DNA of 64,000 nt from Bacteroidales bacterium (GTDB taxonomy: Bacteria; Bacteroidota; Bacteroidia; Bacteroidales; Tenuifilaceae). Position numbers and translations under genes: made by a program. The stretch covers positions 1 through 64,000 of the forward strand of contig JAFGDZ010000072.1 of assembly GCA_016931855.1 (NCBI GenBank), written 5' to 3'. Shown here piece after piece: positions 1 to 64,000 of the stretch. Numbering within the stretch: position 1 is the stretch's first letter; each line of letters begins with the position of its first letter. The notes beneath the pieces were generated by a model. It saw only the letters and a program-made list of their open reading frames with translations, searched no databases and was not told the DNA's origin.

Positions 1-114
1 CTGGATAACTCGATTCTATTTAGCGTATTCAGTGGGGTTTCATCTGTTTTTTTCCTTGTTTTCGAAAAGTTTCGGATGCTAGTGAAAAATAATATGAATA
101 AATCTATTGCATAA
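1..114 (+). CDS. 3' end of a membrane protein, cut by window start
   Basis: Frame 1 is open from the first base to a TAA at 112-114 and encodes about 37 residues containing one hydrophobic stretch (roughly residues 5-20) followed by a basic tail. This is consistent with the last transmembrane helix and cytoplasmic tail of a membrane protein, for example a chain-length regulator, but the fragment is too short to assign. It ends 18 bp before the flippase gene and on the same strand, so it is probably part of the same polysaccharide operon. Confidence 0.4.
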   Translation: MDNSILFSVFSGVSSVFFLVFEKFRMLVKNNMNKSIA

Positions 115-132
115 AAAAGGAGAGAATAAAAA

Positions 133-1575
133 ATGCCCAAATCACTAAAAGGGAAAACTATCAAAGGAATTATTTGGAGTGCCATAGGAAAGATTTCAAT
201 CAATGGATCAAATTTTATAGTTGGGATTATTTTAGCTAGAATTCTTACGCCTGAAGACTTTGGCATTACAGGGTTGGTATTAATTTTTGTTGCGATATCA
301 AGAGTATTTGTAGAAGGGGGATTTTCAAAAGCATTAGTTCAAAATCAAACGAATTCAATAATTGATTATTCCACAATTTTTTTTACAAATATTTGTGTGG
401 CAATATTTATCTATTGTATTCTATTCGTTGCTGCACCGTTCATTGCGAACTTTTATAACTTGCCAATTTTAACTAACGTAACAAGAGTATCTGCTCTAGG
501 AATTATTTTTTCTGCATTTAATGTTGTACAACGCTCACGAATGACAATTAAAGTAGATTTTAAAACGCAAAATTTAATTGTTTTTTCTGCTGCTATTTTA
601 AGCAGTTTAATTAGCATTTTTATGGCTTATAAAGGATTTGGTGTGTGGGCATTAGTATTTAAAGGTGTACTATTATCTTTTTTTTCGGCTATCTTGTACT
701 GGATTATTGGTAATTGGAGACCTATTTGGACATTTTCACTAAAATCATTTAATCATTTTTTTAGATATTCAATGAAAATAATGTTTGGTGATATTATTAA
801 TATTATTTATCAAGATTTCATTTTAATTGTAATTGGTAAAATATATGGTTCTCAAATTTTAGGATTTTATACTAGAGCTAAAACATTTGGAGATTCATCA
901 TCAATTAATATGAGCCAAATTATTCAGAACGTGTCGTTCCCAATTTTAAGTAATTTGCAAACCAATACCGATTCATTTAGGAAAGCTGTTAGGAAATTCA
1001 TTAGGTTTTCTGTTTTTATATCAATGCCAATTTCAATCTTATTTTTAATTTACGCTAAAGAAATAGTAATTGTTTTACTAACAAAAAAATGGATAATGGC
1101 AGCACCTTTATTACAGATATTATCTTTAATAGGTTTATTTTATCCTTTAATTTTTATCAATCAAAATATCTTAAATACTAGGGGAAGTTCAAAATTATAT
1201 TTATACTCCGAAATTGTGAAATTATTATTAGTAATTATAGCTCTAATATTTACTTTTAAATATTCTGTTGACATTATGCTTTATGGTCAGTTAATAGCAA
1301 TATCCCTAACATATTTTATATATACAGTATTTAGCAATAAATTGCTGAGTTATGGTTTTTTATCTCAGTTCAAAGATATTTTATCAATAGTACTTTTATC
1401 TGCAATAATGGCTTTTGTCTGTTATATAACTAGGCGATTGTTTACTTCAGATTTTTTAAGGTTGTTAATTGGGTCTATTACTGGCTTAATAATTTATTTA
1501 GGGGGTGCTTTGTTGTTTAAATTCGAAGAAGTATATGACTTTAAACGCATTTTGAACGAAAGGTTGATAAAATAA
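133..1575 (+). CDS. Polysaccharide flippase, Wzx/TuaB type (MOP superfamily)
   Basis: A 480-residue polytopic inner-membrane protein with about 12-14 predicted hydrophobic segments spread over its whole length, the usual size of O-antigen/teichuronic-type flippases. The N-terminal region, with a basic start followed by the segment LARILTPEDFGITGL (about residues 36-50), is the signature of the WzxC/TuaB branch of polysaccharide exporters. It should flip the undecaprenyl-linked repeat unit to the periplasm. It is followed after 9 bp by an Fe-S protein and a pyruvyl transferase, so it belongs to an exo- or O-polysaccharide operon. The gene is strikingly AT-rich compared with the housekeeping genes downstream. 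A second flippase of a different branch lies at 20305. Family assignment is secure; the glycan substrate is unknown. Confidence 0.88.
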   Translation: MPKSLKGKTIKGIIWSAIGKISINGSNFIVGIILARILTPEDFGITGLVLIFVAISRVFVEGGFSKALVQNQTNSIIDYSTIFFTNICVAIFIYCILFVAAPFIANFYNLPILTNVTRVSALGIIFSAFNVVQRSRMTIKVDFKTQNLIVFSAAILSSLISIFMAYKGFGVWALVFKGVLLSFFSAILYWIIGNWRPIWTFSLKSFNHFFRYSMKIMFGDIINIIYQDFILIVIGKIYGSQILGFYTRAKTFGDSSSINMSQIIQNVSFPILSNLQTNTDSFRKAVRKFIRFSVFISMPISILFLIYAKEIVIVLLTKKWIMAAPLLQILSLIGLFYPLIFINQNILNTRGSSKLYLYSEIVKLLLVIIALIFTFKYSVDIMLYGQLIAISLTYFIYTVFSNKLLSYGFLSQFKDILSIVLLSAIMAFVCYITRRLFTSDFLRLLIGSITGLIIYLGGALLFKFEEVYDFKRILNERLIK

Positions 1576-1584
1576 TAGGAGAAT

Positions 1585-2799
1585 ATGCCAAAGCTAGCAT
1601 CTTTAAAAACATGTACAGGTTGCATGGCCTGTGTAGATAGTTGTAAGTTTGATTCATTAAAACTTAGCTATTCTATAAATGGTTTTATAATTCCTAAAGT
1701 CGATTCTAACAAATGTGTTGAGTGTGGCAAATGTGAAATTGTTTGCCCAATATTAAATAAAGAAACCTCAAAAAATGAATTAAGTAATGCCAAAGCATAC
1801 GGAGCTTGGAGTATAAATGATAAAATTCGTGAAAAAAGCACGTCAGGTGGCATATTTGGTCAAATAGCATTTGATTTTATAACCAAAAATAAGGGATACG
1901 TTATAGGTGCATCCCTCATACAAAATTCAGTAAAACACATAGTAATAAGTCATGTGCCTGATATTCAAAAACTACAAGGTTCTAAATATCTCCAAAGCGA
2001 AACGAATGGTATTTATTTAAAAACCCTTGAACTATTACAAAAAGGAGAACATGTATTGTTTTCAGGCACTCCTTGTCAAATTCAGGGTCTTTATAGTTAT
2101 ATTAGAAATAGAAACAATTATGAAAACCTTTTCACGATAGAAGTAGTTTGTCACGGGGTTCCATCAACGAGTTTGTATAAATATAATATTGAGAAAAATA
2201 ACGTTGATAAAGTTATTTCATTTAGAGACAAAGTAGATGGTTGGCATAAAGGTAGTGCTGCCATGACCTATATTTTAAGAGGAGGAAAAAAAATTCGATT
2301 AAAACCTAAAAATCACGATTTTTTTTTAAATTCGTTTGGTCGTGATTTAAGTTTACGTTTAAGTTGTTATAATTGTACTTTTTCTACTTTACCCAGAGTC
2401 TCAGATATAACACTTGCGGATTATTGGGGAATAAAAGATTGGGAAAATGAATGGGAAAAAGGAGTTTCTTTAGTTATTGTTAACAACGAAAAAGGACGAC
2501 AACTTCTTAATAACCCAAATATTGTAAAGCATCCAACAGAATGGGATAAATGTTTGCCAAAGAATCCCCGTATATATAATTGTAAGAATCTACATAGTTT
2601 ATTATCATACTCAAATAGACTGAATTTTATATTAAAAACTTTCCCATATAGCGTTAACTATTTTTTGTTATCTGCTAGAATTAGCAATAAGAATCTTATT
2701 TGGTTGCCTTACAAAATTTTAGTGAAAATTATTGGGGCAATTGTAAAGTTTTATAACAGAAGAACTCTAAATAAAATGTTGACAAAGTTAAAATCTTGA
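1585..2799 (+). CDS. FrhB-like iron-sulfur protein of a polysaccharide locus
   Basis: 404 residues. The N-terminus holds two ferredoxin-type [4Fe-4S] motifs (Cys10, 13, 16, 20 and Cys44, 47, 50, 54). They are followed by the region found in coenzyme F420 hydrogenase/dehydrogenase beta subunits (KSTSGGIFG near residue 88; the FSGTPCQIQGL segment near 150). Two more cysteines occur in a CYNC pattern near residue 270. Bacteroidota do not normally make F420, so F420 reduction is unlikely. Homologues next to polysaccharide pyruvyl transferases are common in exopolysaccharide loci and probably perform an uncharacterised redox step on the glycan or its precursor. The pyruvyl transferase gene starts 3 bp after its stop, implying co-translation. 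The family is clear; the reaction is unknown. Confidence 0.8.
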   Translation: MPKLASLKTCTGCMACVDSCKFDSLKLSYSINGFIIPKVDSNKCVECGKCEIVCPILNKETSKNELSNAKAYGAWSINDKIREKSTSGGIFGQIAFDFITKNKGYVIGASLIQNSVKHIVISHVPDIQKLQGSKYLQSETNGIYLKTLELLQKGEHVLFSGTPCQIQGLYSYIRNRNNYENLFTIEVVCHGVPSTSLYKYNIEKNNVDKVISFRDKVDGWHKGSAAMTYILRGGKKIRLKPKNHDFFLNSFGRDLSLRLSCYNCTFSTLPRVSDITLADYWGIKDWENEWEKGVSLVIVNNEKGRQLLNNPNIVKHPTEWDKCLPKNPRIYNCKNLHSLLSYSNRLNFILKTFPYSVNYFLLSARISNKNLIWLPYKILVKIIGAIVKFYNRRTLNKMLTKLKS

Positions 2800-2802
2800 T
2801 TT

Positions 2803-3870
2803 ATGAGAAGAAATGTTGGAATTTTGACTTTTCATTGTGCAACTAACTACGGTGGTGTGCTCCAAGCGTATTCTTTATCAAAATTGATTAAAAGAAAAGG
2901 CTACAATGTTGAATTTATTAATTTAAGACCGAATAATATTAGTAATGATAAGCCTAAACGACCTACGGATTTTTTATTTAGATTAGTTTTTAATCGTTTT
3001 GAAAAAAACTATTACCCCAAATATACTCATTTAATTAAAAATGAATCTGATTTGGTTTTTTTAAACAATAAATTTGATTTTTTTATAGTGGGGAGTGATC
3101 AGGTTTGGAATAAAGAAATAACGAAGGATATTTTTAAAAGTTATTTTTTTGATTTCGTTAACAAAGGAAAACCAAAAATAGCATATGCGGCAAGCTTTGG
3201 AAGTGCTGAACCAGTATTTAATAACCAAGAAAAGGAGGAAATTATTACCTTATTAAAGGAATTTACTGTTATAACTCTAAGAGAAGATTCAGGAAAAAAA
3301 TACTGTGAAAATATTTTGGGGATTAGTGCTAAAGTGGTATTAGATCCAACATTATTATTAAATGATTTTTCAGAAATAATTAAGTGTAATGTTCCTAAGA
3401 ATAGTGATATTATTTGTTTGAAGTTTATTAAATCCAAAGAGTTTATTGAGATAGCTAATTATTTAGCCACTGAGTTAGATTGTAGTGTAAAGTTAGTAAA
3501 TAGTCCCCAAAAATATCCTGGTATAAAAAATATTTATTTTCCAAGTGTAGATAAATGGTTAAGTTTAATTTTCAATGCAAAATTTGTTATCACTGATTCA
3601 TTTCATGCTCTTTGTTTTTGCATCATGTTTAAAAAGGATTTTATAGTTGTCCCAGGAAAGATTGAACGTTTTACTAGGTTACAAAATTTACTGGTTCTAT
3701 TAGAAATAGAAAATAGAGTATTTCAATCAATCGAAGAATTTAAAAATAGTAACATTTGGAATTGTAGAATAGATTTTGAGAAGGTTCACAATAGACTAAA
3801 TCAAGAAAGAGAATGTTCTATGTTTGTACTGGAAGAGGCGTTAAAAATGGCAGAGAAGTATTCAAATTGA
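2803..3870 (+). CDS. Polysaccharide pyruvyl transferase family protein
   Basis: 355 residues. The N-terminal GILTFHCATNYGGVLQAYSL segment and the VGSDQVWN motif near residue 98 are hallmarks of the polysaccharide pyruvyl transferase (CsaB/PssM-like) domain; a typical C-terminal segment with ITDSFHALCF lies near residue 263. Members transfer pyruvate from phosphoenolpyruvate to a sugar as a ketal, or belong to relatives with undefined acceptors. The protein looks cytoplasmic, with no signal peptide. It sits 3 bp after the FrhB-like gene and immediately before a polymerase-like gene, so it likely decorates the repeat unit before export. The acceptor sugar cannot be read from sequence. Confidence 0.85.
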   Translation: MRRNVGILTFHCATNYGGVLQAYSLSKLIKRKGYNVEFINLRPNNISNDKPKRPTDFLFRLVFNRFEKNYYPKYTHLIKNESDLVFLNNKFDFFIVGSDQVWNKEITKDIFKSYFFDFVNKGKPKIAYAASFGSAEPVFNNQEKEEIITLLKEFTVITLREDSGKKYCENILGISAKVVLDPTLLLNDFSEIIKCNVPKNSDIICLKFIKSKEFIEIANYLATELDCSVKLVNSPQKYPGIKNIYFPSVDKWLSLIFNAKFVITDSFHALCFCIMFKKDFIVVPGKIERFTRLQNLLVLLEIENRVFQSIEEFKNSNIWNCRIDFEKVHNRLNQERECSMFVLEEALKMAEKYSN

Positions 3871-3875
3871 ATGGA

Positions 3876-5030
3876 ATGAGCGTTCTTAATAAAATATTAA
3901 TTTTCTTTATTGCTTTTTTTTCTTTAGCAAATATTAATTTATATGCCAATTTTAGTGTAGTTGATTTGCTATTATTGTTCTACGTTTCTGCATCGTTTTA
4001 TATGATTGATTTTAAGATAAGGAGGAATACGTTTGCGTTTATTCTCTTTGCAAATTTATCATTATTGCTATCCTTTATATTTATTTTTTTTTCAAAATAT
4101 TACTTTCAATCATTTATTTATTTATCTCAACTCTGGTTTGTAGTTACAGCTTTACCATTGTTTTTTGAAAGTTTACTTTTACAAGGTAAATTTTATGATT
4201 TTATTCGTTCATATTTAATGTCGTTCGTTGTAATTAGTGCTGGATTCTTGGTTTTTGGTATACTCCATTTCACTAAAGGTATTGGAAGTTTTTGGATATA
4301 TAGGTTATCAGGACTTCATCGGATTTCTTTTGGTGATACATTGGTTTCGAATGATCTTGGAATTTTTTTTATAACGGGTATCCTTTTAATCCAACAGCAA
4401 GTTCAGAATACCTGTAAAAGGAAAGTTTTATCGATCTTAATAACTATTGCGTATTTATTAACACTTTCTAGAACAATTGCATTTGTGGCAATTTTGTTTT
4501 GGTTGTTTTATTTTAGGAAGTTCATTTTTAAAACTTTTTTTTGGGGAATTAGTATTATTTTGATAAGTTTTCCATTTATAATGAATATTCCTAGAGTAGG
4601 TAGATTACTAGATTTTGGTGATGGTGGTAATGGAAGATTAATTAAGATTCAAGAAGCATTTTCAAACATTTTAGTTTTTATTTTTCCCTTACATGGACAA
4701 GGAGAAAATAAGATTGTGAAATTTGAGCATGGTGTACAGTCTATTCATAATTTTTTTCTTAATCTTATTGTAAATATAGGTTTTATTCAGTCTTTGATTT
4801 TATTAATTCCTTTTTTATATGCACTTACTTTTTCTCTTAAGCAGAAAAAAACTGAATCAGAAAAGATTATTGTTTTTGCTCTGATATTACAAATGTTGGT
4901 TATTTCGATTAATGCTTTAATGCTAACTAGGGCAATTTGGATGGCTATTTTTTTATTAATATTTTATTATGTTAATTGTAGTCGTCATGCCCTTAAACTA
5001 CAAAACGATGAAAGTCCTACATGTCATTAA
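3876..5030 (+). CDS. Wzy-like polysaccharide polymerase (polytopic membrane protein)
   Basis: 384 residues from the ATG at 3876, which falls 5 bp after the preceding stop; longer in-frame starts would overlap the pyruvyl transferase by almost 60 bp and add a non-hydrophobic leader. The protein is highly hydrophobic with around ten membrane segments and a larger loop in the C-terminal half (around residues 220-290), an architecture typical of O-antigen polymerases, which have little sequence conservation. Flanked by a pyruvyl transferase and glycosyltransferases, and sharing the operon with a flippase, it is the best Wzy candidate of the first part of the locus. Its end overlaps the next gene by 23 bp. 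Function is inferred from topology and context. Confidence 0.65.
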   Translation: MSVLNKILIFFIAFFSLANINLYANFSVVDLLLLFYVSASFYMIDFKIRRNTFAFILFANLSLLLSFIFIFFSKYYFQSFIYLSQLWFVVTALPLFFESLLLQGKFYDFIRSYLMSFVVISAGFLVFGILHFTKGIGSFWIYRLSGLHRISFGDTLVSNDLGIFFITGILLIQQQVQNTCKRKVLSILITIAYLLTLSRTIAFVAILFWLFYFRKFIFKTFFWGISIILISFPFIMNIPRVGRLLDFGDGGNGRLIKIQEAFSNILVFIFPLHGQGENKIVKFEHGVQSIHNFFLNLIVNIGFIQSLILLIPFLYALTFSLKQKKTESEKIIVFALILQMLVISINALMLTRAIWMAIFLLIFYYVNCSRHALKLQNDESPTCH

Positions 5031-6105
5031 CACAATTGAAGCAGGAGGCGCAGAACGACTTGTTGCAGAACTAGCTATTCAAAATCATAAATTGGGTGTA
5101 GATACGTATGTTTACATTTTAAAAAAAACAAAAATAAATTTTTTCCTAGATACTTTTTTATCTAATAATGTTAATTATACATTTTCAAAGAGGAACTCAT
5201 TTTATGATGTACGTCACATTTTTGATATTGCTAAATTTATTAGAAATAACAAAATTGATATAATCCATGCACATCTATCTTTCTCTTTATATTACGTTGC
5301 TTTAGCTAAATATTTATTTTTTTTACCTGTAAAACTAATTACGACTGAACATAGTACAAATAACAATAGAAGGAAATTAATCGTATTTAAATTATTAGAT
5401 ACCTTTATTTATAAAAGGTATGATTTGATTATTGCAATTACTGAGGATACAAAAATAAAATTGAATAATTGGGTAAATGCTACTAAATTTAATAGTGTTA
5501 CAATTATTAATGGAATTAATATTAAGAATTTTCAAAATTCAGTACCTATTGCATTGAGAGATGAATTAAAACTTACTCCTGATAAAAAGTTACTATTGAA
5601 TGTAGGTCGATTCAGAGAGGCAAAAAACCAAAAACTTTTATTCGAATCTTTAACCTACTTGCCTGAAGAATATATTTTAGTTTTAATCGGTACAGGTTCA
5701 TTATTAGATGAGTATAAACAGTATGTAAATGACTTATTAATATCTGATAGAGTTTTTTTTCTAGGAGCAAAATCTAACGTTGAACAGTATTATAAATCAA
5801 GTGATTTATTTATTTTGCCTTCTAAATGGGAAGGGTTTGGTCTTGTTGCTGTTGAGGCTATGGCAGCTGGGATACCAATTTTAGTAAGTAATGTACCAGG
5901 GCTATCAGATGTAGTGGGAAATGGTGGTTTCCTTTTTGAATCTGAAAATGTTCATGATCTGGTTCAGAAAATTCTGTTTATAAATAATAATCCTGAAGAG
6001 GTTAAGAAACGCAAGTATGCGGCTTCATTGAGGGTTATGGATTTCTCAATAGAGACAATGGCAGAAAAATATTTAGAACAATATAATCACATTTTAAGTA
6101 GATAA
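5008..6105 (+). CDS. Glycosyltransferase, GT4 family
   Basis: 365 residues from the ATG at 5008, chosen because MKVLHVINTIEAGGAERL is the canonical GT4 beginning and the longer reading lies entirely inside the upstream gene. The GT-B fold is indicated by the N-terminal glycine-rich segment, the IIHAHLS strand, and the C-terminal nucleotide-sugar motif EGFGLVAVEAMAAGIP with its EX7E pair. It should add a sugar from a nucleotide donor to the lipid-linked repeat unit on the cytoplasmic side of the membrane. It overlaps the polymerase gene by 23 bp, suggesting translational coupling. Donor and acceptor are unknown. Confidence 0.88.
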   Translation: MKVLHVINTIEAGGAERLVAELAIQNHKLGVDTYVYILKKTKINFFLDTFLSNNVNYTFSKRNSFYDVRHIFDIAKFIRNNKIDIIHAHLSFSLYYVALAKYLFFLPVKLITTEHSTNNNRRKLIVFKLLDTFIYKRYDLIIAITEDTKIKLNNWVNATKFNSVTIINGINIKNFQNSVPIALRDELKLTPDKKLLLNVGRFREAKNQKLLFESLTYLPEEYILVLIGTGSLLDEYKQYVNDLLISDRVFFLGAKSNVEQYYKSSDLFILPSKWEGFGLVAVEAMAAGIPILVSNVPGLSDVVGNGGFLFESENVHDLVQKILFINNNPEEVKKRKYAASLRVMDFSIETMAEKYLEQYNHILSR

Positions 6106-6113
6106 AGGTAAAC

Positions 6114-7310
6114 ATGGTCAAACCTAAATTAATCAGAATTACTACAGTTCCAAGTTCTTTAAGAGGACTTCTTAAAGGACAATTAAAATTTATGACTCAG
6201 TTTTTTGACGTGATTGCTATTTCTTCACCTGGTGATGAATTATCTGAGTTTGAAAATGAAGAAGGAGTGAGAGTTATTCCGGTTCAAATAAAACGTTCTC
6301 CTAATCCAATTAGAGATTTACTTTCTATATATAGAATGTATCGAATTTTTAAAAGGGAAAAACCCACAATTGTTCATACACATACTCCAAAAGCTGGTTT
6401 TGTCGGGATGACAGCAGCCTTTTTAGCAAAAGTTCCTATAAGGTTGCATACTGTTGCTGGTTTACCTTTGATGACTCGAAAAGGGATAAATATGAAAATA
6501 CTTATTTGGATTGAATACATTACATATCAATTTGCTCATAGAGTTTATCCTAATTCAATAGGTTTAAGAGAATATTTATTGTCACTAAATATTGTTAAAC
6601 TAGAAAAGTTAAAAGTAATTGGTTGTGGAAGTTCTAATGGAATTGATTTAGAGTATTTTAACCCAGAATTGATATCTGAAAATCAAGTTAATGAATTAAA
6701 AATACAATTAAATATTAAGCCTACAGATTTTGTATTTATTACTATTGGTAGAATAGTAAAGGATAAAGGTATAAATGAGCTATTAGCAGCTACTTGGAAT
6801 TTAGTTGGGAATTATCCTAATATAAAATTACTATTATTGGGTAAATTTGAAAATGAATTAGATCCAGTTGATAAAAGATTGGAAAAGTTTGCCCAAAATT
6901 CAGAACATATAATATTAGCTGGTTATCAGAAGGATATTCGACCATATTTACAGTTGGCTGATGTATTTGTTCATCCTTCATATCGTGAAGGTTTTCCAAA
7001 TGTTGTAATGCAAGCATGTGCTTTTAATAAAGCATGTATAGTTACTGATATAAATGGTTCAAATGAATTAATTCGGCATAATAGGAATGGAATTGTCGTT
7101 CCAATAAAAAATGTTGAAAAACTTGAGCAAGCAATGGAATTCCTCTGTAAGAACCCAGATATTCGAAAGCAATATTCAGAAAATAATCGATATATAATGA
7201 AACAATTCTATTCTAGACCAAAGGTATGGAACTCAATTTATCATGAATATATGGATTTGTTATCTGTTCGTAATATTAGAAATAAAAATATTAGAACAAT
7301 ACAATACTAA
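6114..7310 (+). CDS. Glycosyltransferase, GT4 family (CapM/PglA-like)
   Basis: 398 residues. Motifs include the N-terminal basic SLRGLLKGQLKFM segment, the HTHTPKAGFVGM loop near residue 88, TIGRIVKDKGI near residue 205 and a C-terminal EGFPNVVMQA segment. In the latter the second Glu of the usual EX7E pair is Gln, a variation also known in this branch. Relatives include capsule and N-glycan transferases that add HexNAc to undecaprenyl-PP-linked sugars, so it may act early after a PglC-type initiator such as the one at 8141. The gene starts 8 bp after the preceding stop. The pseudogene begins right at its stop codon. Donor sugar unknown. Confidence 0.88.
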   Translation: MVKPKLIRITTVPSSLRGLLKGQLKFMTQFFDVIAISSPGDELSEFENEEGVRVIPVQIKRSPNPIRDLLSIYRMYRIFKREKPTIVHTHTPKAGFVGMTAAFLAKVPIRLHTVAGLPLMTRKGINMKILIWIEYITYQFAHRVYPNSIGLREYLLSLNIVKLEKLKVIGCGSSNGIDLEYFNPELISENQVNELKIQLNIKPTDFVFITIGRIVKDKGINELLAATWNLVGNYPNIKLLLLGKFENELDPVDKRLEKFAQNSEHIILAGYQKDIRPYLQLADVFVHPSYREGFPNVVMQACAFNKACIVTDINGSNELIRHNRNGIVVPIKNVEKLEQAMEFLCKNPDIRKQYSENNRYIMKQFYSRPKVWNSIYHEYMDLLSVRNIRNKNIRTIQY

Positions 7311-7311
7311 A

Positions 7312-8148
7312 TTTGTCTTCGAAGTTTGAGATTTGTGACCTGAATTACGTAAGGCGATGGGAGTTATATAAAAAAATCATTAATTTCATGGATGTTGAAT
7401 TTACTAAAAAGTGCAATTTATAAATCGGTAGACGCATGTATTGGATTATCTCTAGGAATGGCTAATGGCATTATTAAGGCTGAAGTAAAAAAGTAAATGT
7501 ATACATAATTCCAAATGCTTTTGATTTAGAATTATTATATCCTTATAATGTTGATAAAGAAATATAAAAAATTGTATTATGAAGATTTTATTGCAGTATT
7601 TACAGGTGCTCATGGTATTGCTTATGGACTTGACAATGTATTAGATATGGCTGCAGAGTTGATAAGATGAAATAGAAGTGATATAAAAATTGTTTTTATT
7701 GGAGACGGAATGGTTAAAGTACATTTGCAAGAGCGAGTTAAGGATGAAATGTTGGTAAATCGTTTGTTCTTTTCTCCTATTCCTAAAACGAGATTAAACA
7801 GCGTTGTTGCTAGTGCAGATATTGGACTTATGGTCTTGAATAATATTCCAGCATTTTATTATGCTACTTCACCTAATAAGTTCTTTGATTATTTGGCATC
7901 TGGCTTACCTATTTCTTGTAAACTATCCTAGTTGGAAGAGCGAATTAGTTACTGAAAATAGTTGTGATATTTCGGTTTTGCCCTCTAATCCCAATGATTT
8001 TGCTGATAAATTAATAAAATTGTCAAAAGAAAAGAGATTAATAAATGAAATGGGTAACAATTCACGTAGATTAGCAGAAGTTCAATTTAGCAGGGCAATT
8101 GTGGCTGAAAAATTCGAAAATATTTTTAATATTTTTATATATGCTTAA
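7312..8148 (+). pseudogene. Decayed GT4 glycosyltransferase (WbuB-like), N-terminus missing
   Basis: Reading across three frames gives consecutive pieces of one WbuB-type GT4. VFEV*DL*PE at 7312-7344 is a broken FEVRDLWPE motif (the Trp position is now TGA at 7336). Then SWMLNLLKSAIYKS...GLSLGM follows from 7377, VYIIPNAFDLELLYP from 7499, FIAVFTGAHGIAYGLDN from 7587, IVFIGDG near 7690, SADIGLMVL near 7815, SPNKFFDYLASGLPI near 7870, and, after a shift, LVNYPSWKSEL near 7920, running to a stop at 8146-8148. I count in-frame stops at 7327, 7336, 7369, 7494, 7565 and 7668 and about four frame changes. The first 90-100 residues of the family are absent, replaced by the end of the upstream gene. 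It is very AT-rich and overlaps the next start by 8 bp. An intact homologue is at 19055. Confidence 0.85.
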
Positions 8149-8743
8149 AAGAATCATAGATATTATTGTAAGTTTTTTTGCATTTGTTTTTCTTTTGATT
8201 CCCTTTACAATAGTTTGTTTGTTAGTCTATTTAAATTTAGGCTGGCCTGTTCTTTTTACTCAAAAAAGGCCAGGAAAAAAAGGCAAACTATTTAAGATGT
8301 ACAAGTTTAGAACAATGACAAATGATAGGGATTCCAATGGTAATTTGTTACCAAATGAAGTACGTTTAACAAAATTTGGTAAATTGCTAAGAAGGTCAAG
8401 TTTAGATGAATTGCCAGAATTAATAAATGTGTTTAAAGGAGAGATGAGTATAGTTGGTCCACGACCTCTAAGAAGTGAATATTTAAGTTATTATTCTCCA
8501 GAACAAGCAAGAAGACATGAGGTTAAGCCCGGAATCACGGGTTGGGCACAAATAAATGGTCGTAATGCAATAAGTTGGGAGGAAAAATTTGAACTTGATG
8601 TATGGTATGTTGACAATCAAAGTTTTTGGTTGGATTTGAAAATTATTTGGTTAACTTTTTTCAAAGTATTAAAAAGAGAAGGTGTTAATAGTGCAGAAGA
8701 CAAATTTGTTGAACCTTTTAGAGGGGCAAAACTAAATGGATAA
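8141..8743 (+). CDS. PglC-like phosphoglycosyl transferase (initiating sugar transferase)
   Basis: 200 residues from the ATG at 8141; the longer in-frame start lies inside the pseudogene and delays the membrane anchor. The N-terminal hydrophobic re-entrant helix (about residues 8-32), the KRPGKKGKLFKMYKFRTM segment, the catalytic Asp-Glu dyad (D89-E90 in SSLDELPEL), VGPRPL and the PGITGWAQINGRN segment are diagnostic of small monotopic phosphoglycosyl transferases. The enzyme transfers a sugar-1-phosphate from a UDP-sugar to undecaprenyl phosphate and so starts repeat-unit assembly. It lacks the extra N-terminal membrane domain of WcaJ/WbaP. With the next two genes it matches the order of the Campylobacter pglC-pglD-pglE cassette, pointing to a bacillosamine-type sugar. 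It overlaps the next gene by 8 bp. Confidence 0.92.
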   Translation: MLKRIIDIIVSFFAFVFLLIPFTIVCLLVYLNLGWPVLFTQKRPGKKGKLFKMYKFRTMTNDRDSNGNLLPNEVRLTKFGKLLRRSSLDELPELINVFKGEMSIVGPRPLRSEYLSYYSPEQARRHEVKPGITGWAQINGRNAISWEEKFELDVWYVDNQSFWLDLKIIWLTFFKVLKREGVNSAEDKFVEPFRGAKLNG

Positions 8744-9383
8744 TAAGGAAATCTATATTATTGGTGCAGGCACCTATGGTGAAGCAATTTATGAGTTGGC
8801 TCTACTTTGCGGTTTCAATCCTGTTGGTTATTTTGATGATGATGAAGCCAAAAAGGATAAGATTGTAATGGGTATTCCTGTTTTAGGACCATTTAATAGA
8901 GATATATTCGACCCTGTAAATAAGAATTTTGCAGTTGCAATAGGTAACAATAGCATTCGAAAAAGTAAAATGGAACAACTACTTAATTTTAAGGCTTATG
9001 TTCCAAGTTTGATTCACCCCACTGCTATTATTAGCCCTTATGCAAAAATTGATAAAATAGGATGTTATGTTCATGCGAATACTTATTTATGGACAAAAGT
9101 TTTGATAGAAAAATATAGTATCGTTAGTCCTTGTGTAATGATTGCTCACCATACAAGATTGTCCGAAGGTACATTTATTTCTGCCGGCTCAAATATTGGA
9201 GCAGGAATAAACGTTTCAAAAATGGCATTTGTAGGTATTGGTTCTACAGTTATGACTGGTGTTAAAAGTATTGGTGAATATGTTACTATTGGTGCTGGTT
9301 CTGTGGTAATAAAGGATGTGCCTGATTACGCTGTTGTTGTTGGTAATCCTGGTAAAATTATAAAGTACAATTCAATCGTTTAG
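8736..9383 (+). CDS. PglD/NeuD-like sugar O/N-acetyltransferase
   Basis: 215 residues. The N-terminal domain (residues 1-85) is a small Rossmann-like sugar-binding fold beginning IYIIGAGTYGEAIYELA. The C-terminal part is a left-handed beta-helix of hexapeptide repeats (for example IHPTAIISPYAKIDKIG, ISAGSNIGAGINVS) ending in GAGSVVIKDVPDYAVVVGNP. In PglD this fold acetylates the 4-amino group of UDP-4-amino-sugars with acetyl-CoA. The location between PglC-like and PglE-like genes supports that role over sialic-acid O-acetylation. It overlaps the upstream gene by 8 bp and is followed after 4 bp by the aminotransferase. The exact substrate is inferred. Confidence 0.87.
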   Translation: MDNKEIYIIGAGTYGEAIYELALLCGFNPVGYFDDDEAKKDKIVMGIPVLGPFNRDIFDPVNKNFAVAIGNNSIRKSKMEQLLNFKAYVPSLIHPTAIISPYAKIDKIGCYVHANTYLWTKVLIEKYSIVSPCVMIAHHTRLSEGTFISAGSNIGAGINVSKMAFVGIGSTVMTGVKSIGEYVTIGAGSVVIKDVPDYAVVVGNPGKIIKYNSIV

Positions 9384-9387
9384 TTAT

Positions 9388-10518
9388 ATGAACTCAAAAA
9401 TATGGCTTTCATCTCCGCACATGAGTGGAAATGAACTTAAGTATGTCAACGAAGCCTTTGATACAAATTGGGTTGCTCCGCTTGGTCCAAATGTAAACCA
9501 GTTTGAGAAGGAATTGGCTTCTTATGTAGGAAGCGGACATTGTGCTGCTTTGTCGTCTGGCACTTCGGCTATTCATTTAGCTTTAATAATGTTGGGTGTT
9601 GGTGTTGGTGATGAGGTGATATGTCAATCCTTTACTTTTTCGGCAACGGCTAATCCTATTGTTTATCAGGGTGCAACGCCAATTTTTATCGATAGCGAGA
9701 GTTCTACTTGGAACATGGACCCAGAGTTACTGGAGTTCGCTATCAAGGATCGTATAGTTAAGGGAAAAAAGCCAAAAGCAATACTCCTCGTTCATTTATA
9801 TGGAATGCCAGCATTAATGAATGAGATCTCTGCTATTTCTAACAAATATGAGATTCCTATTATAGAGGATGCTGCAGAGGCTCTTGGGAGTACTTATAAT
9901 GGTAAATATTGTGGTTCATTTGGCTTAATGGGGGTTCTCTCCTTTAATGGGAATAAAATTATAACAACATCTGGTGGAGGAGCTTTGCTATCTCAGGATT
10001 CGGAGCTGATTAAACGGGCACGATTTCTATCAACTCAAGCTCGTGATTCTGCTCCACATTATCAGCATTCTAACATAGGCTACAACTATAGAATGAGCAA
10101 TGTTGTAGCAGGAATAGGACGAGGACAACTTGAGGTTATAGAGGATCGAGTGGAAAAGCGTAGAGCAATTAACCAGTTTTATCGTTCGTTTCTGGGAAAG
10201 AAAGAGGGGATTTTGTTTCATACGGAGCAGGAAGGAATGTGTTCTAACTATTGGTTAACATCAGTACTTATTGATCCAAGCAAGACAAAAGGCATTTCTA
10301 GAGATTCTGTTAGGTTAAGTTTAGAGGCAGAAAACATAGAATCAAGGCCATTATGGAAGCCTATGCATTTACAACCTGTTTTTTCGGGTGCGCCTGCTTA
10401 TTCTAACGGTTTTTCTGAACATGCATTCAATATTGGGTTGTGTTTACCTTCGGGTTCAAATTTGTCAGAAGAAGAGAAGTGCAGGATTAAAGAAAAATTG
10501 CTGACTATTTTCGTATAA
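9388..10518 (+). CDS. PglE-like UDP-4-keto-sugar aminotransferase (DegT/DnrJ/EryC1)
   Basis: 376 residues, a fold-type I PLP aminotransferase. The opening SPHMSGNELKYVNEAF plus the segments IEDAAEALGS, FNGNKIITTSGGGALL (PLP lysine K190), YRMSNVVAGIG and RPLWKPMHLQPVF are those of PglE, which makes UDP-4-amino-4,6-dideoxy-GlcNAc from the 4-keto sugar with glutamate. With the PglD-like acetyltransferase it would yield UDP-diNAc-bacillosamine or a stereoisomer for the PglC-like transferase. The needed membrane PglF-type 4,6-dehydratase is not in this window; the dehydratase at 15634 is of the FnlA type with different stereochemistry. Base composition is visibly less AT-rich from here on. Confidence 0.9.
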   Translation: MNSKIWLSSPHMSGNELKYVNEAFDTNWVAPLGPNVNQFEKELASYVGSGHCAALSSGTSAIHLALIMLGVGVGDEVICQSFTFSATANPIVYQGATPIFIDSESSTWNMDPELLEFAIKDRIVKGKKPKAILLVHLYGMPALMNEISAISNKYEIPIIEDAAEALGSTYNGKYCGSFGLMGVLSFNGNKIITTSGGGALLSQDSELIKRARFLSTQARDSAPHYQHSNIGYNYRMSNVVAGIGRGQLEVIEDRVEKRRAINQFYRSFLGKKEGILFHTEQEGMCSNYWLTSVLIDPSKTKGISRDSVRLSLEAENIESRPLWKPMHLQPVFSGAPAYSNGFSEHAFNIGLCLPSGSNLSEEEKCRIKEKLLTIFV

Positions 10519-10665
10519 ATTTTTCTATACCTCATAATATCAAGGACAGGGGGCATCAAGTCTTTTTAGTATTAATTTCTTTCCGTTTCTGTTAAAATAA
10601 AAGTGGCAGAGATGGTTGTTATATGTATTTGTATAAAATAGATTTATCCATAAGGCAATATACAA

Positions 10666-11646
10666 ATGATATTTTTACTCGTTTTTACACTTATTTTCTC
10701 CTTTTCTATAACATGGTTGGTTGTTAGGTTTGCCCATCGATTTAAGATGGTAAATCAGCCTAATGAGCGGAGTCTTCACTCTATACCTACACCTAGAGGG
10801 GGGGGGGTGGCTATTGTAACTAGTTGGTATATTGGCATTATAATTCTTTACTGTTTTGGCTTGATAGAGCAAAATTTATTTTTTGCGTTATTAAGTGGAA
10901 TTGTGTTGGCTATAGTCAGCTTTCTAGATGATATAATTGAACTTAAGCCACTAGTTAGATTAGCTGTTCAATTTGCCACTGCAATATTGGCATTTTATTT
11001 TTTAGGAGCACTAAGACCATTAATTATTCCTAGCATTGAAATAAACTATCCTTTATTTATATATCCCTTTGCTATTGTTGGAGTGGTTTGGTTTATCAAC
11101 CTATTCAACTTTATGGATGGTGTAGATGGATTTGCTTCCATTGAGGCTATAATAATAAGTGTTGTATTATATTATTTCTCTGGTGATATTCTTTTGTTGG
11201 TTTTAACGGCAGCTATTGCTGGGTTTCTATATTGGAACTGGCCAAGGGCAAAAGTATTCATGGGTGACGTGGGTAGTACTCAGCTAGGTTTTATACTAGT
11301 AATTCTAGGCATTTACTACCATAATACAATGGAGTTTTCAATACTAAATTGGATAATGCTCTCCTCACCTTTTTGGTTTGATGCTACATTAACCCTTTTG
11401 CGTAGGATTAGGAACAAGGAAAATATAAGTACGGCTCATCGTAAGCACGCATACCAACGGTTAGTTCAATCGGGTTTGTCGCATCTTAAGGTTGACCTCC
11501 TATTAATTGGCCTTAATATTCTAATTGTTTGTTTAATTTTTGTATACAGAGAAGTTAGGGGAATTAGAGTTTTTGCTTACATCTTGTCTATAGTGTTGTT
11601 ATATGCGGTTACATTAACTATAGATAAGCGTTTACCTTTTAAATAG
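10666..11646 (+). CDS. MraY/WecA/WbpL-family polyprenyl-phosphate sugar-1-P transferase
   Basis: 326 residues with about ten or eleven membrane segments. Diagnostic cytoplasmic loops are visible: NQPNERSLHSIPTPRGGG near residues 30-46, FLDDIIELKP near residue 85, NLFNFMDGVDG near residue 146, MGDVGSTQLG near residue 200 and the His-rich HRKHAYQRL near residue 262. Such enzymes load HexNAc-1-P on undecaprenyl phosphate. The Bacteroidota/WbpL branch often uses a deoxy-HexNAc, which would fit the UDP-FucNAc genes downstream. It is a second initiator in addition to the PglC-like enzyme. The conserved Gly-Gly-Gly near residues 45-47 is encoded by a run of ten G (10798-10807), a candidate slippage site. 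Confidence 0.9.
   Translation: MIFLLVFTLIFSFSITWLVVRFAHRFKMVNQPNERSLHSIPTPRGGGVAIVTSWYIGIIILYCFGLIEQNLFFALLSGIVLAIVSFLDDIIELKPLVRLAVQFATAILAFYFLGALRPLIIPSIEINYPLFIYPFAIVGVVWFINLFNFMDGVDGFASIEAIIISVVLYYFSGDILLLVLTAAIAGFLYWNWPRAKVFMGDVGSTQLGFILVILGIYYHNTMEFSILNWIMLSSPFWFDATLTLLRRIRNKENISTAHRKHAYQRLVQSGLSHLKVDLLLIGLNILIVCLIFVYREVRGIRVFAYILSIVLLYAVTLTIDKRLPFK
10798..10807 (+). repeat. Homopolymer of ten G inside the WbpL-like gene
   Basis: Ten consecutive G follow AGA (Arg44) and run into GTG, encoding three glycines and the first base of Val. The next longest G or C runs I noticed in the window are six or seven. A one-base change would truncate the transferase shortly downstream. Confidence 0.9.
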
Positions 11647-11667
11647 GAATTAATAATTTAATAAAAC

Positions 11668-14607
11668 ATGATCAACTCTGGTAATTCAAGAACTAATTTA
11701 ACCTCTATTCTCGTTCTTGTTTTTTTGCTTAGGTTAGGCATTCCTTATGGAAACTTTTTATTATTACCGTTACTTGCGTTTTCACTAGTAATAGCAATTG
11801 TAAAGGTCTTTAAATTAGGTCTAAAGTCTTTTGTTAAGGATTCATTGGGTTTTTCATTGCTATTATCATTTGCAATTCTGCTAATTAGCTATCTGTTTTT
11901 TTCTAATCACCATAAAATATTGACAATAGAGATTGTCCACTCATTAAGTGCCTTTGTTGTTTTATTTGTTCTGTTATTATTAATTGAAACGAAAGAAGAA
12001 CTTGCTGTTTTTTTCTCTAAACTTAAACTTCTTATTATTGTTTTTTCTGCTGTAATTGGGCTACTTGGTGTATCTAAGTTAATTCTACAATTTAGAGGAG
12101 TTACATTTGATTTCCTAACTTTTGATCAATACCCTGCTGGCAGCTCTTTAACAATAGATTCAAACTATTTTTCCTTATTTATTCTGTTCGGGATAGTCCT
12201 TTTATTATCCGAAATGCTTTATAAGCATAGCTGGAGAAAAGTGTCTTTTTATCAGGCTGTTCTCTTGATTCTTACTCTTAACGTTGTTTTATCGACTTCT
12301 AGACGGGGATTTATAATTGCACTAGCGTTTTTTGTCCTGATTTCATTCCTTTCGTTTCTTTCTTTATTCGTTAAAAAAGAAAAGTTATTGCAATTTAGGT
12401 CAAACACTAGGTTTTATCTTCTTTCTGTTACCGTTGTTGTTGGATTGGGATTGTATTTTCTATTTGGTCTGTCCCCTATTAAACGAGCAGAAATTGTGGT
12501 AAAATCACCTTTTTCTAAGTCATTATCAGATTATTTAACTTCATTAGTGTTTGAAAATCAATCAATTTTTAAAGGTGATAGTTTAAATTATACTTCAGTT
12601 CGTGATAATCTTTGGAGAGGGGATTTTGATCCTTTATATCCGTATAGTGGATGGGGAGTTGGTAATTACTCAATTGTTCAGAAGTTAGAAGGTAATAATG
12701 TTGAAATTGTTCCTAAAGGCAGTGTTGGTTATAAAATTGACAAATCATTTTCTGCAAAAACGTGGAAAGGTGGTGCATATTTTTCTAATTTACTATTTAA
12801 AGGTAAGTTAACAAAAGGCATGCGATATATACCTTCTGTATATTGCTATGTTTCTGAAGATTTTAACGGAGATTGGGTTAGAATAAATGGGAAGGGCTCT
12901 ATTAGTGGATTAGTTTCATCATACTACGATTTAAATAGAAAAGGGGAATGGCAAAAACTACAGGCAACATTTGGGGGTGATTCTTCCAATTTTGAGGTTT
13001 TGCTATCTGCCTCAAAATTAAAGGCGCAATCCTTTGATAGTCTGACTGGATATATTGTGTTTGCATATCCTTCCATAGATAGTTTAGAGTTTGATCCTTC
13101 AAAGCCTATTAGCTGGACAACAAGGGAATTTAAAGAGGTATATCCATTAACAGGTAAAAATGTTGAAATTGTTCCACAGAATGCAATTGGATGTTTACTT
13201 GATTCTACAAGTAATTTAAGTGTTTCTGATGAGAACGGGAAGTTTATTAGTTCTAATGTTCTAAATTTTGAGACAGAGAGAGGTTATCGCTATTTAAGTT
13301 CTATATATGTTTATGTTTCTCCCGATTTTAATGGAGAGAAATTGTGGTTTAGAACAACTGGCCTATCATATAGTATAATAGACGACCATTATGATTTAAC
13401 AAAGAAAGGTACATGGCAAAAATTGCATGTAAATGCAATCGGTGGTAATGGAAAGTCGTCTTCGGAAGTTTTTTTCAATTGGGGTAAGTATAATGGAGAT
13501 TCTTTTCCCAAGGGATATGTGATTTTAGCTTATCCTGATTATATTAGGGTTAAATTCGATCCTAAGAACCCAGATACTTATTCGCCTCATCGTTTTTATA
13601 AAAAACTTTACCCATTGAAAGGGGCTCCTCCTCAGTTAAAGGAAGGAACAGTTGGGTATAGTTTAAATAAATTGGCTCCAGGGAGAACATGGAAGGACAT
13701 ATACTATTCATCTAATATAATATCTAAATTCAGCGTAAATAAGAATGATTCAGTAAGGTTACGTTCTTATTGTTTTGTTTCAGAGGTATTTAATGGCAAT
13801 CAAGTTAGAGTGCAAATTAATGGTGATTGTATTGGAGTTTTGCGTTCTTCCTATAATATGAAAAGAAAAGGAACGTGGCAGTTACTAGAAGCAAAAGCTA
13901 TAACTAAAGGAGGATGGATTAGTGTTGCGCTTTTCTTTTCGCAGAAAAATGTAACCAATTTTAATTCGTTAACCGGCAATGTCATTTTTGCTTATCCCGA
14001 GATTTCTGTCAAGAGAAAAGGTAAGTGGATTGCTGCAGAAGATATGAGTGATATTGAAGAGACTAAGCACACTTCTCTTTCTAAAATTACTTCGCTTGAT
14101 TCTGCATATCATGAAGTAAAATTAGTAAGTCAGGATTCTGTTACTGATTTTGTAATGGAGCCAGTTGTAAATCACTTTTCTGGACCAAGAGTTGTACGTT
14201 GGCGTTATGCTTGGTATTTATATACGAAGGAGTACAGTTGGTGGCAGAAAATAATTGGGAAAGGGCATTTTCATACCGAGAAGTTTGCTAAAATGTTCAA
14301 AAAAGACGAGAATGGGTATGAATACCCGCACAATCCATTGCTGTCTGTTTTATTATACTCTGGAATTTTAGGATTGCTAGCCTATTTATGGCTTCTTTTT
14401 AAGGTATTCTCTTTTTATTGGTTGTATAAAAAGGACTATTGGGTTTGGGGGCTCTGTTTTCTTGCTACGTTCTTTTTTTCGTTCTTTAGTGCTAACAGTC
14501 CATTCGACCCTGCTGTTATGGCATTGTTTATGGTTTTGCCTTTTCTTATACATGCGAAATCTATTTTACCATCGTCGGGTTTCAATAAATCGCTTATAAA
14601 TAAATAG
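11668..14607 (+). CDS. O-antigen polymerase/ligase-like membrane protein with three inserted beta-rich repeats
   Basis: 979 residues, more than twice the usual Wzy/WaaL length. Residues 1-275 contain about nine hydrophobic segments and residues 890-970 the last ones. The large extracytoplasmic region holds an R..LW...YPYSGWGVGNYS segment (around 312-338) and, far downstream, RWRYAW...IIGKGHFH...YPHNPLLSVLLYSGILGLL (around 845-905), both resembling the Wzy_C loop. Between them lie three tandem repeats, about 344-497, 498-653 and 654-785. Each has NVEIVP/PPQL..GTVGY at the start, Y.YVS..FNG in the middle, then YDL..KG.WQKL and a closing V.AYP. They look like beta-sandwich, carbohydrate-binding-like modules, which is an inference from pattern only. 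Polymerase and ligase roles cannot be separated from sequence. Confidence 0.75.
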   Translation: MINSGNSRTNLTSILVLVFLLRLGIPYGNFLLLPLLAFSLVIAIVKVFKLGLKSFVKDSLGFSLLLSFAILLISYLFFSNHHKILTIEIVHSLSAFVVLFVLLLLIETKEELAVFFSKLKLLIIVFSAVIGLLGVSKLILQFRGVTFDFLTFDQYPAGSSLTIDSNYFSLFILFGIVLLLSEMLYKHSWRKVSFYQAVLLILTLNVVLSTSRRGFIIALAFFVLISFLSFLSLFVKKEKLLQFRSNTRFYLLSVTVVVGLGLYFLFGLSPIKRAEIVVKSPFSKSLSDYLTSLVFENQSIFKGDSLNYTSVRDNLWRGDFDPLYPYSGWGVGNYSIVQKLEGNNVEIVPKGSVGYKIDKSFSAKTWKGGAYFSNLLFKGKLTKGMRYIPSVYCYVSEDFNGDWVRINGKGSISGLVSSYYDLNRKGEWQKLQATFGGDSSNFEVLLSASKLKAQSFDSLTGYIVFAYPSIDSLEFDPSKPISWTTREFKEVYPLTGKNVEIVPQNAIGCLLDSTSNLSVSDENGKFISSNVLNFETERGYRYLSSIYVYVSPDFNGEKLWFRTTGLSYSIIDDHYDLTKKGTWQKLHVNAIGGNGKSSSEVFFNWGKYNGDSFPKGYVILAYPDYIRVKFDPKNPDTYSPHRFYKKLYPLKGAPPQLKEGTVGYSLNKLAPGRTWKDIYYSSNIISKFSVNKNDSVRLRSYCFVSEVFNGNQVRVQINGDCIGVLRSSYNMKRKGTWQLLEAKAITKGGWISVALFFSQKNVTNFNSLTGNVIFAYPEISVKRKGKWIAAEDMSDIEETKHTSLSKITSLDSAYHEVKLVSQDSVTDFVMEPVVNHFSGPRVVRWRYAWYLYTKEYSWWQKIIGKGHFHTEKFAKMFKKDENGYEYPHNPLLSVLLYSGILGLLAYLWLLFKVFSFYWLYKKDYWVWGLCFLATFFFSFFSANSPFDPAVMALFMVLPFLIHAKSILPSSGFNKSLINK

Positions 14608-14641
14608 CGTTACACTTTTACCGCAATAAAATTCCTTCACA

Positions 14642-15622
14642 GTGACCCATTTCTGCACTCTTTTCGACCATAATTACTTGCCACGATTTATTACAATGTA
14701 TCAGTCGTTGGTAGCAACAGGTTTTTCATTTAGACTCTACGTCTTTTGTATGGATGACGAGTGCTATAATAGGATGAATGAATTGAATCTTGACGGGGTA
14801 ATTCCAGTTAGTGTTCAGCAGTTAGAAGATTATGATAAAGACCTAGCTGCTACAAAAAGTAACCGTTCGCTTGTTGAGTACTATTTTACATGTACTCCAG
14901 CAATTTGTAATTATGTAATTGGAAACTATCCTGAAATAGATTCTGTAACTTATCTTGATGCAGATCTTTATTTCTTTTCATCCCCTCAGGCAATTTTCGA
15001 TGAAATTGGCAATGCTTCTATTGCCATTGTGGAACATCGCTTTTCTCGATTTGGACGTCGTTTTATTAAGAATGGCCGTTTTAATGTAGCATGGATTACT
15101 TTTAAGAACAACGCCGAAGGGTTGAGGTGCTTATCAAACTATAGACTCCAATGCATAGACTGGTGTTACGATTACTTAGATGGGGATAAGTATGGAGATC
15201 AGAAATATCTTGATAAATGGCCACAAGAGTATAACGGAGTACATATAATCCAGAATCTAGGTGTAAATCTTGCACCCTGGAATCTTGCAGGATATAATTA
15301 CTCTTTGCAAAACGGTAAGGTTTATGTAAACAATTATGAGTTGGTGTTTTTTCATTTTGCTGGTTTAAAGCAGCTTAAAGAAGGCGTTTATACTACAAGT
15401 GTTAGCTCTTATTTTGAATTAGTTCCAACGATAGTTAAAGACTTTATTTACTTACCATACATTAATGATCTTAATAAGAATTCTGATCAACAAAACATAA
15501 CTCGGAAAACGATAAATCCCAAGTACTTAAAATTTTCTTTACAACGATTTTTTAAAGAGATTATACGCAAAACAAGAATCTACTTGTTTTATGATGTTAT
15601 AACTTTGGGGAAGAATAAATAA
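14642..15622 (+). CDS. GT-A type glycosyltransferase with DxD motif
   Basis: 326 residues from a GTG codon at 14642. No in-frame ATG occurs before residue 19, an in-frame stop lies at 14627, and the conserved opening THFCTLFDHNYLPRFITMYQSL needs this start. The segment VTYLDADLYFF has a DxD metal/nucleotide-sugar motif (D106-A-D108), and the C-terminal half has HFAG and YNY segments resembling retaining GT8-like transferases. No signal peptide is present, so it should act in the cytoplasm on lipid-linked intermediates. It sits between the repeat-bearing polymerase/ligase and the fnl genes. Donor is unknown. Confidence 0.75.
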   Translation: MTHFCTLFDHNYLPRFITMYQSLVATGFSFRLYVFCMDDECYNRMNELNLDGVIPVSVQQLEDYDKDLAATKSNRSLVEYYFTCTPAICNYVIGNYPEIDSVTYLDADLYFFSSPQAIFDEIGNASIAIVEHRFSRFGRRFIKNGRFNVAWITFKNNAEGLRCLSNYRLQCIDWCYDYLDGDKYGDQKYLDKWPQEYNGVHIIQNLGVNLAPWNLAGYNYSLQNGKVYVNNYELVFFHFAGLKQLKEGVYTTSVSSYFELVPTIVKDFIYLPYINDLNKNSDQQNITRKTINPKYLKFSLQRFFKEIIRKTRIYLFYDVITLGKNK

Positions 15623-15633
15623 TCTGCATTAAC

Positions 15634-16677
15634 ATGTCAATATTTAGCAATAAAACGCTTCTAATAACAGGAGGAACAGGTTCCTTTGGGAACGCTGTAC
15701 TTCGTCGTTTCTTGGATACGAGTATAGGAGAAATTCGTATATTTTCTCGTGACGAGAAGAAACAGGACGATATGCGGCGTCACTACAATAGTAGCAAAAT
15801 TAAATTTTACATAGGCGATGTGAGAGACCAATCCAGCATAGATAGAGCTATGCATGGCGTTGATTTTGTTTTTCATGCTGCTGCGCTAAAACAGGTTCCA
15901 TCCTGTGAGTTTTTCCCTGTAGAGGCGGTAAAAACCAATATATTAGGTACCGATAATGTGTTGAATGCAGCAGAGAAATACTCTGTAAAACGAGTTGTTG
16001 TACTTAGTACTGATAAGGCGGCATATCCCATAAATGCAATGGGAATGTCTAAGGCATTGATGGAAAAAGTAATGGTGGCACGTTCGCGTGGCAATGTTGC
16101 GAATGCTCAGGTTTTTTGTGGAACAAGGTATGGGAATGTAATGGCTTCGAGAGGATCGGTAATTCCTCTGTTTATAGAGCAAATTAAGGCAGGAAAACCG
16201 CTTACTATAACAGATCCCAATATGACCCGATTTATGATGACATTAGAGGATGCAGTGGATTTAGTGCTTTATGCCTTCGAAAATGCCAACCCAGGAGATC
16301 TGTTTGTCCAGAAAGCGCCTGCTGCTACTGTAGAGGTATTGGCAAAGGCTTTAATTGAACTTTATAAGTCAAATAGCGAGATTCGCGTTATTGGTACTCG
16401 ACATGGCGAGAAGCTCTACGAAACATTGGTGAGTAAGGAGGATATTATAAAGGCAGAAGATTTAGGCAATTACTTCAGAATTCCTGCAGATAATAGGGAC
16501 TTAAACTACGCTCAGTATTTTTCTGAAGGTAATGCCGATATCTCAAATTTTGATGATTACCATTCTCACAATACCAAACGGTTATCGGTAGAAGAGATGA
16601 AACAGCTTCTTCTTAAATTGCCAATTGTTAGAAAGGATGTTTTTGGCAATGAGGCATTTAATATCTATGAACCATAG
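15634..16677 (+). CDS. fnlA: UDP-GlcNAc 4,6-dehydratase/5-epimerase, FnlA/CapE/WbjB type
   Basis: 347 residues, an extended SDR. It has the NAD motif TGGTGSFGN (about residues 11-19), FSRDEKKQDDMR, YIGDVRD, AALKQVPSCEFFPVEAVKTN, STDKAAYPINAMGMSK with the MxxxK catalytic variant (M136, K140), TRYGNVMASRGSVIPLF and GTRHGEKLYE. This combination is nearly a signature of FnlA/Cap5E/WbjB, which convert UDP-GlcNAc to the L-arabino 4-keto sugar, the first step to UDP-L-FucNAc. The two genes that complete the pathway follow directly. It lacks the N-terminal membrane domain of PglF/CapD, so it is not the missing bacillosamine dehydratase. Confidence 0.95.
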   Translation: MSIFSNKTLLITGGTGSFGNAVLRRFLDTSIGEIRIFSRDEKKQDDMRRHYNSSKIKFYIGDVRDQSSIDRAMHGVDFVFHAAALKQVPSCEFFPVEAVKTNILGTDNVLNAAEKYSVKRVVVLSTDKAAYPINAMGMSKALMEKVMVARSRGNVANAQVFCGTRYGNVMASRGSVIPLFIEQIKAGKPLTITDPNMTRFMMTLEDAVDLVLYAFENANPGDLFVQKAPAATVEVLAKALIELYKSNSEIRVIGTRHGEKLYETLVSKEDIIKAEDLGNYFRIPADNRDLNYAQYFSEGNADISNFDDYHSHNTKRLSVEEMKQLLLKLPIVRKDVFGNEAFNIYEP

Positions 16678-16702
16678 CTTTATAAGATCTTAGTAAATCA
16701 AA

Positions 16703-17851
16703 ATGAGCATCATCTCTATGATAAAGATAGGAATTACAGGACAGGCTGGTTTTGTTGGAACCCATTTATTTAACACACTAGGCTTAACGCCTCATAAGTA
16801 TGAAAGGGTTCCCTTTGATGACAGCTTCTTTGCTGACGATTCCAAGTTAGAATCATTTGTGGCAAAATGTGATGTAATAGTGCATTTAGCAGCAATGAAC
16901 CGGCATAACGATCCTGAGGTTATTTACAGTACAAACATCAATTTAGTAAATAGGTTGATATCAGCCTGCAAAGTAGTTAAGTCTAAAGCCCATATACTAT
17001 TCTCATCTAGCACGCAAGAGGAAAGAGATAATTTATACGGAAAATCTAAAAAGGAGGGTAGAAACCTTTTGGAGGCTTGGGCTAAAGAGAATGGTTCCCC
17101 ATTTTCGGGTTTAGTTATTCCTAACGTATTTGGCCCCTTTGGAAATCCCTACTATAACTCTGTGGTTGCAACTTTTTGTTACCAGTTAACCCGTGGAGAG
17201 CATCCCAAAATTGATGTAGATGGAGAGATAAAACTTATATATGTGGCTGAACTTGTTGATTTTATTATTAAACTTATTGATAGTAAAAAGGATTGTGCTG
17301 ATGATTGTATTGGCACATATCATGTTCCCTATTCCAAGGCAATTACTGTTTCCCAGCTACTTAATAAGTTAAATCAGTTTAAAACCAACTACTTTGAGAA
17401 AGGAGTAATCCCCAATTTGGACGATCCTTTTGAACGAAATTTGTTTAATACATTTGTTTGTTATATAGACCATTCCTCTTTTTTTCCTTTTAACCTAGAT
17501 CTTAAAACTGACGATAGAGGCTCGTTTGTTGAGACTGTTAAGCTAAATAGTGGAGGGCAGGTTTCGTTTTCTACAACAAAGCCTGGTGTAACTAGGGGAA
17601 ATCATTTTCACACCCGAAAGGCCGAGCGATTCGCTGTAATAAAGGGAAAGGCCGAGATTGAACTTCGTCGTATAGGCACTAACCAAAAGTTTGTTTTTTC
17701 TCTAGATGGAAGTAATCCATCCTTTGTTGATATGCCTATTTGGTTTACCCACAACATTAGAAATGTGGGGGACGAGGATGTTTACACCATTTTCTGGATA
17801 AGTGAGCACTTTGACTCATCTGATCCCGATACATTTTTCGAAGTTGTATAG
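16703..17851 (+). CDS. fnlB: CapF/FnlB/WbjC-type bifunctional epimerase-reductase
   Basis: 382 residues (an alternative ATG at 16718 gives MIKIGITGQAGFVG and would fit the family equally well). The N-terminal SDR domain has the GQAGFVGTHL nucleotide-binding motif, IVHLAAMNRHND and the YGKSKKEGRNLL catalytic Tyr-Lys. The C-terminal cupin domain (about residues 260-382) has DDRGSFVET, GVTRGNHFHTRKAERFAV with metal-binding His residues, and a final IFWISEHFD. This fusion is characteristic of CapF, which epimerises at C3 and reduces C4 to give UDP-L-PneNAc/TalNAc as the second step of UDP-L-FucNAc synthesis. It lies 25 bp after fnlA and upstream of fnlC. Confidence 0.94.
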   Translation: MSIISMIKIGITGQAGFVGTHLFNTLGLTPHKYERVPFDDSFFADDSKLESFVAKCDVIVHLAAMNRHNDPEVIYSTNINLVNRLISACKVVKSKAHILFSSSTQEERDNLYGKSKKEGRNLLEAWAKENGSPFSGLVIPNVFGPFGNPYYNSVVATFCYQLTRGEHPKIDVDGEIKLIYVAELVDFIIKLIDSKKDCADDCIGTYHVPYSKAITVSQLLNKLNQFKTNYFEKGVIPNLDDPFERNLFNTFVCYIDHSSFFPFNLDLKTDDRGSFVETVKLNSGGQVSFSTTKPGVTRGNHFHTRKAERFAVIKGKAEIELRRIGTNQKFVFSLDGSNPSFVDMPIWFTHNIRNVGDEDVYTIFWISEHFDSSDPDTFFEVV

Positions 17852-17900
17852 CCGCCTTTGCTGCTGTACGTTATGTAAAACACTGTAAGTGATATCATCA

Positions 17901-19052
17901 ATGACAAGTATAACATCCCCAAAGAAACTCAAGGTTTTATCGGTTGTAGGAACCAGACCTGAAATTATTAGGCTATCCAGAGTTCTAGCAAAACTAGATG
18001 AATCGGAGGCCATTGAGCATATTTCTGTACATACAGGTCAGAACTATGATTATGAACTGAACCAAATATTTTACGAGGATTTAGGCGTGCGCAAGCCCGA
18101 TTTCTTTTTGGATGCAGCAGGTGCTACAGCAGCAGAAACAATAGGTCACATTTTAATTAAAATAGATGCATTGCTCGAGAAAGTTAATCCCGATGCATTT
18201 ATTGTATTAGGAGACACCAATAGCTGCTTGTGCGCAATTCCTGCAAAAAAACGTCACATTCCAATATTCCACATGGAGGCTGGAAATCGTTGTTTCGATC
18301 AGCGTGTTCCAGAGGAAAGCAATCGTAAAATTGTTGATCATATTTCAGATATAAATCTTACCTATAGCGATATTGCACGGGAGTACTTATTGCGTGAGGG
18401 GCTTCCTGCCGATAGGATAATAAAAACGGGATCGCCAATGTTCGAAGTTCTTAATCATTATATGGATAAGATTAAGGCATCCGATGTTCTGTCCCGTTTG
18501 AATCTGGAGAAGGAGAAGTTTTTTGTTGTATCGGCTCATAGGGAGGAGAATATTAACAGTGAACGTAATTTTGCAGGGTTAATTAGCACATTAAACGCGG
18601 TTGCCGAGCGATACGGCTACCCTGTTATCGTTAGTACACACCCTCGCACTCGTAAAATGATTGAGGCTAAGAATGTTAAGGTGCGGAAAGAGGTTGTGTT
18701 CATGAAACCGTTAGGTTTTAGTGATTACAATGCCCTTCAAATGAACTCTTTTGCTGTTTTGTCCGATAGTGGTACAATATCAGAGGAATCCTCCATTCTA
18801 AATTTTAGAGCCCTTAACATTCGAGAGGCACATGAGCGCCCAGAAGCAATGGAAGAAGCATCTGTTATGATGGTGGGATTAAATCCACAACGGGTAATGC
18901 AGGGGCTAGAGCAGCTTAAGTTCCAGAATGTAGTTGAGCGTAATTTTAGACCCGTAGCCGATTACTCTATGCCTAACGTATCCGATAAAGTGGTGAGGAT
19001 TATACTTAGCTATACCGATTACGTAAAACGTGTTGTTTGGGGTGAAAACTAG
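17901..19052 (+). CDS. fnlC: UDP-GlcNAc 2-epimerase-family enzyme, CapG/FnlC/WbjD type
   Basis: 383 residues from the ATG at 17901; a GTG four codons earlier (17889) is also possible. The GT-B-like epimerase fold is shown by SVVGTRPEIIRLSRVL, HTGQNYDYELNQIFYEDLG, HMEAGNRCFDQRVPEESNRKI and a C-terminal SDSGTISEESSILNF. The ordering after fnlA and fnlB identifies it as the C2-epimerase that makes UDP-N-acetyl-L-fucosamine. The three genes provide a complete route from UDP-GlcNAc. The glycosyltransferase 2 bp downstream is the likely user of this donor. Confidence 0.93.
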   Translation: MTSITSPKKLKVLSVVGTRPEIIRLSRVLAKLDESEAIEHISVHTGQNYDYELNQIFYEDLGVRKPDFFLDAAGATAAETIGHILIKIDALLEKVNPDAFIVLGDTNSCLCAIPAKKRHIPIFHMEAGNRCFDQRVPEESNRKIVDHISDINLTYSDIAREYLLREGLPADRIIKTGSPMFEVLNHYMDKIKASDVLSRLNLEKEKFFVVSAHREENINSERNFAGLISTLNAVAERYGYPVIVSTHPRTRKMIEAKNVKVRKEVVFMKPLGFSDYNALQMNSFAVLSDSGTISEESSILNFRALNIREAHERPEAMEEASVMMVGLNPQRVMQGLEQLKFQNVVERNFRPVADYSMPNVSDKVVRIILSYTDYVKRVVWGEN

Positions 19053-19054
19053 TA

Positions 19055-20293
19055 ATGAATATACTTATTGTAACCCAATATTTTTGGCCAGAGAACTTTA
19101 AGGTTAACGATTTAGCCCTTGAGTTTAAAAAGCGAGGGCATAAAGTAACCGTTTTAACTGGAGAGCCAAATTATCCCGAGGGAAAGTTCTACTCGGGATA
19201 CTCTTTTTTTAGGCCCAAAAGAGAGCTTTGGAATGGTATTGAGATTAATAGAATCCCGTTGATTCCAAGGGGTAATGGTAAAGGGTTTTATCTATTGCTA
19301 AACTATATTTCATTTGCATTATCGGGGTATTTTCTAGCACCTTCCAGATTAAAAAAGCAATCTTTTGATTTGATTTTTGTTTTTCAGTTGTCACCCATAA
19401 CGTTGGCCATGCCTGCAATTAGGATAAAGCAGAAGATGCGAATTCCTATGTATTTTTGGGTTCTCGATTTATGGCCCGAAACGCTTTATGCCTTAGGGGT
19501 TGTAAAATCGAATCTGGGTAAAAAATGGGTCGAGCAGTTCGTTAAATGGATTTATAGTAAGTGCGATAAGCTGCTTATTTCTAGTTACTCCTTTAAAAAA
19601 TCTCTTTTGCACCATGGTGTACAAGAAAATAGAATAATTTACCTTCCCAATTGGGCCGAGGATGTTTTTACAAATCCCACTTTAAGCTCCTCTATTTCAG
19701 ATGTTGTGAAAAAACGTTTCTCCGATCTAGAAGGGAACTTTAAAATAATGTTTGCGGGTAATATAGGTGAGGCCCAGGATATTGATACAATTTTAAATGC
19801 AGCAGTATTACTAAAAGATAGAAAAAACATTACATGGTTATTTGTTGGTGATGGACGTTTTAAGGAGCAATTGGAGTCTGCTGTCATCAGTAAAGGATTA
19901 TCTGAAACGGTGCTTTTGCTTGGTCGACATCCGATTGAGGATATGCCTTACTTCTTCTCTCAGGCAGATGTAATGCTGGCCTCCCTAAAGGCCGATCCTG
20001 TATTTGCACTAACTGTTCCAGCAAAAATTCAGACCTATATGGCAAGCCGAAAACCAATACTTTCAATGGTTTCAGGCGAAGGAAATACAATAGTACAACA
20101 GGCAGCATGTGGGTTAACATGCGAATCGGGCGACTACGTTCAGTTGGCTCATAATGCAAGTTTGATGGCACAATATTCATCTCAAGAGCTAAGCGATATG
20201 GGAGAGAATGGTTTTGCCTTTTACAGTCAGAATTTCCAGAAGGATAAATTAATCGATCGCCTGGAGAACTTCTTCTCGTCTGAGGTGGATTAA
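19055..20293 (+). CDS. wbuB: WbuB-like GT4 glycosyltransferase, probable L-FucNAc transferase
   Basis: 412 residues. The opening NILIVTQYFWPENFKVNDLA, the GEPNYPEGKFY segment, FWVLDLWPETLYALGVV near residue 137, FVGDG near residue 265 and the C-terminal VPAKIQTYMASRKPIL are those of the WbuB group. In enterobacterial clusters WbuB follows fnlABC and transfers L-FucNAc; the same order here, with a gap of 2 bp, supports the same role. The usual EX7E motif is not conserved in this subgroup. It is the intact homologue of the decayed gene at 7312-8148. Enzymatic specificity is inferred from context. Confidence 0.85.
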   Translation: MNILIVTQYFWPENFKVNDLALEFKKRGHKVTVLTGEPNYPEGKFYSGYSFFRPKRELWNGIEINRIPLIPRGNGKGFYLLLNYISFALSGYFLAPSRLKKQSFDLIFVFQLSPITLAMPAIRIKQKMRIPMYFWVLDLWPETLYALGVVKSNLGKKWVEQFVKWIYSKCDKLLISSYSFKKSLLHHGVQENRIIYLPNWAEDVFTNPTLSSSISDVVKKRFSDLEGNFKIMFAGNIGEAQDIDTILNAAVLLKDRKNITWLFVGDGRFKEQLESAVISKGLSETVLLLGRHPIEDMPYFFSQADVMLASLKADPVFALTVPAKIQTYMASRKPILSMVSGEGNTIVQQAACGLTCESGDYVQLAHNASLMAQYSSQELSDMGENGFAFYSQNFQKDKLIDRLENFFSSEVD

Positions 20294-20304
20294 CAAAAAA
20301 AACT

Positions 20305-21588
20305 TTGAAGAATCTTTTTCTAAATATTATTAAATCCGAGATATTCAGGAATACCTCAATTCTTGTATCGGGTACAGTTTTGGCACAATTGATTCCCATT
20401 CTGTTACAGCCAATTTTACGAAGGTATTATTCTGTTGATGATTTTGGTGCATACTCTATTTATTTGAGTTTAGTCTCAGTTTTTGTTTCCATGGCATCTC
20501 TAAAATACGAACTGGCTATTGTGCTCCCAAAAAGAGATAAGGAATCTGCTAATGTCCTTTTCTGGGCATTGCTAAGTAATAGCATATTCTGTATTTTAAT
20601 GTTGTTCATTATATTCCTATTAAAGAGTCATATACTTGAACTGATTAATTTGCCAGATGAGAAATCTATATACTTATATCTAGTGCCTGTAGGTGTGTTT
20701 TTTCTTAATGGATACCAAAGTATTAACTACTGGCTTATTCGAAAAAAAGGTTTCTTCTCAATTTCTGTGAATAAGTTTGGCCGTAGAGGATTTGAAGGTG
20801 CAACTCAACTATCCGCTATTCCTTTTAAAATCTCAGGAGGATTGCTGTATGGAGATATAGTTGGAAACCTATCAAATTTCTTTTTGGGTATTTTTCAATG
20901 TGCTCGAAAAGGTTTTAATAAAAAGTATCTCAGCCTTGTAAAAGTAAAATACGTTTTAAAGAAGTATAGTTACTTCCCCTTATATAATCTCGTAACAGGC
21001 GTGATGAGTGCTTTTAGCTTCTCGTTACCATTGTTGTTTATTAATAAGTTTTATTCGTTGGAATATACTGGTTTTCTTGATATGACAAGAATGCTACTTT
21101 CAATTCCGCTTGCATTAGTTGCAATATCGTTAGCGAATGTCATATTACAACGGGTGTCTGAAAGTTATCGGAATAAGCGTAGTGTTGCAAAGGAGTTACT
21201 ATCAATTGGGATAGTGATATTTGTACTTGCTATAGTAGAGATAATAGTTATTCGGTTTTGGGGTGTTGAAATATTTACTGTTTTTTTTGGAAAGCAGTGG
21301 GAATATTCTGGTGAAATCTCAAAGGTCCTAGTTCTATCTTATGCTTTTAACTTTTTTGTTACAACGTTCAATACAATTTTTATTGGTTTAAATAGGATAA
21401 AGATTCTAAGTATTTGGCAGGCCTTTTACTTTTTTTCAATTCTTGGACTTTCTTTATTGGGAAATTTATCTTTTATGTCCTTTTTGCAGATATATGTAAC
21501 AATAGAAGTTTTGTGCTCTGTTGTTCTTATAGGATTAATGGTTTATATCGTAACCTCTTATGAGCAAAAAATTAGAGTAGCACGATAA
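20305..21588 (+). CDS. Second polysaccharide flippase (Wzx, MOP superfamily)
   Basis: 427 residues with about 12 membrane segments. The start is a TTG at 20305 (11 bp after the wbuB stop); no ATG occurs for about 60 codons, and the TTG reading provides the amphipathic N-terminus and SGTVLAQLIPILLQPILRRYYSVDDFGAYSIYLSLVSV typical of Wzx. The segment KYELAIVLPK is also common in this branch. It differs in sequence from the flippase at 133 and most likely exports the FucNAc-containing repeat unit. Two flippases in one locus suggest two glycan pathways. Confidence 0.87.
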   Translation: MKNLFLNIIKSEIFRNTSILVSGTVLAQLIPILLQPILRRYYSVDDFGAYSIYLSLVSVFVSMASLKYELAIVLPKRDKESANVLFWALLSNSIFCILMLFIIFLLKSHILELINLPDEKSIYLYLVPVGVFFLNGYQSINYWLIRKKGFFSISVNKFGRRGFEGATQLSAIPFKISGGLLYGDIVGNLSNFFLGIFQCARKGFNKKYLSLVKVKYVLKKYSYFPLYNLVTGVMSAFSFSLPLLFINKFYSLEYTGFLDMTRMLLSIPLALVAISLANVILQRVSESYRNKRSVAKELLSIGIVIFVLAIVEIIVIRFWGVEIFTVFFGKQWEYSGEISKVLVLSYAFNFFVTTFNTIFIGLNRIKILSIWQAFYFFSILGLSLLGNLSFMSFLQIYVTIEVLCSVVLIGLMVYIVTSYEQKIRVAR

Positions 21589-21606
21589 GTTTCAAGGTTA
21601 GTAAAT

Positions 21607-22926
21607 ATGGAGTTGAAGGCTAGATATAAAATTGGAATATACTTACCAAATAAACAGAATGGTAATGTGCTGCTAGTGAATCCTGAATATGGAAATCCAG
21701 GGGTAGGTGGGGCTCAGTTTTTAATGTTCTCATTACCTTTTTATCTCGATAAGTTTTATCCAAATCAATATGAAGTTGTCTTTTTTGCGGAGAATGAAAA
21801 AAGTGTAGCATGCTCTTTTTCTGTATTTGAGATTAATAACCTGACTCAGGCTGCAATTTTAGCAAAATCTCAGGGTTGTGATTTATTTATTTATAGACCA
21901 GCATATAATGCTGAGAACATGGACTTTTTGAAAGAGATTGAGCGGATACAACTAAAGTCTATAGCATGGTTTCATAACACTCCATTTTTTTTATTTAAAT
22001 ATTTGGAACGAAACCCATACATAGTTAAATGTATTTGCGTGAGCCGGGATCAGTATGAATTTTTGAGAGACAATAAAATAATCTATAAAACAGAACTCGT
22101 ATATAATGCGCTCGATGTTACCAAAATATCATCTGTTTTTGGGGCATCAAAGGCTAAGCAAGTTATTTTTATGGGGAGTATAACTCCTGATAAAGGCTTT
22201 CATCTAATAGCTCGAATGTGGCCTCGGATTCTAACAGTTCATCCTGATGCAGAGCTATTGGTAATAGGCTCTGGAAAATTGTACAATAATTCACAAATAC
22301 TTGGAGATATTGGAATTGCCGATTCTGCTTACGAGAAAATGTTCGCGAAGTATATTGTTGATGAAAGCGGAAATTTACTACCATCCGTTAAGTTCTTAGG
22401 CGTTTTGGGTTCAGATAAGTATGAGATTATGGCTAAAGGATGTGTTGGGATACCTAATCATCCTTATGTTAGAGAGTCTTTTTGCTTAGCTGCAGCAGAG
22501 TTTCAACTTTGTGGAACACCCGTTGTTACTCGTAACTATGGAGGCGTAAGGGATTCTGTTGATAATGGCAAAAGTGGATTCCTTATGCAGGACTTAAAAG
22601 GCATTGAGGATAAGATTATTTCTCTTTTGTCTGATTTGGAATTATCTAAAGAGATGGGCAAAAACGGGCATCGATATGTTACATCTCATTATAGTTGGGC
22701 TTCAATTACCCCTAGATGGAATGAGGTTATTACTAACTCTATAGTTAATGTGTCATCTAATGTAATTGTTGATACCATAGTTAGTTCTTCTTGGAAGAAT
22801 AGATTTAGAGAAGTTCTGAGGAAAATGAAATTGACGATTCCAATCCTGAATTTATTTCCTTCTAGTTTGTATTTTATTCATACCGTGCAATTTATACGAT
22901 TGCGTTTGGAACGATTGTTTTACTGA
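21607..22926 (+). CDS. Glycosyltransferase, GT4 family
   Basis: 439 residues. GT-B features include the N-terminal GGAQFLMFSLP segment near residue 35, VFMGSITPDKGFHLIARMWP-like donor-domain entry near residue 192, LLVIGSGKLY, and the C-terminal ESFCLAAAEFQLCGTPVV with the EX7E pair. The last 60 residues form an extra basic/hydrophobic tail that may contact the membrane. It starts 18 bp after the flippase and 15 bp before another GT4, in one operon. Donor and linkage are not predictable. Confidence 0.85.
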   Translation: MELKARYKIGIYLPNKQNGNVLLVNPEYGNPGVGGAQFLMFSLPFYLDKFYPNQYEVVFFAENEKSVACSFSVFEINNLTQAAILAKSQGCDLFIYRPAYNAENMDFLKEIERIQLKSIAWFHNTPFFLFKYLERNPYIVKCICVSRDQYEFLRDNKIIYKTELVYNALDVTKISSVFGASKAKQVIFMGSITPDKGFHLIARMWPRILTVHPDAELLVIGSGKLYNNSQILGDIGIADSAYEKMFAKYIVDESGNLLPSVKFLGVLGSDKYEIMAKGCVGIPNHPYVRESFCLAAAEFQLCGTPVVTRNYGGVRDSVDNGKSGFLMQDLKGIEDKIISLLSDLELSKEMGKNGHRYVTSHYSWASITPRWNEVITNSIVNVSSNVIVDTIVSSSWKNRFREVLRKMKLTIPILNLFPSSLYFIHTVQFIRLRLERLFY

Positions 22927-22941
22927 TATTTATCTAAAAGA

Positions 22942-24039
22942 ATGAAAGTCCTGTTAATCGATCATCTTCTGGCTCATTATAGAAGTGATGTTTATGAACT
23001 ATTAATGAGTTCCAAGGGGTATGAATTCCAGTTTATTGCTGGTGATTCTTATGAAGGAGTGAAAGGTGTGGATGTTTCGCAGAAGCAAGGCTACGCTAAC
23101 TATAAGTATAGGTCTTTCTCTATCGGAGCACATAGATTTTATTTCTCAATTGGGATTATTAAGCACTATTTACGTAATAGTAAAACTACGGTTATCTGTA
23201 CAGGTGTTGATTTTCATCTACCGCATACTGTCTTAATATTTCTTCTTCATAGAGTTATTTTAAGACGAAAATTTTATTGGTGGACACACGGAAACGATGG
23301 TAATCAAGGTAGAATAGGTGTTGCTATACGTAGGTTCTTCTATAAATATGCCAATGGTGTTTTTGCATACAGCAATGAAGGGAAACGAAATCTAACATTG
23401 ATGGGCGTTAAAGATGCCAATGTAAAGGTTGTGAATAATTCACTTAATAGTGATGATTATGGCTTTTTGAAATATGACCTTAAGGTCAAAAAGAGGGGGA
23501 ATAAACTCAGAATCTTATATAGTGGGCGGATTACAAAGGCTAAGCGTATCGACTTTCTATTAGAATCATTAGCAATTCTAAAAAAGCAGTATAATATTGA
23601 TTTTGTTTGTCGAATTATAGGTGGAGGATGTATCGATGAGCTAAAGCAACAGTCAGTTCAGCTTGGAGTAGATGAAAACATCGAATTTCTTGGTGCAAAA
23701 TATGGGAACGATGTGGACAAGTACTTTTTGGATTCTGATATATTTGTATATCCTAGTGGGATTGGGCTTTCAGTTGTCCATGCGCTATCATATGGGTTAC
23801 CAGTTATTACTACGAACAACTATTCGTTGCATTTTCCAGAGTTTGAACTGTTGGACGAAAGTGTAAATGGCGATTTGTACGATGAAGGAGATGCAAATGA
23901 TTTGGCAATTAAGATAATGCAATGGTATCAACGTCTCCAGAAAGAAAATGATTTGGTTATTGATGGTTGTGTCCAATCCATTAATCAGAAAGGATACCTT
24001 CCAGAAATACTTGCAGGGAACATTATTGGCTTCTTGTAA
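22942..24039 (+). CDS. Glycosyltransferase, GT4 family
   Basis: 365 residues. It begins MKVLLIDHLLAHYRSDVYELL, has the WTHGNDG motif near residue 116, LYSGRITKAKRIDFLLESL near residue 190, EFLGAKYG and the C-terminal segment YPSGIGLSVVHALSYGLPVITT, in which the first Glu of the GT4 EX7E motif is replaced, as seen in a known subgroup. It should extend the repeat unit in the cytoplasm. After its stop comes a 171-bp AT-rich gap in which I recognise no feature, ahead of the beta-helix lipoprotein gene. Confidence 0.82.
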   Translation: MKVLLIDHLLAHYRSDVYELLMSSKGYEFQFIAGDSYEGVKGVDVSQKQGYANYKYRSFSIGAHRFYFSIGIIKHYLRNSKTTVICTGVDFHLPHTVLIFLLHRVILRRKFYWWTHGNDGNQGRIGVAIRRFFYKYANGVFAYSNEGKRNLTLMGVKDANVKVVNNSLNSDDYGFLKYDLKVKKRGNKLRILYSGRITKAKRIDFLLESLAILKKQYNIDFVCRIIGGGCIDELKQQSVQLGVDENIEFLGAKYGNDVDKYFLDSDIFVYPSGIGLSVVHALSYGLPVITTNNYSLHFPEFELLDESVNGDLYDEGDANDLAIKIMQWYQRLQKENDLVIDGCVQSINQKGYLPEILAGNIIGFL

Positions 24040-24210
24040 TCGGTATTATGATTATAGTATTTTCTATAGTTTTTTCAGTCCATGACATGATTTGGTTGTT
24101 GAGGGCATATTTAATGTGGATTATTGAGTGTAAGTGCAAGTATTAATATTGAGTTAAATGAAATATTGTTTCTGAATCAAAATGTTTTACTAATATAATC
24201 TACGTTTAAA

Positions 24211-25374
24211 ATGAGAAAAATAGTTAACGTCACAAACTTGTTATTATTATTACTAGTAGGTATTTGTCTAAGTTGTGAAAAAATCGACTCTTTTCAAGAG
24301 CAGAGTTTTGCACATTCAAAATCTAACTCAAAACTCGAACGAAGTATTATGATGCGCGAGGTCAACTATTATGTTAGCAAGTGGTCTAATCTAGACCCTT
24401 CAGCATTAGGCTTAAAAGAACTGCTCGCAAAAATTATTTTAGATCAACAAAACGGTGTTGTAGAAAAAAGTGTTATACATTTAATTGCTGATATTAACAG
24501 TGGTGATGCAAGTGGGATAAGGGTTCCTGCTCATACAACGATAACAGGTGGTGGTGGTGCGTATGGAGAGAATGGTAAAGCAATTTACACGTCAATACCG
24601 CGATATAAGTGGCTTTTTATTGTTGTTGGTGAGAATGTTACATTTGAACGCTTGCGTTTAATTGGCCCATGGTCTTCTTATATTGCAAACCCATTATACA
24701 GTCAATCTAGTGGTGTTTTTTTTGATAAAAGAGCTAATCGTGGAGTTGTTCAGTTTTGTGAAGTGTCTGGATTTCCAGGAGTTGCAATCTCTTTTAGTAG
24801 TGTTGATAATATTGTTTATGGAAATAATATACATGGTAATTATATGATTTATACAAAAAATACAGTGTCAGAAACAATTGGGTATGGTGTTCTTGTGAAA
24901 GATGGAGGTCAAGCAGTAATTCATAATAACTACTTTGATAATAATCAGCATGCAATAGCAGGAGGAGGTAAAAATACATTGGGTGTAGAATCAAGTTTTG
25001 AAGCATATCTAAATAATGTTAAAGATTCTAAATGTCAAATGAGGAGTCACCATTTTGATATGCATGGTAATGATTTGGATGCTTTTGCAGGTAATGAGAT
25101 CAAAATTTATAACAATGTATTTTATTATACCGCAAGATCAAATGGTTGGTGGCCTTCTGCAATTATTATTCGTGGAATTCCTCAAAACTATTGCAAAGTA
25201 TATAATAATGCTTTTGTAAACGATAAAAACATAAATTCGGCTGTGAGACAGATTTTTGAATTTAGCAACAATAATATTCCATTTAGACCTTTGAATATGT
25301 ATGTTTGGGATAATGTTTGTGATGGATATCCTGGCGATTACTATACGTCGATAGTTTGGACTCCAGGTATTTAG
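24211..25374 (+). CDS. Right-handed beta-helix lipoprotein, pectate-lyase-like
   Basis: 387 residues. Residues 1-22 form a lipoprotein signal (hydrophobic Leu-rich core, CLSC lipobox, Cys22), so the protein should sit on the periplasmic face or cell surface. From about residue 85 the sequence is a succession of short beta-strand turns (HTTITGGGGAYGENGKAI, VTFERLRLIGP, GVVQFCEVSGFPGVAISF, AVIHNNYFDNNQHAIAGG, IKIYNNVFYYTAR, CKVYNNAFVND) typical of parallel beta-helix polysaccharide lyases and epimerases. No catalytic triad can be assigned with certainty. The gene is more AT-rich than its neighbours and sits inside the glycan locus, so it may trim, epimerise or bind the exported polymer. Confidence 0.7.
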   Translation: MRKIVNVTNLLLLLLVGICLSCEKIDSFQEQSFAHSKSNSKLERSIMMREVNYYVSKWSNLDPSALGLKELLAKIILDQQNGVVEKSVIHLIADINSGDASGIRVPAHTTITGGGGAYGENGKAIYTSIPRYKWLFIVVGENVTFERLRLIGPWSSYIANPLYSQSSGVFFDKRANRGVVQFCEVSGFPGVAISFSSVDNIVYGNNIHGNYMIYTKNTVSETIGYGVLVKDGGQAVIHNNYFDNNQHAIAGGGKNTLGVESSFEAYLNNVKDSKCQMRSHHFDMHGNDLDAFAGNEIKIYNNVFYYTARSNGWWPSAIIIRGIPQNYCKVYNNAFVNDKNINSAVRQIFEFSNNNIPFRPLNMYVWDNVCDGYPGDYYTSIVWTPGI

Positions 25375-25414
25375 GTGTATTGGATGGATTTCTGTAACAT
25401 ATTAACTATTTATA

Positions 25415-25777
25415 ATGGCTCATATAATAGATTTGCAAACGTTTACCGATACCAGGGGGAATCTTACTGTTATTGATAACGTTTTACCTTTCCCCATAAA
25501 AAGGGTATTTTACATTTATGGCGTTGATAGTTCCGAAAGGGGAGGGCATAGGCATCATAAAACCATACAAGCAGCAATTTGTATACAGGGTGAATGTAAA
25601 ATTTATAATCACAATGGTAGCAAGGAAGATGTTTTTCATCTGAACAAACCATCGGTTTGTCTCATAATTAATCCAGAGGATTGGCATACCATGTTTGATT
25701 TCTCTAAGGATGCCATTCTAATGGTATTAGCATCGGAACCATTTGATGCCAATGATTATATTTTTGATAAGTACTAG
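25415..25777 (+). CDS. Cupin sugar 3,4-ketoisomerase, FdtA/QdtA-like
   Basis: 120 residues, a single cupin domain. The segments FTDTRGNLTVID near residue 9, IKRVFYIYGVDSSERGGHRHHK near residue 28 with the His cluster, AAICIQGECKI and the C-terminal DWHTMFDFS are those of FdtA/QdtA. This enzyme isomerises dTDP-4-keto-6-deoxyglucose to the 3-keto sugar. The next gene is the matching 3-aminotransferase, so together they make dTDP-3-amino-3,6-dideoxyhexose (Fuc3N or Qui3N). The FdtA versus QdtA stereochemistry cannot be decided by eye. RmlA and RmlB, which supply the substrate, are not in this window. Confidence 0.88.
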   Translation: MAHIIDLQTFTDTRGNLTVIDNVLPFPIKRVFYIYGVDSSERGGHRHHKTIQAAICIQGECKIYNHNGSKEDVFHLNKPSVCLIINPEDWHTMFDFSKDAILMVLASEPFDANDYIFDKY

Positions 25778-25807
25778 TATTTATTTTTTTTGACTGATTC
25801 TAGTGTA

Positions 25808-26896
25808 ATGATAGAGTACGAAAATCTTAATAAAGTTAATGCCCCCTACTTTGAGGAGTACAAAAAATCTTTTGCCGATGTATTGGACTCTGGTTGGTTT
25901 GTGTTGGGAAAGAATGTAGAGGCTTTTGAGTCGGAGTTTGCTAATTATTTGGGGGCAGAGCATTGTGTTGGAGTTGCCTCAGGGTTAGATGCTTTAACCC
26001 TATCAATAATGGCACTTGATTTGGATGCTGGCTCAGAAATCATTGTTCCCTCAAATACCTACATTGCCACTATAATGTCCATTCTGCAATGTGGTCACAA
26101 GCCAATTTTGGTAGAACCATGTATTGAGACTTATAATATTAATCCAGAACTTATAGTAAAGTCCATCACGGCTAAAACAAAAGCTATATTGGTTGTTCAT
26201 CTTTACGGAAAACCCTGCGAGATGGATGCTATTCTGCAAATATGCAAAGAGCGAGACCTTTTTTTGCTTGAGGATTGCGCACAGGCTCATGGAGCAGAGT
26301 ATAAGGGAAAAAAGGTGGGAACTTTTGGGCATTTGTCGGCGTTTAGCTTTTATCCTACCAAAAATCTAGGTTGCTTAGGCGATGGAGGGGCTGTGGTAAC
26401 TAATAATGCAGAATATGCAGCGAAAGTTAAGATGCTAAGGAATTATGGCTCAAATAAAAAGTATCACAACCTATTGTTGGGTCTAAACTCAAGGTTAGAT
26501 GAGGTTCAGGCTGCATTTTTGCGTATAAAACTCCAGCATCTTGACAATATTAATAAGCATAAACAAAGATTAGCAAATCTTTATTTACAGGGCATAAAGG
26601 GGGATTATATCCTTCCACAGGTTACTCCTTCTACAACAGATGTTTATCATATTTTTAATGTTCGCCACAAGAAGCGAGACTTACTTCAGCAGTACCTTCT
26701 TGATAATGGGGTTAAAACAGAAATACATTACCCAATACCACCGCATAGGCAGCCTGCAATGAAATTTCTACATGGTATGGATTTTCCTATATCAGAGCAA
26801 ATACATACAACGACCCTAAGTTTGCCCATTTCGACATTTCATGCAGAAGAAGATGTTGATTTTGTTATAGGTTTGTTAAATGCTTTTAAATGTTGA
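25808..26896 (+). CDS. FdtB/QdtB-like dTDP-3-keto-sugar aminotransferase
   Basis: 362 residues from the ATG at 25808 (MIEYENLNKVNAPYFEEY); an upstream TTG at 25790 would add six atypical residues. DegT/DnrJ/EryC1 PLP aminotransferase motifs: VGVASGLDALTLS, VPSNTYIAT, LEDCAQAHGAEYKGKKVGTFG, FSFYPTKNLGCLGDGGA with PLP lysine K185, and LNSRLDEVQAAFL. With the adjacent cupin isomerase it forms the pathway to a dTDP-3-amino-3,6-dideoxyhexose. A 3-N-acyltransferase (FdtC/QdtC) is not adjacent. A strong hairpin terminator follows the gene. Confidence 0.9.
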   Translation: MIEYENLNKVNAPYFEEYKKSFADVLDSGWFVLGKNVEAFESEFANYLGAEHCVGVASGLDALTLSIMALDLDAGSEIIVPSNTYIATIMSILQCGHKPILVEPCIETYNINPELIVKSITAKTKAILVVHLYGKPCEMDAILQICKERDLFLLEDCAQAHGAEYKGKKVGTFGHLSAFSFYPTKNLGCLGDGGAVVTNNAEYAAKVKMLRNYGSNKKYHNLLLGLNSRLDEVQAAFLRIKLQHLDNINKHKQRLANLYLQGIKGDYILPQVTPSTTDVYHIFNVRHKKRDLLQQYLLDNGVKTEIHYPIPPHRQPAMKFLHGMDFPISEQIHTTTLSLPISTFHAEEDVDFVIGLLNAFKC

Positions 26897-26967
26897 TTCT
26901 ATTTTGAGTTGTCATGATGTAATTTTTCTAATTTTGGCTTAATTGTTGATTTACTTTATTGGTTAGC

Positions 26968-27000
26968 GGAGTTCCTACTGTATAATGGAACTCCTTTTTT
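26968..27000 (+). terminator. Intrinsic terminator after the FdtB-like gene
   Basis: GGAGTTCC at 26968-26975 pairs with GGAACTCC at 26987-26994 around an 11-base loop, followed directly by six T (26995-27000). It ends the long glycan operon and separates it from the polymerase/ligase gene at 27018. Confidence 0.75.
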
Positions 27001-27017
27001 GTAAAAGAGACTGTTGT

Positions 27018-28310
27018 ATGAGGGTGGTTTTTAGTGATATTGCTGATTACTCAAGGAAACTAATTCCTTTTGTTTTTATTGCCATTGCTTTTTTAATTCC
27101 CATTTACCAACAAGGAGCAATTATAGGACTAGTTGTTTTGTCGGGTATTTGGTTGCTAAGTGGTAATTGGTTGAATTTGGTTGGTGCGTTTAAAAGCAAT
27201 CTTTTGCTTTTTTCTCTTATCGCTTACTGGTTGCTACATGTTGTTAGTCTTTTCTATTCGGATAATGTAAGTGTTGGGCTATCTGATATCCAGCAAAAGC
27301 TCTCATTTATTGCTTTCCCTCTAATCGCGATTTCATCGGCAAAACAAATAGTGCCACGTTTTAGAACCGTAATAACGGCATTCCTTTTAGGATTGGGATT
27401 GATGACTGTTTTTAGTTTAATACAGGCCTCATTCTTGTCGCTTCATTTTTTTAAGGAGACCGTAGTTTTTAATCCTCATCCACTAGTTACTCCGTGGGAA
27501 AACTTCTTTTTGTATAGTAAGTTTGCATTGCCTTTTCATCCTACTTATTATTCAATGCATCTTTTGTTGGGCATTACCTTTTTGTTTGGATTGATAAAAG
27601 AAAATAAGGGGAAAATACGATTAATTATATTGTACTGTTTATCTATAGTGTATTTTATAGGAATAACTCTTCTTCTTTCCTCTAAAGCCGGTATAATAAC
27701 CCTTATAGTGATAATTTCCTTAGGTTGTTTTTGGTTATTTTTAAAGAAAGTGGGAACCGTTTTTAGACTCGTTTTTTTAGGGGGGATTATGCTATTTGTT
27801 TTTCAAATAATGATTCATAATTCTAGGTTTGCATTATTGCTAAGTGGTTTGGGGGTTGATATAGAACAAACTAGTGAATATGGTAGCGAAGAACTACAGC
27901 ACTTGGAAAGTGGTGTGATGGTAAGATTACGTATATGGAAAAGTATTCCTGATATTGTTGGAGATAGATGGATTGCTGGTGTTGGTGTAGGCGATGCAAA
28001 GCAGGAACTACTGAGGGGGTATAGCGAGTTAAAACAGCTAGATGCCTTGAAAAGTGAATATAATGCCCATAATCAGTATTTAGAGACTTTTGTTTCTTTG
28101 GGGGTTATTGGTTTAGTTTTGCTTGCTTTTGTTTTAGGTAAGGCAATGTATGTTTCATTCTCTCAAAGGGATATTGTTGCCTTAATGTTTATTGTTATTA
28201 TTTGCCTAAATATGCTGTTTGAATCGATTTTTGAGAGAATAGCTGGAGTTCTGTTTTTTGGATATTTTTTAAGCCTATTCTTTGTAAACAGGAGTGGACA
28301 AGTCGAGTAG
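27018..28310 (+). CDS. O-antigen ligase/polymerase family membrane protein (Wzy_C)
   Basis: 430 residues from the ATG at 27018. An ATG at 26985 lies inside a terminator hairpin and is unlikely. About ten to twelve membrane segments flank a large periplasmic loop; the loop contains VRLRIWKSIPDIVGDRWIAGVGVGDAK near residue 295 and AHNQYLETFVSLGVIGLVLLAF near residue 345, the standard Wzy_C/WaaL pattern with the conserved Arg and His. The protein either ligates a finished glycan to its lipid or protein acceptor, or polymerises. Being cut off from the operon by the terminator and lying at its end, a ligase role (WaaL-like) is plausible but unproven. Confidence 0.82.
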   Translation: MRVVFSDIADYSRKLIPFVFIAIAFLIPIYQQGAIIGLVVLSGIWLLSGNWLNLVGAFKSNLLLFSLIAYWLLHVVSLFYSDNVSVGLSDIQQKLSFIAFPLIAISSAKQIVPRFRTVITAFLLGLGLMTVFSLIQASFLSLHFFKETVVFNPHPLVTPWENFFLYSKFALPFHPTYYSMHLLLGITFLFGLIKENKGKIRLIILYCLSIVYFIGITLLLSSKAGIITLIVIISLGCFWLFLKKVGTVFRLVFLGGIMLFVFQIMIHNSRFALLLSGLGVDIEQTSEYGSEELQHLESGVMVRLRIWKSIPDIVGDRWIAGVGVGDAKQELLRGYSELKQLDALKSEYNAHNQYLETFVSLGVIGLVLLAFVLGKAMYVSFSQRDIVALMFIVIICLNMLFESIFERIAGVLFFGYFLSLFFVNRSGQVE

Positions 28311-28422
28311 TTTTTTTGGTTATAAATCTTTATTGGGCTCTAGTAATCAGTATTCAAACTTGTTATTCTTGGGCAAAAGATAGGGCAAACCATGTAAGTG
28401 ATGTAAAAGACTAATGTTTTTT

Positions 28423-28470
28423 GTACAAACCAAACAGGGTGCCCAAATGGACACCCTGTTTGGTTTGTAC
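28423..28470. terminator. Long perfect hairpin between convergent genes, bidirectional terminator
   Basis: A perfect 19-bp inverted repeat (28423-28441 and 28452-28470) encloses a 10-base loop. The core is GGGTG/CACCC with A-rich and T-rich lower arms, as expected for a bidirectional terminator between the ligase-like gene and the convergent chain-length regulator. It has no separate U-tract outside the stem. Confidence 0.7.
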
Positions 28471-28485
28471 ATTCTCTATTGTTAA

Positions 28486-29481
28486 CTACTTAATGGTCTC
28501 AACAATATCCTTTTTATACCTCCAAACCAGCATAAAAATAAAACCTAGGATTAGAATTATCGGGGCAATTCTTTTTACGTAAGACATAAGCGAGTTCTCT
28601 ACACGCGATAGCGGAGTAAAGTCCTGAATAATTGTAACAGGATCGGGATATACGGTTAATCTCCTTTCTAGTTCTTGCTTCTCGCTAATTAAAGTGAAAA
28701 TTTCTCTGTGGTAAAGTTTGCGTTCCTTTTCGGTAAATACCACCATTTGGTTTGCACCTACTTGTGGGGTAATTCTATCTTTTTCAAAATACTCAAAATT
28801 CTGAAGGCTATCTAACTTACGTATTTCCTGCGCCGTTTGATTTATCATATCCTGAAGTTGGCGCTTTCTTGTCTCGTTTACCTGAATAACGTAAGTGTTT
28901 GATTCTATGTACTTGTATAACCCCGATTTCATGAGGTTAAAAATGGATTCGTCAAAAACCTCGGCTTTAACAAAGAATCTATTGGGAATCTTTCTAATGG
29001 TTGTATCCTTGGAGGTCATGTATTTATCTTCGTAGTCGATGAGGTCAATAACACCGTCAAGGTTAGTGTCATATCCCCAGTACGCTTTAATGCTCTTAAT
29101 TTTCTCGGCGTTTTCTATACTTATACTCAAGTTCTGCGCTAGTCCTTCTTTATTGCCAGTTCTGCAAAGCTCATTAAGGTTGTTAATAATGCTAATCATA
29201 TCTTCATTCTTAATGGCGTTGCTTGAAGCAATCATGTCCGAAGAGTAGAACCTTGAAGAGGAGAAGAAAATAGCAACGCTAAGCGCTACCCCTAATCCGA
29301 AAATGATGCTCAGCTGAACTATGTTTTTAAACGAGAAGGATATGAAGAACAGTACAACTCTCCATATTAACAGGAAGAGGCCTTTGAATGCATTGGATAT
29401 ACTTTTGCCCATGCGGCTAAAAAGTTCCAATAGGTCAATTTCGTCGTTTGGTCGGTTTTGTTGTAGTTGCGTGTTTTCCAT
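28486..29481 (-). CDS. Wzz/GumC-like polysaccharide chain-length regulator
   Basis: 331 residues. After an acidic, Asn/Gln-rich N-terminus there is one long hydrophobic region (about residues 35-75, which may form two helices), then a soluble helical region with charged coiled-coil-like segments (about 195-275, including KRQLQDMINQTAQEIRKLDSLQ), and a final membrane helix (about 300-322, IAPIILILGFIFMLVW) ending in a basic tail. This two-membrane-ends topology with a periplasmic coil is that of Wzz/PCP chain-length determinants, in the form common in Bacteroidota. It is transcribed toward the ligase-like gene and divergently from galE. No tyrosine-kinase domain is fused. Confidence 0.75.
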   Translation of the reverse strand: MENTQLQQNRPNDEIDLLELFSRMGKSISNAFKGLFLLIWRVVLFFISFSFKNIVQLSIIFGLGVALSVAIFFSSSRFYSSDMIASSNAIKNEDMISIINNLNELCRTGNKEGLAQNLSISIENAEKIKSIKAYWGYDTNLDGVIDLIDYEDKYMTSKDTTIRKIPNRFFVKAEVFDESIFNLMKSGLYKYIESNTYVIQVNETRKRQLQDMINQTAQEIRKLDSLQNFEYFEKDRITPQVGANQMVVFTEKERKLYHREIFTLISEKQELERRLTVYPDPVTIIQDFTPLSRVENSLMSYVKRIAPIILILGFIFMLVWRYKKDIVETIK

Positions 29482-29542
29482 TTTTGTGAATTTTAAATGC
29501 GAAAATAGAATTTTTTCGGATAATAAGTGCTCTTTTATTAGC

Positions 29543-29550
29543 TACTTTTG
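29543..29550 (+). promoter_or_regulatory. Candidate -7 box (TACTTTTG) for galE
   Basis: Matches the Bacteroidota TAnnTTTG -7 consensus 24 bp before the galE start. No convincing -33 TTG element is placed correctly, so confidence is moderate. Confidence 0.4.
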
Positions 29551-29574
29551 GGTTTCATTTAACTATAAGAGAAA

Positions 29575-30597
29575 ATGGGTTTAGTTTTAGTTACTGGCGG
29601 AACAGGATATATTGGTTCCCATACCGTTGTTGAACTTATTAATAGCGGATTTTCTGTTGTGGTGGTTGATAATCTATCTAACTCATCGGCAGAGTCCATT
29701 GATGGTATAGAGCGCATTACGGGAGTACGTCCTGCTTTTGTAGAGGCCGATTGTGCCGACTACAACCAAATGGCTACCATATTTGCAACCTATCCTAACA
29801 TCGACTCGGCTATACACTTTGCTGCGCTTAAGGCTGTGGGCGAGTCGGTAAGTAAACCATTAGAGTACTATCAGAACAATATTGTTTCGCTTATCAACCT
29901 GCTAGCATTAATGGGAAAACAGGGTGGGAACATTGTTTTCTCCAGTTCCTGTACGGTTTACGGTCAGCCCGATGTGCTTCCAGTAACCGAGCAAGCGCCC
30001 TATAAACCAGCCCTATCACCTTATGGCAATACAAAGAAGATTGCAGAGGATATCCTTCGCGATACTGTGTATGCTAATAGTAAGCTTAAAGTAATTGCCT
30101 TGCGCTATTTTAATCCAATTGGTGCGCATCCTTCGGCCGAAATAGGAGAGTTGCCGTTGGGAAAACCCGATAACTTGGTTCCTTTTATTACGCAAACTGC
30201 AGCAGGAATAAGGGACAAACTTCAAGTTTTTGGAAATGATTATAATACTCCCGATGGAACGGCTCTTCGCGATTACTTTCATGTAACCGATTTGGCTAAA
30301 GCGCATGTTGCGGCATTGAAGCGTATGCTAGAATGCAGGAGCCAAAAGGGATTTGAAACTTTTAATGTAGGTGCTGGCAATCCTGTATCGGTGCTCGATA
30401 TCATTAAAAGTTTTGAGAAAGTAAGCGGTGTTAAGCTTAACTATGAACTTGTTGGTAGAAGAGAGGGCGATATTGAAAAGGTTTGGGCCGACACTACTGT
30501 TGCGCAGCGCGAGTTGGGTTGGAAAGTAGAGAGCTCTCTGGATGAGGCATTGCTTTCGGCCTGGAAATGGGAGAAAAAGGTTAGAGGATTAGACTAA
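29575..30597 (+). CDS. galE: UDP-glucose/UDP-galactose 4-epimerase
   Basis: 340 residues, the usual GalE length. The NAD-binding motif VTGGTGYIGSHT (about residues 5-16), FAALKAVGESV, the catalytic triad S125-Y150-K154 (SSSCTVYG and PYGNTKK), ALRYFNPIGAHPS and the C-terminal GAGNPVSVLDI and WADTTVAQRELGW segments are all present. It interconverts UDP-Glc and UDP-Gal (possibly also the HexNAc forms) and provides galactose donors for surface glycans. It is monocistronic with its own -7 box and a terminator after it. Confidence 0.97.
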   Translation: MGLVLVTGGTGYIGSHTVVELINSGFSVVVVDNLSNSSAESIDGIERITGVRPAFVEADCADYNQMATIFATYPNIDSAIHFAALKAVGESVSKPLEYYQNNIVSLINLLALMGKQGGNIVFSSSCTVYGQPDVLPVTEQAPYKPALSPYGNTKKIAEDILRDTVYANSKLKVIALRYFNPIGAHPSAEIGELPLGKPDNLVPFITQTAAGIRDKLQVFGNDYNTPDGTALRDYFHVTDLAKAHVAALKRMLECRSQKGFETFNVGAGNPVSVLDIIKSFEKVSGVKLNYELVGRREGDIEKVWADTTVAQRELGWKVESSLDEALLSAWKWEKKVRGLD

Positions 30598-30620
30598 ACT
30601 TTTATTCTGAGATATTACTC

Positions 30621-30653
30621 AAAACCCCAGTTCTTAGTAGGACTGGGGTTTTT
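30621..30653. terminator. Bidirectional terminator after galE
   Basis: AAAACCCCAGT at 30621-30631 pairs with ACTGGGGTTTT at 30642-30652, flanked by A on the left and T on the right. It can serve galE (+) and the convergent lipoprotein gene ending at 30662 (-). Confidence 0.8.
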
Positions 30654-30661
30654 GTTAATGT

Positions 30662-31729
30662 CTAGTTCTCGAAATGGATAAGTGAAATGGCTCTAACTGC
30701 TCTGTCGGAGAAGAAATCGCCTGCAGGGAAAAGTGCAAATCGTCCGCCATCGGAGTTGCTGGCATCATCAATAAGTAAAAACTCTGATTGGTCGTTACGG
30801 TTAAACAGCTCGGAGTAGGTTATTGCCACTCTGTAACCGTCGGTACCAGCCACTGTAAATAGCCCTGTTTTAATGTTTTGCGTACTAATGGGGTAGTAGG
30901 GTACAAGGAAATCTTTCAGCATATAGCCCTTAAAGGGAGTGGTGCTGTGAATTCCTTTTCCGCGACCGTAAAAAATGGTGTGGTACTCAACTTGACTTAG
31001 GCTTTTAGGTATAGCTTTTACCTCAACGGGTTGCTTCTTGTTTTGTTGCATTATAAAGCTCTCGGAGTACATTGGTGATAGCCCCTTTCTTATTTCTAGC
31101 GAAGCGTTTAGCGAACGAATGGTGATTCTATTTGGATTGGTAATGTTGCGCTCAGTTAGCAAGTCGTTGGCTATAATTAGTTTAGATGAATCTGGCAATG
31201 GCCAAAGCTCTTTGGTTTTACTTGGAACAATGCGCATTACTGCATTGGCTATTATTATGTTATGCAGATTGTTTGGGTAGTACAGTTCACCCCAGGAGAT
31301 AACAACTTTTTCGCCTTTCGCATTGCTCACCTCAACGTATAGGTCTATAATTGGCGGAAATTCCTGGGCATTCTTCTTTTTTAGCACAACAGAGTTGATA
31401 ATGTCAAAAAGGGAGTGCCCATCGTAGCGATATGCGCCAATAAAGCTGTTTGTCCCATCGACATTAAGTTTAGCTTCCTTAACAATTACTGTACGAAGTG
31501 GTAGACTGGAGTAGTCAACATTAACTTCCGATTCAATTTCCCCATCAACTACAAGCGATACTGTTGGGAGCTGGTGTGTGGCCTCATTATCGTAAAAGTT
31601 ATTGGTTCTATCGGCAGTGTCGTGCTGTGTGGTGCTGCAGGTTGTGCTGTTGGGTTTATCGGCTTTTGGCTGACAGGCAGTAACAAGCAGGCAAACTACT
31701 GCAAAGTAAAGTGCAATTTGTTTCATCAA
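30662..31729 (-). CDS. Lipoprotein with two sulfite-oxidase-like (molybdopterin-fold) domains lacking ligand Cys
   Basis: 355 residues. Lipoprotein signal peptide with Cys19 (LLVTAC). Two similar regions follow. About residues 85-200 has YDGHSLFDIINSV, YVEVSNAKGEKVVISWGEL and ITIRSL. About 245-355 has FKGYMLKDFLVPY, TVAGTDGYRVAITYSELF and RAISLIHFE. Both resemble the fold of the oxidoreductase molybdopterin-binding domain (PF00174-like). No cysteine remains after residue 35, so the cofactor-ligating Cys is missing and redox catalysis is unlikely. It is the last gene of the TonB receptor operon, 17 bp after the receptor, and may bind the transported ligand. The domain call rests on pattern and should be tested by structure prediction. 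Confidence 0.55.
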   Translation of the reverse strand: MMKQIALYFAVVCLLVTACQPKADKPNSTTCSTTQHDTADRTNNFYDNEATHQLPTVSLVVDGEIESEVNVDYSSLPLRTVIVKEAKLNVDGTNSFIGAYRYDGHSLFDIINSVVLKKKNAQEFPPIIDLYVEVSNAKGEKVVISWGELYYPNNLHNIIIANAVMRIVPSKTKELWPLPDSSKLIIANDLLTERNITNPNRITIRSLNASLEIRKGLSPMYSESFIMQQNKKQPVEVKAIPKSLSQVEYHTIFYGRGKGIHSTTPFKGYMLKDFLVPYYPISTQNIKTGLFTVAGTDGYRVAITYSELFNRNDQSEFLLIDDASNSDGGRFALFPAGDFFSDRAVRAISLIHFEN

Positions 31730-31746
31730 TTTAGGTTTTGGGGTTA

Positions 31747-34071
31747 TTAATCAATTTTAAACTGGATTTGTGCTGTAATAAAGCGGCCAGGGCTAACGGC
31801 TCCTTTGCTATCGTAGGTAAGCTCATTAAAAATGTTCTGAATATTAACCGATGCGTTAACGTGTTTAAAGAACTGACGGCTTAGCCTTACATCAACAGTA
31901 AATGCCGATGGGTACTGTGCGGCAAGCACAATATCGTCGTAAGCGTTTTGGTCGTTTACGTAGCGTTGCCCAAGGTACTTGCAGGTTATCCCAGCATTTA
32001 CAATTTCCGATTTTACGAATGCCCCAGCGGCAAAGGAGTGGGCCGGAACATCGGAGAGGAACTTGTTTGTTAGGTTATTGGTATCGGTTGTACTTATGGG
32101 TTTATACCCTTTTATTTTGGCAGAGGTATAGGCATAGTTTGCAAAAAGGGTTATAAAGCGTGCAGGAGTATAAGATATATCGCTCTCTAGTCCGTAAATC
32201 TCTACATCAGAAATATTTGCTCTAACCATAATGGGTCGGTTGCCAAAGCCCATATCTATGCTGTCGCCTGTTGATACGTAGTATAGAAAATCGTTTCCCC
32301 GAGAGAAAAAGGTTGTTCCGGCTATTTTTATCTGCTGCGTTGGTTTAAAATCGGCTCCTAGCTCTACGTTATTAAGGTACTCGGGTTTTAGCATTGGGTT
32401 GGCAACTTTAAACCCACCACGTACTCGCCCAGAACGACAAAGGTCATCGAGTACCGATGGGCGAAAGCCACGGCTATAGCCAGCATATACTCTAAAGCTA
32501 TCTTTGGGTTTGTACTGTGCGGATAGTCTGGGGCTAAGTGCACTCCAAGTTTCATCTGCTAGTCCAGAGAACTGGTACTGATCCATAAACGATGTTTCGG
32601 ACGAGGGCGAGTGTATTATGAAAGCACCGTCGTAGAATTGGGATATATCGTACCTTAAACCAGCCAAAATAGTTACCCGTTTGTCGAAAAGGGAGATCTC
32701 ATCCTGCACGTATAGCCCGTAAAAGCGGATTTTCCCCTTATTGTCAACCTTATCGGTTGATGTGTAGTAAATATCGTAAGCATCAACCTCACCCTGCCTA
32801 ATATCGAAACCACCAGTTAGCGTGTGTGCTTTGACCGTGTAGCTTGCGCTGCTCATTAGGCCAAGGTCTCGCCTAACCGATTGTACATCGTACCATGTGT
32901 AGTCGTCCTTATACCATTCGCTAACCCTTTTGTACTTTTCCTCAAGCAGAAAAAGTGCGCTACTCCACGTTAGGTTTTGCGTTGTACCGCTAAGGGTTGC
33001 TCGTATTTGGTAGGTATCGTGTTCGGTTGTATTGCCCTCGGGCTGGTAAACCTTTTCGCCAGTGCCACGAACATCATCGTAGTAAGTAAAATCAACCTCA
33101 CCTTTAAACTTGGGACTTTTGCTAAAACCCGATTTTAGGTTGATTGCTTTCTCATCAAAGTTCGATTTCACAATGAAAGGATTGGCCAGTCTGTCGGCCA
33201 AGGATTGGGTTATGTACCCATCGCTTTTCTGGTAAAGCCCATTAGCTGCCCAAAAGAACCCATTGCTATGCTTTCCCATTAGCTTTGCTCTGTATGCCTG
33301 TGTGTTGTAGGTTCCATAATCGATGCTAACGCTACCCTGAAACGGTTTTGTTGGTTCCTGTGTGATAATGTTTACAACGCCACCCATGGCATTTCCTCCG
33401 TACAGGGCGGAGCCAGGCCCTTTAACCACTTCAATTCGTTCAATTTCTCCTGTTGATATTAGGTTCCAGTTAACAGAACCGCCATCGGCTTTGTTTACGG
33501 GTATTCCGTTGAGCAGAACCAGTGTGCGTGCCTGCTCGTTGCCGCTTAACCCGCGCATGGTTACCGACGATTTGTGGGAGAATAGCCCAAACGAGCGGCT
33601 AACTTGTACTCCAGGGAGTAGGGCAAGGTACTCATCGGCGGTTTGAGCCGCCGAGAATGCTAACTTCTCTGGCGTTATTAGTTCAATTCGTCCTGGTATT
33701 TCGCTAATGCGGTTCTCCTTTCGGGTTGCCGATACAACCAGTTCATCAATGTATTGCCTTTCAGGATTGAGTTGTATGCTAAGTGTTACAACTTGGTTTG
33801 TACCATCAACAAGAACAGAACCTTGATACTTAGTGTAACCAACGCAGCTTACAATAACGGGGTAAGTCCCTTTGCCTACATTAGCGATTTCGAAGGTACC
33901 GTTATCCGTGGTTGCGGTTAGGCTTTTCCCAAGGGAAACGTGAGCACCTACTATGGGAGTTAGTGTCTCGGTATCGGTAATAGTGCCAATAACCTTATAT
34001 TGCGCAAAGGCGGATACTGATACCAGCAGAATCGTTGTAACTGTTAGGCTTATTTTTTTTAGTGTAATCAT
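31747..34071 (-). CDS. TonB-dependent outer-membrane receptor
   Basis: 774 residues. A signal peptide (about 1-23) is followed by a carboxypeptidase-regulatory-like domain (about 25-110, VIGTITDTETLTPIVGAHV). Then come the plug (about 115-235, with VVSATRKENRISEIPGRIELI, TMRGLSGNEQARTLVLLNGIPV and VKGPGSALYGGNAMGGVVNIIT) and a 22-strand-type barrel ending in an aromatic-rich C-terminus (FITAQIQFKID). It is of the CirA/BtuB/heme-type size rather than the longer SusC type, and no SusD gene is adjacent. Its ATG shares a base with the stop of the upstream lipoprotein gene (TAATG), implying translational coupling. Substrate unknown; metal chelate, heme or cobalamin are possibilities. Confidence 0.92.
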   Translation of the reverse strand: MITLKKISLTVTTILLVSVSAFAQYKVIGTITDTETLTPIVGAHVSLGKSLTATTDNGTFEIANVGKGTYPVIVSCVGYTKYQGSVLVDGTNQVVTLSIQLNPERQYIDELVVSATRKENRISEIPGRIELITPEKLAFSAAQTADEYLALLPGVQVSRSFGLFSHKSSVTMRGLSGNEQARTLVLLNGIPVNKADGGSVNWNLISTGEIERIEVVKGPGSALYGGNAMGGVVNIITQEPTKPFQGSVSIDYGTYNTQAYRAKLMGKHSNGFFWAANGLYQKSDGYITQSLADRLANPFIVKSNFDEKAINLKSGFSKSPKFKGEVDFTYYDDVRGTGEKVYQPEGNTTEHDTYQIRATLSGTTQNLTWSSALFLLEEKYKRVSEWYKDDYTWYDVQSVRRDLGLMSSASYTVKAHTLTGGFDIRQGEVDAYDIYYTSTDKVDNKGKIRFYGLYVQDEISLFDKRVTILAGLRYDISQFYDGAFIIHSPSSETSFMDQYQFSGLADETWSALSPRLSAQYKPKDSFRVYAGYSRGFRPSVLDDLCRSGRVRGGFKVANPMLKPEYLNNVELGADFKPTQQIKIAGTTFFSRGNDFLYYVSTGDSIDMGFGNRPIMVRANISDVEIYGLESDISYTPARFITLFANYAYTSAKIKGYKPISTTDTNNLTNKFLSDVPAHSFAAGAFVKSEIVNAGITCKYLGQRYVNDQNAYDDIVLAAQYPSAFTVDVRLSRQFFKHVNASVNIQNIFNELTYDSKGAVSPGRFITAQIQFKID

Positions 34072-34979
34072 TACTGTTGAATTTTAACCTCAAGTTCAAT
34101 TATTCCGTCTTTGCTAGTATCTGCATATTTTACTTTTACCAGACCGTATTTCCCATTCTCCGTTTTAAAGGGGATTATTTTATTGGTGTAGCAGTACTTA
34201 CATAAACCACTTACGTTTTGTGGATTGTATGAGGCTACAAGTAGGCTATCGGATTCAGCCCTTTCAAACTCAGCTGGTTTAACCAAACTCCAGTCGGCCG
34301 AATAGTAGTCGTATAGTGTGGAGTTCCGTGTGCTCCACGCTCCAATTTCTGGGTAGTGCGTTGTTACCGAGCTGCTTCCTGTGTAGGCTGGGCAACAAAG
34401 GGTTGGCGATAGCTTTCCGCCTGTTTCGTAAACAAAAGCAACCAAATCCACAGAGGCCTCGTTTCCACTAATTGATAGTGGACTAAAAACATTTCCACTA
34501 TGCAGATCCAGAAAGTTTGGATGCAAGGTGTTGTTCTGCATGCCAAGGGTTAACGTGTAATGGGTAATTGGACCGTATGCGGAACCATCGCCCAGAAGCA
34601 CTGTGCGGGTAATAATGGACGAGTCCCTGTTGGCATTCATAACCATAAACCGCCATTGTTCCTCCTGTGAGCCCGATTTTACAGCATTAAATTCATAGTC
34701 TAAGCCACCAGTAGTAATAAAAACGCCCTTGTCTAGTTCTGTTATTACTTTTCCATTGGCAATTCGTTGTATTCTAAGGTTTGTTATGGGAGCGCTACCC
34801 GCGCTTGCGGCAATTCCAAACGATAGTTTGCCTCCAATTGGAATCCGTTGGCCTTCGGTAGTAAAATCGCCATTCTTAAAGAGGGCAAGAGGAGGAATGC
34901 TGTCTATTTTGTCGTGGCTACAGCTACCCAGAGCATATGCAAGCGTTAGCATTACTATTAGTTGACCAATGCGTTTCAT
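34071..34979 (-). CDS. Putative lipoprotein partner of the TonB receptor
   Basis: 302 residues. Lipoprotein signal with lipobox LGSC (Cys20). The protein appears to be beta-rich. Its C-terminal half (about 170-302) has a VDLVAFVYE...SPT segment and an IIPFKTENGKYGLVKVKYAD segment that match the order IDLLCFYEE...ASP and IYAFQTQDARYGLLKV in the smaller lipoprotein at 35080, so the two are probably paralogous. Cysteines are concentrated late (CC near residue 192 and CKYC near residue 264). It overlaps the receptor start by 1 bp and probably acts as a surface ligand-binding partner, as HmuY-type lipoproteins do for their receptors. Family not recognised with certainty. Confidence 0.65.
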   Translation of the reverse strand: MKRIGQLIVMLTLAYALGSCSHDKIDSIPPLALFKNGDFTTEGQRIPIGGKLSFGIAASAGSAPITNLRIQRIANGKVITELDKGVFITTGGLDYEFNAVKSGSQEEQWRFMVMNANRDSSIITRTVLLGDGSAYGPITHYTLTLGMQNNTLHPNFLDLHSGNVFSPLSISGNEASVDLVAFVYETGGKLSPTLCCPAYTGSSSVTTHYPEIGAWSTRNSTLYDYYSADWSLVKPAEFERAESDSLLVASYNPQNVSGLCKYCYTNKIIPFKTENGKYGLVKVKYADTSKDGIIELEVKIQQ

Positions 34980-35004
34980 TGTAGGTAAGTGTTAGGGCCT
35001 AATA

Positions 35005-35043
35005 AAAAAGGGCGTTGCAAGCAGGTTGCAAAACGCCCTTTTT
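35005..35043. terminator. Hairpin terminator/attenuator inside the uptake operon
   Basis: AAAAAGGGCGTT (35005-35016) pairs perfectly with AACGCCCTTTTT (35032-35043) around a 15-base loop. Read on the - strand it follows the first lipoprotein gene and precedes the second, with a U-run after the stem. It could reduce read-through, giving more of the first lipoprotein than of the receptor. Confidence 0.75.
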
Positions 35044-35079
35044 AATCCATGGTTTTACTGTTTTCTCTATTATGGGGCG

Positions 35080-35631
35080 TTACTTAATTTTGTATTCAAA
35101 CTCAAGTGTACCTGTTGCTCCTTGGGTTACTGCGGTAACCTTTAGTAGTCCATATCTAGCATCTTGGGTTTGGAACGCGTAAATATCGCCAACCTTAAGT
35201 AATTTTGCCTTTCTGTAGTTCTGCTCTGTGTTAAACTGCGTTTCAATGGTTGCATCACCATCCTTAATGGCATCAAATTCAGCAACGGTTAGGGTTGATA
35301 AGCAGAAACGGGTGGTGTTTTTAGTTTCCCATAGCTCTACGCTGTAATCTCCAGTAAAAATTCCTGTAATGTTAGAGCCAGGAGATGCAAGGGCAATGTT
35401 GTTACCCTCTTCGTAAAAGCATAGCAAGTCAATTTTTGCTTGATTTGCAAAGGCAAGTTCTATGGTGTAAACCTTTTTCTCAGAAAAGGAGTAAAAGCCT
35501 CCTATTGTGGTGTTTTCCTGTGCGCCTAACTTTACGGTGTTCTTTTTTGGTGAAGAATCATCCTTGTCGCAAGAGGTAAATGCCATTGCTACAGCAAGAA
35601 AGAGTGCAAGCGAAAGTTTTAGTGATTTCAT
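35080..35631 (-). CDS. Small putative lipoprotein, first gene of the TonB receptor operon
   Basis: 183 residues. Lipoprotein signal with Cys21 (AFTSC), then an acidic linker (DKDDSSPKK) and a beta-rich domain. Segments IDLLCFYEEGNNIALASPGS near residue 72 and IYAFQTQDARYGLLKVTAV near residue 150 recur in the neighbouring 302-residue lipoprotein. This arrangement (an abundant surface lipoprotein before a TonB receptor) recalls HmuY-HmuR heme uptake, but I do not see the sequence features that would prove HmuY membership. A hairpin lies between this gene and the next. Confidence 0.65.
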   Translation of the reverse strand: MKSLKLSLALFLAVAMAFTSCDKDDSSPKKNTVKLGAQENTTIGGFYSFSEKKVYTIELAFANQAKIDLLCFYEEGNNIALASPGSNITGIFTGDYSVELWETKNTTRFCLSTLTVAEFDAIKDGDATIETQFNTEQNYRKAKLLKVGDIYAFQTQDARYGLLKVTAVTQGATGTLEFEYKIK

Positions 35632-35807
35632 TGTTTGGGTTAATTAATTGATATGTATAAAAATGCATAACGGTAGCAAAAATATTTAAAATGTGACTCA
35701 ATGGTTCTTTTGTTTTGGTAATTTTAGGGCTTTGGTGCGATTTAGACAAAATCTAAATAAAGGTAATTGGGGGTTGTAAACTAGGAGTAAAGCAGGAGTT
35801 CCCATTT

Positions 35808-35815
35808 TACTTTTG
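35808..35815 (+). promoter_or_regulatory. Candidate -7 box (TACTTTTG) for plsY
   Basis: TAnnTTTG match 45 bp before the plsY start. A matching -33 element is not evident. Confidence 0.35.
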
Positions 35816-35859
35816 TGAAGCAGGAAAAATATTGCCAATTTTGCAAAAAATAATAGTGG

Positions 35860-36507
35860 ATGGAAAGCTTTTATAAAGCGCTAATACTTTTACTTGCTTA
35901 CTTAATAGGATCTGTTCCTACATCGGTTTGGGTTGGTAAGTTTTTTTATGGGGTTGATGTGCGGGAGCATGGCAGTGGTAATGCTGGTGCAACCAATACG
36001 ATACGTGTGCTAGGAGCCAAGGCAGGGATACCCGTTTTTTTTATTGATATGCTTAAAGGCTTTTTAGCTGTTCGCCTTCTCTTTTTAACCGATTTCTATA
36101 TCCCCGAAACGGGTAGCTTCATAAATTTTCAGCTGTTTTTGGGCTTGGCTGCTATGATTGGCCATATTTTCCCCGTTTTTGCAGGATTTAGGGGAGGGAA
36201 GGGTGTTGCAACGCTTTCGGGAGTTGTTTTTGCCATTCAGCCCTATGCTACGTTAACTATCTTTTTTGTGTTTATTGTAACGCTACTTATTACAAGGTAT
36301 GTATCCCTCAGCTCAATGGTTGCTGCGTTTACTTTTCCGTTACTCCTTATTTTTGTTTTTCCAACCAAAACGCCGTCGTTAGTGATTTTTGCCTTTATTC
36401 TGGCAATACTTATGCTTTTTACTCATCAAAAGAATATTGAGCGGCTAATTAAGCGGGAGGAGAGCAAGTTCTCACTAAAAAAGAGAGTACATAAGCCTAA
36501 GGAGTAG
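35860..36507 (+). CDS. plsY: Glycerol-3-phosphate acyltransferase PlsY
   Basis: 215 residues with about five membrane helices. The three conserved loops are visible: YLIGSVPTSVWVGK, then GSGNAGATNTIRVLG (about residues 38-52), and later HIFPVFAGFRGGKGVAT (about 101-117). PlsY transfers the acyl group from acyl-phosphate to glycerol-3-phosphate, making lysophosphatidic acid, the first committed step of phospholipid synthesis. The C-terminal tail is basic and cytoplasmic. It is a single gene convergent with cdaA. Confidence 0.96.
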   Translation: MESFYKALILLLAYLIGSVPTSVWVGKFFYGVDVREHGSGNAGATNTIRVLGAKAGIPVFFIDMLKGFLAVRLLFLTDFYIPETGSFINFQLFLGLAAMIGHIFPVFAGFRGGKGVATLSGVVFAIQPYATLTIFFVFIVTLLITRYVSLSSMVAAFTFPLLLIFVFPTKTPSLVIFAFILAILMLFTHQKNIERLIKREESKFSLKKRVHKPKE

Positions 36508-36555
36508 CTAGAGCAAGTTGCAAGGTGCTCCTCTTAATCTAGCAGCGCATATTTT

Positions 36556-36587
36556 AACCCCCCGAGAAAATCTGGTGGGTTCTGTTT
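36556..36587 (+). terminator. Weak candidate terminator after plsY
   Basis: AACCC at 36556-36560 can pair with GGGTT at 36577-36581, extended imperfectly, and is followed by a T-rich stretch. The stem is short, so this is a low-confidence call. Confidence 0.3.
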
Positions 36588-36661
36588 TTTGTTGGATAAA
36601 GCAAAAACCTATTGGGCAACTTATAGGTGTAGCGGGCACATTGCTGCTTAGCGTAGCAATG

Positions 36662-37459
36662 CTATTCTGCTAGTAACGAATCTAGCAATGGCTTTAGCTC
36701 CATACTGGTAAGCCCGTACTTAATGCTCCCGTCATGAACCAGCGATATTTTCCCCGTTTCCTCCGATACCACAACAACCACAGCGTCTGTATGCTCAGTT
36801 ATGCCAATGGCCGCACGGTGGCGCATACCGTAATGGGCAGGTAGGTTCATTTTTTCTGTTGATGGGAGAACGCAGCGAGCAGCATTAATCTTATCGTTCT
36901 TAATAATTAGGGCACCATCGTGTAGCGGGTTGTTTTTAAAGAAGATGCTCTCAATCATCCTACTCGATGTTTCGGCATTAATCATATCTCCCGTTTCGGC
37001 ATACAGCTGCAGCTCCGATTTCCGAGCAATAACAATTAGCGCACCCGTTTTGGTTTCGGCCATATTACGACAAGCGCGGGTTATTGCCTCTGTATTAACG
37101 GGTTCTACCATGTTCTTTTGCTTAGGGAAAAGGAGGTTTTCCAGAGAAAATCGATTCTTTGATAGGTACCGGGTTCCAATGTAAAGCAAAAAGCGGCGTA
37201 TCTCCTGCTGGAAAACAATAATTAGCGCAATAACCCCAACCCCAATAATTTGCCCCAGAATACTGCTAAGTAGCTCCATGTTAAGGGCTTTAACAATAAG
37301 CCAGAATATGTACAGAACAAAAATCCCCACAAAAATATTAATGGCTACCGTACCCCTTATTAGCATGTATATTTGGTATAGTAAAAGGGCTACCAAAAAA
37401 ATATCGATAAGGTCTAGCACCCTAAAGGTTATAAAGCCAGTTATGATGTTTGCAATCAT
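36662..37459 (-). CDS. cdaA: Diadenylate cyclase CdaA
   Basis: 265 residues. Three N-terminal membrane helices (about residues 15-85) precede the DAC (DisA_N) catalytic domain, with the nucleotide-binding/catalytic motifs DGA (181-183) and RHRAA (213-217) intact. It makes cyclic di-AMP from two ATP, a second messenger for cell-wall and osmolyte control. The gene follows folP by 16 bp on the same strand, a pairing seen widely in Bacteroidota. Confidence 0.96.
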   Translation of the reverse strand: MIANIITGFITFRVLDLIDIFLVALLLYQIYMLIRGTVAINIFVGIFVLYIFWLIVKALNMELLSSILGQIIGVGVIALIIVFQQEIRRFLLYIGTRYLSKNRFSLENLLFPKQKNMVEPVNTEAITRACRNMAETKTGALIVIARKSELQLYAETGDMINAETSSRMIESIFFKNNPLHDGALIIKNDKINAARCVLPSTEKMNLPAHYGMRHRAAIGITEHTDAVVVVVSEETGKISLVHDGSIKYGLTSMELKPLLDSLLAE

Positions 37460-37475
37460 TATCTGCGGTTTATAT

Positions 37476-38351
37476 TTACTTGCAATTGGGTTGGTCTTGG
37501 TAAAACAGGGTTAGCTTAACAGCCTCAACAGCCTCTTTAACATCGTGTACCCTAAGTATGGCAGCTCCTTTTTGTAGCGCAAGAGTGTTGAGAATGGTGG
37601 TGCCGTTTAGCGCCTGGTTAGGTGTTATGTTTAGCTTTTTGTAAATCATCGATTTTCTCGATATCCCCACTAAAACGGGGTATTCAAGTAATCTAAAGGC
37701 GTCAATGTTTTTTAGTAGGGTGTAGTTATGCTCTAGGTTTTTGCCAAATCCAAACCCTGGATCCAGGATAATGTCGCTAATTCCCATTTGCTTAAGCTCC
37801 TGTGTGGTATTGGTAAAGAATGTGAAAAGATCTTTAACAACATCGTCGTACTGTGGGTTCTGCTGCATGTTTTGCGGTGTGCCCTGCATGTGCATAAGAA
37901 TGTAAGGAACTTTGAGCTTTGCAACAGTTTCAAGCATTCTTGGATCCAGCTTACCTGCCGAAATATCGTTAATAATATTTGCACCGTACTCCTGAACCAT
38001 TTGTTCGGCAACACTGGCCCTGTAGGTATCGACTGATATTATTGCGTTTGGATGCTCTTTGCGTATTATTTTAAGCGCTTTGCTTAATCGCTTTAGTTCA
38101 AGCTCTTCGCTAACCTCTTTTGCTCCAGGGCGAGTAGAGCATGCCCCAATATCAATAATACTGCCGCCCTCACTCATTATTTGGTTAGCTCTTTGGGCAA
38201 TAGTGTACCCAAAGCGAAATCTACTTCCACTAAAAAATGAATCGGTGGTGATATTGATAATCCCCATAACAGCTGGGATAGAGAGGTCTAGCAGTTTTCC
38301 GTTGCAAAAAAGCGATCTGCGACCAGGGAACATCGAATTAATCTTTTCCAT
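37476..38351 (-). CDS. folP: Dihydropteroate synthase
   Basis: 291 residues, a TIM-barrel pterin-binding enzyme. Motifs: MGIINITTDSFFSGSRF (about residues 29-45; the usual Pro of NxTPDSF is Thr here), IDIGACSTRPGAKEVSEELE (about 67-85), ISVDTYRASVA, NDISAG, and ILDPGFGFGKNLEHN (about 191-205). It condenses p-aminobenzoate with dihydropterin pyrophosphate in folate synthesis. It is the first gene of a folP-cdaA operon, divergent from tmk. Confidence 0.95.
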   Translation of the reverse strand: MEKINSMFPGRRSLFCNGKLLDLSIPAVMGIINITTDSFFSGSRFRFGYTIAQRANQIMSEGGSIIDIGACSTRPGAKEVSEELELKRLSKALKIIRKEHPNAIISVDTYRASVAEQMVQEYGANIINDISAGKLDPRMLETVAKLKVPYILMHMQGTPQNMQQNPQYDDVVKDLFTFFTNTTQELKQMGISDIILDPGFGFGKNLEHNYTLLKNIDAFRLLEYPVLVGISRKSMIYKKLNITPNQALNGTTILNTLALQKGAAILRVHDVKEAVEAVKLTLFYQDQPNCK

Positions 38352-38539
38352 TTTTTCCTAACTTGCGTTGCATTTTGCGCTTAAAGGTACTAGTTTTTGT
38401 TAATTCTAGTATCTCAACACTAACTCTAACAACAGGTATTGTTTAGGTAAGCATATTTTAGTTGCTATGGTTTAATGCCCTTGCAAAGGGAGCAATTGGC
38501 GCTTACGTTAAGTAGTATTGTTCTAATATTTATAGCTAA

Positions 38540-39226
38540 ATGGCATTTGTAGTAATTGAGGGGCTCGATGGTGCTGGTAAATCAACACAGCTAAAGCTTC
38601 TAGCAGAGTATTATGAAGGGATGGGGGTAAAAAGTCATTATTTGCACTTCCCCCGAACCGATTCTCCTTTCTTTGGTGAGCTTATTGCCCGTTTTTTAAG
38701 GGGGGAGTTTGGAAAAGTAGATCAGGTTGATCCTTACATCATAGCGTTGCTTTATGCTGGCGATAGGAGGGATGCTGCGGCTCAAATTCGGGAGTGGCTA
38801 GAAGCTGGCGATACAGTGCTGCTTGATAGGTACGTTTACTCAAACATTGCCTTCCAGTGTGGTAAGCAAACCGATAAGGCCAAGCAGCTGGAACTGCGTG
38901 ATTGGATTCTAAAGCTGGAGTACGATTATTTTGGTATCCCCAAGCCCGATTTAAACCTGTTCCTTGATGTTCCCTTTGAGTTCACTAAGGCCAAGCTAAC
39001 ATCGGAGCGGCAGGGAGCCGATAGGGATTACTTAAAGGGTAGCGTTGATATTCATGAGGAGAGCCTTACCTTTCAGGAAAAGGTGAGGCAGGTGTACCTT
39101 ATGCAGGAGCAGCTGGATCCTAGCTTCTCTGTTATTTGCTGTACCGATAGTAAGGGTAGTATGAAGTCTCCATCGGATATTTTTACTTTGATTATTAGCA
39201 AGATTAGCTACTTTGCACAGAAGTAA
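38540..39226 (+). CDS. tmk: Thymidylate kinase
   Basis: 228 residues. The P-loop GLDGAGKST (about residues 8-16), the LDRYVYSNIAFQ segment near residue 95 (DRY/H motif) and a LID-like region with TSERQGADRDY near residue 155 identify a dTMP kinase, which phosphorylates dTMP to dTDP with ATP. The length is slightly above the 205-215 typical of bacterial Tmk, matching the longer Bacteroidota type. It precedes the DoxX-like gene by 33 bp. Confidence 0.92.
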   Translation: MAFVVIEGLDGAGKSTQLKLLAEYYEGMGVKSHYLHFPRTDSPFFGELIARFLRGEFGKVDQVDPYIIALLYAGDRRDAAAQIREWLEAGDTVLLDRYVYSNIAFQCGKQTDKAKQLELRDWILKLEYDYFGIPKPDLNLFLDVPFEFTKAKLTSERQGADRDYLKGSVDIHEESLTFQEKVRQVYLMQEQLDPSFSVICCTDSKGSMKSPSDIFTLIISKISYFAQK

Positions 39227-39259
39227 GGTTTTTTGTATAACTATTTAATATTAGCAGCA

Positions 39260-40492
39260 ATGAAGTTTATGTTTCAGATATTCAGGTTTCTACTGGCCGC
39301 GGTGTTTATCTTCTCGGGCTTTGTTAAAGGGATTGATCCGCTTGGATCGGCGTATAAATTTGGCGATTACTTTGCTGCCTTTCATCTCGACTTTTTGCAG
39401 CCCACCGTTGTTGTTCTGGCGTTCATTCTTTGTGCTGCAGAGCTCTTTATCGGATTACTCCTCCTTTTTGGTGTTAAAATGCGCTTTGCAGCCTGGTCGG
39501 TTCTGCTGTTTATGGCATTTTTTACCCCGCTTACGCTGGTGCTGGCCATTTTTAATCCAGTATCGGACTGTGGGTGCTTTGGCGATGCCATTAAGCTTAG
39601 CAACTGGGGCACGTTTTTTAAGAACCTAGTTTTTCTAGCCGCAGCAGTTCTTGTTTTTCTTCAGCGCAAAAAGTTTACTTCGTACTATAGAGAAAAGGTG
39701 CAGTGGGTGGTAGTAACGTTACTTGCAGCAATGTCGTTTGCTCCATCGTTTCATGGCTACTATAGCCTGCCTATGTTCGACTTTAGGCCGTATAAGGTTG
39801 GTGTAAACCTTGCCGAGGCTATGGCCATTCCAGAAGGGGCGCCTGCTGATGAGTATAAAACCATCTTTACTTACGAAAAGGATGGCGTAAAACAGGAATT
39901 TGACGAGACCAACTTCCCCTGGCAAGACTCTACTTGGATCTTTGTTGATAGCAAATCGACCCTGGTAAAAGCTGGTTACACCCCACCAATTACCAACTTC
40001 TCATTAGTTTCGGTTGATGGCAACGACGTAACATCGCAAATAGTACATGGCGAGGGCTACAGGTTTCTTGCCATTGCCTATAGGCTTGATAAGACTAGCC
40101 TTAAGGCTGTTGATAAGCTAAATCAGCTTTACTTTATGGCTAGAGATAAGGGGATTGAATTCTCGGTAGCAACCGCCTCTGGTGCAGAGGATATTGATGC
40201 ATTTATTGGCACAACAGGCTCTGCGTTTCCTTTTTTAATGGGCGACGAGATAATGCTAAAAACTATTGTGCGTTCCAATCCTGGCCTCCTGCTAATAAAA
40301 GATGGAACAATCCTTTACAAGTGGCATGCAGGGAATTTCCCCGATGCATCTATTATGAATGGAAACCTTTTGGCTCACGCCTCAACACTTGCACAGCAGA
40401 GCAGGGCTAGTTTGCTTATATACTCCCTTGTTCTGTGCTTGCTGCTGGTTTGGCTTGCGTCCTTAATGGTTGAGAAGCTAATGGGCAAGTAG
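39260..40492 (+). CDS. DoxX/MauE-like membrane protein with thioredoxin-fold domain (BT_3928-like)
   Basis: 410 residues from the ATG at 39260; a TTG nine codons earlier is less likely. Four membrane helices in the first 135 residues form a DoxX/MauE-like module, with VKGIDPLGSAYKFGDY near residue 20 and NPVSDCGCFGDAI near residue 97. A soluble domain (about 160-370) has a thioredoxin-like order but no CxxC pair, and a C-terminal membrane helix follows (about 380-405). The family is widespread in Bacteroidota and often located near metabolic housekeeping genes; its biochemical role is not established. Redox partnering through the CGC motif is possible. Confidence 0.75.
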   Translation: MKFMFQIFRFLLAAVFIFSGFVKGIDPLGSAYKFGDYFAAFHLDFLQPTVVVLAFILCAAELFIGLLLLFGVKMRFAAWSVLLFMAFFTPLTLVLAIFNPVSDCGCFGDAIKLSNWGTFFKNLVFLAAAVLVFLQRKKFTSYYREKVQWVVVTLLAAMSFAPSFHGYYSLPMFDFRPYKVGVNLAEAMAIPEGAPADEYKTIFTYEKDGVKQEFDETNFPWQDSTWIFVDSKSTLVKAGYTPPITNFSLVSVDGNDVTSQIVHGEGYRFLAIAYRLDKTSLKAVDKLNQLYFMARDKGIEFSVATASGAEDIDAFIGTTGSAFPFLMGDEIMLKTIVRSNPGLLLIKDGTILYKWHAGNFPDASIMNGNLLAHASTLAQQSRASLLIYSLVLCLLLVWLASLMVEKLMGK

Positions 40493-40584
40493 CGGTGCTA
40501 AAAGGGCACTAAGCTTGATGTATGGTAACCCAATTAGGCTAGAGTTTAAGTAGCCGATAACTTGATAACAGATAATCGTTCCCT

Positions 40585-42738
40585 ATGAAAAGAATTCTCT
40601 CACTATTTGTCGGCTTACTGTTTGCCACGGGCTTACTTGCCGACGAAGGGATGTGGCTTATTTCGCTCATCTCTCAAAACATCAACCAAATGAAGGCTAT
40701 GGGCTTTACCCTGTCGGCCGAGGATATATACAGCATAAACCAGTCGAGCCTTAAGGATGCCATTGTTCAGCTTGATGATGGGGGGTGTACAGGAGAGCTA
40801 GTGTCGGCGCAGGGCTTACTTTTTACCAATCACCACTGTGGTGTTGATAATATTCAGTACCACAGCACAACAAGCCGTAACCTGTTGCGCGATGGTTTTT
40901 GGGCACCAACGCTAAAGGATGAGCTGCCTGTTCCCGGCAAAACGGCGCTTATACTGGATAGGGTGGAGGATGTTACCTCGGTAGTGCTTGGTGCTGTTGA
41001 CTCGCGCTTGTCTAATAGCGATTACTTTACTAGGGTTTACACCGTAATGGATAGCATTGCTGCCACAAGAAATAACAACGGAAAGCTGCACACGCTTGTG
41101 GTTCCAATGTTTAACTTTAACCAGTTTTACCTCTTCTCGTACCTGCGTTTTTTAGATGTAAGGTTAGTAGGGGCACCTCCATCGGCAATAGGTAATTTTG
41201 GTGGCGATGTGGACAATTGGCGCTGGCCACGTCATACAGGCGATTTTAGCATCTTCCGCATATACACTGCTCCCGATGGGAGTCCTGCCGAGTTCAGCAA
41301 AAAGAACGTGCCCTACAAACCAAAGAACTACCTTCGGATCTCCCTTAATGGCGTTAATGAGGGCGATTTTGCCATGATAATGGGGTACCCTGGCACAACG
41401 CACCGGTTTTCGTCGGCCATTGAGGCTAAGCACGCACGCGATGTAGAAGCGCCTTGGACCGAGGAGGTGTGGGGCAGCCTTATTGATATTATTAAGGATG
41501 GAATGGCTCAAAACCCCGAGGTAAAGGTTAATTACACCGATACTCACGATGGGCTGGTGAATTTCTGGCAAAAAGATGTGTACCAAGCAACCTCAATGAA
41601 ACGATTTGGCGTGGTTGAGAGTCTTGCGGCTAGAGAGGATAGCTTAAGGGCATGGATAAACGAAAAACCATCGGAGCGCATAAAGTACGCTTCGGCAATG
41701 CCAGTGCTAAACGAGGTGTTTGAGAAGTACGAAACCGAGAATTGGACCCAGATAACCAAGGCGCTATCGGCATTCCTTTACTGGCCTGTTCAGGTTAATG
41801 AGAGAATTAGGGATTGCTCCGAGCTAGTATTTGCTCTTTTTGAAGGAGATAAAAAGGCGGTTAAAAAGCAAGCTAAGCTGCTAAAGAAGCGGGTGCCAGA
41901 ACTATTCAATAACTACCATCCCGAAATAGACCAGCAGCTATACGCCGTGGCATTACTCGATATTCTGCGCAATGTACCAACAGCACAGCTACCCCCCTTG
42001 TACCAGTCCATAAAGCAGCAGCCCATGTATGAGTACATGATACCCATGTATGCGCAGCTATTCTTTGAAAAGTCCATGTTTACCTCAGCTGAGCGTATGA
42101 ACGCCTTTTTGAAGAAGCCTGTTGTTGACTCGCTCTTTAGCGACCCCGTTTTTAGCATAATGCTTTCAGCGGAAACCTTTGCCGACTCTGTATATAACCT
42201 TATTCGAGGCTATCAGGTTGACTATATGCGGGCAAATCAGTACTACAGCAAGGGGCTAATGGAAATGCAGGCGCATAGGTTGCAGTACCCCGATGCTAAT
42301 TCAACAATGCGCCTAACATACGGAAAGGTGGTGGGCTACAGGCCTTTTGATGGGGTTGTTCACAAGCCGTTTACCTATATTAATGGTATAATGGCAAAAA
42401 ATGATCCTACTCGCGATATTTTTGATGTTCCTGCAATGCTACAGGAGCTTTACCAAGCAAAGGACTACGGCAGGTATGCCGATAGCAAAGGCAATTTGCC
42501 CGTTTGCTTCCTTACCGATAACGATATAACAGGCGGAAACTCGGGTAGCCCCGTGCTAAATGCTCAGGGTAAGCTTATTGGGTTGGCTTTTGATGGTAAC
42601 TATGAAGCCATGGCCTGCGATTACCAGTTTGAGCCAACCATGCAGCGAACTATTGTTGTTGATATAAGGTACGTGCTCTTTGTTATGGATAAGTTTGCAG
42701 GCGCACAGCGCTTATTAGATGAGCTAAAAGTAGAGTAA
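40585..42738 (+). CDS. S46 family dipeptidyl-peptidase, DPP7-like
   Basis: 717 residues with a signal peptide (about 1-19). A chymotrypsin-type triad is visible: FTNHHCG with H84, RHTGDFSIF with probable D220, and TGGNSGSPV with S653. The helical domain inserted between them is characteristic of S46. The residue equivalent to Gly673 of DPP7 (Arg in the acidic-specific DPP11) is Gly671 in FDGN, so hydrophobic P1 preference is predicted. It would release dipeptides from peptide N-termini in the periplasm for amino-acid catabolism. A strong terminator follows. Confidence 0.92.
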   Translation: MKRILSLFVGLLFATGLLADEGMWLISLISQNINQMKAMGFTLSAEDIYSINQSSLKDAIVQLDDGGCTGELVSAQGLLFTNHHCGVDNIQYHSTTSRNLLRDGFWAPTLKDELPVPGKTALILDRVEDVTSVVLGAVDSRLSNSDYFTRVYTVMDSIAATRNNNGKLHTLVVPMFNFNQFYLFSYLRFLDVRLVGAPPSAIGNFGGDVDNWRWPRHTGDFSIFRIYTAPDGSPAEFSKKNVPYKPKNYLRISLNGVNEGDFAMIMGYPGTTHRFSSAIEAKHARDVEAPWTEEVWGSLIDIIKDGMAQNPEVKVNYTDTHDGLVNFWQKDVYQATSMKRFGVVESLAAREDSLRAWINEKPSERIKYASAMPVLNEVFEKYETENWTQITKALSAFLYWPVQVNERIRDCSELVFALFEGDKKAVKKQAKLLKKRVPELFNNYHPEIDQQLYAVALLDILRNVPTAQLPPLYQSIKQQPMYEYMIPMYAQLFFEKSMFTSAERMNAFLKKPVVDSLFSDPVFSIMLSAETFADSVYNLIRGYQVDYMRANQYYSKGLMEMQAHRLQYPDANSTMRLTYGKVVGYRPFDGVVHKPFTYINGIMAKNDPTRDIFDVPAMLQELYQAKDYGRYADSKGNLPVCFLTDNDITGGNSGSPVLNAQGKLIGLAFDGNYEAMACDYQFEPTMQRTIVVDIRYVLFVMDKFAGAQRLLDELKVE

Positions 42739-42758
42739 CCAGTATGATACTCATAATC

Positions 42759-42789
42759 AAACCCGTTGGTGATATATATCAACGGGTTT
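42759..42789 (+). terminator. Terminator after the S46 peptidase gene
   Basis: AAACCCGTTG (42759-42768) pairs with CAACGGGTTT (42780-42789), followed by a T-rich tract. Confidence 0.85.
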
Positions 42790-42968
42790 TCTTTTTATTT
42801 TTTTCTATAAATAAGCTAGTTACTAATTAAATTATTCGTAATATTGCACCGTGATTGAGAATTAAGTTCAGATTCATTCGTCCACACACCGTATGTATTT
42901 CGGAAAACCTGGTCCATCATCTGTCTTGAAACTCACAGTAAATTTATTAATCAACTAATTTTTTGAAC

Positions 42969-43346
42969 ATGAACATTTTTATCTCCAATCTAAGTTTCAG
43001 GATTGATGATAATGACCTTAAACAGGTTTTTGAAGAGTACGGTGAAGTTCTTTCTGCTCGCGTAGTAACAGACAAAATGTCTGGCAAATCAAGAGGCTTT
43101 GGCTTTGTTGAAATGAAAAATGACAACGAAGGTCAAGCTGCAATTGATGAGCTAAACCAAGCAGAGTACGATGGTCGCGTTATTTCTGTTTCTGTGGCTA
43201 AGCCTAAAACAGACAAACCTCGCACTGGCGGCGGTGGAAGACCTTTCGGCGGCGGTGGTAACCGTGGCGGCGGTGGTTTTAACCGTGAGCGTAGTGGTGG
43301 TGGCGATCGTGGTGACTTCCGCGAAAAACGCAACAACCGTTACTAG
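42969..43346 (+). CDS. RRM RNA-binding protein with Gly/Arg-rich tail
   Basis: 125 residues from the ATG at 42969 (a TTG two codons earlier is not needed). Residues 1-78 form one RNA recognition motif with RNP2 (IFISNL) and RNP1 (SRGFGFVEM) intact. Residues 85-125 are a low-complexity Gly/Arg/Asn tail resembling eukaryotic RGG boxes. Such proteins in Bacteroidota and cyanobacteria are abundant, often cold- or growth-regulated RNA binders. The gene stands alone between terminators, with a leader of roughly 110 nt that may be regulatory. Confidence 0.92.
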   Translation: MNIFISNLSFRIDDNDLKQVFEEYGEVLSARVVTDKMSGKSRGFGFVEMKNDNEGQAAIDELNQAEYDGRVISVSVAKPKTDKPRTGGGGRPFGGGGNRGGGGFNRERSGGGDRGDFREKRNNRY

Positions 43347-43364
43347 TATTACTACTAAATATTT

Positions 43365-43392
43365 AAGGGGAACTTTTGGGTTCCCCTTTTTT
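43365..43392 (+). terminator. Terminator after the RRM gene
   Basis: AAGGGGAAC (43365-43373) pairs with GTTCCCCTT (43380-43388) around a 6-base loop and is followed by T residues. Confidence 0.85.
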
Positions 43393-43429
43393 AGTTTTGT
43401 CTTACTGTGTAATTAGTGTGGCTGTCGTA

Positions 43430-45787
43430 TTATTTGTGTATAGAGGTAGGCCGTAAGTCAGATTTTTCTCCCCTTTTCCTATTTGGCTTGGCACTCATGT
43501 AAAAATCAATTGTGCATCCACTTGCTAACAAATGGTGAGGGAACCATGTGTTTTCCCAGTCTTCCCCATTTACAAGAACTTTATCAACATAAATATTTTT
43601 CCCCGATTGGTTATGAACCGTTACTGTAACCGTTTTATTGTTCCCGAGGTTTATTTGGGCACTTTTAACTAACGGACTTCCTATTACATACTGATTGCTT
43701 ACTGGTGTAACTGGGTAAAAGCCAAGTGCGCTAAATATGTACCAGGCCGACATTTGGCCGCAATCATCGTTTCCGCATAGTCCCGATGGGGTATTGTGGT
43801 ACATGGTACTCATTATCTTTCTAACAATTGCCTGCGTTTTCCAAGGTTTACCAATGTAGCTGTACATGTATGGGATATGGTGGCCAGGTTCATTCCCGTG
43901 CACGTAGTTCCCCATAATCCCAACTGCTTCAATATCCTCGGTGTGGGCATAGTACTGGGCGGGGAGAGTCATGGTAAAAATGGAATCGAGCCGTTGCTCT
44001 AACCATTTTTCGCCACCTAAAAGCGCTGCAAGCCCCTTTATGTCGTGTGGTACAAATAGGCTATAGGTCCAAGCATTGCCTTCAATATATCCCTGTCCGT
44101 GTGTGGCTAGGGGGTCAAACGGCTCTTTAAATAGGCCGTTGCTTAGCTTTGCCCGCATAAACCCAGTTTTTGTATCGAACAGGTTTTTGTACGTTAAGGC
44201 TCTTTTCCCGAACTCTTCGGCAATATTTGCGTTACCAAGTTCCTTTGCCATTTGGTGTATTGTGTAATCGTCGTAGGCGTATTCGAGCGTTGTTGATGCA
44301 GAGTTGGGGCGCTTGTCCTCAGGTACAAAGCCAAGGTTTGTGTATAGCCTAGTTCCATCGTACTCTGGATATGTTGCGCTAGAAACCATTGCTTTTAGGG
44401 CAAGGTTTGCATCAAACCCCCTTATTCCCTTTAGGTATGCATCGGCAATAACTGGAACTGCATGGTAACCAATCATGCACCAGTTCTCGTTGCCATGGTG
44501 CGACCATACAGGCAGTAAACCATGTACGCTTTGCTGGTAGTGGGCAAGCATAGAGCTAATCATGTTGCTTGTGCGTTCTGGCTCAATAAGGGTTAACAGT
44601 GGGTGCTGTGCTCTAAATGTGTCCCAAAGGGAAAAGGTAGTGTAATTTGTAAAACCATTGGTTTTGTATATGTTGCCATCTATACCCCTGTAATCGCCAC
44701 TTACATCGTTGTATATTGTTGGGCTTAGGTATGTGTGATATAGGGCTGTATAAAAAATTACCTTATCCTGCTCGTTTGCTTCAATTCTAATTTTGGAGAG
44801 TTCCTTTTCCCATGATTCTCTGGCTTCAGCCTTTAGCTGTTCAAAGTTCTTCCCGGAGGTTTCGGCAACTAGGTTTGCTATTGCTCCGTTAGTGCTTACT
44901 GCCGATAAGGCCATTTTTACAATCAGGGTATCCGATGCTGAGCTATTGAACTTAAAGTAGGCTTTAATCCTACGTCCAGAGCGTTCCGGGAAATTGCTAT
45001 CCATTTCCCATCGGCGCCAAAACCCCTTGTAAACCTCTTGATCGTTGTTGGTAAGTCCATACTCTGTTATTGGCTTTGAAAGCGAAAGGGCAAAGTAAAT
45101 AAACCTATTTCTTGCCCATCCATTGGTTTGCCTGTATCCTGTAATAAGGGTGTCGTTTTCTACTCTTAGCGAGGACCAAATAACTTTGCCATCGTAGCTG
45201 TATATGCCGTGAACCAAATCGAGAATTAGGTTTTGTTGCTCTCCTTTAGGGTAAACGTACTGGTGGATGCCTACGCGCACTGTAGCGGTTAGCTCTGCGG
45301 CTATGTTGTAATCGGTAAGTGTTACTGCGTAATACCCTGGTGAGGCTTTCTCTGTTTGCTTTTTATATCTACTTCGGTAACCTTTTTCAGGACTCTGGCT
45401 TGTTCCTGGGTTTAGTCGAATTGCCCCAGTGGTTGGCATCAGCAAAAAATCGCCTAAATCTGAGTGCCCTGTTCCGTGTAAATGCGTATGACTGAATCCT
45501 ACAATGGTAGAGTCGTTATACTGGTAGCCAGCACAGTACCTGTAAACCTCAGGGTTGTATCCGTTGCCGGTGGAGTATAAAACGGTATCGGTGTCGGGGC
45601 TTAGCTGCACCATGCCAAAGGGAACAGTGGCGCCAGAGTAGCAGTGCCCCATGTCGCGGGTACCAATAAATGGATTCACGTACTGGGTTGTGCCTTTGCT
45701 TTTATCGCTTTGCGAATAAATTTTACTAGTGGTACATAGCAGCGATGTAAGGGCTAAAACAGGCACTAATTGATTTAGGTGCTTCAT
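43430..45787 (-). CDS. GH92 family alpha-mannosidase
   Basis: 785 residues from the start at 45787, which gives a clean signal peptide (MKHLNQLVPVLALTSLLC); a longer reading would bury it. GH92 landmarks are present: YVNPFIGTRDMGHCYSGATVPFGMVQLSPDT near the N-terminus, GFSHTHLHGTGHSDLGDFLLMP, LWDTFRAQHPLLTLIEPER, GNEPGHHIPYMYSYIGKPWKTQ and GNDDCGQMSAWYIFSALGFYPV. These calcium-dependent exo-mannosidases usually remove alpha-1,2-linked mannose in the periplasm. It is not within a polysaccharide utilisation locus here, so its substrate may be host or fungal glycans or recycled self glycans. Confidence 0.95.
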   Translation of the reverse strand: MKHLNQLVPVLALTSLLCTTSKIYSQSDKSKGTTQYVNPFIGTRDMGHCYSGATVPFGMVQLSPDTDTVLYSTGNGYNPEVYRYCAGYQYNDSTIVGFSHTHLHGTGHSDLGDFLLMPTTGAIRLNPGTSQSPEKGYRSRYKKQTEKASPGYYAVTLTDYNIAAELTATVRVGIHQYVYPKGEQQNLILDLVHGIYSYDGKVIWSSLRVENDTLITGYRQTNGWARNRFIYFALSLSKPITEYGLTNNDQEVYKGFWRRWEMDSNFPERSGRRIKAYFKFNSSASDTLIVKMALSAVSTNGAIANLVAETSGKNFEQLKAEARESWEKELSKIRIEANEQDKVIFYTALYHTYLSPTIYNDVSGDYRGIDGNIYKTNGFTNYTTFSLWDTFRAQHPLLTLIEPERTSNMISSMLAHYQQSVHGLLPVWSHHGNENWCMIGYHAVPVIADAYLKGIRGFDANLALKAMVSSATYPEYDGTRLYTNLGFVPEDKRPNSASTTLEYAYDDYTIHQMAKELGNANIAEEFGKRALTYKNLFDTKTGFMRAKLSNGLFKEPFDPLATHGQGYIEGNAWTYSLFVPHDIKGLAALLGGEKWLEQRLDSIFTMTLPAQYYAHTEDIEAVGIMGNYVHGNEPGHHIPYMYSYIGKPWKTQAIVRKIMSTMYHNTPSGLCGNDDCGQMSAWYIFSALGFYPVTPVSNQYVIGSPLVKSAQINLGNNKTVTVTVHNQSGKNIYVDKVLVNGEDWENTWFPHHLLASGCTIDFYMSAKPNRKRGEKSDLRPTSIHK

Positions 45788-45921
45788 GGCTAGTTGGTTT
45801 TGTAACTGTAAGTATAACAATTAAATAGATTAATCAAAAGAGCGCTTGTGCATTGTTTGTTCTTCTTTACTTTTTTTGATGGATATGCTTATCGCAGAGC
45901 TGTTTCTAAACTTAAATAGGG

Positions 45922-45929
45922 TACTTTTG
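45922..45929 (+). promoter_or_regulatory. Candidate -7 box (TACTTTTG) for the hybrid kinase gene
   Basis: TAnnTTTG match 24 bp before the start at 45954. A TTTC at 45903-45906 is closer than expected for a -33 element. Confidence 0.35.
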
Positions 45930-45953
45930 TTAAGCATTAACTAAGATTTTTAT

Positions 45954-47753
45954 ATGGCACAAAAACTTGATGCTTTTATCAACTTTTTCTCTAAGTTTTT
46001 TCCTTACCCCGAGTTTGATGAGGATGTAACCCTTTCGTATTGGAAAAATAGATTACTCTATGTTCTCATTCTAAGTATTGTGCTTTTTGGCTTTATAGCG
46101 TATGTGCCTAGCATGATTCTATCTGTAGATGAGGGCTTGTGGAGCGTTGCAATTATTGATTCGTTGGCATATGGGTTCTGCATTTGGATTGCCCTATCGC
46201 AACGTGTTGGGGCAAAAGCAAAGGCGTTATCAATCCTTTCGGTTATATATTTTTTAGGGGCATCGCTTATTCTTATACTAGGGCCAATTGGTGCAGGATT
46301 TATGTGGCTATTTGTATTCCCTATTCTTACCAGTTTCTTTTTCGAGAAAAGGGGAGCACTCATTGCTTCTGGGATAAATGGAGCTACGCTAATGGTGCTA
46401 TTTGCTCTTTTTTTTATTGATTTGCCTCCCGTCTTCTTACTCAAGAGTTACTCCGTTGGGGCGTATATTGTAAATGCGGCCAATTTTATGGCGTTAACTC
46501 TATTTATCTCGGTCTCTTTATCGGTAATGGTTTCTAGTATTAATAGCGCTTTGCGTAAGGAGCTGGAAATAACGCAGCAGCTGCAGGAAAAACAACAGGT
46601 GTTGGAGCAGGAAAAGGCACGAGCCGAGGAGTCGGATAGGCTTAAATCGGCCTTTCTGTCTAATATGAGCCACGAGATACGCACACCAATGAATGCCATT
46701 ATTGGCTTTAGCAATTTGCTTAAGGATTCCGAACTCCCCCCCGTTAAAGTGGAGAAGTATGTTGATATAGTTCAGAACTCGGGACGCCAGCTGCTACGCA
46801 TAATTGATGATATTATTGATATCTCCAAAATAGAGTCTAATCAGCTCCATGTTGCCCTTAAACCTATTGATGTTGTGGAGGTTATTAGGGAAATAGAAGA
46901 TATAGCCACTAGTAGGCTTAAGGATTTAAACAAGGATGTTGAGTTTAAGCTAAATATACCCAAGGGGCAAAGTAGCTACGTTGTGAATACTGATGACGTG
47001 CGCTTTAAGCAGATAGTGATTAACTTGGTTAGCAATGCCATTAAGTTTACTCGCGAAGGTTCTATAGAGCTAGGCTTTATTCCCTACTCCAAGGCAGGTC
47101 AGCTATTCCTTAAATTCTACGTGAAGGATACTGGCAAGGGAATTCGGCCGGAAGCCTTTGATCTTATATTTAAGCGTTTTGCACAGGAAAATGTTACCGA
47201 TTATAAAGAGGGAACAGGACTTGGGCTTAGCATTACTCAGGGTTTGGTTGCTCTGTTGGGTGGCGAAATCTGGTTGGAATCAGAAATTGGTAAGGGAACA
47301 ACCTTTTTCTTCACCATCCCTTATGTTTCGGCTATTCTGATAAGCAAGGAAGAGCCAGCGAAAAATCTTTTTGCTCAGTACGATTTCTCTGGTAAGATAC
47401 TCTATGTTGCTGAGGATGACCTTCCATCGTACCTTTTCATTGAAGAGGTGCTTCGCAAGAGCAACATTATTATTAAGCATGTTACAAATGGAGCATCGCT
47501 ACTAAAGCTAATGAACGATCGTAAGCCCGATATCATTCTTCTTGATATTAATATGCCCATCATGAATGGGCTTAAAGCCATAGAACAGATACGGAAGCTA
47601 GATAAACGCATTCCAATTATTGCCCAAACGGCTTATGCCCTTCACGATGAGCGTGCCCGATGCTTACAGGCTGGGTTTGATGATTATTTAGCTAAGCCAT
47701 TTAGTGCTATTGAGCTGCTAAAGACGCTTAATAAGTACTTGAGCGGATTATAG
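45954..47753 (+). CDS. Membrane-bound hybrid histidine kinase with C-terminal receiver
   Basis: 599 residues. About six membrane helices (about residues 30-200) without a large periplasmic sensor, a coiled coil (about 200-232), then HisKA with H240 in SHEIRTPMNAIIGF. HATPase_c follows (NLVSNAIKFT near 360, DTGKGI near 388, GTGLGLSI near 420), and a receiver domain (about 475-599) with D531 in ILLDINMPIMNG and the conserved Lys in LAKPF near 581. The reduction to membrane helices suggests that it senses a membrane or intracellular signal. No cognate output gene is adjacent; its targets are unknown. Confidence 0.93.
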   Translation: MAQKLDAFINFFSKFFPYPEFDEDVTLSYWKNRLLYVLILSIVLFGFIAYVPSMILSVDEGLWSVAIIDSLAYGFCIWIALSQRVGAKAKALSILSVIYFLGASLILILGPIGAGFMWLFVFPILTSFFFEKRGALIASGINGATLMVLFALFFIDLPPVFLLKSYSVGAYIVNAANFMALTLFISVSLSVMVSSINSALRKELEITQQLQEKQQVLEQEKARAEESDRLKSAFLSNMSHEIRTPMNAIIGFSNLLKDSELPPVKVEKYVDIVQNSGRQLLRIIDDIIDISKIESNQLHVALKPIDVVEVIREIEDIATSRLKDLNKDVEFKLNIPKGQSSYVVNTDDVRFKQIVINLVSNAIKFTREGSIELGFIPYSKAGQLFLKFYVKDTGKGIRPEAFDLIFKRFAQENVTDYKEGTGLGLSITQGLVALLGGEIWLESEIGKGTTFFFTIPYVSAILISKEEPAKNLFAQYDFSGKILYVAEDDLPSYLFIEEVLRKSNIIIKHVTNGASLLKLMNDRKPDIILLDINMPIMNGLKAIEQIRKLDKRIPIIAQTAYALHDERARCLQAGFDDYLAKPFSAIELLKTLNKYLSGL

Positions 47754-49172
47754 CTATTGACCTTTTATCCATTGTACAAGGTCGGCTATAACATCCTCCG
47801 ATATTGTTTGCTCTAGCTCATAGTACTCATCAACTGTGCACTTTGTACACTCTTGGAATAGGTGGTTTTTATTTGGGTAAAGCTTTGTTTTAAAGTTTTT
47901 ACTCTGCGATTTTTTTAGCGCACTATCTATTAGGGCAAGGTTTTGAGGGAAAACTTGTGCATCCTTATCTCCGTTTATAGCAAAAACAGGAATCGTTACC
48001 TTACTAAGCTCATCACATGGATTATGGAATAGGTCGTACCTCATAAAAGGGGTGAGTAGTTTGCCGAAATTTCTAATATTCAAGGGAACTGCGAGTTCAA
48101 GTAGCTCCTGATCCTTTTCCGAAATGGCCGCAACCTTTGTGTTAAAGGTTTCCAGAACCGCTTTCACATTAATTTTCATAAGGCTATCGTTTGCTGAACT
48201 TTTATAAGTTTGTATTACAGCCCTAAGTATCTCTTCATTCAAATCGATACCCTCTTTACTAGCCCCCATTTGGTTATATATTGCTCTGGTTTGCTCGTAA
48301 ATTCCATTTTCAAGAGTATTCCCCGCACCACTCATTAGAACTATGTGCTTAATGTTTGGATTGTGGTTTGCAGCAATAGGGGCAATATCGGCGCCTAGGC
48401 TGTGGCCAATTACTCCAACGTTATCTGTATTTACATCTGCCCTAGATAAAAGGTAGTTAACCGCTTCCGATGCATCTTTGGCATGGTCAACTAGGGTTGC
48501 CGTAAAGAAGTTTCCTGAAGATTTGCCTGCCCCTCTATCGTCGTAGCGTAGAACTGCTATTCCTGAGCGTGTAAGTAAATCAGCAAGCACCAAGAATGTT
48601 TTGTGCCCAAAAATGGTTTGGTTCCTATCCGATGGTCCGGAACCCGATATTAGAACAACAGTTGGGTATTTGCCCTTAGCATTTGGTCTGGTAAATGTTC
48701 CTTTAAGTTCAATGTCACCGTTTTTAAAGGTAACGTCTTCTGCGAAGTAGCTGTATGGCTTAACTGGTTCTTGGGGGCGTTTGGCTATGGTAAAGGGATA
48801 CTTGTCAACCTTTTTCATATTTAGCATAAATGGTTTCCCTTTTCCTTGTGCTAAATGTCCTATTAGTGAGTCGTTGGCAATGAATTTACCAGAGTATATT
48901 GCGTTTAAAGTACCTATTTCAAGGGTTACGCTATCAGTAGTCGTTGTAATTTTATCTAGCTCAATGTTAAATGTTTGTTGTTCTACACTGTGGTTGTACC
49001 CGTATAGTTTACCATCGGAACCTCTAAAAATATCAAAAGCAATGGTAAGTTGGAATTTGGGGCTAATTACCAATTTTCCATACCATTTCCCTTCAATTTT
49101 TGCTTGTCCATTCCCTGTAAGGCTAAAAGCAATTAAGCTTGCTATACAAAAAAGTTGCTTTAACGTTTTCAT
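47754..49172 (-). CDS. Secreted alpha/beta hydrolase
   Basis: 472 residues with a signal peptide (about 1-22). The N-terminal part (about 25-125) is a beta-rich domain of the type found before hydrolase domains in Bacteroidota. Then comes an alpha/beta hydrolase fold with the nucleophile elbow GHSLG (S258), LISGSGPSDRN near residue 174 and LRYDDRGAGKSSG near 208. A late acid (NGDKDAQV near 405) and His (KNHLFQ near 440) complete the triad. It is probably an esterase or acyl-peptide-type hydrolase. Substrate unknown. It starts divergently from the LytS-like gene. Confidence 0.82.
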   Translation of the reverse strand: MKTLKQLFCIASLIAFSLTGNGQAKIEGKWYGKLVISPKFQLTIAFDIFRGSDGKLYGYNHSVEQQTFNIELDKITTTTDSVTLEIGTLNAIYSGKFIANDSLIGHLAQGKGKPFMLNMKKVDKYPFTIAKRPQEPVKPYSYFAEDVTFKNGDIELKGTFTRPNAKGKYPTVVLISGSGPSDRNQTIFGHKTFLVLADLLTRSGIAVLRYDDRGAGKSSGNFFTATLVDHAKDASEAVNYLLSRADVNTDNVGVIGHSLGADIAPIAANHNPNIKHIVLMSGAGNTLENGIYEQTRAIYNQMGASKEGIDLNEEILRAVIQTYKSSANDSLMKINVKAVLETFNTKVAAISEKDQELLELAVPLNIRNFGKLLTPFMRYDLFHNPCDELSKVTIPVFAINGDKDAQVFPQNLALIDSALKKSQSKNFKTKLYPNKNHLFQECTKCTVDEYYELEQTISEDVIADLVQWIKGQ

Positions 49173-49333
49173 GGCTATTTAATTTTGTTGTTAAGTTGAA
49201 AGTTGATTGTAGTCAAATGTATTGTGCTGTATAACTAATTGTATATAAATTATGTACATGCTTGCTTTTATTGTTGTACTGGTTGTTTTAAGATGATAAA
49301 TGCTGTTTGTCAGTAAAAAGCATATGTTTACAT

Positions 49334-49392
49334 AGTAACGTGCCCATTTTGTCCAGTTACGTGCTTTTGCAATGGCTATTAGCTTAACTTTG
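49334..49392 (+). promoter_or_regulatory. Candidate LytTR direct repeats and -7 box upstream of the two-component operon
   Basis: AGTAACGTGC (49334-49343) and AGTTACGTGC (49355-49364) are a 9-of-10 match direct repeat with a 21-bp period, two helical turns, as LytTR-type regulators need. A TAACTTTG -7-like box follows at 49385-49392, 21 bp before the LytS-like start, placing the second repeat near the -33 position. Suggests activation or autoregulation by the LytTR protein encoded downstream. Confidence 0.5.
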
Positions 49393-49412
49393 GGTACACA
49401 TAAAAAAGCACT

Positions 49413-50459
49413 ATGATGTTTTTAGTTAGGAATAGGCGCACTGTAGAGATTGCAATTAATGTGCTATTTTGGGTAGTCGGCTTTTTGCTAATGTTGCTGT
49501 ATGTAAATAATATAGGTCATGTAAAGAAATCAATGGGTGGATTTATTTATCCCGTTACGCTAGGCACTATTCTTAACATCCTTATTTTTTATTTTGTTGC
49601 GTTTGCGCTGATACCTTTTTTTTCGAAAAAGCGACGTTGGGTGCTCTTTATCATTACGTTAATTTCATTCCTTTTACTAGCCACGCTCGCCGAAACGCTT
49701 GCCGACTACTACCTTTTCCCAAACTACTACTCTACCGAAAAGGAGCCTTTTGGTGCCATGTTTATTCTAACCTTTACTATAAATACTTTTATAACCGCAT
49801 TGGCTTTAGGCTATGGCTTTATTTGGGTTTGGCTTAAAGGGGAGAGGCAACGGGAGGAGCTGCAAATGGAGAAGCTGGCAGCAGAGCTCAACTACCTAAA
49901 GGCACAGGTGAATCCCCATTTTCTGTTTAATGCGCTAAACCTTGCATTTGCAAGTGCCACCAAAACCGGTGACGATTTTACTGCCGATATTATTGAAAAG
50001 ATAGCCTCGCTTATGCGCTATATGCTTTACGATAGCAATGTGGAGCTAATTTTCCTTGAAAAGGAGCTGGATTATATTCGGAATTACATTGGCCTACAAC
50101 AGCTGCGTATTTCTGCAGAGGTTCCTGTAACTGTTAATTTTACCGTTACAGGAAATGTGGATGCAGTTCAAATAAGCCCTTTACTTCTTATCCCCTTTGT
50201 AGAGAATGCGTTTAAGCATGGGTTATCCTTTAACCACAAGTCGGAGATTAGTGTTGATATTAGCTGCGAAAAGAGAATCCTTGAAGCATCCATTAAGAAT
50301 ACGGTTCACTCAAAGGTTAACGATACCTTATCTAAAACTTCAGGTATAGGTTTGGCTAATGTGAGAAAACGCTTACATTTAATTTATCCAAACAAGCATA
50401 AGCTATCCATTGCAGAGCAGGATGGTTATTATAGTGTTTACTTACAACTCCACGTATAA
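49413..50459 (+). CDS. LytS-type sensor histidine kinase (His_kinase family)
   Basis: 348 residues. Four membrane helices occupy about residues 10-140 with short loops, then the His_kinase domain with H169 in AQVNPHFLFNALN, ASLMRYMLYDS near 203, and the ATPase segment LLIPFVENAFKHG near 257 and SGIGLANVRKRL near 310. It phosphorylates the LytTR regulator encoded 15 bp downstream. No periplasmic sensor domain exists, so the signal is likely membrane-associated. Confidence 0.93.
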   Translation: MMFLVRNRRTVEIAINVLFWVVGFLLMLLYVNNIGHVKKSMGGFIYPVTLGTILNILIFYFVAFALIPFFSKKRRWVLFIITLISFLLLATLAETLADYYLFPNYYSTEKEPFGAMFILTFTINTFITALALGYGFIWVWLKGERQREELQMEKLAAELNYLKAQVNPHFLFNALNLAFASATKTGDDFTADIIEKIASLMRYMLYDSNVELIFLEKELDYIRNYIGLQQLRISAEVPVTVNFTVTGNVDAVQISPLLLIPFVENAFKHGLSFNHKSEISVDISCEKRILEASIKNTVHSKVNDTLSKTSGIGLANVRKRLHLIYPNKHKLSIAEQDGYYSVYLQLHV

Positions 50460-50474
50460 ACCCTCTTTTACAAT

Positions 50475-51182
50475 ATGAAGTGTATAGCTGTTGACGATGA
50501 GCCTTTTGCCCTGGAACTAATTACGGGATATATAAGTAAAACGCCTTACCTAGAGCTGCAGGGTGCTTTCTCTAACCCAGTAAAAGCGCTTTCGTTTTTA
50601 ATGGTAAATTCGGTCGATTTGGTTTTTCTCGATATTAATATGCCTGAGCTTAATGGGCTGCAAATGCTAAAATCGCTAAGGAGTAAACCTATGGTTGTGT
50701 TCACAACCGCCTATTCAGAGTATGGGGTTGAGAGCTATGAGTACGATGCTATCGACTACCTACTTAAGCCCATTAAGTATGAGCGATTTCTTAGAGCGGT
50801 TAACAAGGCTATTGATATTGGACGCAATACCCACGATACCCATTTAGGAGTTGAGGCTGTAAAGGATGCGGCTCAAGTTATTCTGCTCAAAAGTGGAACG
50901 CAGCTGTTCCGTGTTTCGGTTGGCGATATTCTTTTTGTTGAGGCTGCGGGGAATTACATGACATTCCATACTGTCGATCGAAAAATACTATCGCTACTTA
51001 CCATGAAAGAAGTGATGGAACAACTCCCTGCCGATATGTTTGTTCGGGTTCACAAGTCGTTTGTTGTCTCGTTAAGGCATATCGATATTGTTGAACGACA
51101 TCAGGTTAAGGTTAGGGGCGTTGCAATCCCCATTGGGTTAACCTACAGGGAGCAGTTTCAGGTTAAGTATGGGATTCGATAG
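50475..51182 (+). CDS. LytTR family response regulator
   Basis: 235 residues: receiver domain (about 1-120) with acidic residues DDEP at 8-11, phosphoacceptor D53 in VFLDINMP and the LKPIKYERF segment. A LytTR DNA-binding domain follows (about 135-235, LFVEAAGNYMTFHT, MKEVMEQLP, VRVHKSFVVSLRHIDIVERHQVKV). It is the partner of the LytS-like kinase just upstream. The direct repeats at 49334-49364 are a plausible own binding site. Confidence 0.94.
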   Translation: MKCIAVDDEPFALELITGYISKTPYLELQGAFSNPVKALSFLMVNSVDLVFLDINMPELNGLQMLKSLRSKPMVVFTTAYSEYGVESYEYDAIDYLLKPIKYERFLRAVNKAIDIGRNTHDTHLGVEAVKDAAQVILLKSGTQLFRVSVGDILFVEAAGNYMTFHTVDRKILSLLTMKEVMEQLPADMFVRVHKSFVVSLRHIDIVERHQVKVRGVAIPIGLTYREQFQVKYGIR

Positions 51183-51235
51183 CTGCTTCTAAGTATTTAT
51201 GGTAACATTGGTTGGTGTTACATTGCCAACACGTT

Positions 51236-52075
51236 TTATGGTAAAGCTAAAGGTTGCTCGTTAAAAGTAATGCCAGCTACCTCTCCCTTGAAATACTCGT
51301 AATCTCCTGCGGGTAAATGCCACGTAGCTTTAGCATAGCCAGGAATAGTATAATTTCCATCTTTTTTGTAGTAATCAACAGTTACGCTCCATTTTACTTT
51401 TATGCTAGAGTCCTTGTCCTGCATATTCCGGTCGTTAGACTCAAATCTATCAAACAGCCCCTGATTGTTAAAGAAATAGGTACCACTTACGCTAATTCCA
51501 TTGTACTCTATTGATGCTTTAGCCGATGTTGAATCTACTGGTTCCCATTTAATGTATGGTTGCAGTGCGTAGCCAGGAACAAAAAGCGCTTCGGATAGGA
51601 TTGTTACAAGGGACGATTCGTCCATCTCCTTTCCCTTAACATTTTGTAGTGTAAGTATTCCCAGTAGTTTTATTAGCATGTTGCCCTTGCCATTCTGGTA
51701 CTTATCTCTGCCCACAAAAATGTTAACACCAAGCTTTGGCGCATAGAGGTAGGCAAAGCGAGCTGGTTGTTTTACCGAGTTAAACTGAAGGCACTTAATA
51801 GGAATCCACTGCTTTTCTGGGCTCATCTTAAACTGAACATTAGCCCATGTAATTCTACCATTAAGCGGCATTGGCTTGTTTATGAATCCGCAGGCGCGAA
51901 GGTGATTCTGAACAGGCGTGGGCAAATGCGCAATATCCACCTCGGTTATTGCTTTTGCCAATTCCGCTGCATTAGCCCTTATTTCCTGTTCAACCTCGTT
52001 TGTGTAGGTCGATTTTACCGATGCGCAAGAGCTAAATAGTATCATTGCTATTGTTGTTAGATGGAGTGGTTTCAT
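51236..52075 (-). CDS. DUF6544-like lipoprotein
   Basis: 279 residues from the ATG at 52075, giving a lipoprotein signal with Cys17 (LFSSC). The body contains LPTPVQNHLRACGFINKP near residue 49, the VGRDKYQNGKGNMLIKLLGILTLQNVKG segment near 113 and LPAGDYEYFKGEVAGITFNE at the end, a pattern I associate with the DUF6544 family of beta-rich proteins of unknown function. It lies 39 bp after the flavodoxin gene on the same strand and converges with the LytTR gene. No function can be proposed. Confidence 0.65.
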   Translation of the reverse strand: MKPLHLTTIAMILFSSCASVKSTYTNEVEQEIRANAAELAKAITEVDIAHLPTPVQNHLRACGFINKPMPLNGRITWANVQFKMSPEKQWIPIKCLQFNSVKQPARFAYLYAPKLGVNIFVGRDKYQNGKGNMLIKLLGILTLQNVKGKEMDESSLVTILSEALFVPGYALQPYIKWEPVDSTSAKASIEYNGISVSGTYFFNNQGLFDRFESNDRNMQDKDSSIKVKWSVTVDYYKKDGNYTIPGYAKATWHLPAGDYEYFKGEVAGITFNEQPLALP

Positions 52076-52114
52076 GAGTATGCGTGGTATTAAAGTAGTT
52101 TTACCCATTTCTAG

Positions 52115-52585
52115 CTACTGCGATATCTCTGCAATAAGCTCATGTATCTTCTCGTTGTTTATTTTTGATTGGGATTCAGTTACTCCCGCTATTTTCTTAA
52201 CCAGAAACTTCTCTATAAAATTCATTTTTTCTACAAGGAACTCACCACCTACAACCTTTTTTGTTTTAGCGTGATTCATGAGTAGCTCCGGAAAGGCATT
52301 CTTAAGCTCAGTGTCGTAGTCGGGCTCATTCATGGCGCAAATAAAGAGCCCAATCTGCTTTTCGAGTAGCTTAACCATATTGTTTTTGCAGAAGGTTTTT
52401 ACTACACCCTGAATTTGCCCAGCGTGAATTGAGCCGCCAACAACAATATGAGTGTATAAGTCGAGGTCAATTTTTGACTGCTTTTTTAGGTTAATGATAT
52501 CCGTATTGGGTAGCTCGTTGGCAATTTGGGCTGCAACCTTTTCGGTTGTTCCGTGCGATGATGCAAAAATTACTGCTGTTTTCAT
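52115..52585 (-). CDS. Flavodoxin-domain protein
   Basis: 156 residues. The N-terminal phosphate-binding loop SSHGTTEKVA (about 9-18) and VVGGSIHAGQIQG (about 48-60) are flavodoxin_5/HemG-like FMN-binding features; LFICAMNEPD near residue 80 completes the pattern. It probably binds FMN and performs an electron-transfer or protoporphyrinogen-oxidase-type step, but the C-terminus after about residue 120 is divergent, so HemG is not claimed. It lies between a DUF6544-like lipoprotein and a beta-barrel lipoprotein on the same strand. Confidence 0.8.
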   Translation of the reverse strand: MKTAVIFASSHGTTEKVAAQIANELPNTDIINLKKQSKIDLDLYTHIVVGGSIHAGQIQGVVKTFCKNNMVKLLEKQIGLFICAMNEPDYDTELKNAFPELLMNHAKTKKVVGGEFLVEKMNFIEKFLVKKIAGVTESQSKINNEKIHELIAEISQ

Positions 52586-52618
52586 GGCCTTAGGTATTAC
52601 GTTCCTGTTTATTTGTAC

Positions 52619-53305
52619 TTAAAACTCCAGAATAATTCCGTATTTCATGAACGATGTTCCAGCGGTTTCAAACTCGCTTCTGTTGTAAAAATCCTCGTAA
52701 GCCTGCGTTCCTCTATAGCCATCAATATAAAAACCAAGTTTTAACCCGCGTCCCAGAGCAATAGGGGTTGATGAAATGCCAACAGTAAACCCACTCGTAA
52801 ACAATTTGGTACTATACTTAGGTAAGGTGGCGTTGCTGCTCTTAATTCCATAAATATTTACCTGTGCAAGATATCCCAGTTTGACTTGAAACAGCCCACC
52901 CTCTAAACGCTTCTTAAACAAGGGAATGCTATATGTAACCGGCAATATTATCTGAGAAAGGTTTACTTTTCTAGTGCCCTCATAGCCATTGGTTGCATCG
53001 CTATAGGTAAAGGTTTGGTTGTTATACATGTAATCCAATCCAGTTTCAATGGCGTTCCTTTTTAGGGGGATAATTGCTCGTGTGCCAACATTTATGCCAG
53101 TTCTTGTTGCTCCGGAAAATGCATTAATGTTTGCCCCATCAACCAGTTTAAGGTTGGTGTTCTCTGTAATGCCTCCCTTGTTGGCGCCTGCTTGTACTCG
53201 GTACTTAATTTGCCGCTTAGCGCTGTTGCTTGTGGTTGTTTTATTGCTGCAAGCCCCAATTACTAAAAGTGCAGCTAACAATGTAACGAAGTAGTTCTTT
53301 TGCAT
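52619..53305 (-). CDS. Putative outer-membrane beta-barrel protein with lipoprotein-type leader
   Basis: 228 residues from the ATG at 53305; the longer reading has a polar leader before the signal. The N-terminus (VIGAC, Cys19) is lipoprotein-like and the rest shows alternating hydrophobic/aromatic strands (AGANKGGITENTNLK, TGLDYMYNNQTF, GGLFQVKLGYLAQVNIYG, GLKLGFYIDGYRGTQAY) ending in MKYGIILEF, a typical barrel C-terminus with a terminal Phe. It resembles PorT-like small barrels of Bacteroidota. Whether Cys19 is actually lipidated is uncertain. Neighbouring AraC regulator may control it. Confidence 0.65.
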   Translation of the reverse strand: MQKNYFVTLLAALLVIGACSNKTTTSNSAKRQIKYRVQAGANKGGITENTNLKLVDGANINAFSGATRTGINVGTRAIIPLKRNAIETGLDYMYNNQTFTYSDATNGYEGTRKVNLSQIILPVTYSIPLFKKRLEGGLFQVKLGYLAQVNIYGIKSSNATLPKYSTKLFTSGFTVGISSTPIALGRGLKLGFYIDGYRGTQAYEDFYNRSEFETAGTSFMKYGIILEF

Positions 53306-53374
53306 CGGTTTTGTGTTTTTTTTCTGATGCAAAGGAAATGTATGGTTTGTGCGCAAACGACTTACCTTTCTTTC

Positions 53375-53428
53375 TGAGGTCTCAACTTCCCTTTTTACTC
53401 CTTTTTTGAGGTCTCATTTAGTTGAGAC
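53375..53428. repeat. Repeated TGAGGTCTCA motif with an adjoining inverted repeat
   Basis: TGAGGTCTCA occurs at 53375-53384 and again at 53407-53416 (32-bp period), and GTCTCA/TGAGAC at 53411-53416 and 53423-53428 forms a hairpin. It spans the gap between the beta-barrel gene and the AraC gene and the last codons of the latter. Could be an operator or a transcriptional stop. Confidence 0.5.
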
Positions 53429-54546
53429 TGTTTTGTAAACTCGCTGGGTGTAATGCCTGTAGCCTTTTTGAAAACTCTATTGAATGTTGCTTTAGAGTTA
53501 AAGCCACAATCGTAGGCTATGCTTACAAGGGTTAGGTTGCTGTTTTGCGGATTGCAGCATTGTTTTTTAAACTCTTCAATGCGGTAGTGGTTTACAAAGT
53601 CGAAAAAGTTCATGTTTAACCTGCCATTAAGAATCCCCGAAAGGTAATCGGGTGTAACAGCAAGCTCATCGCTTAGCTTAGTAAGGGTAAGTTCGGTGTT
53701 GCAGTGGGGCTTTTTCTCCTTCATGTGGCTCATTAGCCTTTTCACAAAATCCTCCTCGCCCTTTTCAAGAGGTGTGCTTACTACCTGAAGGGTTGAGGCT
53801 TTGTCCAAATCGATATTAATATTACCCGACACAAAAACATTGCCCTGCTTTAGCCCATAAAAGCCCAGCAGCAACACGTATGCCGATGCCAAAACAAAGC
53901 CAATAAGCTGCATGAAGTTGAAGGGGAGTAGCCCCATTATGTAATCGCTAATATAAAGAGTGCTTATTAAGGCGTAACAAACAATTGCCGAGAGTAGCAA
54001 GAAGCGTAACCACGCTAAATCAATGTGCTCTACCGATGAGAAAAAGCCTTTAATCCTGCGGTTGTACCTCCTAAGCAACAGCAGCCCCCATACAAAGTAC
54101 CCCTGCGATACAAGCGCTACGGCGGCTAAAGTAATAGGGTAGGATATGTGGTTTTTGAATCCTCCACTTGAATCTATTGCTATGCGTTGGCTGTATGGAT
54201 GGGAATATATCTCAAAATAGAATAGGGTTGTAATGGCTAAAAATGGAATAAGGTGAAGGAGGTACTTTGGCTTAAATTGGAACTTTTGTGCCGTTAGGCT
54301 CTTTATGTACAGCCAAAGGGTTGGCCCATGCAAAAATATTACAGGGGTTGATGTATGGATAATAAAGGGAATGGGGTATCCGTTGGCTCTGTTACGTATT
54401 TCTAAATAGCTAAGCAGTATGTTGATGCTAAATAGAACAAAGTATGCTGCTAGGGAGTAGTCCCATAAACCTTTCTGCTTTTTTGATAGGATTAGAGCTA
54501 TAATTAGCAGCGCTTCGGCAATACCTACAATTAAAAATGCATCCAT
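53395..54546 (-). CDS. Membrane-anchored AraC-family transcriptional regulator
   Basis: 383 residues. Seven or so hydrophobic helices fill about residues 1-235, and the C-terminal about 110 residues are an AraC DNA-binding domain (LTKLSDELAVTPDYLSGIL, YRIEEFKKQ, SIAYDCGFNSKATFNRVFKKATGITPSEF). Such one-component membrane regulators are common in Bacteroidota and probably sense membrane or extracellular signals. It lies upstream of the beta-barrel/flavodoxin/DUF6544 genes on the same strand, its likely targets or operon mates. Confidence 0.88.
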   Translation of the reverse strand: MDAFLIVGIAEALLIIALILSKKQKGLWDYSLAAYFVLFSINILLSYLEIRNRANGYPIPFIIHTSTPVIFLHGPTLWLYIKSLTAQKFQFKPKYLLHLIPFLAITTLFYFEIYSHPYSQRIAIDSSGGFKNHISYPITLAAVALVSQGYFVWGLLLLRRYNRRIKGFFSSVEHIDLAWLRFLLLSAIVCYALISTLYISDYIMGLLPFNFMQLIGFVLASAYVLLLGFYGLKQGNVFVSGNINIDLDKASTLQVVSTPLEKGEEDFVKRLMSHMKEKKPHCNTELTLTKLSDELAVTPDYLSGILNGRLNMNFFDFVNHYRIEEFKKQCCNPQNSNLTLVSIAYDCGFNSKATFNRVFKKATGITPSEFTKQSQLNETSKKE

Positions 54547-54640
54547 TTACCAAGTCGATATATTGGCAAATATACATAAAAGGATCTTTGCGGTTGAGGT
54601 GTAGTGCCTAACGTTTTCTTATGCTCAGTAAATGTGCGTG

Positions 54641-55144
54641 CTATATTCCTGTAAACAGCGATAGCTCTTCGGTTCTAATATTACTCTTATCCGCTTTGCT
54701 CTTGAGCATTTTAATTTGAGACGCGACGTTAAATCCACGTCGGTTAGCACTTTTTAAGATGTAGTAGTGCATGTAAAAGTGCGCCGTGTTGCTATCAATA
54801 CTATTGGCATCTAGTGCTCCATTGCAGTACAGCTCTAATCCTTGCTCTAGTTCTCGAAGAGAGCACACGCTGGGTGTTTGGGGAACGAGCACAAACTCGT
54901 CTTGCTCCACGCTAAATACAAAATCGGTTGGGGTAACAATAATGCCTCCACCATCCACCATAAAAAGTTGAATGCACAGCTCTCCCCAGGGCGATGTGGT
55001 TTGTGAAAGTTCGCTAACCAGAGAGCTATCAATGGTTGTGCTGTTGCCTATTCTAGGGTTACTAATGGTTACTAAACTGCCCTCAATGGATACAATAATG
55101 CTATCCACTAATACCAACTCGTTTGCTATATTCTGTGCATTCAT
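54641..55144 (-). CDS. Uncharacterised protein, no recognised family
   Basis: 167 residues from an ATG at 55144. No signal peptide, membrane segment or known motif is seen. The N-terminal half looks like alternating beta-strands (LVLVDSIIVSIEGSLVTISNP, CIQLFMVDGGGIIVTPTDFVFSV) and the C-terminal half is helical and basic (HFYMHYYILKSANRRGF). It is flanked by the AraC regulator and, divergently, an FtsX-type permease. Intact frame and sensible amino-acid composition argue for a real gene. I do not know its function. Confidence 0.6.
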   Translation of the reverse strand: MNAQNIANELVLVDSIIVSIEGSLVTISNPRIGNSTTIDSSLVSELSQTTSPWGELCIQLFMVDGGGIIVTPTDFVFSVEQDEFVLVPQTPSVCSLRELEQGLELYCNGALDANSIDSNTAHFYMHYYILKSANRRGFNVASQIKMLKSKADKSNIRTEELSLFTGI

Positions 55145-55363
55145 GCTGAGAACAATTAGGGGTTGATACTGTGTGCGTTTTCGAACATCGGTGTACGCTA
55201 ATAACCGGTTAGTAAAGGTGTTGTTTCACTGTGTATGTTCGTTATGTTTCTGATTAGTAGGGTTATATCTATTTGGGCATAGGTGTTGGTACTTAATCAG
55301 TCGTTTGAAATAATGGATAATTCCCTGTAACTTTTCGCCTATTGTAACCTAAAGCGCAAGCCT

Positions 55364-57787
55364 ATGTCAGTAATAGATAGCTACTTTAAAACAGGATTAC
55401 GAAACTTGCAAAAGCATCGTTTCTATTCCCTAATTAATATCCTTGGCCTAGCAATTGGTATTGCTGGAAGCTTGTTAATAGTGCTCTACGTTATTAACGA
55501 GATTAGCTACGATAAGTTTCATAACAATTATGAACGTATATATAGAGTTGGTGTAAAAGGTGAATTAAAGGGAGATCCTATAAATATGGCTGTTACATGC
55601 GCTCCCATGGCAAAAACTCTCCCACAAGAGTTTCCCGAAGTTGAGTCGGTAACACGTATTCGCGAACTAGGCGATTGGTTAATAGGCTCTGGGGAGCGTA
55701 AGTTTAACGAGGAGCATTTCCTTTTTGCCGATTCAACTTTTTTTGACATTTTCAACTTTAAGCTCATCTTGGGTGATTCTAAAACGGCGCTTAACCGTCC
55801 TCGTACTATGATAGTTACCCAATCGGCAGCAAAAAAGTACTTTGGGAATGAGGATCCAATGGGAAAGAGCATTAGGGTTGAGAACGATTCCACCTTTTTT
55901 GAGGTTACTGGCGTAATGGAGGATTTACCTGTGAATAGCCATTTCCATTTCGCCTTACTAGGATCAATGGTATCGTATCCAAATCAGGCCAATAACGACT
56001 TCTGGATATCTAATAACTTTTATACCTACGTAAAGCTAAAGGAGGGAGCAAATGCATTGGAATTTGAGCCGAAGCTCCGCACGCTTCTAATTAAATATAT
56101 TGGGCCCCAGCTGCAGCAGGCGTTGGGAGTTACCGTAGAGGAGTTTGAGGCTAGCGGTAGTTCATATGGCTATTTTATACAGCCATTGGCCGATATACAT
56201 TTAAAATCCAAGCTGCAGTACGAACTGGAACCCGGCGGCAACATGCTTTACGTGTACATCTTTTCCATTGCTGCAATTCTAATTCTGGTTATTGCTTGCA
56301 TTAACTTTATGAATCTTGCTACAGCCCGTTCTGCGGGAAGGGCAAAAGAGGTTGGTCTCCGTAAGGTGGTTGGCTCCGATAGAAAGCGATTGGTTTTCCA
56401 GTTTTTGGCCGAATCGATGATGGTAGCGTTTTTTGCGCTAATCTTAGCGCTGCTAATAGTTGAGCTGTCGTTACCTGCATTTAATAACTTACTGGGCATA
56501 CAGCTAAGTGTGGGGTACTTTGCCTCATGGTATATTGTTCCAGGGCTAATACTCTTCTCCATTTTTGTGGGTTCGCTGGCTGGGAGCTACCCTGCATTTT
56601 TTGTTTCGTCGTTTAGCCCCATTGCAGTGCTAAAAGGAAAGCTAAAAGGAGGAGCTAAGAGCAGCGTATTGCGCAGTGTATTGGTTGTTTCGCAGTTTAC
56701 GGTAACAATAGCCATTCTGTTGGCAGCAACGGCTGTTTTTATGCAAATAAGGTATTTCCAGAATAAGGACTTGGGGTTTGATAAGGAGAATAAGCTGGTA
56801 ATAAAGCGCTCCGATGGTCTTAAGCGCAACATGGACGTATTTAAGCAAGAGGCTCTTAAAATAGAGGGAGTGGTTAGCATTGCAAATGCAAACTCTATTC
56901 CTGGTAGAAATTACAGCCTAAATGCGCAGCTTTTGGAGGGAGATCATAATCCTGGTACAACATATACCATACAGCAAGGATGGGTTTCACCAGGGTTTGA
57001 AAAAACGCTTGGGTTGCGGCTAAAGGAGGGGCGATTCTTAAGTAGCGACATCCCTACCGATACCCTTGCAGTGGTATTGTCGGAAGCCGGTGTAAAGGCC
57101 CTTGGTATTACAGAGCCTTTAAAGCACCGACTCTATCAGCCAGGCGAAACACCAAGGTATTTCAATATTGTAGGGGTTGTAGAGGACTTTCATATTAAAT
57201 CGCTGCAAAGTAAAATCTCTCCTATAGTTCTCTCTTTTATGCCCGGAAACTGGGAAGGAGTTGTTGTTGTTGCGCTTTCGGGTGAGAATAACAAGCAGGC
57301 CATATCCCAATTGGAGCAGCTGTGGACCAACTTCTCTGAGTTCCCCTTTGAGTACTACTACCTAGAGGATAGCTTGGCTACGCTTTACAAAGCCGAAGTA
57401 CAAACAGGCGTAGTTTTAATTGCTTTTTCGGTGCTGGCAATAGTGCTGTCGTGCCTAGGTCTATTGGGTTTGGTTTCCTTTACCACCTCATTGCGTACAA
57501 AAGAGATAGCGGTGCGCAAAACGCTGGGAGCAAGCAATGGGCTAATTATTGGCATTTTATCAGTGGAAACGTTAAGGCTCATAGGTTTATCAACGGTTAT
57601 TGCTTTAGGCCTTTCATGGTATGCAATAAGTAAATGGCTAGAGAATTATGCCTTTAGGGCAAATATTAGCCCAGTAATATACGTGGTGATTCCGTTACTA
57701 ATTACAGTAGTGGCATTTTTGGTTATTAGCCGTGAAGTTGTTAAGGCCGCCTCGCGTAACCCTGCCGAAGTGCTAAAGTATGAGTAG
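55364..57787 (+). CDS. FtsX-like ABC transporter permease (MacB-type, duplicated)
   Basis: 807 residues. N-terminal membrane helix (about 20-42, INILGLAIGIAGSLLIVLYVI), a large periplasmic MacB-type domain with SAAKKYFGNEDPMGKSI near residue 150, and three helices of an FtsX module (about 300-420, RSAGRAKEVGLRKVVGSDR). Then come a second anchor helix, a second periplasmic region and a last FtsX module (about 680-800, RTKEIAVRKTLGAS). This duplicated architecture is the usual Bacteroidota form and needs a separate ATPase, which is not adjacent. Candidate roles: export or mechanical coupling for peptides or lipoproteins. Substrate unknown. Confidence 0.92.
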   Translation: MSVIDSYFKTGLRNLQKHRFYSLINILGLAIGIAGSLLIVLYVINEISYDKFHNNYERIYRVGVKGELKGDPINMAVTCAPMAKTLPQEFPEVESVTRIRELGDWLIGSGERKFNEEHFLFADSTFFDIFNFKLILGDSKTALNRPRTMIVTQSAAKKYFGNEDPMGKSIRVENDSTFFEVTGVMEDLPVNSHFHFALLGSMVSYPNQANNDFWISNNFYTYVKLKEGANALEFEPKLRTLLIKYIGPQLQQALGVTVEEFEASGSSYGYFIQPLADIHLKSKLQYELEPGGNMLYVYIFSIAAILILVIACINFMNLATARSAGRAKEVGLRKVVGSDRKRLVFQFLAESMMVAFFALILALLIVELSLPAFNNLLGIQLSVGYFASWYIVPGLILFSIFVGSLAGSYPAFFVSSFSPIAVLKGKLKGGAKSSVLRSVLVVSQFTVTIAILLAATAVFMQIRYFQNKDLGFDKENKLVIKRSDGLKRNMDVFKQEALKIEGVVSIANANSIPGRNYSLNAQLLEGDHNPGTTYTIQQGWVSPGFEKTLGLRLKEGRFLSSDIPTDTLAVVLSEAGVKALGITEPLKHRLYQPGETPRYFNIVGVVEDFHIKSLQSKISPIVLSFMPGNWEGVVVVALSGENNKQAISQLEQLWTNFSEFPFEYYYLEDSLATLYKAEVQTGVVLIAFSVLAIVLSCLGLLGLVSFTTSLRTKEIAVRKTLGASNGLIIGILSVETLRLIGLSTVIALGLSWYAISKWLENYAFRANISPVIYVVIPLLITVVAFLVISREVVKAASRNPAEVLKYE

Positions 57788-57798
57788 CATTGCAAAAG

Positions 57799-57825
57799 GG
57801 AGAGGTAAGTAAACCTCTCCTTTTT
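57799..57825 (+). terminator. Terminator after the FtsX-like gene
   Basis: GGAGAGGT (57799-57806) pairs with ACCTCTCC (57813-57820), followed by five T. Confidence 0.85.
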
Positions 57826-57850
57826 GTGTAACGGTTTCCTCTTTTTTCCT

Positions 57851-57858
57851 TAACTTTG
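57851..57858 (+). promoter_or_regulatory. Candidate -7 box (TAACTTTG) for rsgA
   Basis: TAnnTTTG match followed by CA, as in many Bacteroidota promoters; a TTTTTG run ends 24 bp upstream, slightly far for a -33. It implies a leader of about 130 nt before the rsgA start at 57997. Confidence 0.4.
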
Positions 57859-57996
57859 CACCATTCAAAACGGAATATGCTGGATATTGTACTATAGGTT
57901 GCCGGTTAGTTGCTTCGCAATATTTAATCGGGTTGTATTTCAACAGAACTAGTTCTGTTGCTTGTGGTGTTTTATGTTAAATCAACCTATTTAGTC

Positions 57997-59088
57997 ATGA
58001 TCAATTCCTTTTTAGCCAGCTATGGCTACTCCAATTACACTATCTTTTTCCCCGATATATCAGTTCCCGAGAATTTTACTGCAGCACGTGTGGTTACCGT
58101 GCATAAAAATGGTTATACCCTTGCTACCGAGCAGGGTATCCTTTTTGGTGAGGCAACAGGTAGGCTGCTTTACGCCTCGTCGTTTGACGAGGGCTTACCT
58201 CAGGTAGGCGATTGGGTGCTTGTAACGCTTTACGGTGCCAATAGCCCTGCTATGGTTCATCAAATGTTACCTCGATTCTCTGTCCTTTCTCGGCTTATGC
58301 CGGGGACTAAGGCCAAGGAGCAGGTTCTTGCAGCCAATATCACTAAGCTATTCGTTGTTGAATCGTGCGATAAGGAGTTAAGTATAAATCGTGTAGAACG
58401 ATTTCTTTCGGCTACCTCAGATAAGCACATTCAGCGTATAGTTGTGCTAAGTAAAGCAGATCTTTGTTCCAATATTGCAGAGCGTATTGGGGCTATCAAA
58501 AGTCGTTTGGCTTCTACTATTGATGTTGTTGCTGTAAGCTCTACTGAAAGAACTGGCGTTAGTAAGGTAGAAGCATACATAGGCTCAGGAGAAACAGCTG
58601 TTTTTATTGGATTATCGGGCGTGGGCAAGTCCTCGCTTATAAATGCGCTACTAGATGAAGAGCGGCTCAAAGTGGGCGATGTACGAACCGCTGACCATAG
58701 GGGAAGGCACACATCTACTGCTCGCGAAATGTTTGTACTTAAGCGTGGTGGAGTTGTAATTGATAGCCCCGGTATTAGAGAGTTTAGGCTTACAGAGCAA
58801 GTTGAGGGTAGCGATTTATTTCCCGATGTAGAGGAGCTTGCATTGCAATGTAAATTCTCTGGGTGTACGCATACCGTTGAACCTCAGTGCGCCGTGCAAA
58901 ACGCACTAGCCAATGGAACTCTTGACTCTATGCACTTTGAAAACTACCAAAAGATGCTTAGGGAAAAGGAGTACTACTTATCGTTAGTCGATAGAAATTT
59001 GTCTCAAGCCCGAAAGGAGAAAACAAAGAAGCTTTTTAAGGATTACGCTAACTTTGTTAAGGAGAAAAAGCGCTTAGGGGAGGAGTAG
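57997..59088 (+). CDS. rsgA: Ribosome small-subunit-dependent GTPase RsgA
   Basis: 363 residues from the ATG at 57997; a TTG 13 codons upstream is not needed. An N-terminal OB-fold (about 30-110) precedes a circularly permuted GTPase domain: SKAD (G4, 152-155) comes before the P-loop GLSGVGKSS (G1, 205-213) and DSPGIREF (G3, near 254). A C-terminal zinc site is built by CKFSGCTHTVEPQC (near 285). RsgA checks 30S maturation late in assembly. The sequence has all key residues and the typical length for the longer family members. Confidence 0.95.
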   Translation: MINSFLASYGYSNYTIFFPDISVPENFTAARVVTVHKNGYTLATEQGILFGEATGRLLYASSFDEGLPQVGDWVLVTLYGANSPAMVHQMLPRFSVLSRLMPGTKAKEQVLAANITKLFVVESCDKELSINRVERFLSATSDKHIQRIVVLSKADLCSNIAERIGAIKSRLASTIDVVAVSSTERTGVSKVEAYIGSGETAVFIGLSGVGKSSLINALLDEERLKVGDVRTADHRGRHTSTAREMFVLKRGGVVIDSPGIREFRLTEQVEGSDLFPDVEELALQCKFSGCTHTVEPQCAVQNALANGTLDSMHFENYQKMLREKEYYLSLVDRNLSQARKEKTKKLFKDYANFVKEKKRLGEE

Positions 59089-59100
59089 TATTTAGCATAG

Positions 59101-59134
59101 GGAAAGGGGTGCATGCCAATGGGCACCCCTTTCC
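59101..59134. terminator. Bidirectional terminator between rsgA and the DUF3795-like gene
   Basis: GGAAAGGGGTGC (59101-59112) pairs perfectly with GCACCCCTTTCC (59123-59134) around a 10-base loop, placed between convergent genes. Confidence 0.8.
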
Positions 59135-59139
59135 TACTT

Positions 59140-59592
59140 TTAGTAGCGAGGCTCTTTGCACTTTTCTTTGTAATACGCCTCTATCCCAATATCACTTATA
59201 CGATTGTTTGCTTTAATCCAGCGTTTTTTCAAATTCTCGTCAAACCCAGTTTCTTCGCAGGGAAATTTGCTGCACTGGAAGCAGAAGTCAACGCCCATAC
59301 TAGCGGAGCAGTCTCTCACTTTGCACTCCTCGTAAATTTGGCATTTCTGGTTGCGGCATCCCGAGCAGGAACTAGTAGATAGGAACGCAAGAAACGCCTC
59401 AAACTGGGGGTAGTTATTAAAGGCAGGTTCGTTTAGAAGGGTAGTAAAACGTTCTGCAAAGGGAGCAAAGTTTCCCAACGCCTCCTTCAGCTCAATGCTT
59501 TTCTCCTTTATTACGCCATACTTGTACGCAAAGCATTTTCCACAATGTAATCCGCAAGGTGCAGTGTTACTAATTAACCCTTTGTGCTCCAT
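59140..59592 (-). CDS. DUF3795-like cysteine-rich protein
   Basis: 150 residues with fourteen or so cysteines in paired motifs: APCGLHCGKC near residue 12, SSCSGCRNQKC near 75, CKVRDCSASMGVDFCFQCSKFPC near 90. The opening APCGxxCxxC followed by a later Cys cluster is the pattern of DUF3795, whose members are thought to bind metal, possibly zinc or an iron-sulfur cluster. Function is unknown. It converges with rsgA across a shared terminator. An approximately 440-bp gap separates it from ppdK. Confidence 0.75.
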   Translation of the reverse strand: MEHKGLISNTAPCGLHCGKCFAYKYGVIKEKSIELKEALGNFAPFAERFTTLLNEPAFNNYPQFEAFLAFLSTSSCSGCRNQKCQIYEECKVRDCSASMGVDFCFQCSKFPCEETGFDENLKKRWIKANNRISDIGIEAYYKEKCKEPRY

Positions 59593-60028
59593 CTAAATAT
59601 CAATTTACTGTTTTTCTGCAAACAATAGTAGTGGTTTATAATAATAGTTGGATGCTTTAGAGTCTTAAATTTTGTTGTTTATGTTGCAAAACATTGGTAT
59701 AACTAGTTGGTTACTAAACTAGTTTGATATGTTGCTCTGCGCTGCAATACAAGGCTGTATGCGAAATATGATTCTGCTTATGCGCCAGATCACAATTTGT
59801 AGGTAAAGGCATTTTACGTTTTGCAAATGTTCAATTAGCGGAATATTTGAAGTTGAATTCTGCTTTTCCAAGCAGGAGCTTTTCAATCGTTTGCAACATT
59901 TAAATAGTGTACATGCCCAATTCAAAATTGACATTCCATTTTTTTTGATAATTTTGTAGGTTCAGAAAAAGTTTTGAAATATAAAGTGATTCATTCACAA
60001 ATAGTTTAATTCCAAAATCGAAAGAAAG
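59593..60028. other. Intergenic region of about 436 bp, with ppdK promoter
   Basis: AT-rich region between divergent genes. It contains a ppdK promoter near its right end and an interrupted palindrome AACTAGT/ACTAGTT at 59701-59724. I found no plausible coding sequence or recognisable RNA in the rest. Confidence 0.6.
59928..59956 (+). promoter_or_regulatory. Promoter of ppdK (TTG-N18-TAATTTTG)
   Basis: TTG at 59928-59930 and TAATTTTG at 59949-59956 are spaced by 18 bp, fitting the Bacteroidota -33/-7 consensus. This implies a transcript start near 59963 and a leader of about 65 nt before the ATG at 60029. Confidence 0.6.
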
Positions 60029-62761
60029 ATGTCGAACGTAAAACGTGTTTACACCTTCGGTAACAAGCAAGCCGAGGGCGATGCTAGCATGAAGAATCTG
60101 TTGGGTGGCAAAGGTGCTAACCTAGCGGACATGAACCGCATTGGAGTTCCAGTACCTCCAGGCTTTACCATCACAACCGATACTTGCAACGATTATTATA
60201 AGTTAGGTCAGGATGAGGTAGTTGCTATGCTTAAGCCAGAAGTTGAGGCCGCTATTAAGTATGTAGAGCAAATTATGGGCATGCAGTTTGGTAGCAAGGA
60301 GAATCCGCTGCTAGTATCTGTACGTTCTGGTGCTCGTGCGTCTATGCCAGGTATGATGGATACCATCCTAAACCTAGGTTTAAACGATGAGGTTGTTGAA
60401 GGTTTGGCTAAGAAAACAGGAAATCCACGTTTTGCATGGGACAGCTACCGTCGTTTTGTGCAAATGTACGGCGATGTGGTTCTTGGAATGAAACCTGAGT
60501 CTAAGGAAGATCACGATCCATTTGAGGAGATTATCGACCACCTAAAGGAAGAGAAAAAGGTTGTTCTTGATACCGAGTTCTCTGTTGATGATCTTAAAGA
60601 AATGGTTACCCGTTTCAAGAAAGCAGTTAAAGAAAAAACTGGAAGGGATTTCCCAACCAATGCTTGGGAGCAGCTTTGGGGTGCTGTTATGGCAGTATTC
60701 AATAGCTGGATGAACGATCGTGCTATCCTATACCGTAAGCTTAACAAGATTCCTGCAGAGTGGGGAACCGCCGTTAACGTTCAGGCAATGGTGTTTGGTA
60801 ACATGGGCGAAAACTCCGCTACTGGTGTAGCCTTTACCCGCGATGCTGGTACTGGCGAAAACATATTCAACGGAGAGTACCTAATCAATGCTCAAGGCGA
60901 GGATGTGGTTGCCGGTATCCGTACTCCACAGGAAATTACCCTTGAGGGATCGCACCGTTGGGCTAAGCTTCAGGGTATTAGCGAGGAAGAGCGTAAGGCC
61001 AAGTATCCTTCACTAGAGGAGACTATGCCTGTTGTTTACAAGGAGCTATTTGATATTCAGAATAAGCTTGAAGCACACTATAAGGACATGCAGGACATCG
61101 AGTTCACCATTCAGGATGGTAAACTTTGGATGCTTCAAACCCGTAACGGAAAGCGTACCGGTGCAGCGATGGTAAAAATCGCTATGGACATGTTCCGTGA
61201 GGGTATGATTGACGAGAAGGCTGCAATTCTTCGTGTTGAACCAGAGAAACTGGATGAGCTATTACACCCTGTATTTGATAAGGATGCCCTTGCCGCTGCA
61301 AAGGTTCTAGCAAAAGGTCTTCCTGCATCTCCAGGTGCAGCTACTGGCCAAATCGTTTTCTTTGCCGAAGACGCTGAGGAGTGGGCAGCTAAAGGTAAGC
61401 AAACCATTCTTGTGCGTGTAGAAACCTCTCCAGAGGATCTTAAGGGAATGAACGTTGCTCAGGGTATCCTAACCGCTCGTGGTGGTATGACCTCTCACGC
61501 CGCTGTTGTTGCTCGTGGTATGGGTAAATGCTGCGTTTCTGGTGCTGGTAACATCAAAATTGATTACAAAACCCGTACAATGGTTATTGATGGTAAAACC
61601 TTTAACGAGGGCGACTGGATCTCTCTAAACGGTTCTACCGGTCAGGTTATTGACGGAAAGGTTAAAAATATGGCTGCTGAGCTTAGCGGCGATTTTGCTG
61701 ACCTTATGGCTCTTGCCGATAAGCACTCTCGTATGCTAGTTCGCACCAATGCCGATACCCCTCGCGATAGCAAGGTGGCTCGTCAGTTTGGCGCACAGGG
61801 TATTGGTTTATGCCGTACCGAGCACATGTTCTTTGAGGGCGACCGTATTAGGGCTATGCGCGAGATGATTCTTGCCAACGATGAGACTGGCCGCCGTAAG
61901 GCTCTTGAAAAGCTTCTTCCTATTCAGCGCGAAGACTTTGAAGGTATCTTTGAGGCAATGCAGGGACTACCTGTTACTGTTCGCTTGCTTGACCCTCCTT
62001 TGCACGAGTTTGTTCCTCACGAAGAGGCTAACCAAGAGGAAATGGCTAAGGAAATGGGCATTACCGCTGCTGAGGTTAAAGCTAAGGTTGAATCGCTACA
62101 CGAGTTTAACCCAATGCTTGGTCACCGTGGTTGCCGTTTAGGTATTACCTATCCTGAAATTACTGAGATGCAGGCTCGCGCAATTATTGAGGCTGCTCTT
62201 AACCTTAAGGCAAAGGGTATTAAAACCTTCCCAGAAATTATGATTCCTCTTATTGGAAACGTAACCGAACTTAAGAACCAGGAAGTTATTGTTCGTGCAA
62301 CCGTTGAGAAGGTGTTTGCTGAGCGTAACGACCGTATCGACTATCTGGTTGGTACCATGATTGAGGTTCCTCGTGCAGCTATTACTGCCGATGAGGTTGC
62401 TGCTGTTGCTGAGTTCTTTAGCTTTGGTACTAACGATCTAACCCAGATGACCCTTGGCTTTAGCCGCGACGACGCTGGTAAGTTCCTTCCAGAGTATATG
62501 GATAGGGGAATCCTAAAGGCTGACCCATTCCAAATCCTTGATCAGAATGGTGTTGGACAGCTAGTACGCATGGGCGTTGAGAAAGGCCGCTCTACCCGTA
62601 ACAACCTTAAGGTTGGTATTTGCGGTGAGCACGGTGGTGAGCCTAGCTCTGTTGAGTTCTGCCACTCTGTTGGTATGAACTACGTAAGCTGCTCTCCTTT
62701 CCGTGTGCCAATTGCACGCCTTGCTGCAGCTCAAGCTGCTATTAAGGAAAGCAAAAAATAA
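60029..62761 (+). CDS. ppdK: Pyruvate, phosphate dikinase
   Basis: 910 residues. The N-terminal nucleotide-binding domain (LLGGKGANLADMNRIGVPVPPGFTIT near 24; SVRSGARASMPGMMDTILNLGLND near 92) is followed by the phospho-histidine domain with H490 in GGMTSHAAVVARGMGK. The PEP/pyruvate barrel carries LRTEHMFF and catalytic C865 in GICGEHGGEPSS. These are offset by about 34-35 from the classic clostridial H455 and C831, reflecting inserted segments in the N-terminal domain. It interconverts pyruvate + ATP + Pi with PEP + AMP + PPi, probably serving PPi-linked glycolysis or gluconeogenesis. Strong codon bias suggests high expression. Single gene with own promoter and terminator. Confidence 0.97.
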   Translation: MSNVKRVYTFGNKQAEGDASMKNLLGGKGANLADMNRIGVPVPPGFTITTDTCNDYYKLGQDEVVAMLKPEVEAAIKYVEQIMGMQFGSKENPLLVSVRSGARASMPGMMDTILNLGLNDEVVEGLAKKTGNPRFAWDSYRRFVQMYGDVVLGMKPESKEDHDPFEEIIDHLKEEKKVVLDTEFSVDDLKEMVTRFKKAVKEKTGRDFPTNAWEQLWGAVMAVFNSWMNDRAILYRKLNKIPAEWGTAVNVQAMVFGNMGENSATGVAFTRDAGTGENIFNGEYLINAQGEDVVAGIRTPQEITLEGSHRWAKLQGISEEERKAKYPSLEETMPVVYKELFDIQNKLEAHYKDMQDIEFTIQDGKLWMLQTRNGKRTGAAMVKIAMDMFREGMIDEKAAILRVEPEKLDELLHPVFDKDALAAAKVLAKGLPASPGAATGQIVFFAEDAEEWAAKGKQTILVRVETSPEDLKGMNVAQGILTARGGMTSHAAVVARGMGKCCVSGAGNIKIDYKTRTMVIDGKTFNEGDWISLNGSTGQVIDGKVKNMAAELSGDFADLMALADKHSRMLVRTNADTPRDSKVARQFGAQGIGLCRTEHMFFEGDRIRAMREMILANDETGRRKALEKLLPIQREDFEGIFEAMQGLPVTVRLLDPPLHEFVPHEEANQEEMAKEMGITAAEVKAKVESLHEFNPMLGHRGCRLGITYPEITEMQARAIIEAALNLKAKGIKTFPEIMIPLIGNVTELKNQEVIVRATVEKVFAERNDRIDYLVGTMIEVPRAAITADEVAAVAEFFSFGTNDLTQMTLGFSRDDAGKFLPEYMDRGILKADPFQILDQNGVGQLVRMGVEKGRSTRNNLKVGICGEHGGEPSSVEFCHSVGMNYVSCSPFRVPIARLAAAQAAIKESKK

Positions 62762-62775
62762 ATTGCAATATTCAG

Positions 62776-62813
62776 AAAAGAGGGTGCCCAAAAAGTAAAG
62801 GGCACCCTCTTTT
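62776..62813 (+). terminator. Terminator after ppdK
   Basis: AAAAGAGGGTGCC (62776-62788) pairs with GGCACCCTCTTTT (62801-62813), a perfect 13-bp stem followed by T and A. Confidence 0.9.
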
Positions 62814-63132
62814 TATTTGTACTCCTACCTGAGCTCGTTTTAAAATATTCAATCTAGCAGAAGATAAATTTACTTTTTAGACAGCCTCTTTTGCTTTTAT
62901 ACCAACCCATTATACCAGTTTAGGGCTCCATTTTGTTAACTTATCAAAAACGACATCAGAAATACCATTGTAAGCAACAGGAATACAGTAGTTTGTGTTA
63001 ATTTTGATAAATCAATATACCTGCTTAAAAACAACGTCTTGTTTAGTCTATTTGCTTATCTTTGCGGCTCAATAAAACAGTGAGTTCTATTGATGTTAAC
63101 CTATGTTTAATACTTAAAACTAGCCTTCCTTA
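62814..63132. other. Intergenic region of about 320 bp before speA
   Basis: AT-rich and without coding potential that I can support. It contains a TATCTTTG -7-like box at 63057-63064, about 69 bp before the speA start; a TTG that could serve as -33 is 15 bp upstream, closer than usual. Confidence 0.45.
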
Positions 63133-64000
63133 ATGAGAAAATGGCGTATTGAGGACTCTGCCGAACTTTACAACATAAAGGGTTGGGGAATTAACTACTT
63201 TTCAATTAACGATAAGGGTAACGTTGTAGTTAGCCCTAGAAAAGATGGTAACGAGGTTGACCTTAAAGAGTTGGTAGAGGAGCTACAGCTACATGATGTG
63301 TCTGCACCAATGCTGGTTCGCTTCCCAGATATTCTGGATAGCCGAATTGAGAAAATGTCGAGCTGCTTTAAGGTAGCCGCAGAGGAGTATAAGTATACCG
63401 GTCAGAACTTTATTATTTACCCAATCAAGGTTAACCAAATGCGACCTGTGGTTGAGGAGATAGTTGGGCACGGTAAAAAGTTTAATATTGGTCTGGAAGC
63501 TGGCTCTAAACCAGAGCTGCATGCAGTAATTGCTATCAATACCGATAACGATTCTCTTATTATCTGTAACGGGTACAAGGACGAGGCTTACGTTGAGCTA
63601 GCTCTACTGGCTCAAAAAATGGGGCGCAGAATTTTCTTGGTTATCGAGAAAATGAACGAGCTCAAGCTAATTGCAAAGGTATCTAAGCGGTTAAATATCA
63701 AGCCTAATCTGGGTATTCGGATAAAGCTATCGAGCTCAGGTAGCGGAAAATGGGAAGACTCTGGTGGCGATGTAAGTAAGTTTGGCCTTACATCAAGCGA
63801 ACTTCTTGAGGCCCTAGACTTCCTAGAGAAGAAGGATCTTAAGGATTGCCTTCGCCTGGTGCACTTCCATATTGGGAGTCAGGTAACCAAAATTCGCCGT
63901 ATTAAAATTGCGCTGCGCGAAGCATCGCAGTTCTACGTTGAGCTTCATAAGCTGGGCTTCAATATCGATTTTGTTGATATTGGAGGTGGTTTAGGCGTTG
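63133..64000 (+). CDS. speA: Biosynthetic arginine decarboxylase SpeA, 3' end outside window
   Basis: The reading frame is open from the ATG at 63133 to the window end (289 codons plus one base). The start MRKWRIEDSAELYNIKGWGINYFSIN, then PMLVRFPDILDSRI near residue 58, YPIKVNQMRPVVEEI near 97 (PLP-lysine region), GLEAGSKPELHAV near 120, and LVHFHIGSQVTKIRRIK near 244, are those of the large SpeA family (about 630 residues). It makes agmatine from arginine as the first step of an arginine-to-polyamine route. The missing part includes the C-terminal half with the catalytic Cys. Confidence 0.95.
   Translation, partial: MRKWRIEDSAELYNIKGWGINYFSINDKGNVVVSPRKDGNEVDLKELVEELQLHDVSAPMLVRFPDILDSRIEKMSSCFKVAAEEYKYTGQNFIIYPIKVNQMRPVVEEIVGHGKKFNIGLEAGSKPELHAVIAINTDNDSLIICNGYKDEAYVELALLAQKMGRRIFLVIEKMNELKLIAKVSKRLNIKPNLGIRIKLSSSGSGKWEDSGGDVSKFGLTSSELLEALDFLEKKDLKDCLRLVHFHIGSQVTKIRRIKIALREASQFYVELHKLGFNIDFVDIGGGLGV

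Follow-up and report, generated by a model that had tools for sequence, protein, structure and literature searches.

The window, a stretch of 64,000 nucleotides from a Bacteroidales bacterium (Tenuifilaceae), contains a Wzx/WecA locus that encodes P0001, a membrane protein of 979 residues with a long, modular periplasmic loop. The genes and features referred to below are:

10666..11646, + strand: WecA-like polyprenyl-phosphate glycosyl-1-phosphate transferase, just upstream of P0001; a frequent neighbour of its homologues
11668..14607, + strand: P0001, complete gene (979 aa); enzyme of the Wzy/WaaL superfamily whose periplasmic loop is modular
11686..12468, + strand: P0001 membrane helices 1–9 (residues ~7–267), from hydropathy, AlphaFold model and positive-inside rule
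12304..12306, + strand: P0001 Arg213 (STSRRG), candidate first phosphate-binding arginine
12622..13089, + strand: type-1 module 1, residues 319–474
13090..13557, + strand: type-1 module 2, residues 475–630; nearest the third module of four-module relatives
13558..14025, + strand: type-1 module 3, residues 631–786; nearest the fourth module of four-module relatives
14026..14181, + strand: P0001 linker, residues 787–838, weakly conserved, pLDDT <50 at 794–835
14182..14562, + strand: P0001 C-terminal catalytic part, with periplasmic helices, Arg841, PHN motif (His888) and membrane helices 10–12
20305..21588, + strand: Wzx-like flippase (Wzx2), frequent in homologous loci
26985..28310, + strand: WzyC27, the second Wzy_C protein of the P0001 locus, 441 aa, with an ordinary short loop
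28486..29481, − strand: Wzz-like protein, 331 aa, with hydrophobic segments near each end

Modules of the kind found in P0001 are referred to as type 1. A WecA-like gene lies nearby in 14 of 17 type-1 loci, and a Wzx2-like gene in 10; these 17 exclude the G020/L045 fragment, which lies on a 3.9 kb contig. Conversely, a WecA-like protein is found at E <1e-80 in 11 of the 27 genomes searched, nine of which also encode a type-1 loop protein. The Wzz-like protein has no Pfam or NCBIfam match, and two Pfam Wzz matches lie elsewhere in the same genome. A homologue of it flanks all ten loci examined, including two (in G002 and G007) without P0001. Additional Wzy-like genes are also present upstream: one in the window (3813–5030, below the cut-off), and others in G012 (C19:28031) and G016 (C21:28754).

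Membrane topology and superfamily of P0001

The open reading frame of 979 residues occupies exactly positions 11668–14607 on the forward strand, as the first-pass annotation had given it, and its membrane segments are, as also proposed there, confined to its two ends: nine helices at residues ~7–267 and three at ~890–965, by hydropathy and in the full-length AlphaFold model (pLDDT 70.5, a moderate value). In the short loops, 16 lysines and arginines fall among 89 residues predicted to be cytoplasmic, against five among 81 predicted to be periplasmic, which places the large loop outside. The loop, taken as the distance between the last membrane segment of the N-terminal group and H888, measures 616 residues, whereas the same measurement gives 46–193 residues in ten other Wzy_C-type proteins (WzyC27, WzyA4, C28, C63 and six WzyC homologues) drawn from the genome of P0001 and six relatives. 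The earlier view that ordinary Wzy/WaaL loops are shorter is thus confirmed for this set.

Two Wzy_C-like segments had been suggested to bracket the insert. The second stands, since GKGHFH (864) and PHNPLL (887) lie in a weak Wzy_C stretch at 839–907; the first does not, GWGVGN (328) being the start of module 1 and recurring as SWTTREF and TYSPHRF at the openings of modules 2 and 3. P0001 itself scores 16.1 bits against Pfam Wzy_C (PF04932), below the gathering cut-off of 31.7, so its relationship to Wzy/WaaL enzymes runs through its clade relatives: among 17 clade proteins scanned, L145 (42.7) and L148 (48.4) pass, eight fall under the cut-off (the nearest being L030, at 31.2 bits) and seven have no match.

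R213, R841 and H888 are invariant in all 12 rows of the P0001 alignment and are probably equivalent to R191, R265 and H313 of WaaL; the histidine of the PHN motif is absent from two distant clade members, G111 and G212. Together, the nine plus three helices, the large external loop and the conserved Arg/Arg/His set bear out the assignment of P0001 as a Wzy/WaaL-like membrane enzyme. As described in the portion of PMC10920833 drawn on here, the Wzy/WaaL superfamily (CAZy GT-C1 clan, comprising O-Lig GT121 and inverting polymerases) has in common with P0001 12 membrane helices, a long periplasmic loop near the C-terminus and an invariant Arg/Arg/His set. P0001 differs in the size of its loop (~616 residues), most of which is filled by three beta-sandwich modules, and in falling under the Pfam cut-off.

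Modules of the periplasmic loop

The loop had been proposed to consist of three tandem repeats. These are real: local alignments between them score 253, 220 and 123, compared to shuffle maxima of 60, 64 and 58 (1000 shuffles each). Their boundaries required revision, however, the units being ~156 residues each (~319–474, 475–630 and 631–786) and lying ~24 residues upstream of those first drawn. In structural comparison each module opens at an ‘FDP’ strand.

A beta-sandwich of the CBM4/16/22/61 kind, suspected from the sequence, is borne out by comparison of predicted structures with solved folds. An AlphaFold model of residues 328–484 (module 1) has a pLDDT of 92 and a pTM of 0.87, and its Foldseek matches include the EclA sugar-binding domain, CBM4, CBM16, CBM61 and BcsB; module 1 alone reaches a VIA Z of up to 9.4. 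Within the full-length model, module 1 matches CBM61 at Z 9.8, module 2 matches 2c26 at Z 10.4 and module 3 matches the K2-2 tailspike at Z 10.0. Over the comparisons of module 1 alone and of the full-length model, Z against CBM4/16/22/61 chains is 8.6–9.8. MAM, tailspike and cyclase chains match at Z similar to that of CBM chains, the fold also taking in non-binding domains, and matches to the fold in a viral structure library are phage tail and lectin-like domains. A sequence search of solved structures gave no significant match. The best 50 matches listed for the full-length fold include no WaaL chain, which is uninformative on the membrane part because beta domains fill these lists.

The modules thus have their overall fold in common with CBM families 4, 16, 22 and 61 but differ at the level of sequence profiles. 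None of 24 type-1 modules scanned passes the cut-off of Pfam CBM_4_9 (PF02018), and only one matches at all (E=0.0027); module 1 of G005, outside those 24, matches under the cut-off (E=0.012, 16.4 bits).

Loop content among relatives

A scan of genome contigs with P0001 alone found no relative; a profile scan did, and an HMM search of the kind proposed in the first-pass annotation recovers Wzy_C relatives with one to four type-1 modules. Such homologues in other genomes, one of them in a single-contig assembly (G017), rule out a sequencing fusion of two genes, which had been raised as an explanation of the design. The wider search for relatives used aligned modules. The module HMM was iterated on proteins that were then counted, so its bit scores are not independent, and the types were assigned with HMMs made likewise.

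Within this Bacteroidales clade the catalytic loop is either empty or contains one to four type-1 modules, one or two modules of a second type, a type-2 module nested within type 1, or inserts that could be assigned to neither; six of 31 members are module-free. Type-2 modules exceed the Pfam CBM_4_9 cut-off (25.9 bits) in two of six proteins scanned, L140 and L141 (31.7 and 34.0), while L044 and L142 fall under it and L030 and L139 have no match. Treating types 1 and 2 as a single sequence family was abandoned, as profile comparison finds no similarity between them, and the two are kept as separate types. Profile comparison likewise finds no similarity for the beta-rich insert of another Wzy_C protein (L104). 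By eye, the C-termini of further long Wzy_C frames in these genomes look TPR-like.

Some ordinary Wzy_C proteins, found in G033, G121, G133 and G232, likewise end in type-1 modules, which are therefore combined with this class of enzyme in two different architectures. On a core tree of 31 rows, loop content requires at least 11 changes, or seven when scored by type, counts which depend on the long branches of G165, L036, G212 and G351p. This tree leaves out G393 (cut at a contig start), G281 (distant) and the G003 and G020 fragments. The presence of none to four modules of more than one kind among relatives suggests an enzyme that keeps hold of what it makes. A phage or mobile origin was considered and dropped, no relative being confirmed in viral contigs, in which two and 30 stretches matched the patterns.

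Roles of the enzyme and its modules

It has long been asked how Wzy-type polymerases recognise the repeat unit and remain attached to a lengthening chain, and Wzz or Wzc partners are the usual answer. The leading reading of P0001, to which we give slightly less than an even chance, is that of a glycan-specific Wzy/WaaL-superfamily polymerase, encoded in a Wzx/WecA locus and using its modules to hold on to nascent or acceptor glycan. We infer that the enzyme polymerises rather than ligates, that its modules bind glycan and that this binding affects the reaction. In this mechanism the 12-helix membrane core, whose invariant Arg/Arg/His set faces the periplasm, would move polymer from one undecaprenyl-pyrophosphate onto the next flipped repeat unit. 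Helices 9 and 10 are joined by the catalytic periplasmic loop, and the chain of predicted CBM-type beta-sandwiches that opens this loop may grip glycan near the active site, raising affinity or processivity and helping with specificity. Between relatives, both the length of the array and the type of module are swapped, as would be expected if they were matched to different repeat units.

Three loci bear on the polymerising role. G002, which lacks P0001, has a PF14296 Wzy beside WecA and Wzx and keeps a homologue of WzyC27, which favours a polymerase role for P0001 and counts against a ligase; the same stretch also encodes an EpsG protein, a further candidate polymerase besides the PF14296 one. 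In G007, also without P0001, WecA and WzyC are accompanied by two multi-pass proteins that match nothing in Pfam, and this locus therefore decides neither for polymerase nor for ligase. In G044, the only one of 15 genomes searched in which a PF14296 match, scoring 32.0 bits, exceeds the cut-off, a type-2 relative lies one gene from this Wzy and is the sole Wzy_C protein found on its contig, so the relative there may act either as a ligase or as an additional polymerase. This neighbour, together with the further Wzy-like genes in P0001-type loci, calls for caution over the polymerase role.

The G044 arrangement also lends weight to an alternative that we consider possible but doubtful, in which P0001 is of the O-antigen-ligase or oligosaccharyl-transferase type and would pass completed glycan to an acceptor, as WaaL does to lipid A-core, its modules dock the acceptor or a long donor glycan, and the second Wzy_C protein (26985–28310) polymerises. 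A second Wzy_C protein does lie downstream in all seven f1 genomes with contigs that extend far enough to show it. His888 sits in the pattern H[NSQ]X9GXX[GTY], which we take to be the WaaL motif and which is present in 21 of 23 module-bearing or clade proteins and also in WzyC27 and C63. In inverting polymerases this histidine is mostly replaced by Asp or Glu, according to the sections of PMC10920833 used here, and its presence in P0001 leans towards a ligase. As a discriminator the histidine nevertheless failed, because other Wzy_C proteins of the genome carry it too.

Divergence argues the other way. A ligase acting on a conserved acceptor should be steadier than the core of P0001, whose divergence is close to that of WzyC27 and exceeds that of C28 and C63, most markedly between members of one genus. 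Mean identity is 39% for the P0001 core, 36% for the second Wzy_C protein, 51% for C28 and 45% for C63. In the same-genus pair G016–G019 the core is only 34% identical, compared to 73% for WecA, 68% for C28 and 60% for C63, which is the behaviour of a repeat-unit-specific enzyme. Variability could not separate polymerase from ligase, P0001 and the second Wzy_C protein being about equally variable. Three clade members are fused to an initiating sugar-phosphate transferase, an arrangement that fits block assembly at least equally well.

Comparable domains are known beside other glycan machines. In Wzc, a jelly-roll domain lies next to Wzy on the periplasmic face of the membrane, and the authors of that study propose that it recognises repeat units (PMC12881504); there the domain belongs to a co-polymerase, whereas proteins of the P0001 kind have one to four tandem modules, exchanged for other types, in the polymerase-like enzyme itself. 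The carbohydrate-binding domain of Wzt, in O-antigen ABC transporters, is likewise a beta-sandwich on an O-antigen membrane machine and binds the glycan terminus (PMC9445017, as excerpted), but it is cytoplasmic, present once per chain and part of an exporter's ATPase subunit. The CBD domains of BcsB are, as in P0001, CBM-like periplasmic jelly rolls beside a polymerising membrane enzyme, here cellulose synthase, but on a separate subunit (PMC11379886, in the extract used). The earlier statement that no enzyme of the P0001 design has been described agrees with our literature searches, within their limits.

In BcsB the jelly roll CBD-1 is described, in the same extract of PMC11379886, as contacting a TPR protein. 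This precedent, and the occurrence of the fold in MAM and tail-fibre domains, would fit modules that serve not as sugar binders but as spacers or as docking sites for proteins such as the Wzz-like one or a partner in export. We regard this as unlikely. The Wzz-like protein is a candidate partner in flanking the ten loci, but it is equally present in the two that lack P0001, and module type and number vary while the protein itself is steadier (mean identity 54%, six genomes). One module type, moreover, is a curated CBM family.

A wider form of the glycan-gripping polymerase can be offered only tentatively, and we would not expect it to hold in full: a clade of polymerases with a glycan reader inside the catalytic loop, in which tandem exchangeable CBM-type modules would grip the growing chain and the length and composition of the array would determine, independently of Wzz, how processive the enzyme is, how long its chains become or which repeat unit it chooses. 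The Wzz-like protein found at all ten loci makes it less likely that the modules replace Wzz, and its presence at the two without P0001 counts against a simple ruler. The relatives form a natural series of enzymes with 0, 1, 2, 3 or 4 modules of at least two types in one loop, so that the content of the array can be set against the length and specificity of the glycan.

In G012–G025, the one pair usable without saturation, the type-1 modules are under purifying selection, with dN/dS of 0.10–0.15 against 0.15–0.17 for the core; their identity in this pair is 73–78%, compared to 78% for the N-terminal membrane core. In G005–G017 and G005–G012 the modules are more similar than that core, except for module 2 of G005–G017. 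It is therefore very improbable that the loop is a permissive insertion site with passenger modules of little function, as its frequent changes of content and the module-free members might suggest, given this constraint, the mostly greater similarity of the modules and their relationship by position.

P0001 and its modular loop

P0001, a 979-aa membrane protein of the Wzy/WaaL superfamily, is encoded by the open reading frame

11668-14607, + strand of the window

Its sole Pfam match is a weak Wzy_C hit at residues 839–907 (16.1 bits against a cut-off of 31.7). By hydropathy and in an AlphaFold model of the whole protein (pLDDT 70.5, pTM 0.50), nine membrane helices lie at about residues 7–267 and three at about 890–965. 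Positively charged residues are concentrated in the segments predicted to face the cytoplasm (16/89, versus 5/81 on the opposite side), which puts the large loop in the periplasm. The last N-terminal membrane segment and the conserved His888 are separated by 616 residues; in ten control superfamily proteins, from this genome and six related genomes, the same span is 46–193 residues, which bears out the first-pass annotation that ordinary Wzy/WaaL loops are much shorter. The three tandem repeats it described also hold, since pairwise alignment scores between copies (253, 220 and 123) exceed the maxima of 1000 shuffles each (60, 64 and 58). However, GWGVGN, previously read as a Wzy_C motif, is instead the N-terminal edge of module 1; structural comparison sets the units at about 319–474, 475–630 and 631–786. 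Seven columns are invariant across 24 of these ~156-aa 'type-1' modules from 12 proteins: V68, S69, Y93, W101, G134, A139 and P141 (numbered after P0001 segment 328–484).

Module 1 was modelled by AlphaFold on the 24-module alignment (pLDDT 92.0, pTM 0.87). Its top PDB match in Foldseek was the EclA C-terminal sugar-binding domain (E 2e-4), followed by CBM4, CBM16 and CBM61, with MAM domains and a phage tailspike also matched (TM-scores about 0.35–0.54); VIA-align gave a best Z of 9.4, and 8.6 at rank 50. In the full model each module separately matches a known structure: module 1 CBM61 (Z 9.8, rmsd 3.2, 129 aligned), module 2 2c26 (Z 10.4, rmsd 3.0, 128 aligned) and module 3 the K2-2 tailspike (Z 10.0, rmsd 2.9, 129 aligned). 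The predicted structures thus support the earlier proposal of beta-sandwiches with a CBM-like fold; such a modelled fold in common with CBMs is no proof of sugar binding.

The modules follow helix 9 and precede the Arg841/His888 region, within the loop bearing the catalytic residues, where, on the simplest account, they would hold the nascent or acceptor glycan. Three published accounts offer parallels: a jelly-roll domain of Wzc beside Wzy, proposed to recognise repeat units (PMC12881504); a Wzt domain whose ligand is the O-antigen terminus (PMC9445017); and proposals that Wzz binds the chain and controls its length (PMC10030265). A fourth gives a warning about a sugar-binding reading: the CBM-like CBD-1 of BcsB contacts a protein (PMC11379886). 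Neither the enzyme class nor the module fold is novel in itself. What appears new in the P0001 clade is their combination as an exchangeable array within the catalytic loop: in the open-access literature searched, we found no description of such an array and, as first supposed, no described enzyme of this design.

Loop content among relatives

A protein search with P0001 found matches in 11/60 genomes, counting the one it comes from. Scanning named genomes with a profile yielded 13 loci from Bacteroidales, Bacteroides, Rikenella, Bacteroidia or Bacteroidetes MAGs, five of which lie on contigs equal in length to ones in the first set (G012, G016, G019, G020, G025). Type-1 modules occur in 9/393 genomes of the order, own counted, and in 1/395 genomes sampled across the phylum, that of the window; a catalytic C-terminus profile detects the clade in 19/393 genomes of the order, again counting its own.

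Loop content of the 31 clade members of the core tree
Type 1, one copy: 7/31
Type 1, two copies: 2/31
Type 1, three copies: 2/31 (window and G019)
Type 1, four copies: 4/31
Type 1 split by type 2: 1/31 (L044)
Type 2, one copy: 4/31
Type 2, two copies: 2/31
Inserts of neither type: 3/31
Module-free: 6/31 (three with a C-terminal initiating sugar transferase fusion)

The less usual members, on fetched stretches (L numbers), are:

L044:5706-8552, +, complete type-2 (CBM_4_9-like) module nested inside a type-1 module
L144:5225-7825, −, big loop insert, beta-rich by eye
L146:3503-6190, −, the same
L145:1267-3258, −, the same
L144:941-2884, −, module-free, C-terminal Bac_transf sugar-phosphate transferase
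L147:904-2688, −, the same
L146:838-2838, −, the same, called by eye

The three big inserts match neither type 1 nor type 2. Bac_transf exceeds its cut-off in the two fusions scanned; in all three, a first and a late pathway step would share one chain. Type-2 modules of G044 and L044 are 34% identical (E 4e-32). Those of L140 and L141 pass the Pfam CBM_4_9 cut-off of 25.9 bits (31.7 and 34.0 bits), while of the other four proteins scanned two fall under it and two have no match. Type 2 was found in 7/295 genomes of the order, six times in loops of this clade and once as a weak match within a 1583-aa frame.

On the core tree, whose long branches make some placements uncertain, loop content changed at least 11 times, or seven by type only. 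In the module tree, copies are related according to position in the array. G019 modules 1, 2 and 3 cluster with the second, third and fourth modules of four-module proteins (support 100/99, 99/92 and 95/88), and the window's modules are nearest the first, third and fourth (placements unstarred), so that the module missing from G019 seems not to be the one missing from the window's protein. For G012–G025, the sole unsaturated pair, dN/dS of the modules is 0.10–0.15, compared with 0.17 and 0.15 for the core and 0.20 for the linker; in the nearly saturated pair G005–G012, two modules have values of 0.12 and 0.18.

Type-1 modules also occur C-terminally on short-loop Wzy_C proteins of G033, G121, G133 and G232 (88–130 bits), with a weak match (40 bits) on a second G121 protein; all five exceed the Pfam Wzy_C cut-off:

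L031:7080-8828, −
L069:5601-7397, −
L071:5191-7023, +
L073:4619-6436, +
L070:6165-7997, −, weak match

By eye, the module comes after an extra hydrophobic segment and would therefore be periplasmic. Separately, a G044 Wzy_C protein (L104:359-2236, +) has a ~180-residue insert, beta-rich by eye, in a different loop between earlier membrane segments; profile comparison shows no similarity to type 1.

The locus, and polymerase or ligase

Neighbouring window genes include:

10666-11646, +, WecA-like
28486-29481, −, Wzz-like, hydrophobic segments near both ends

P0001 starts 21 bases past the WecA-like gene and is followed by genes resembling those for UDP-FucNAc synthesis (top NCBIfam matches FnlA and a WbcJ-type reductase, both below cut-off, and WecB), glycosyltransferases and a flippase. 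Among 17 type-1 loci, several on stretches that end at contig ends, 14 have a WecA-like and 10 a Wzx2-like gene. WecA-like proteins (E < 1e-80) occur in 11/27 genomes searched, nine of which also encode a type-1 loop protein; the two without one are G002 and G007. A second Wzy_C protein (419–441 aa) lies ~8–14 kb downstream in 7/7 genomes of the window's family with long enough contigs, and on the upstream side the window (at 3813-5030), G012 and G016 each have additional Wzy-like sequence. Wzz-like homologues flank all ten loci examined for them, two of these without P0001; the family has no Pfam or NCBIfam match.

We consider it slightly more likely than not that P0001 is a polymerase; that it is a ligase or other block-transfer enzyme is the less likely reading. 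In favour of a polymerase, G002 is without P0001 but carries a PF14296 Wzy next to WecA and Wzx, and retains a homologue of WzyC27, the Wzy_C protein at window 26985-28310; an EpsG protein is encoded in the same G002 stretch. A PF14296 Wzy does, in favour of a ligase, share a locus with the G044 relative. Between G016 and G019, of one genus, identity is 34% for the P0001 core and 31% for the WzyC27 homologue, against 60–77% for WecA, the Wzz-like protein and two further Wzy_C proteins, C28 and C63 (encoded on contigs 28 and 63 of the window's genome); divergence of this kind is how enzymes matched to a variable repeat unit behave, which speaks for a polymerase. The catalytic His points towards a ligase, since P0001 retains it where, according to PMC10920833, most published GT-C1 inverting polymerase families have Asp/Glu; the other Wzy_C proteins compared here likewise retain it.

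Within the polysaccharide locus, window 24211-25374 (+) has a sub-threshold beta-helix match (E 3.9e-5). The window also holds two kinds of initiating enzyme, Bac_transf (8099-8743, +) and the WecA-like protein, a pairing also seen near P0001 relatives in L024, L025, L034 and L043.
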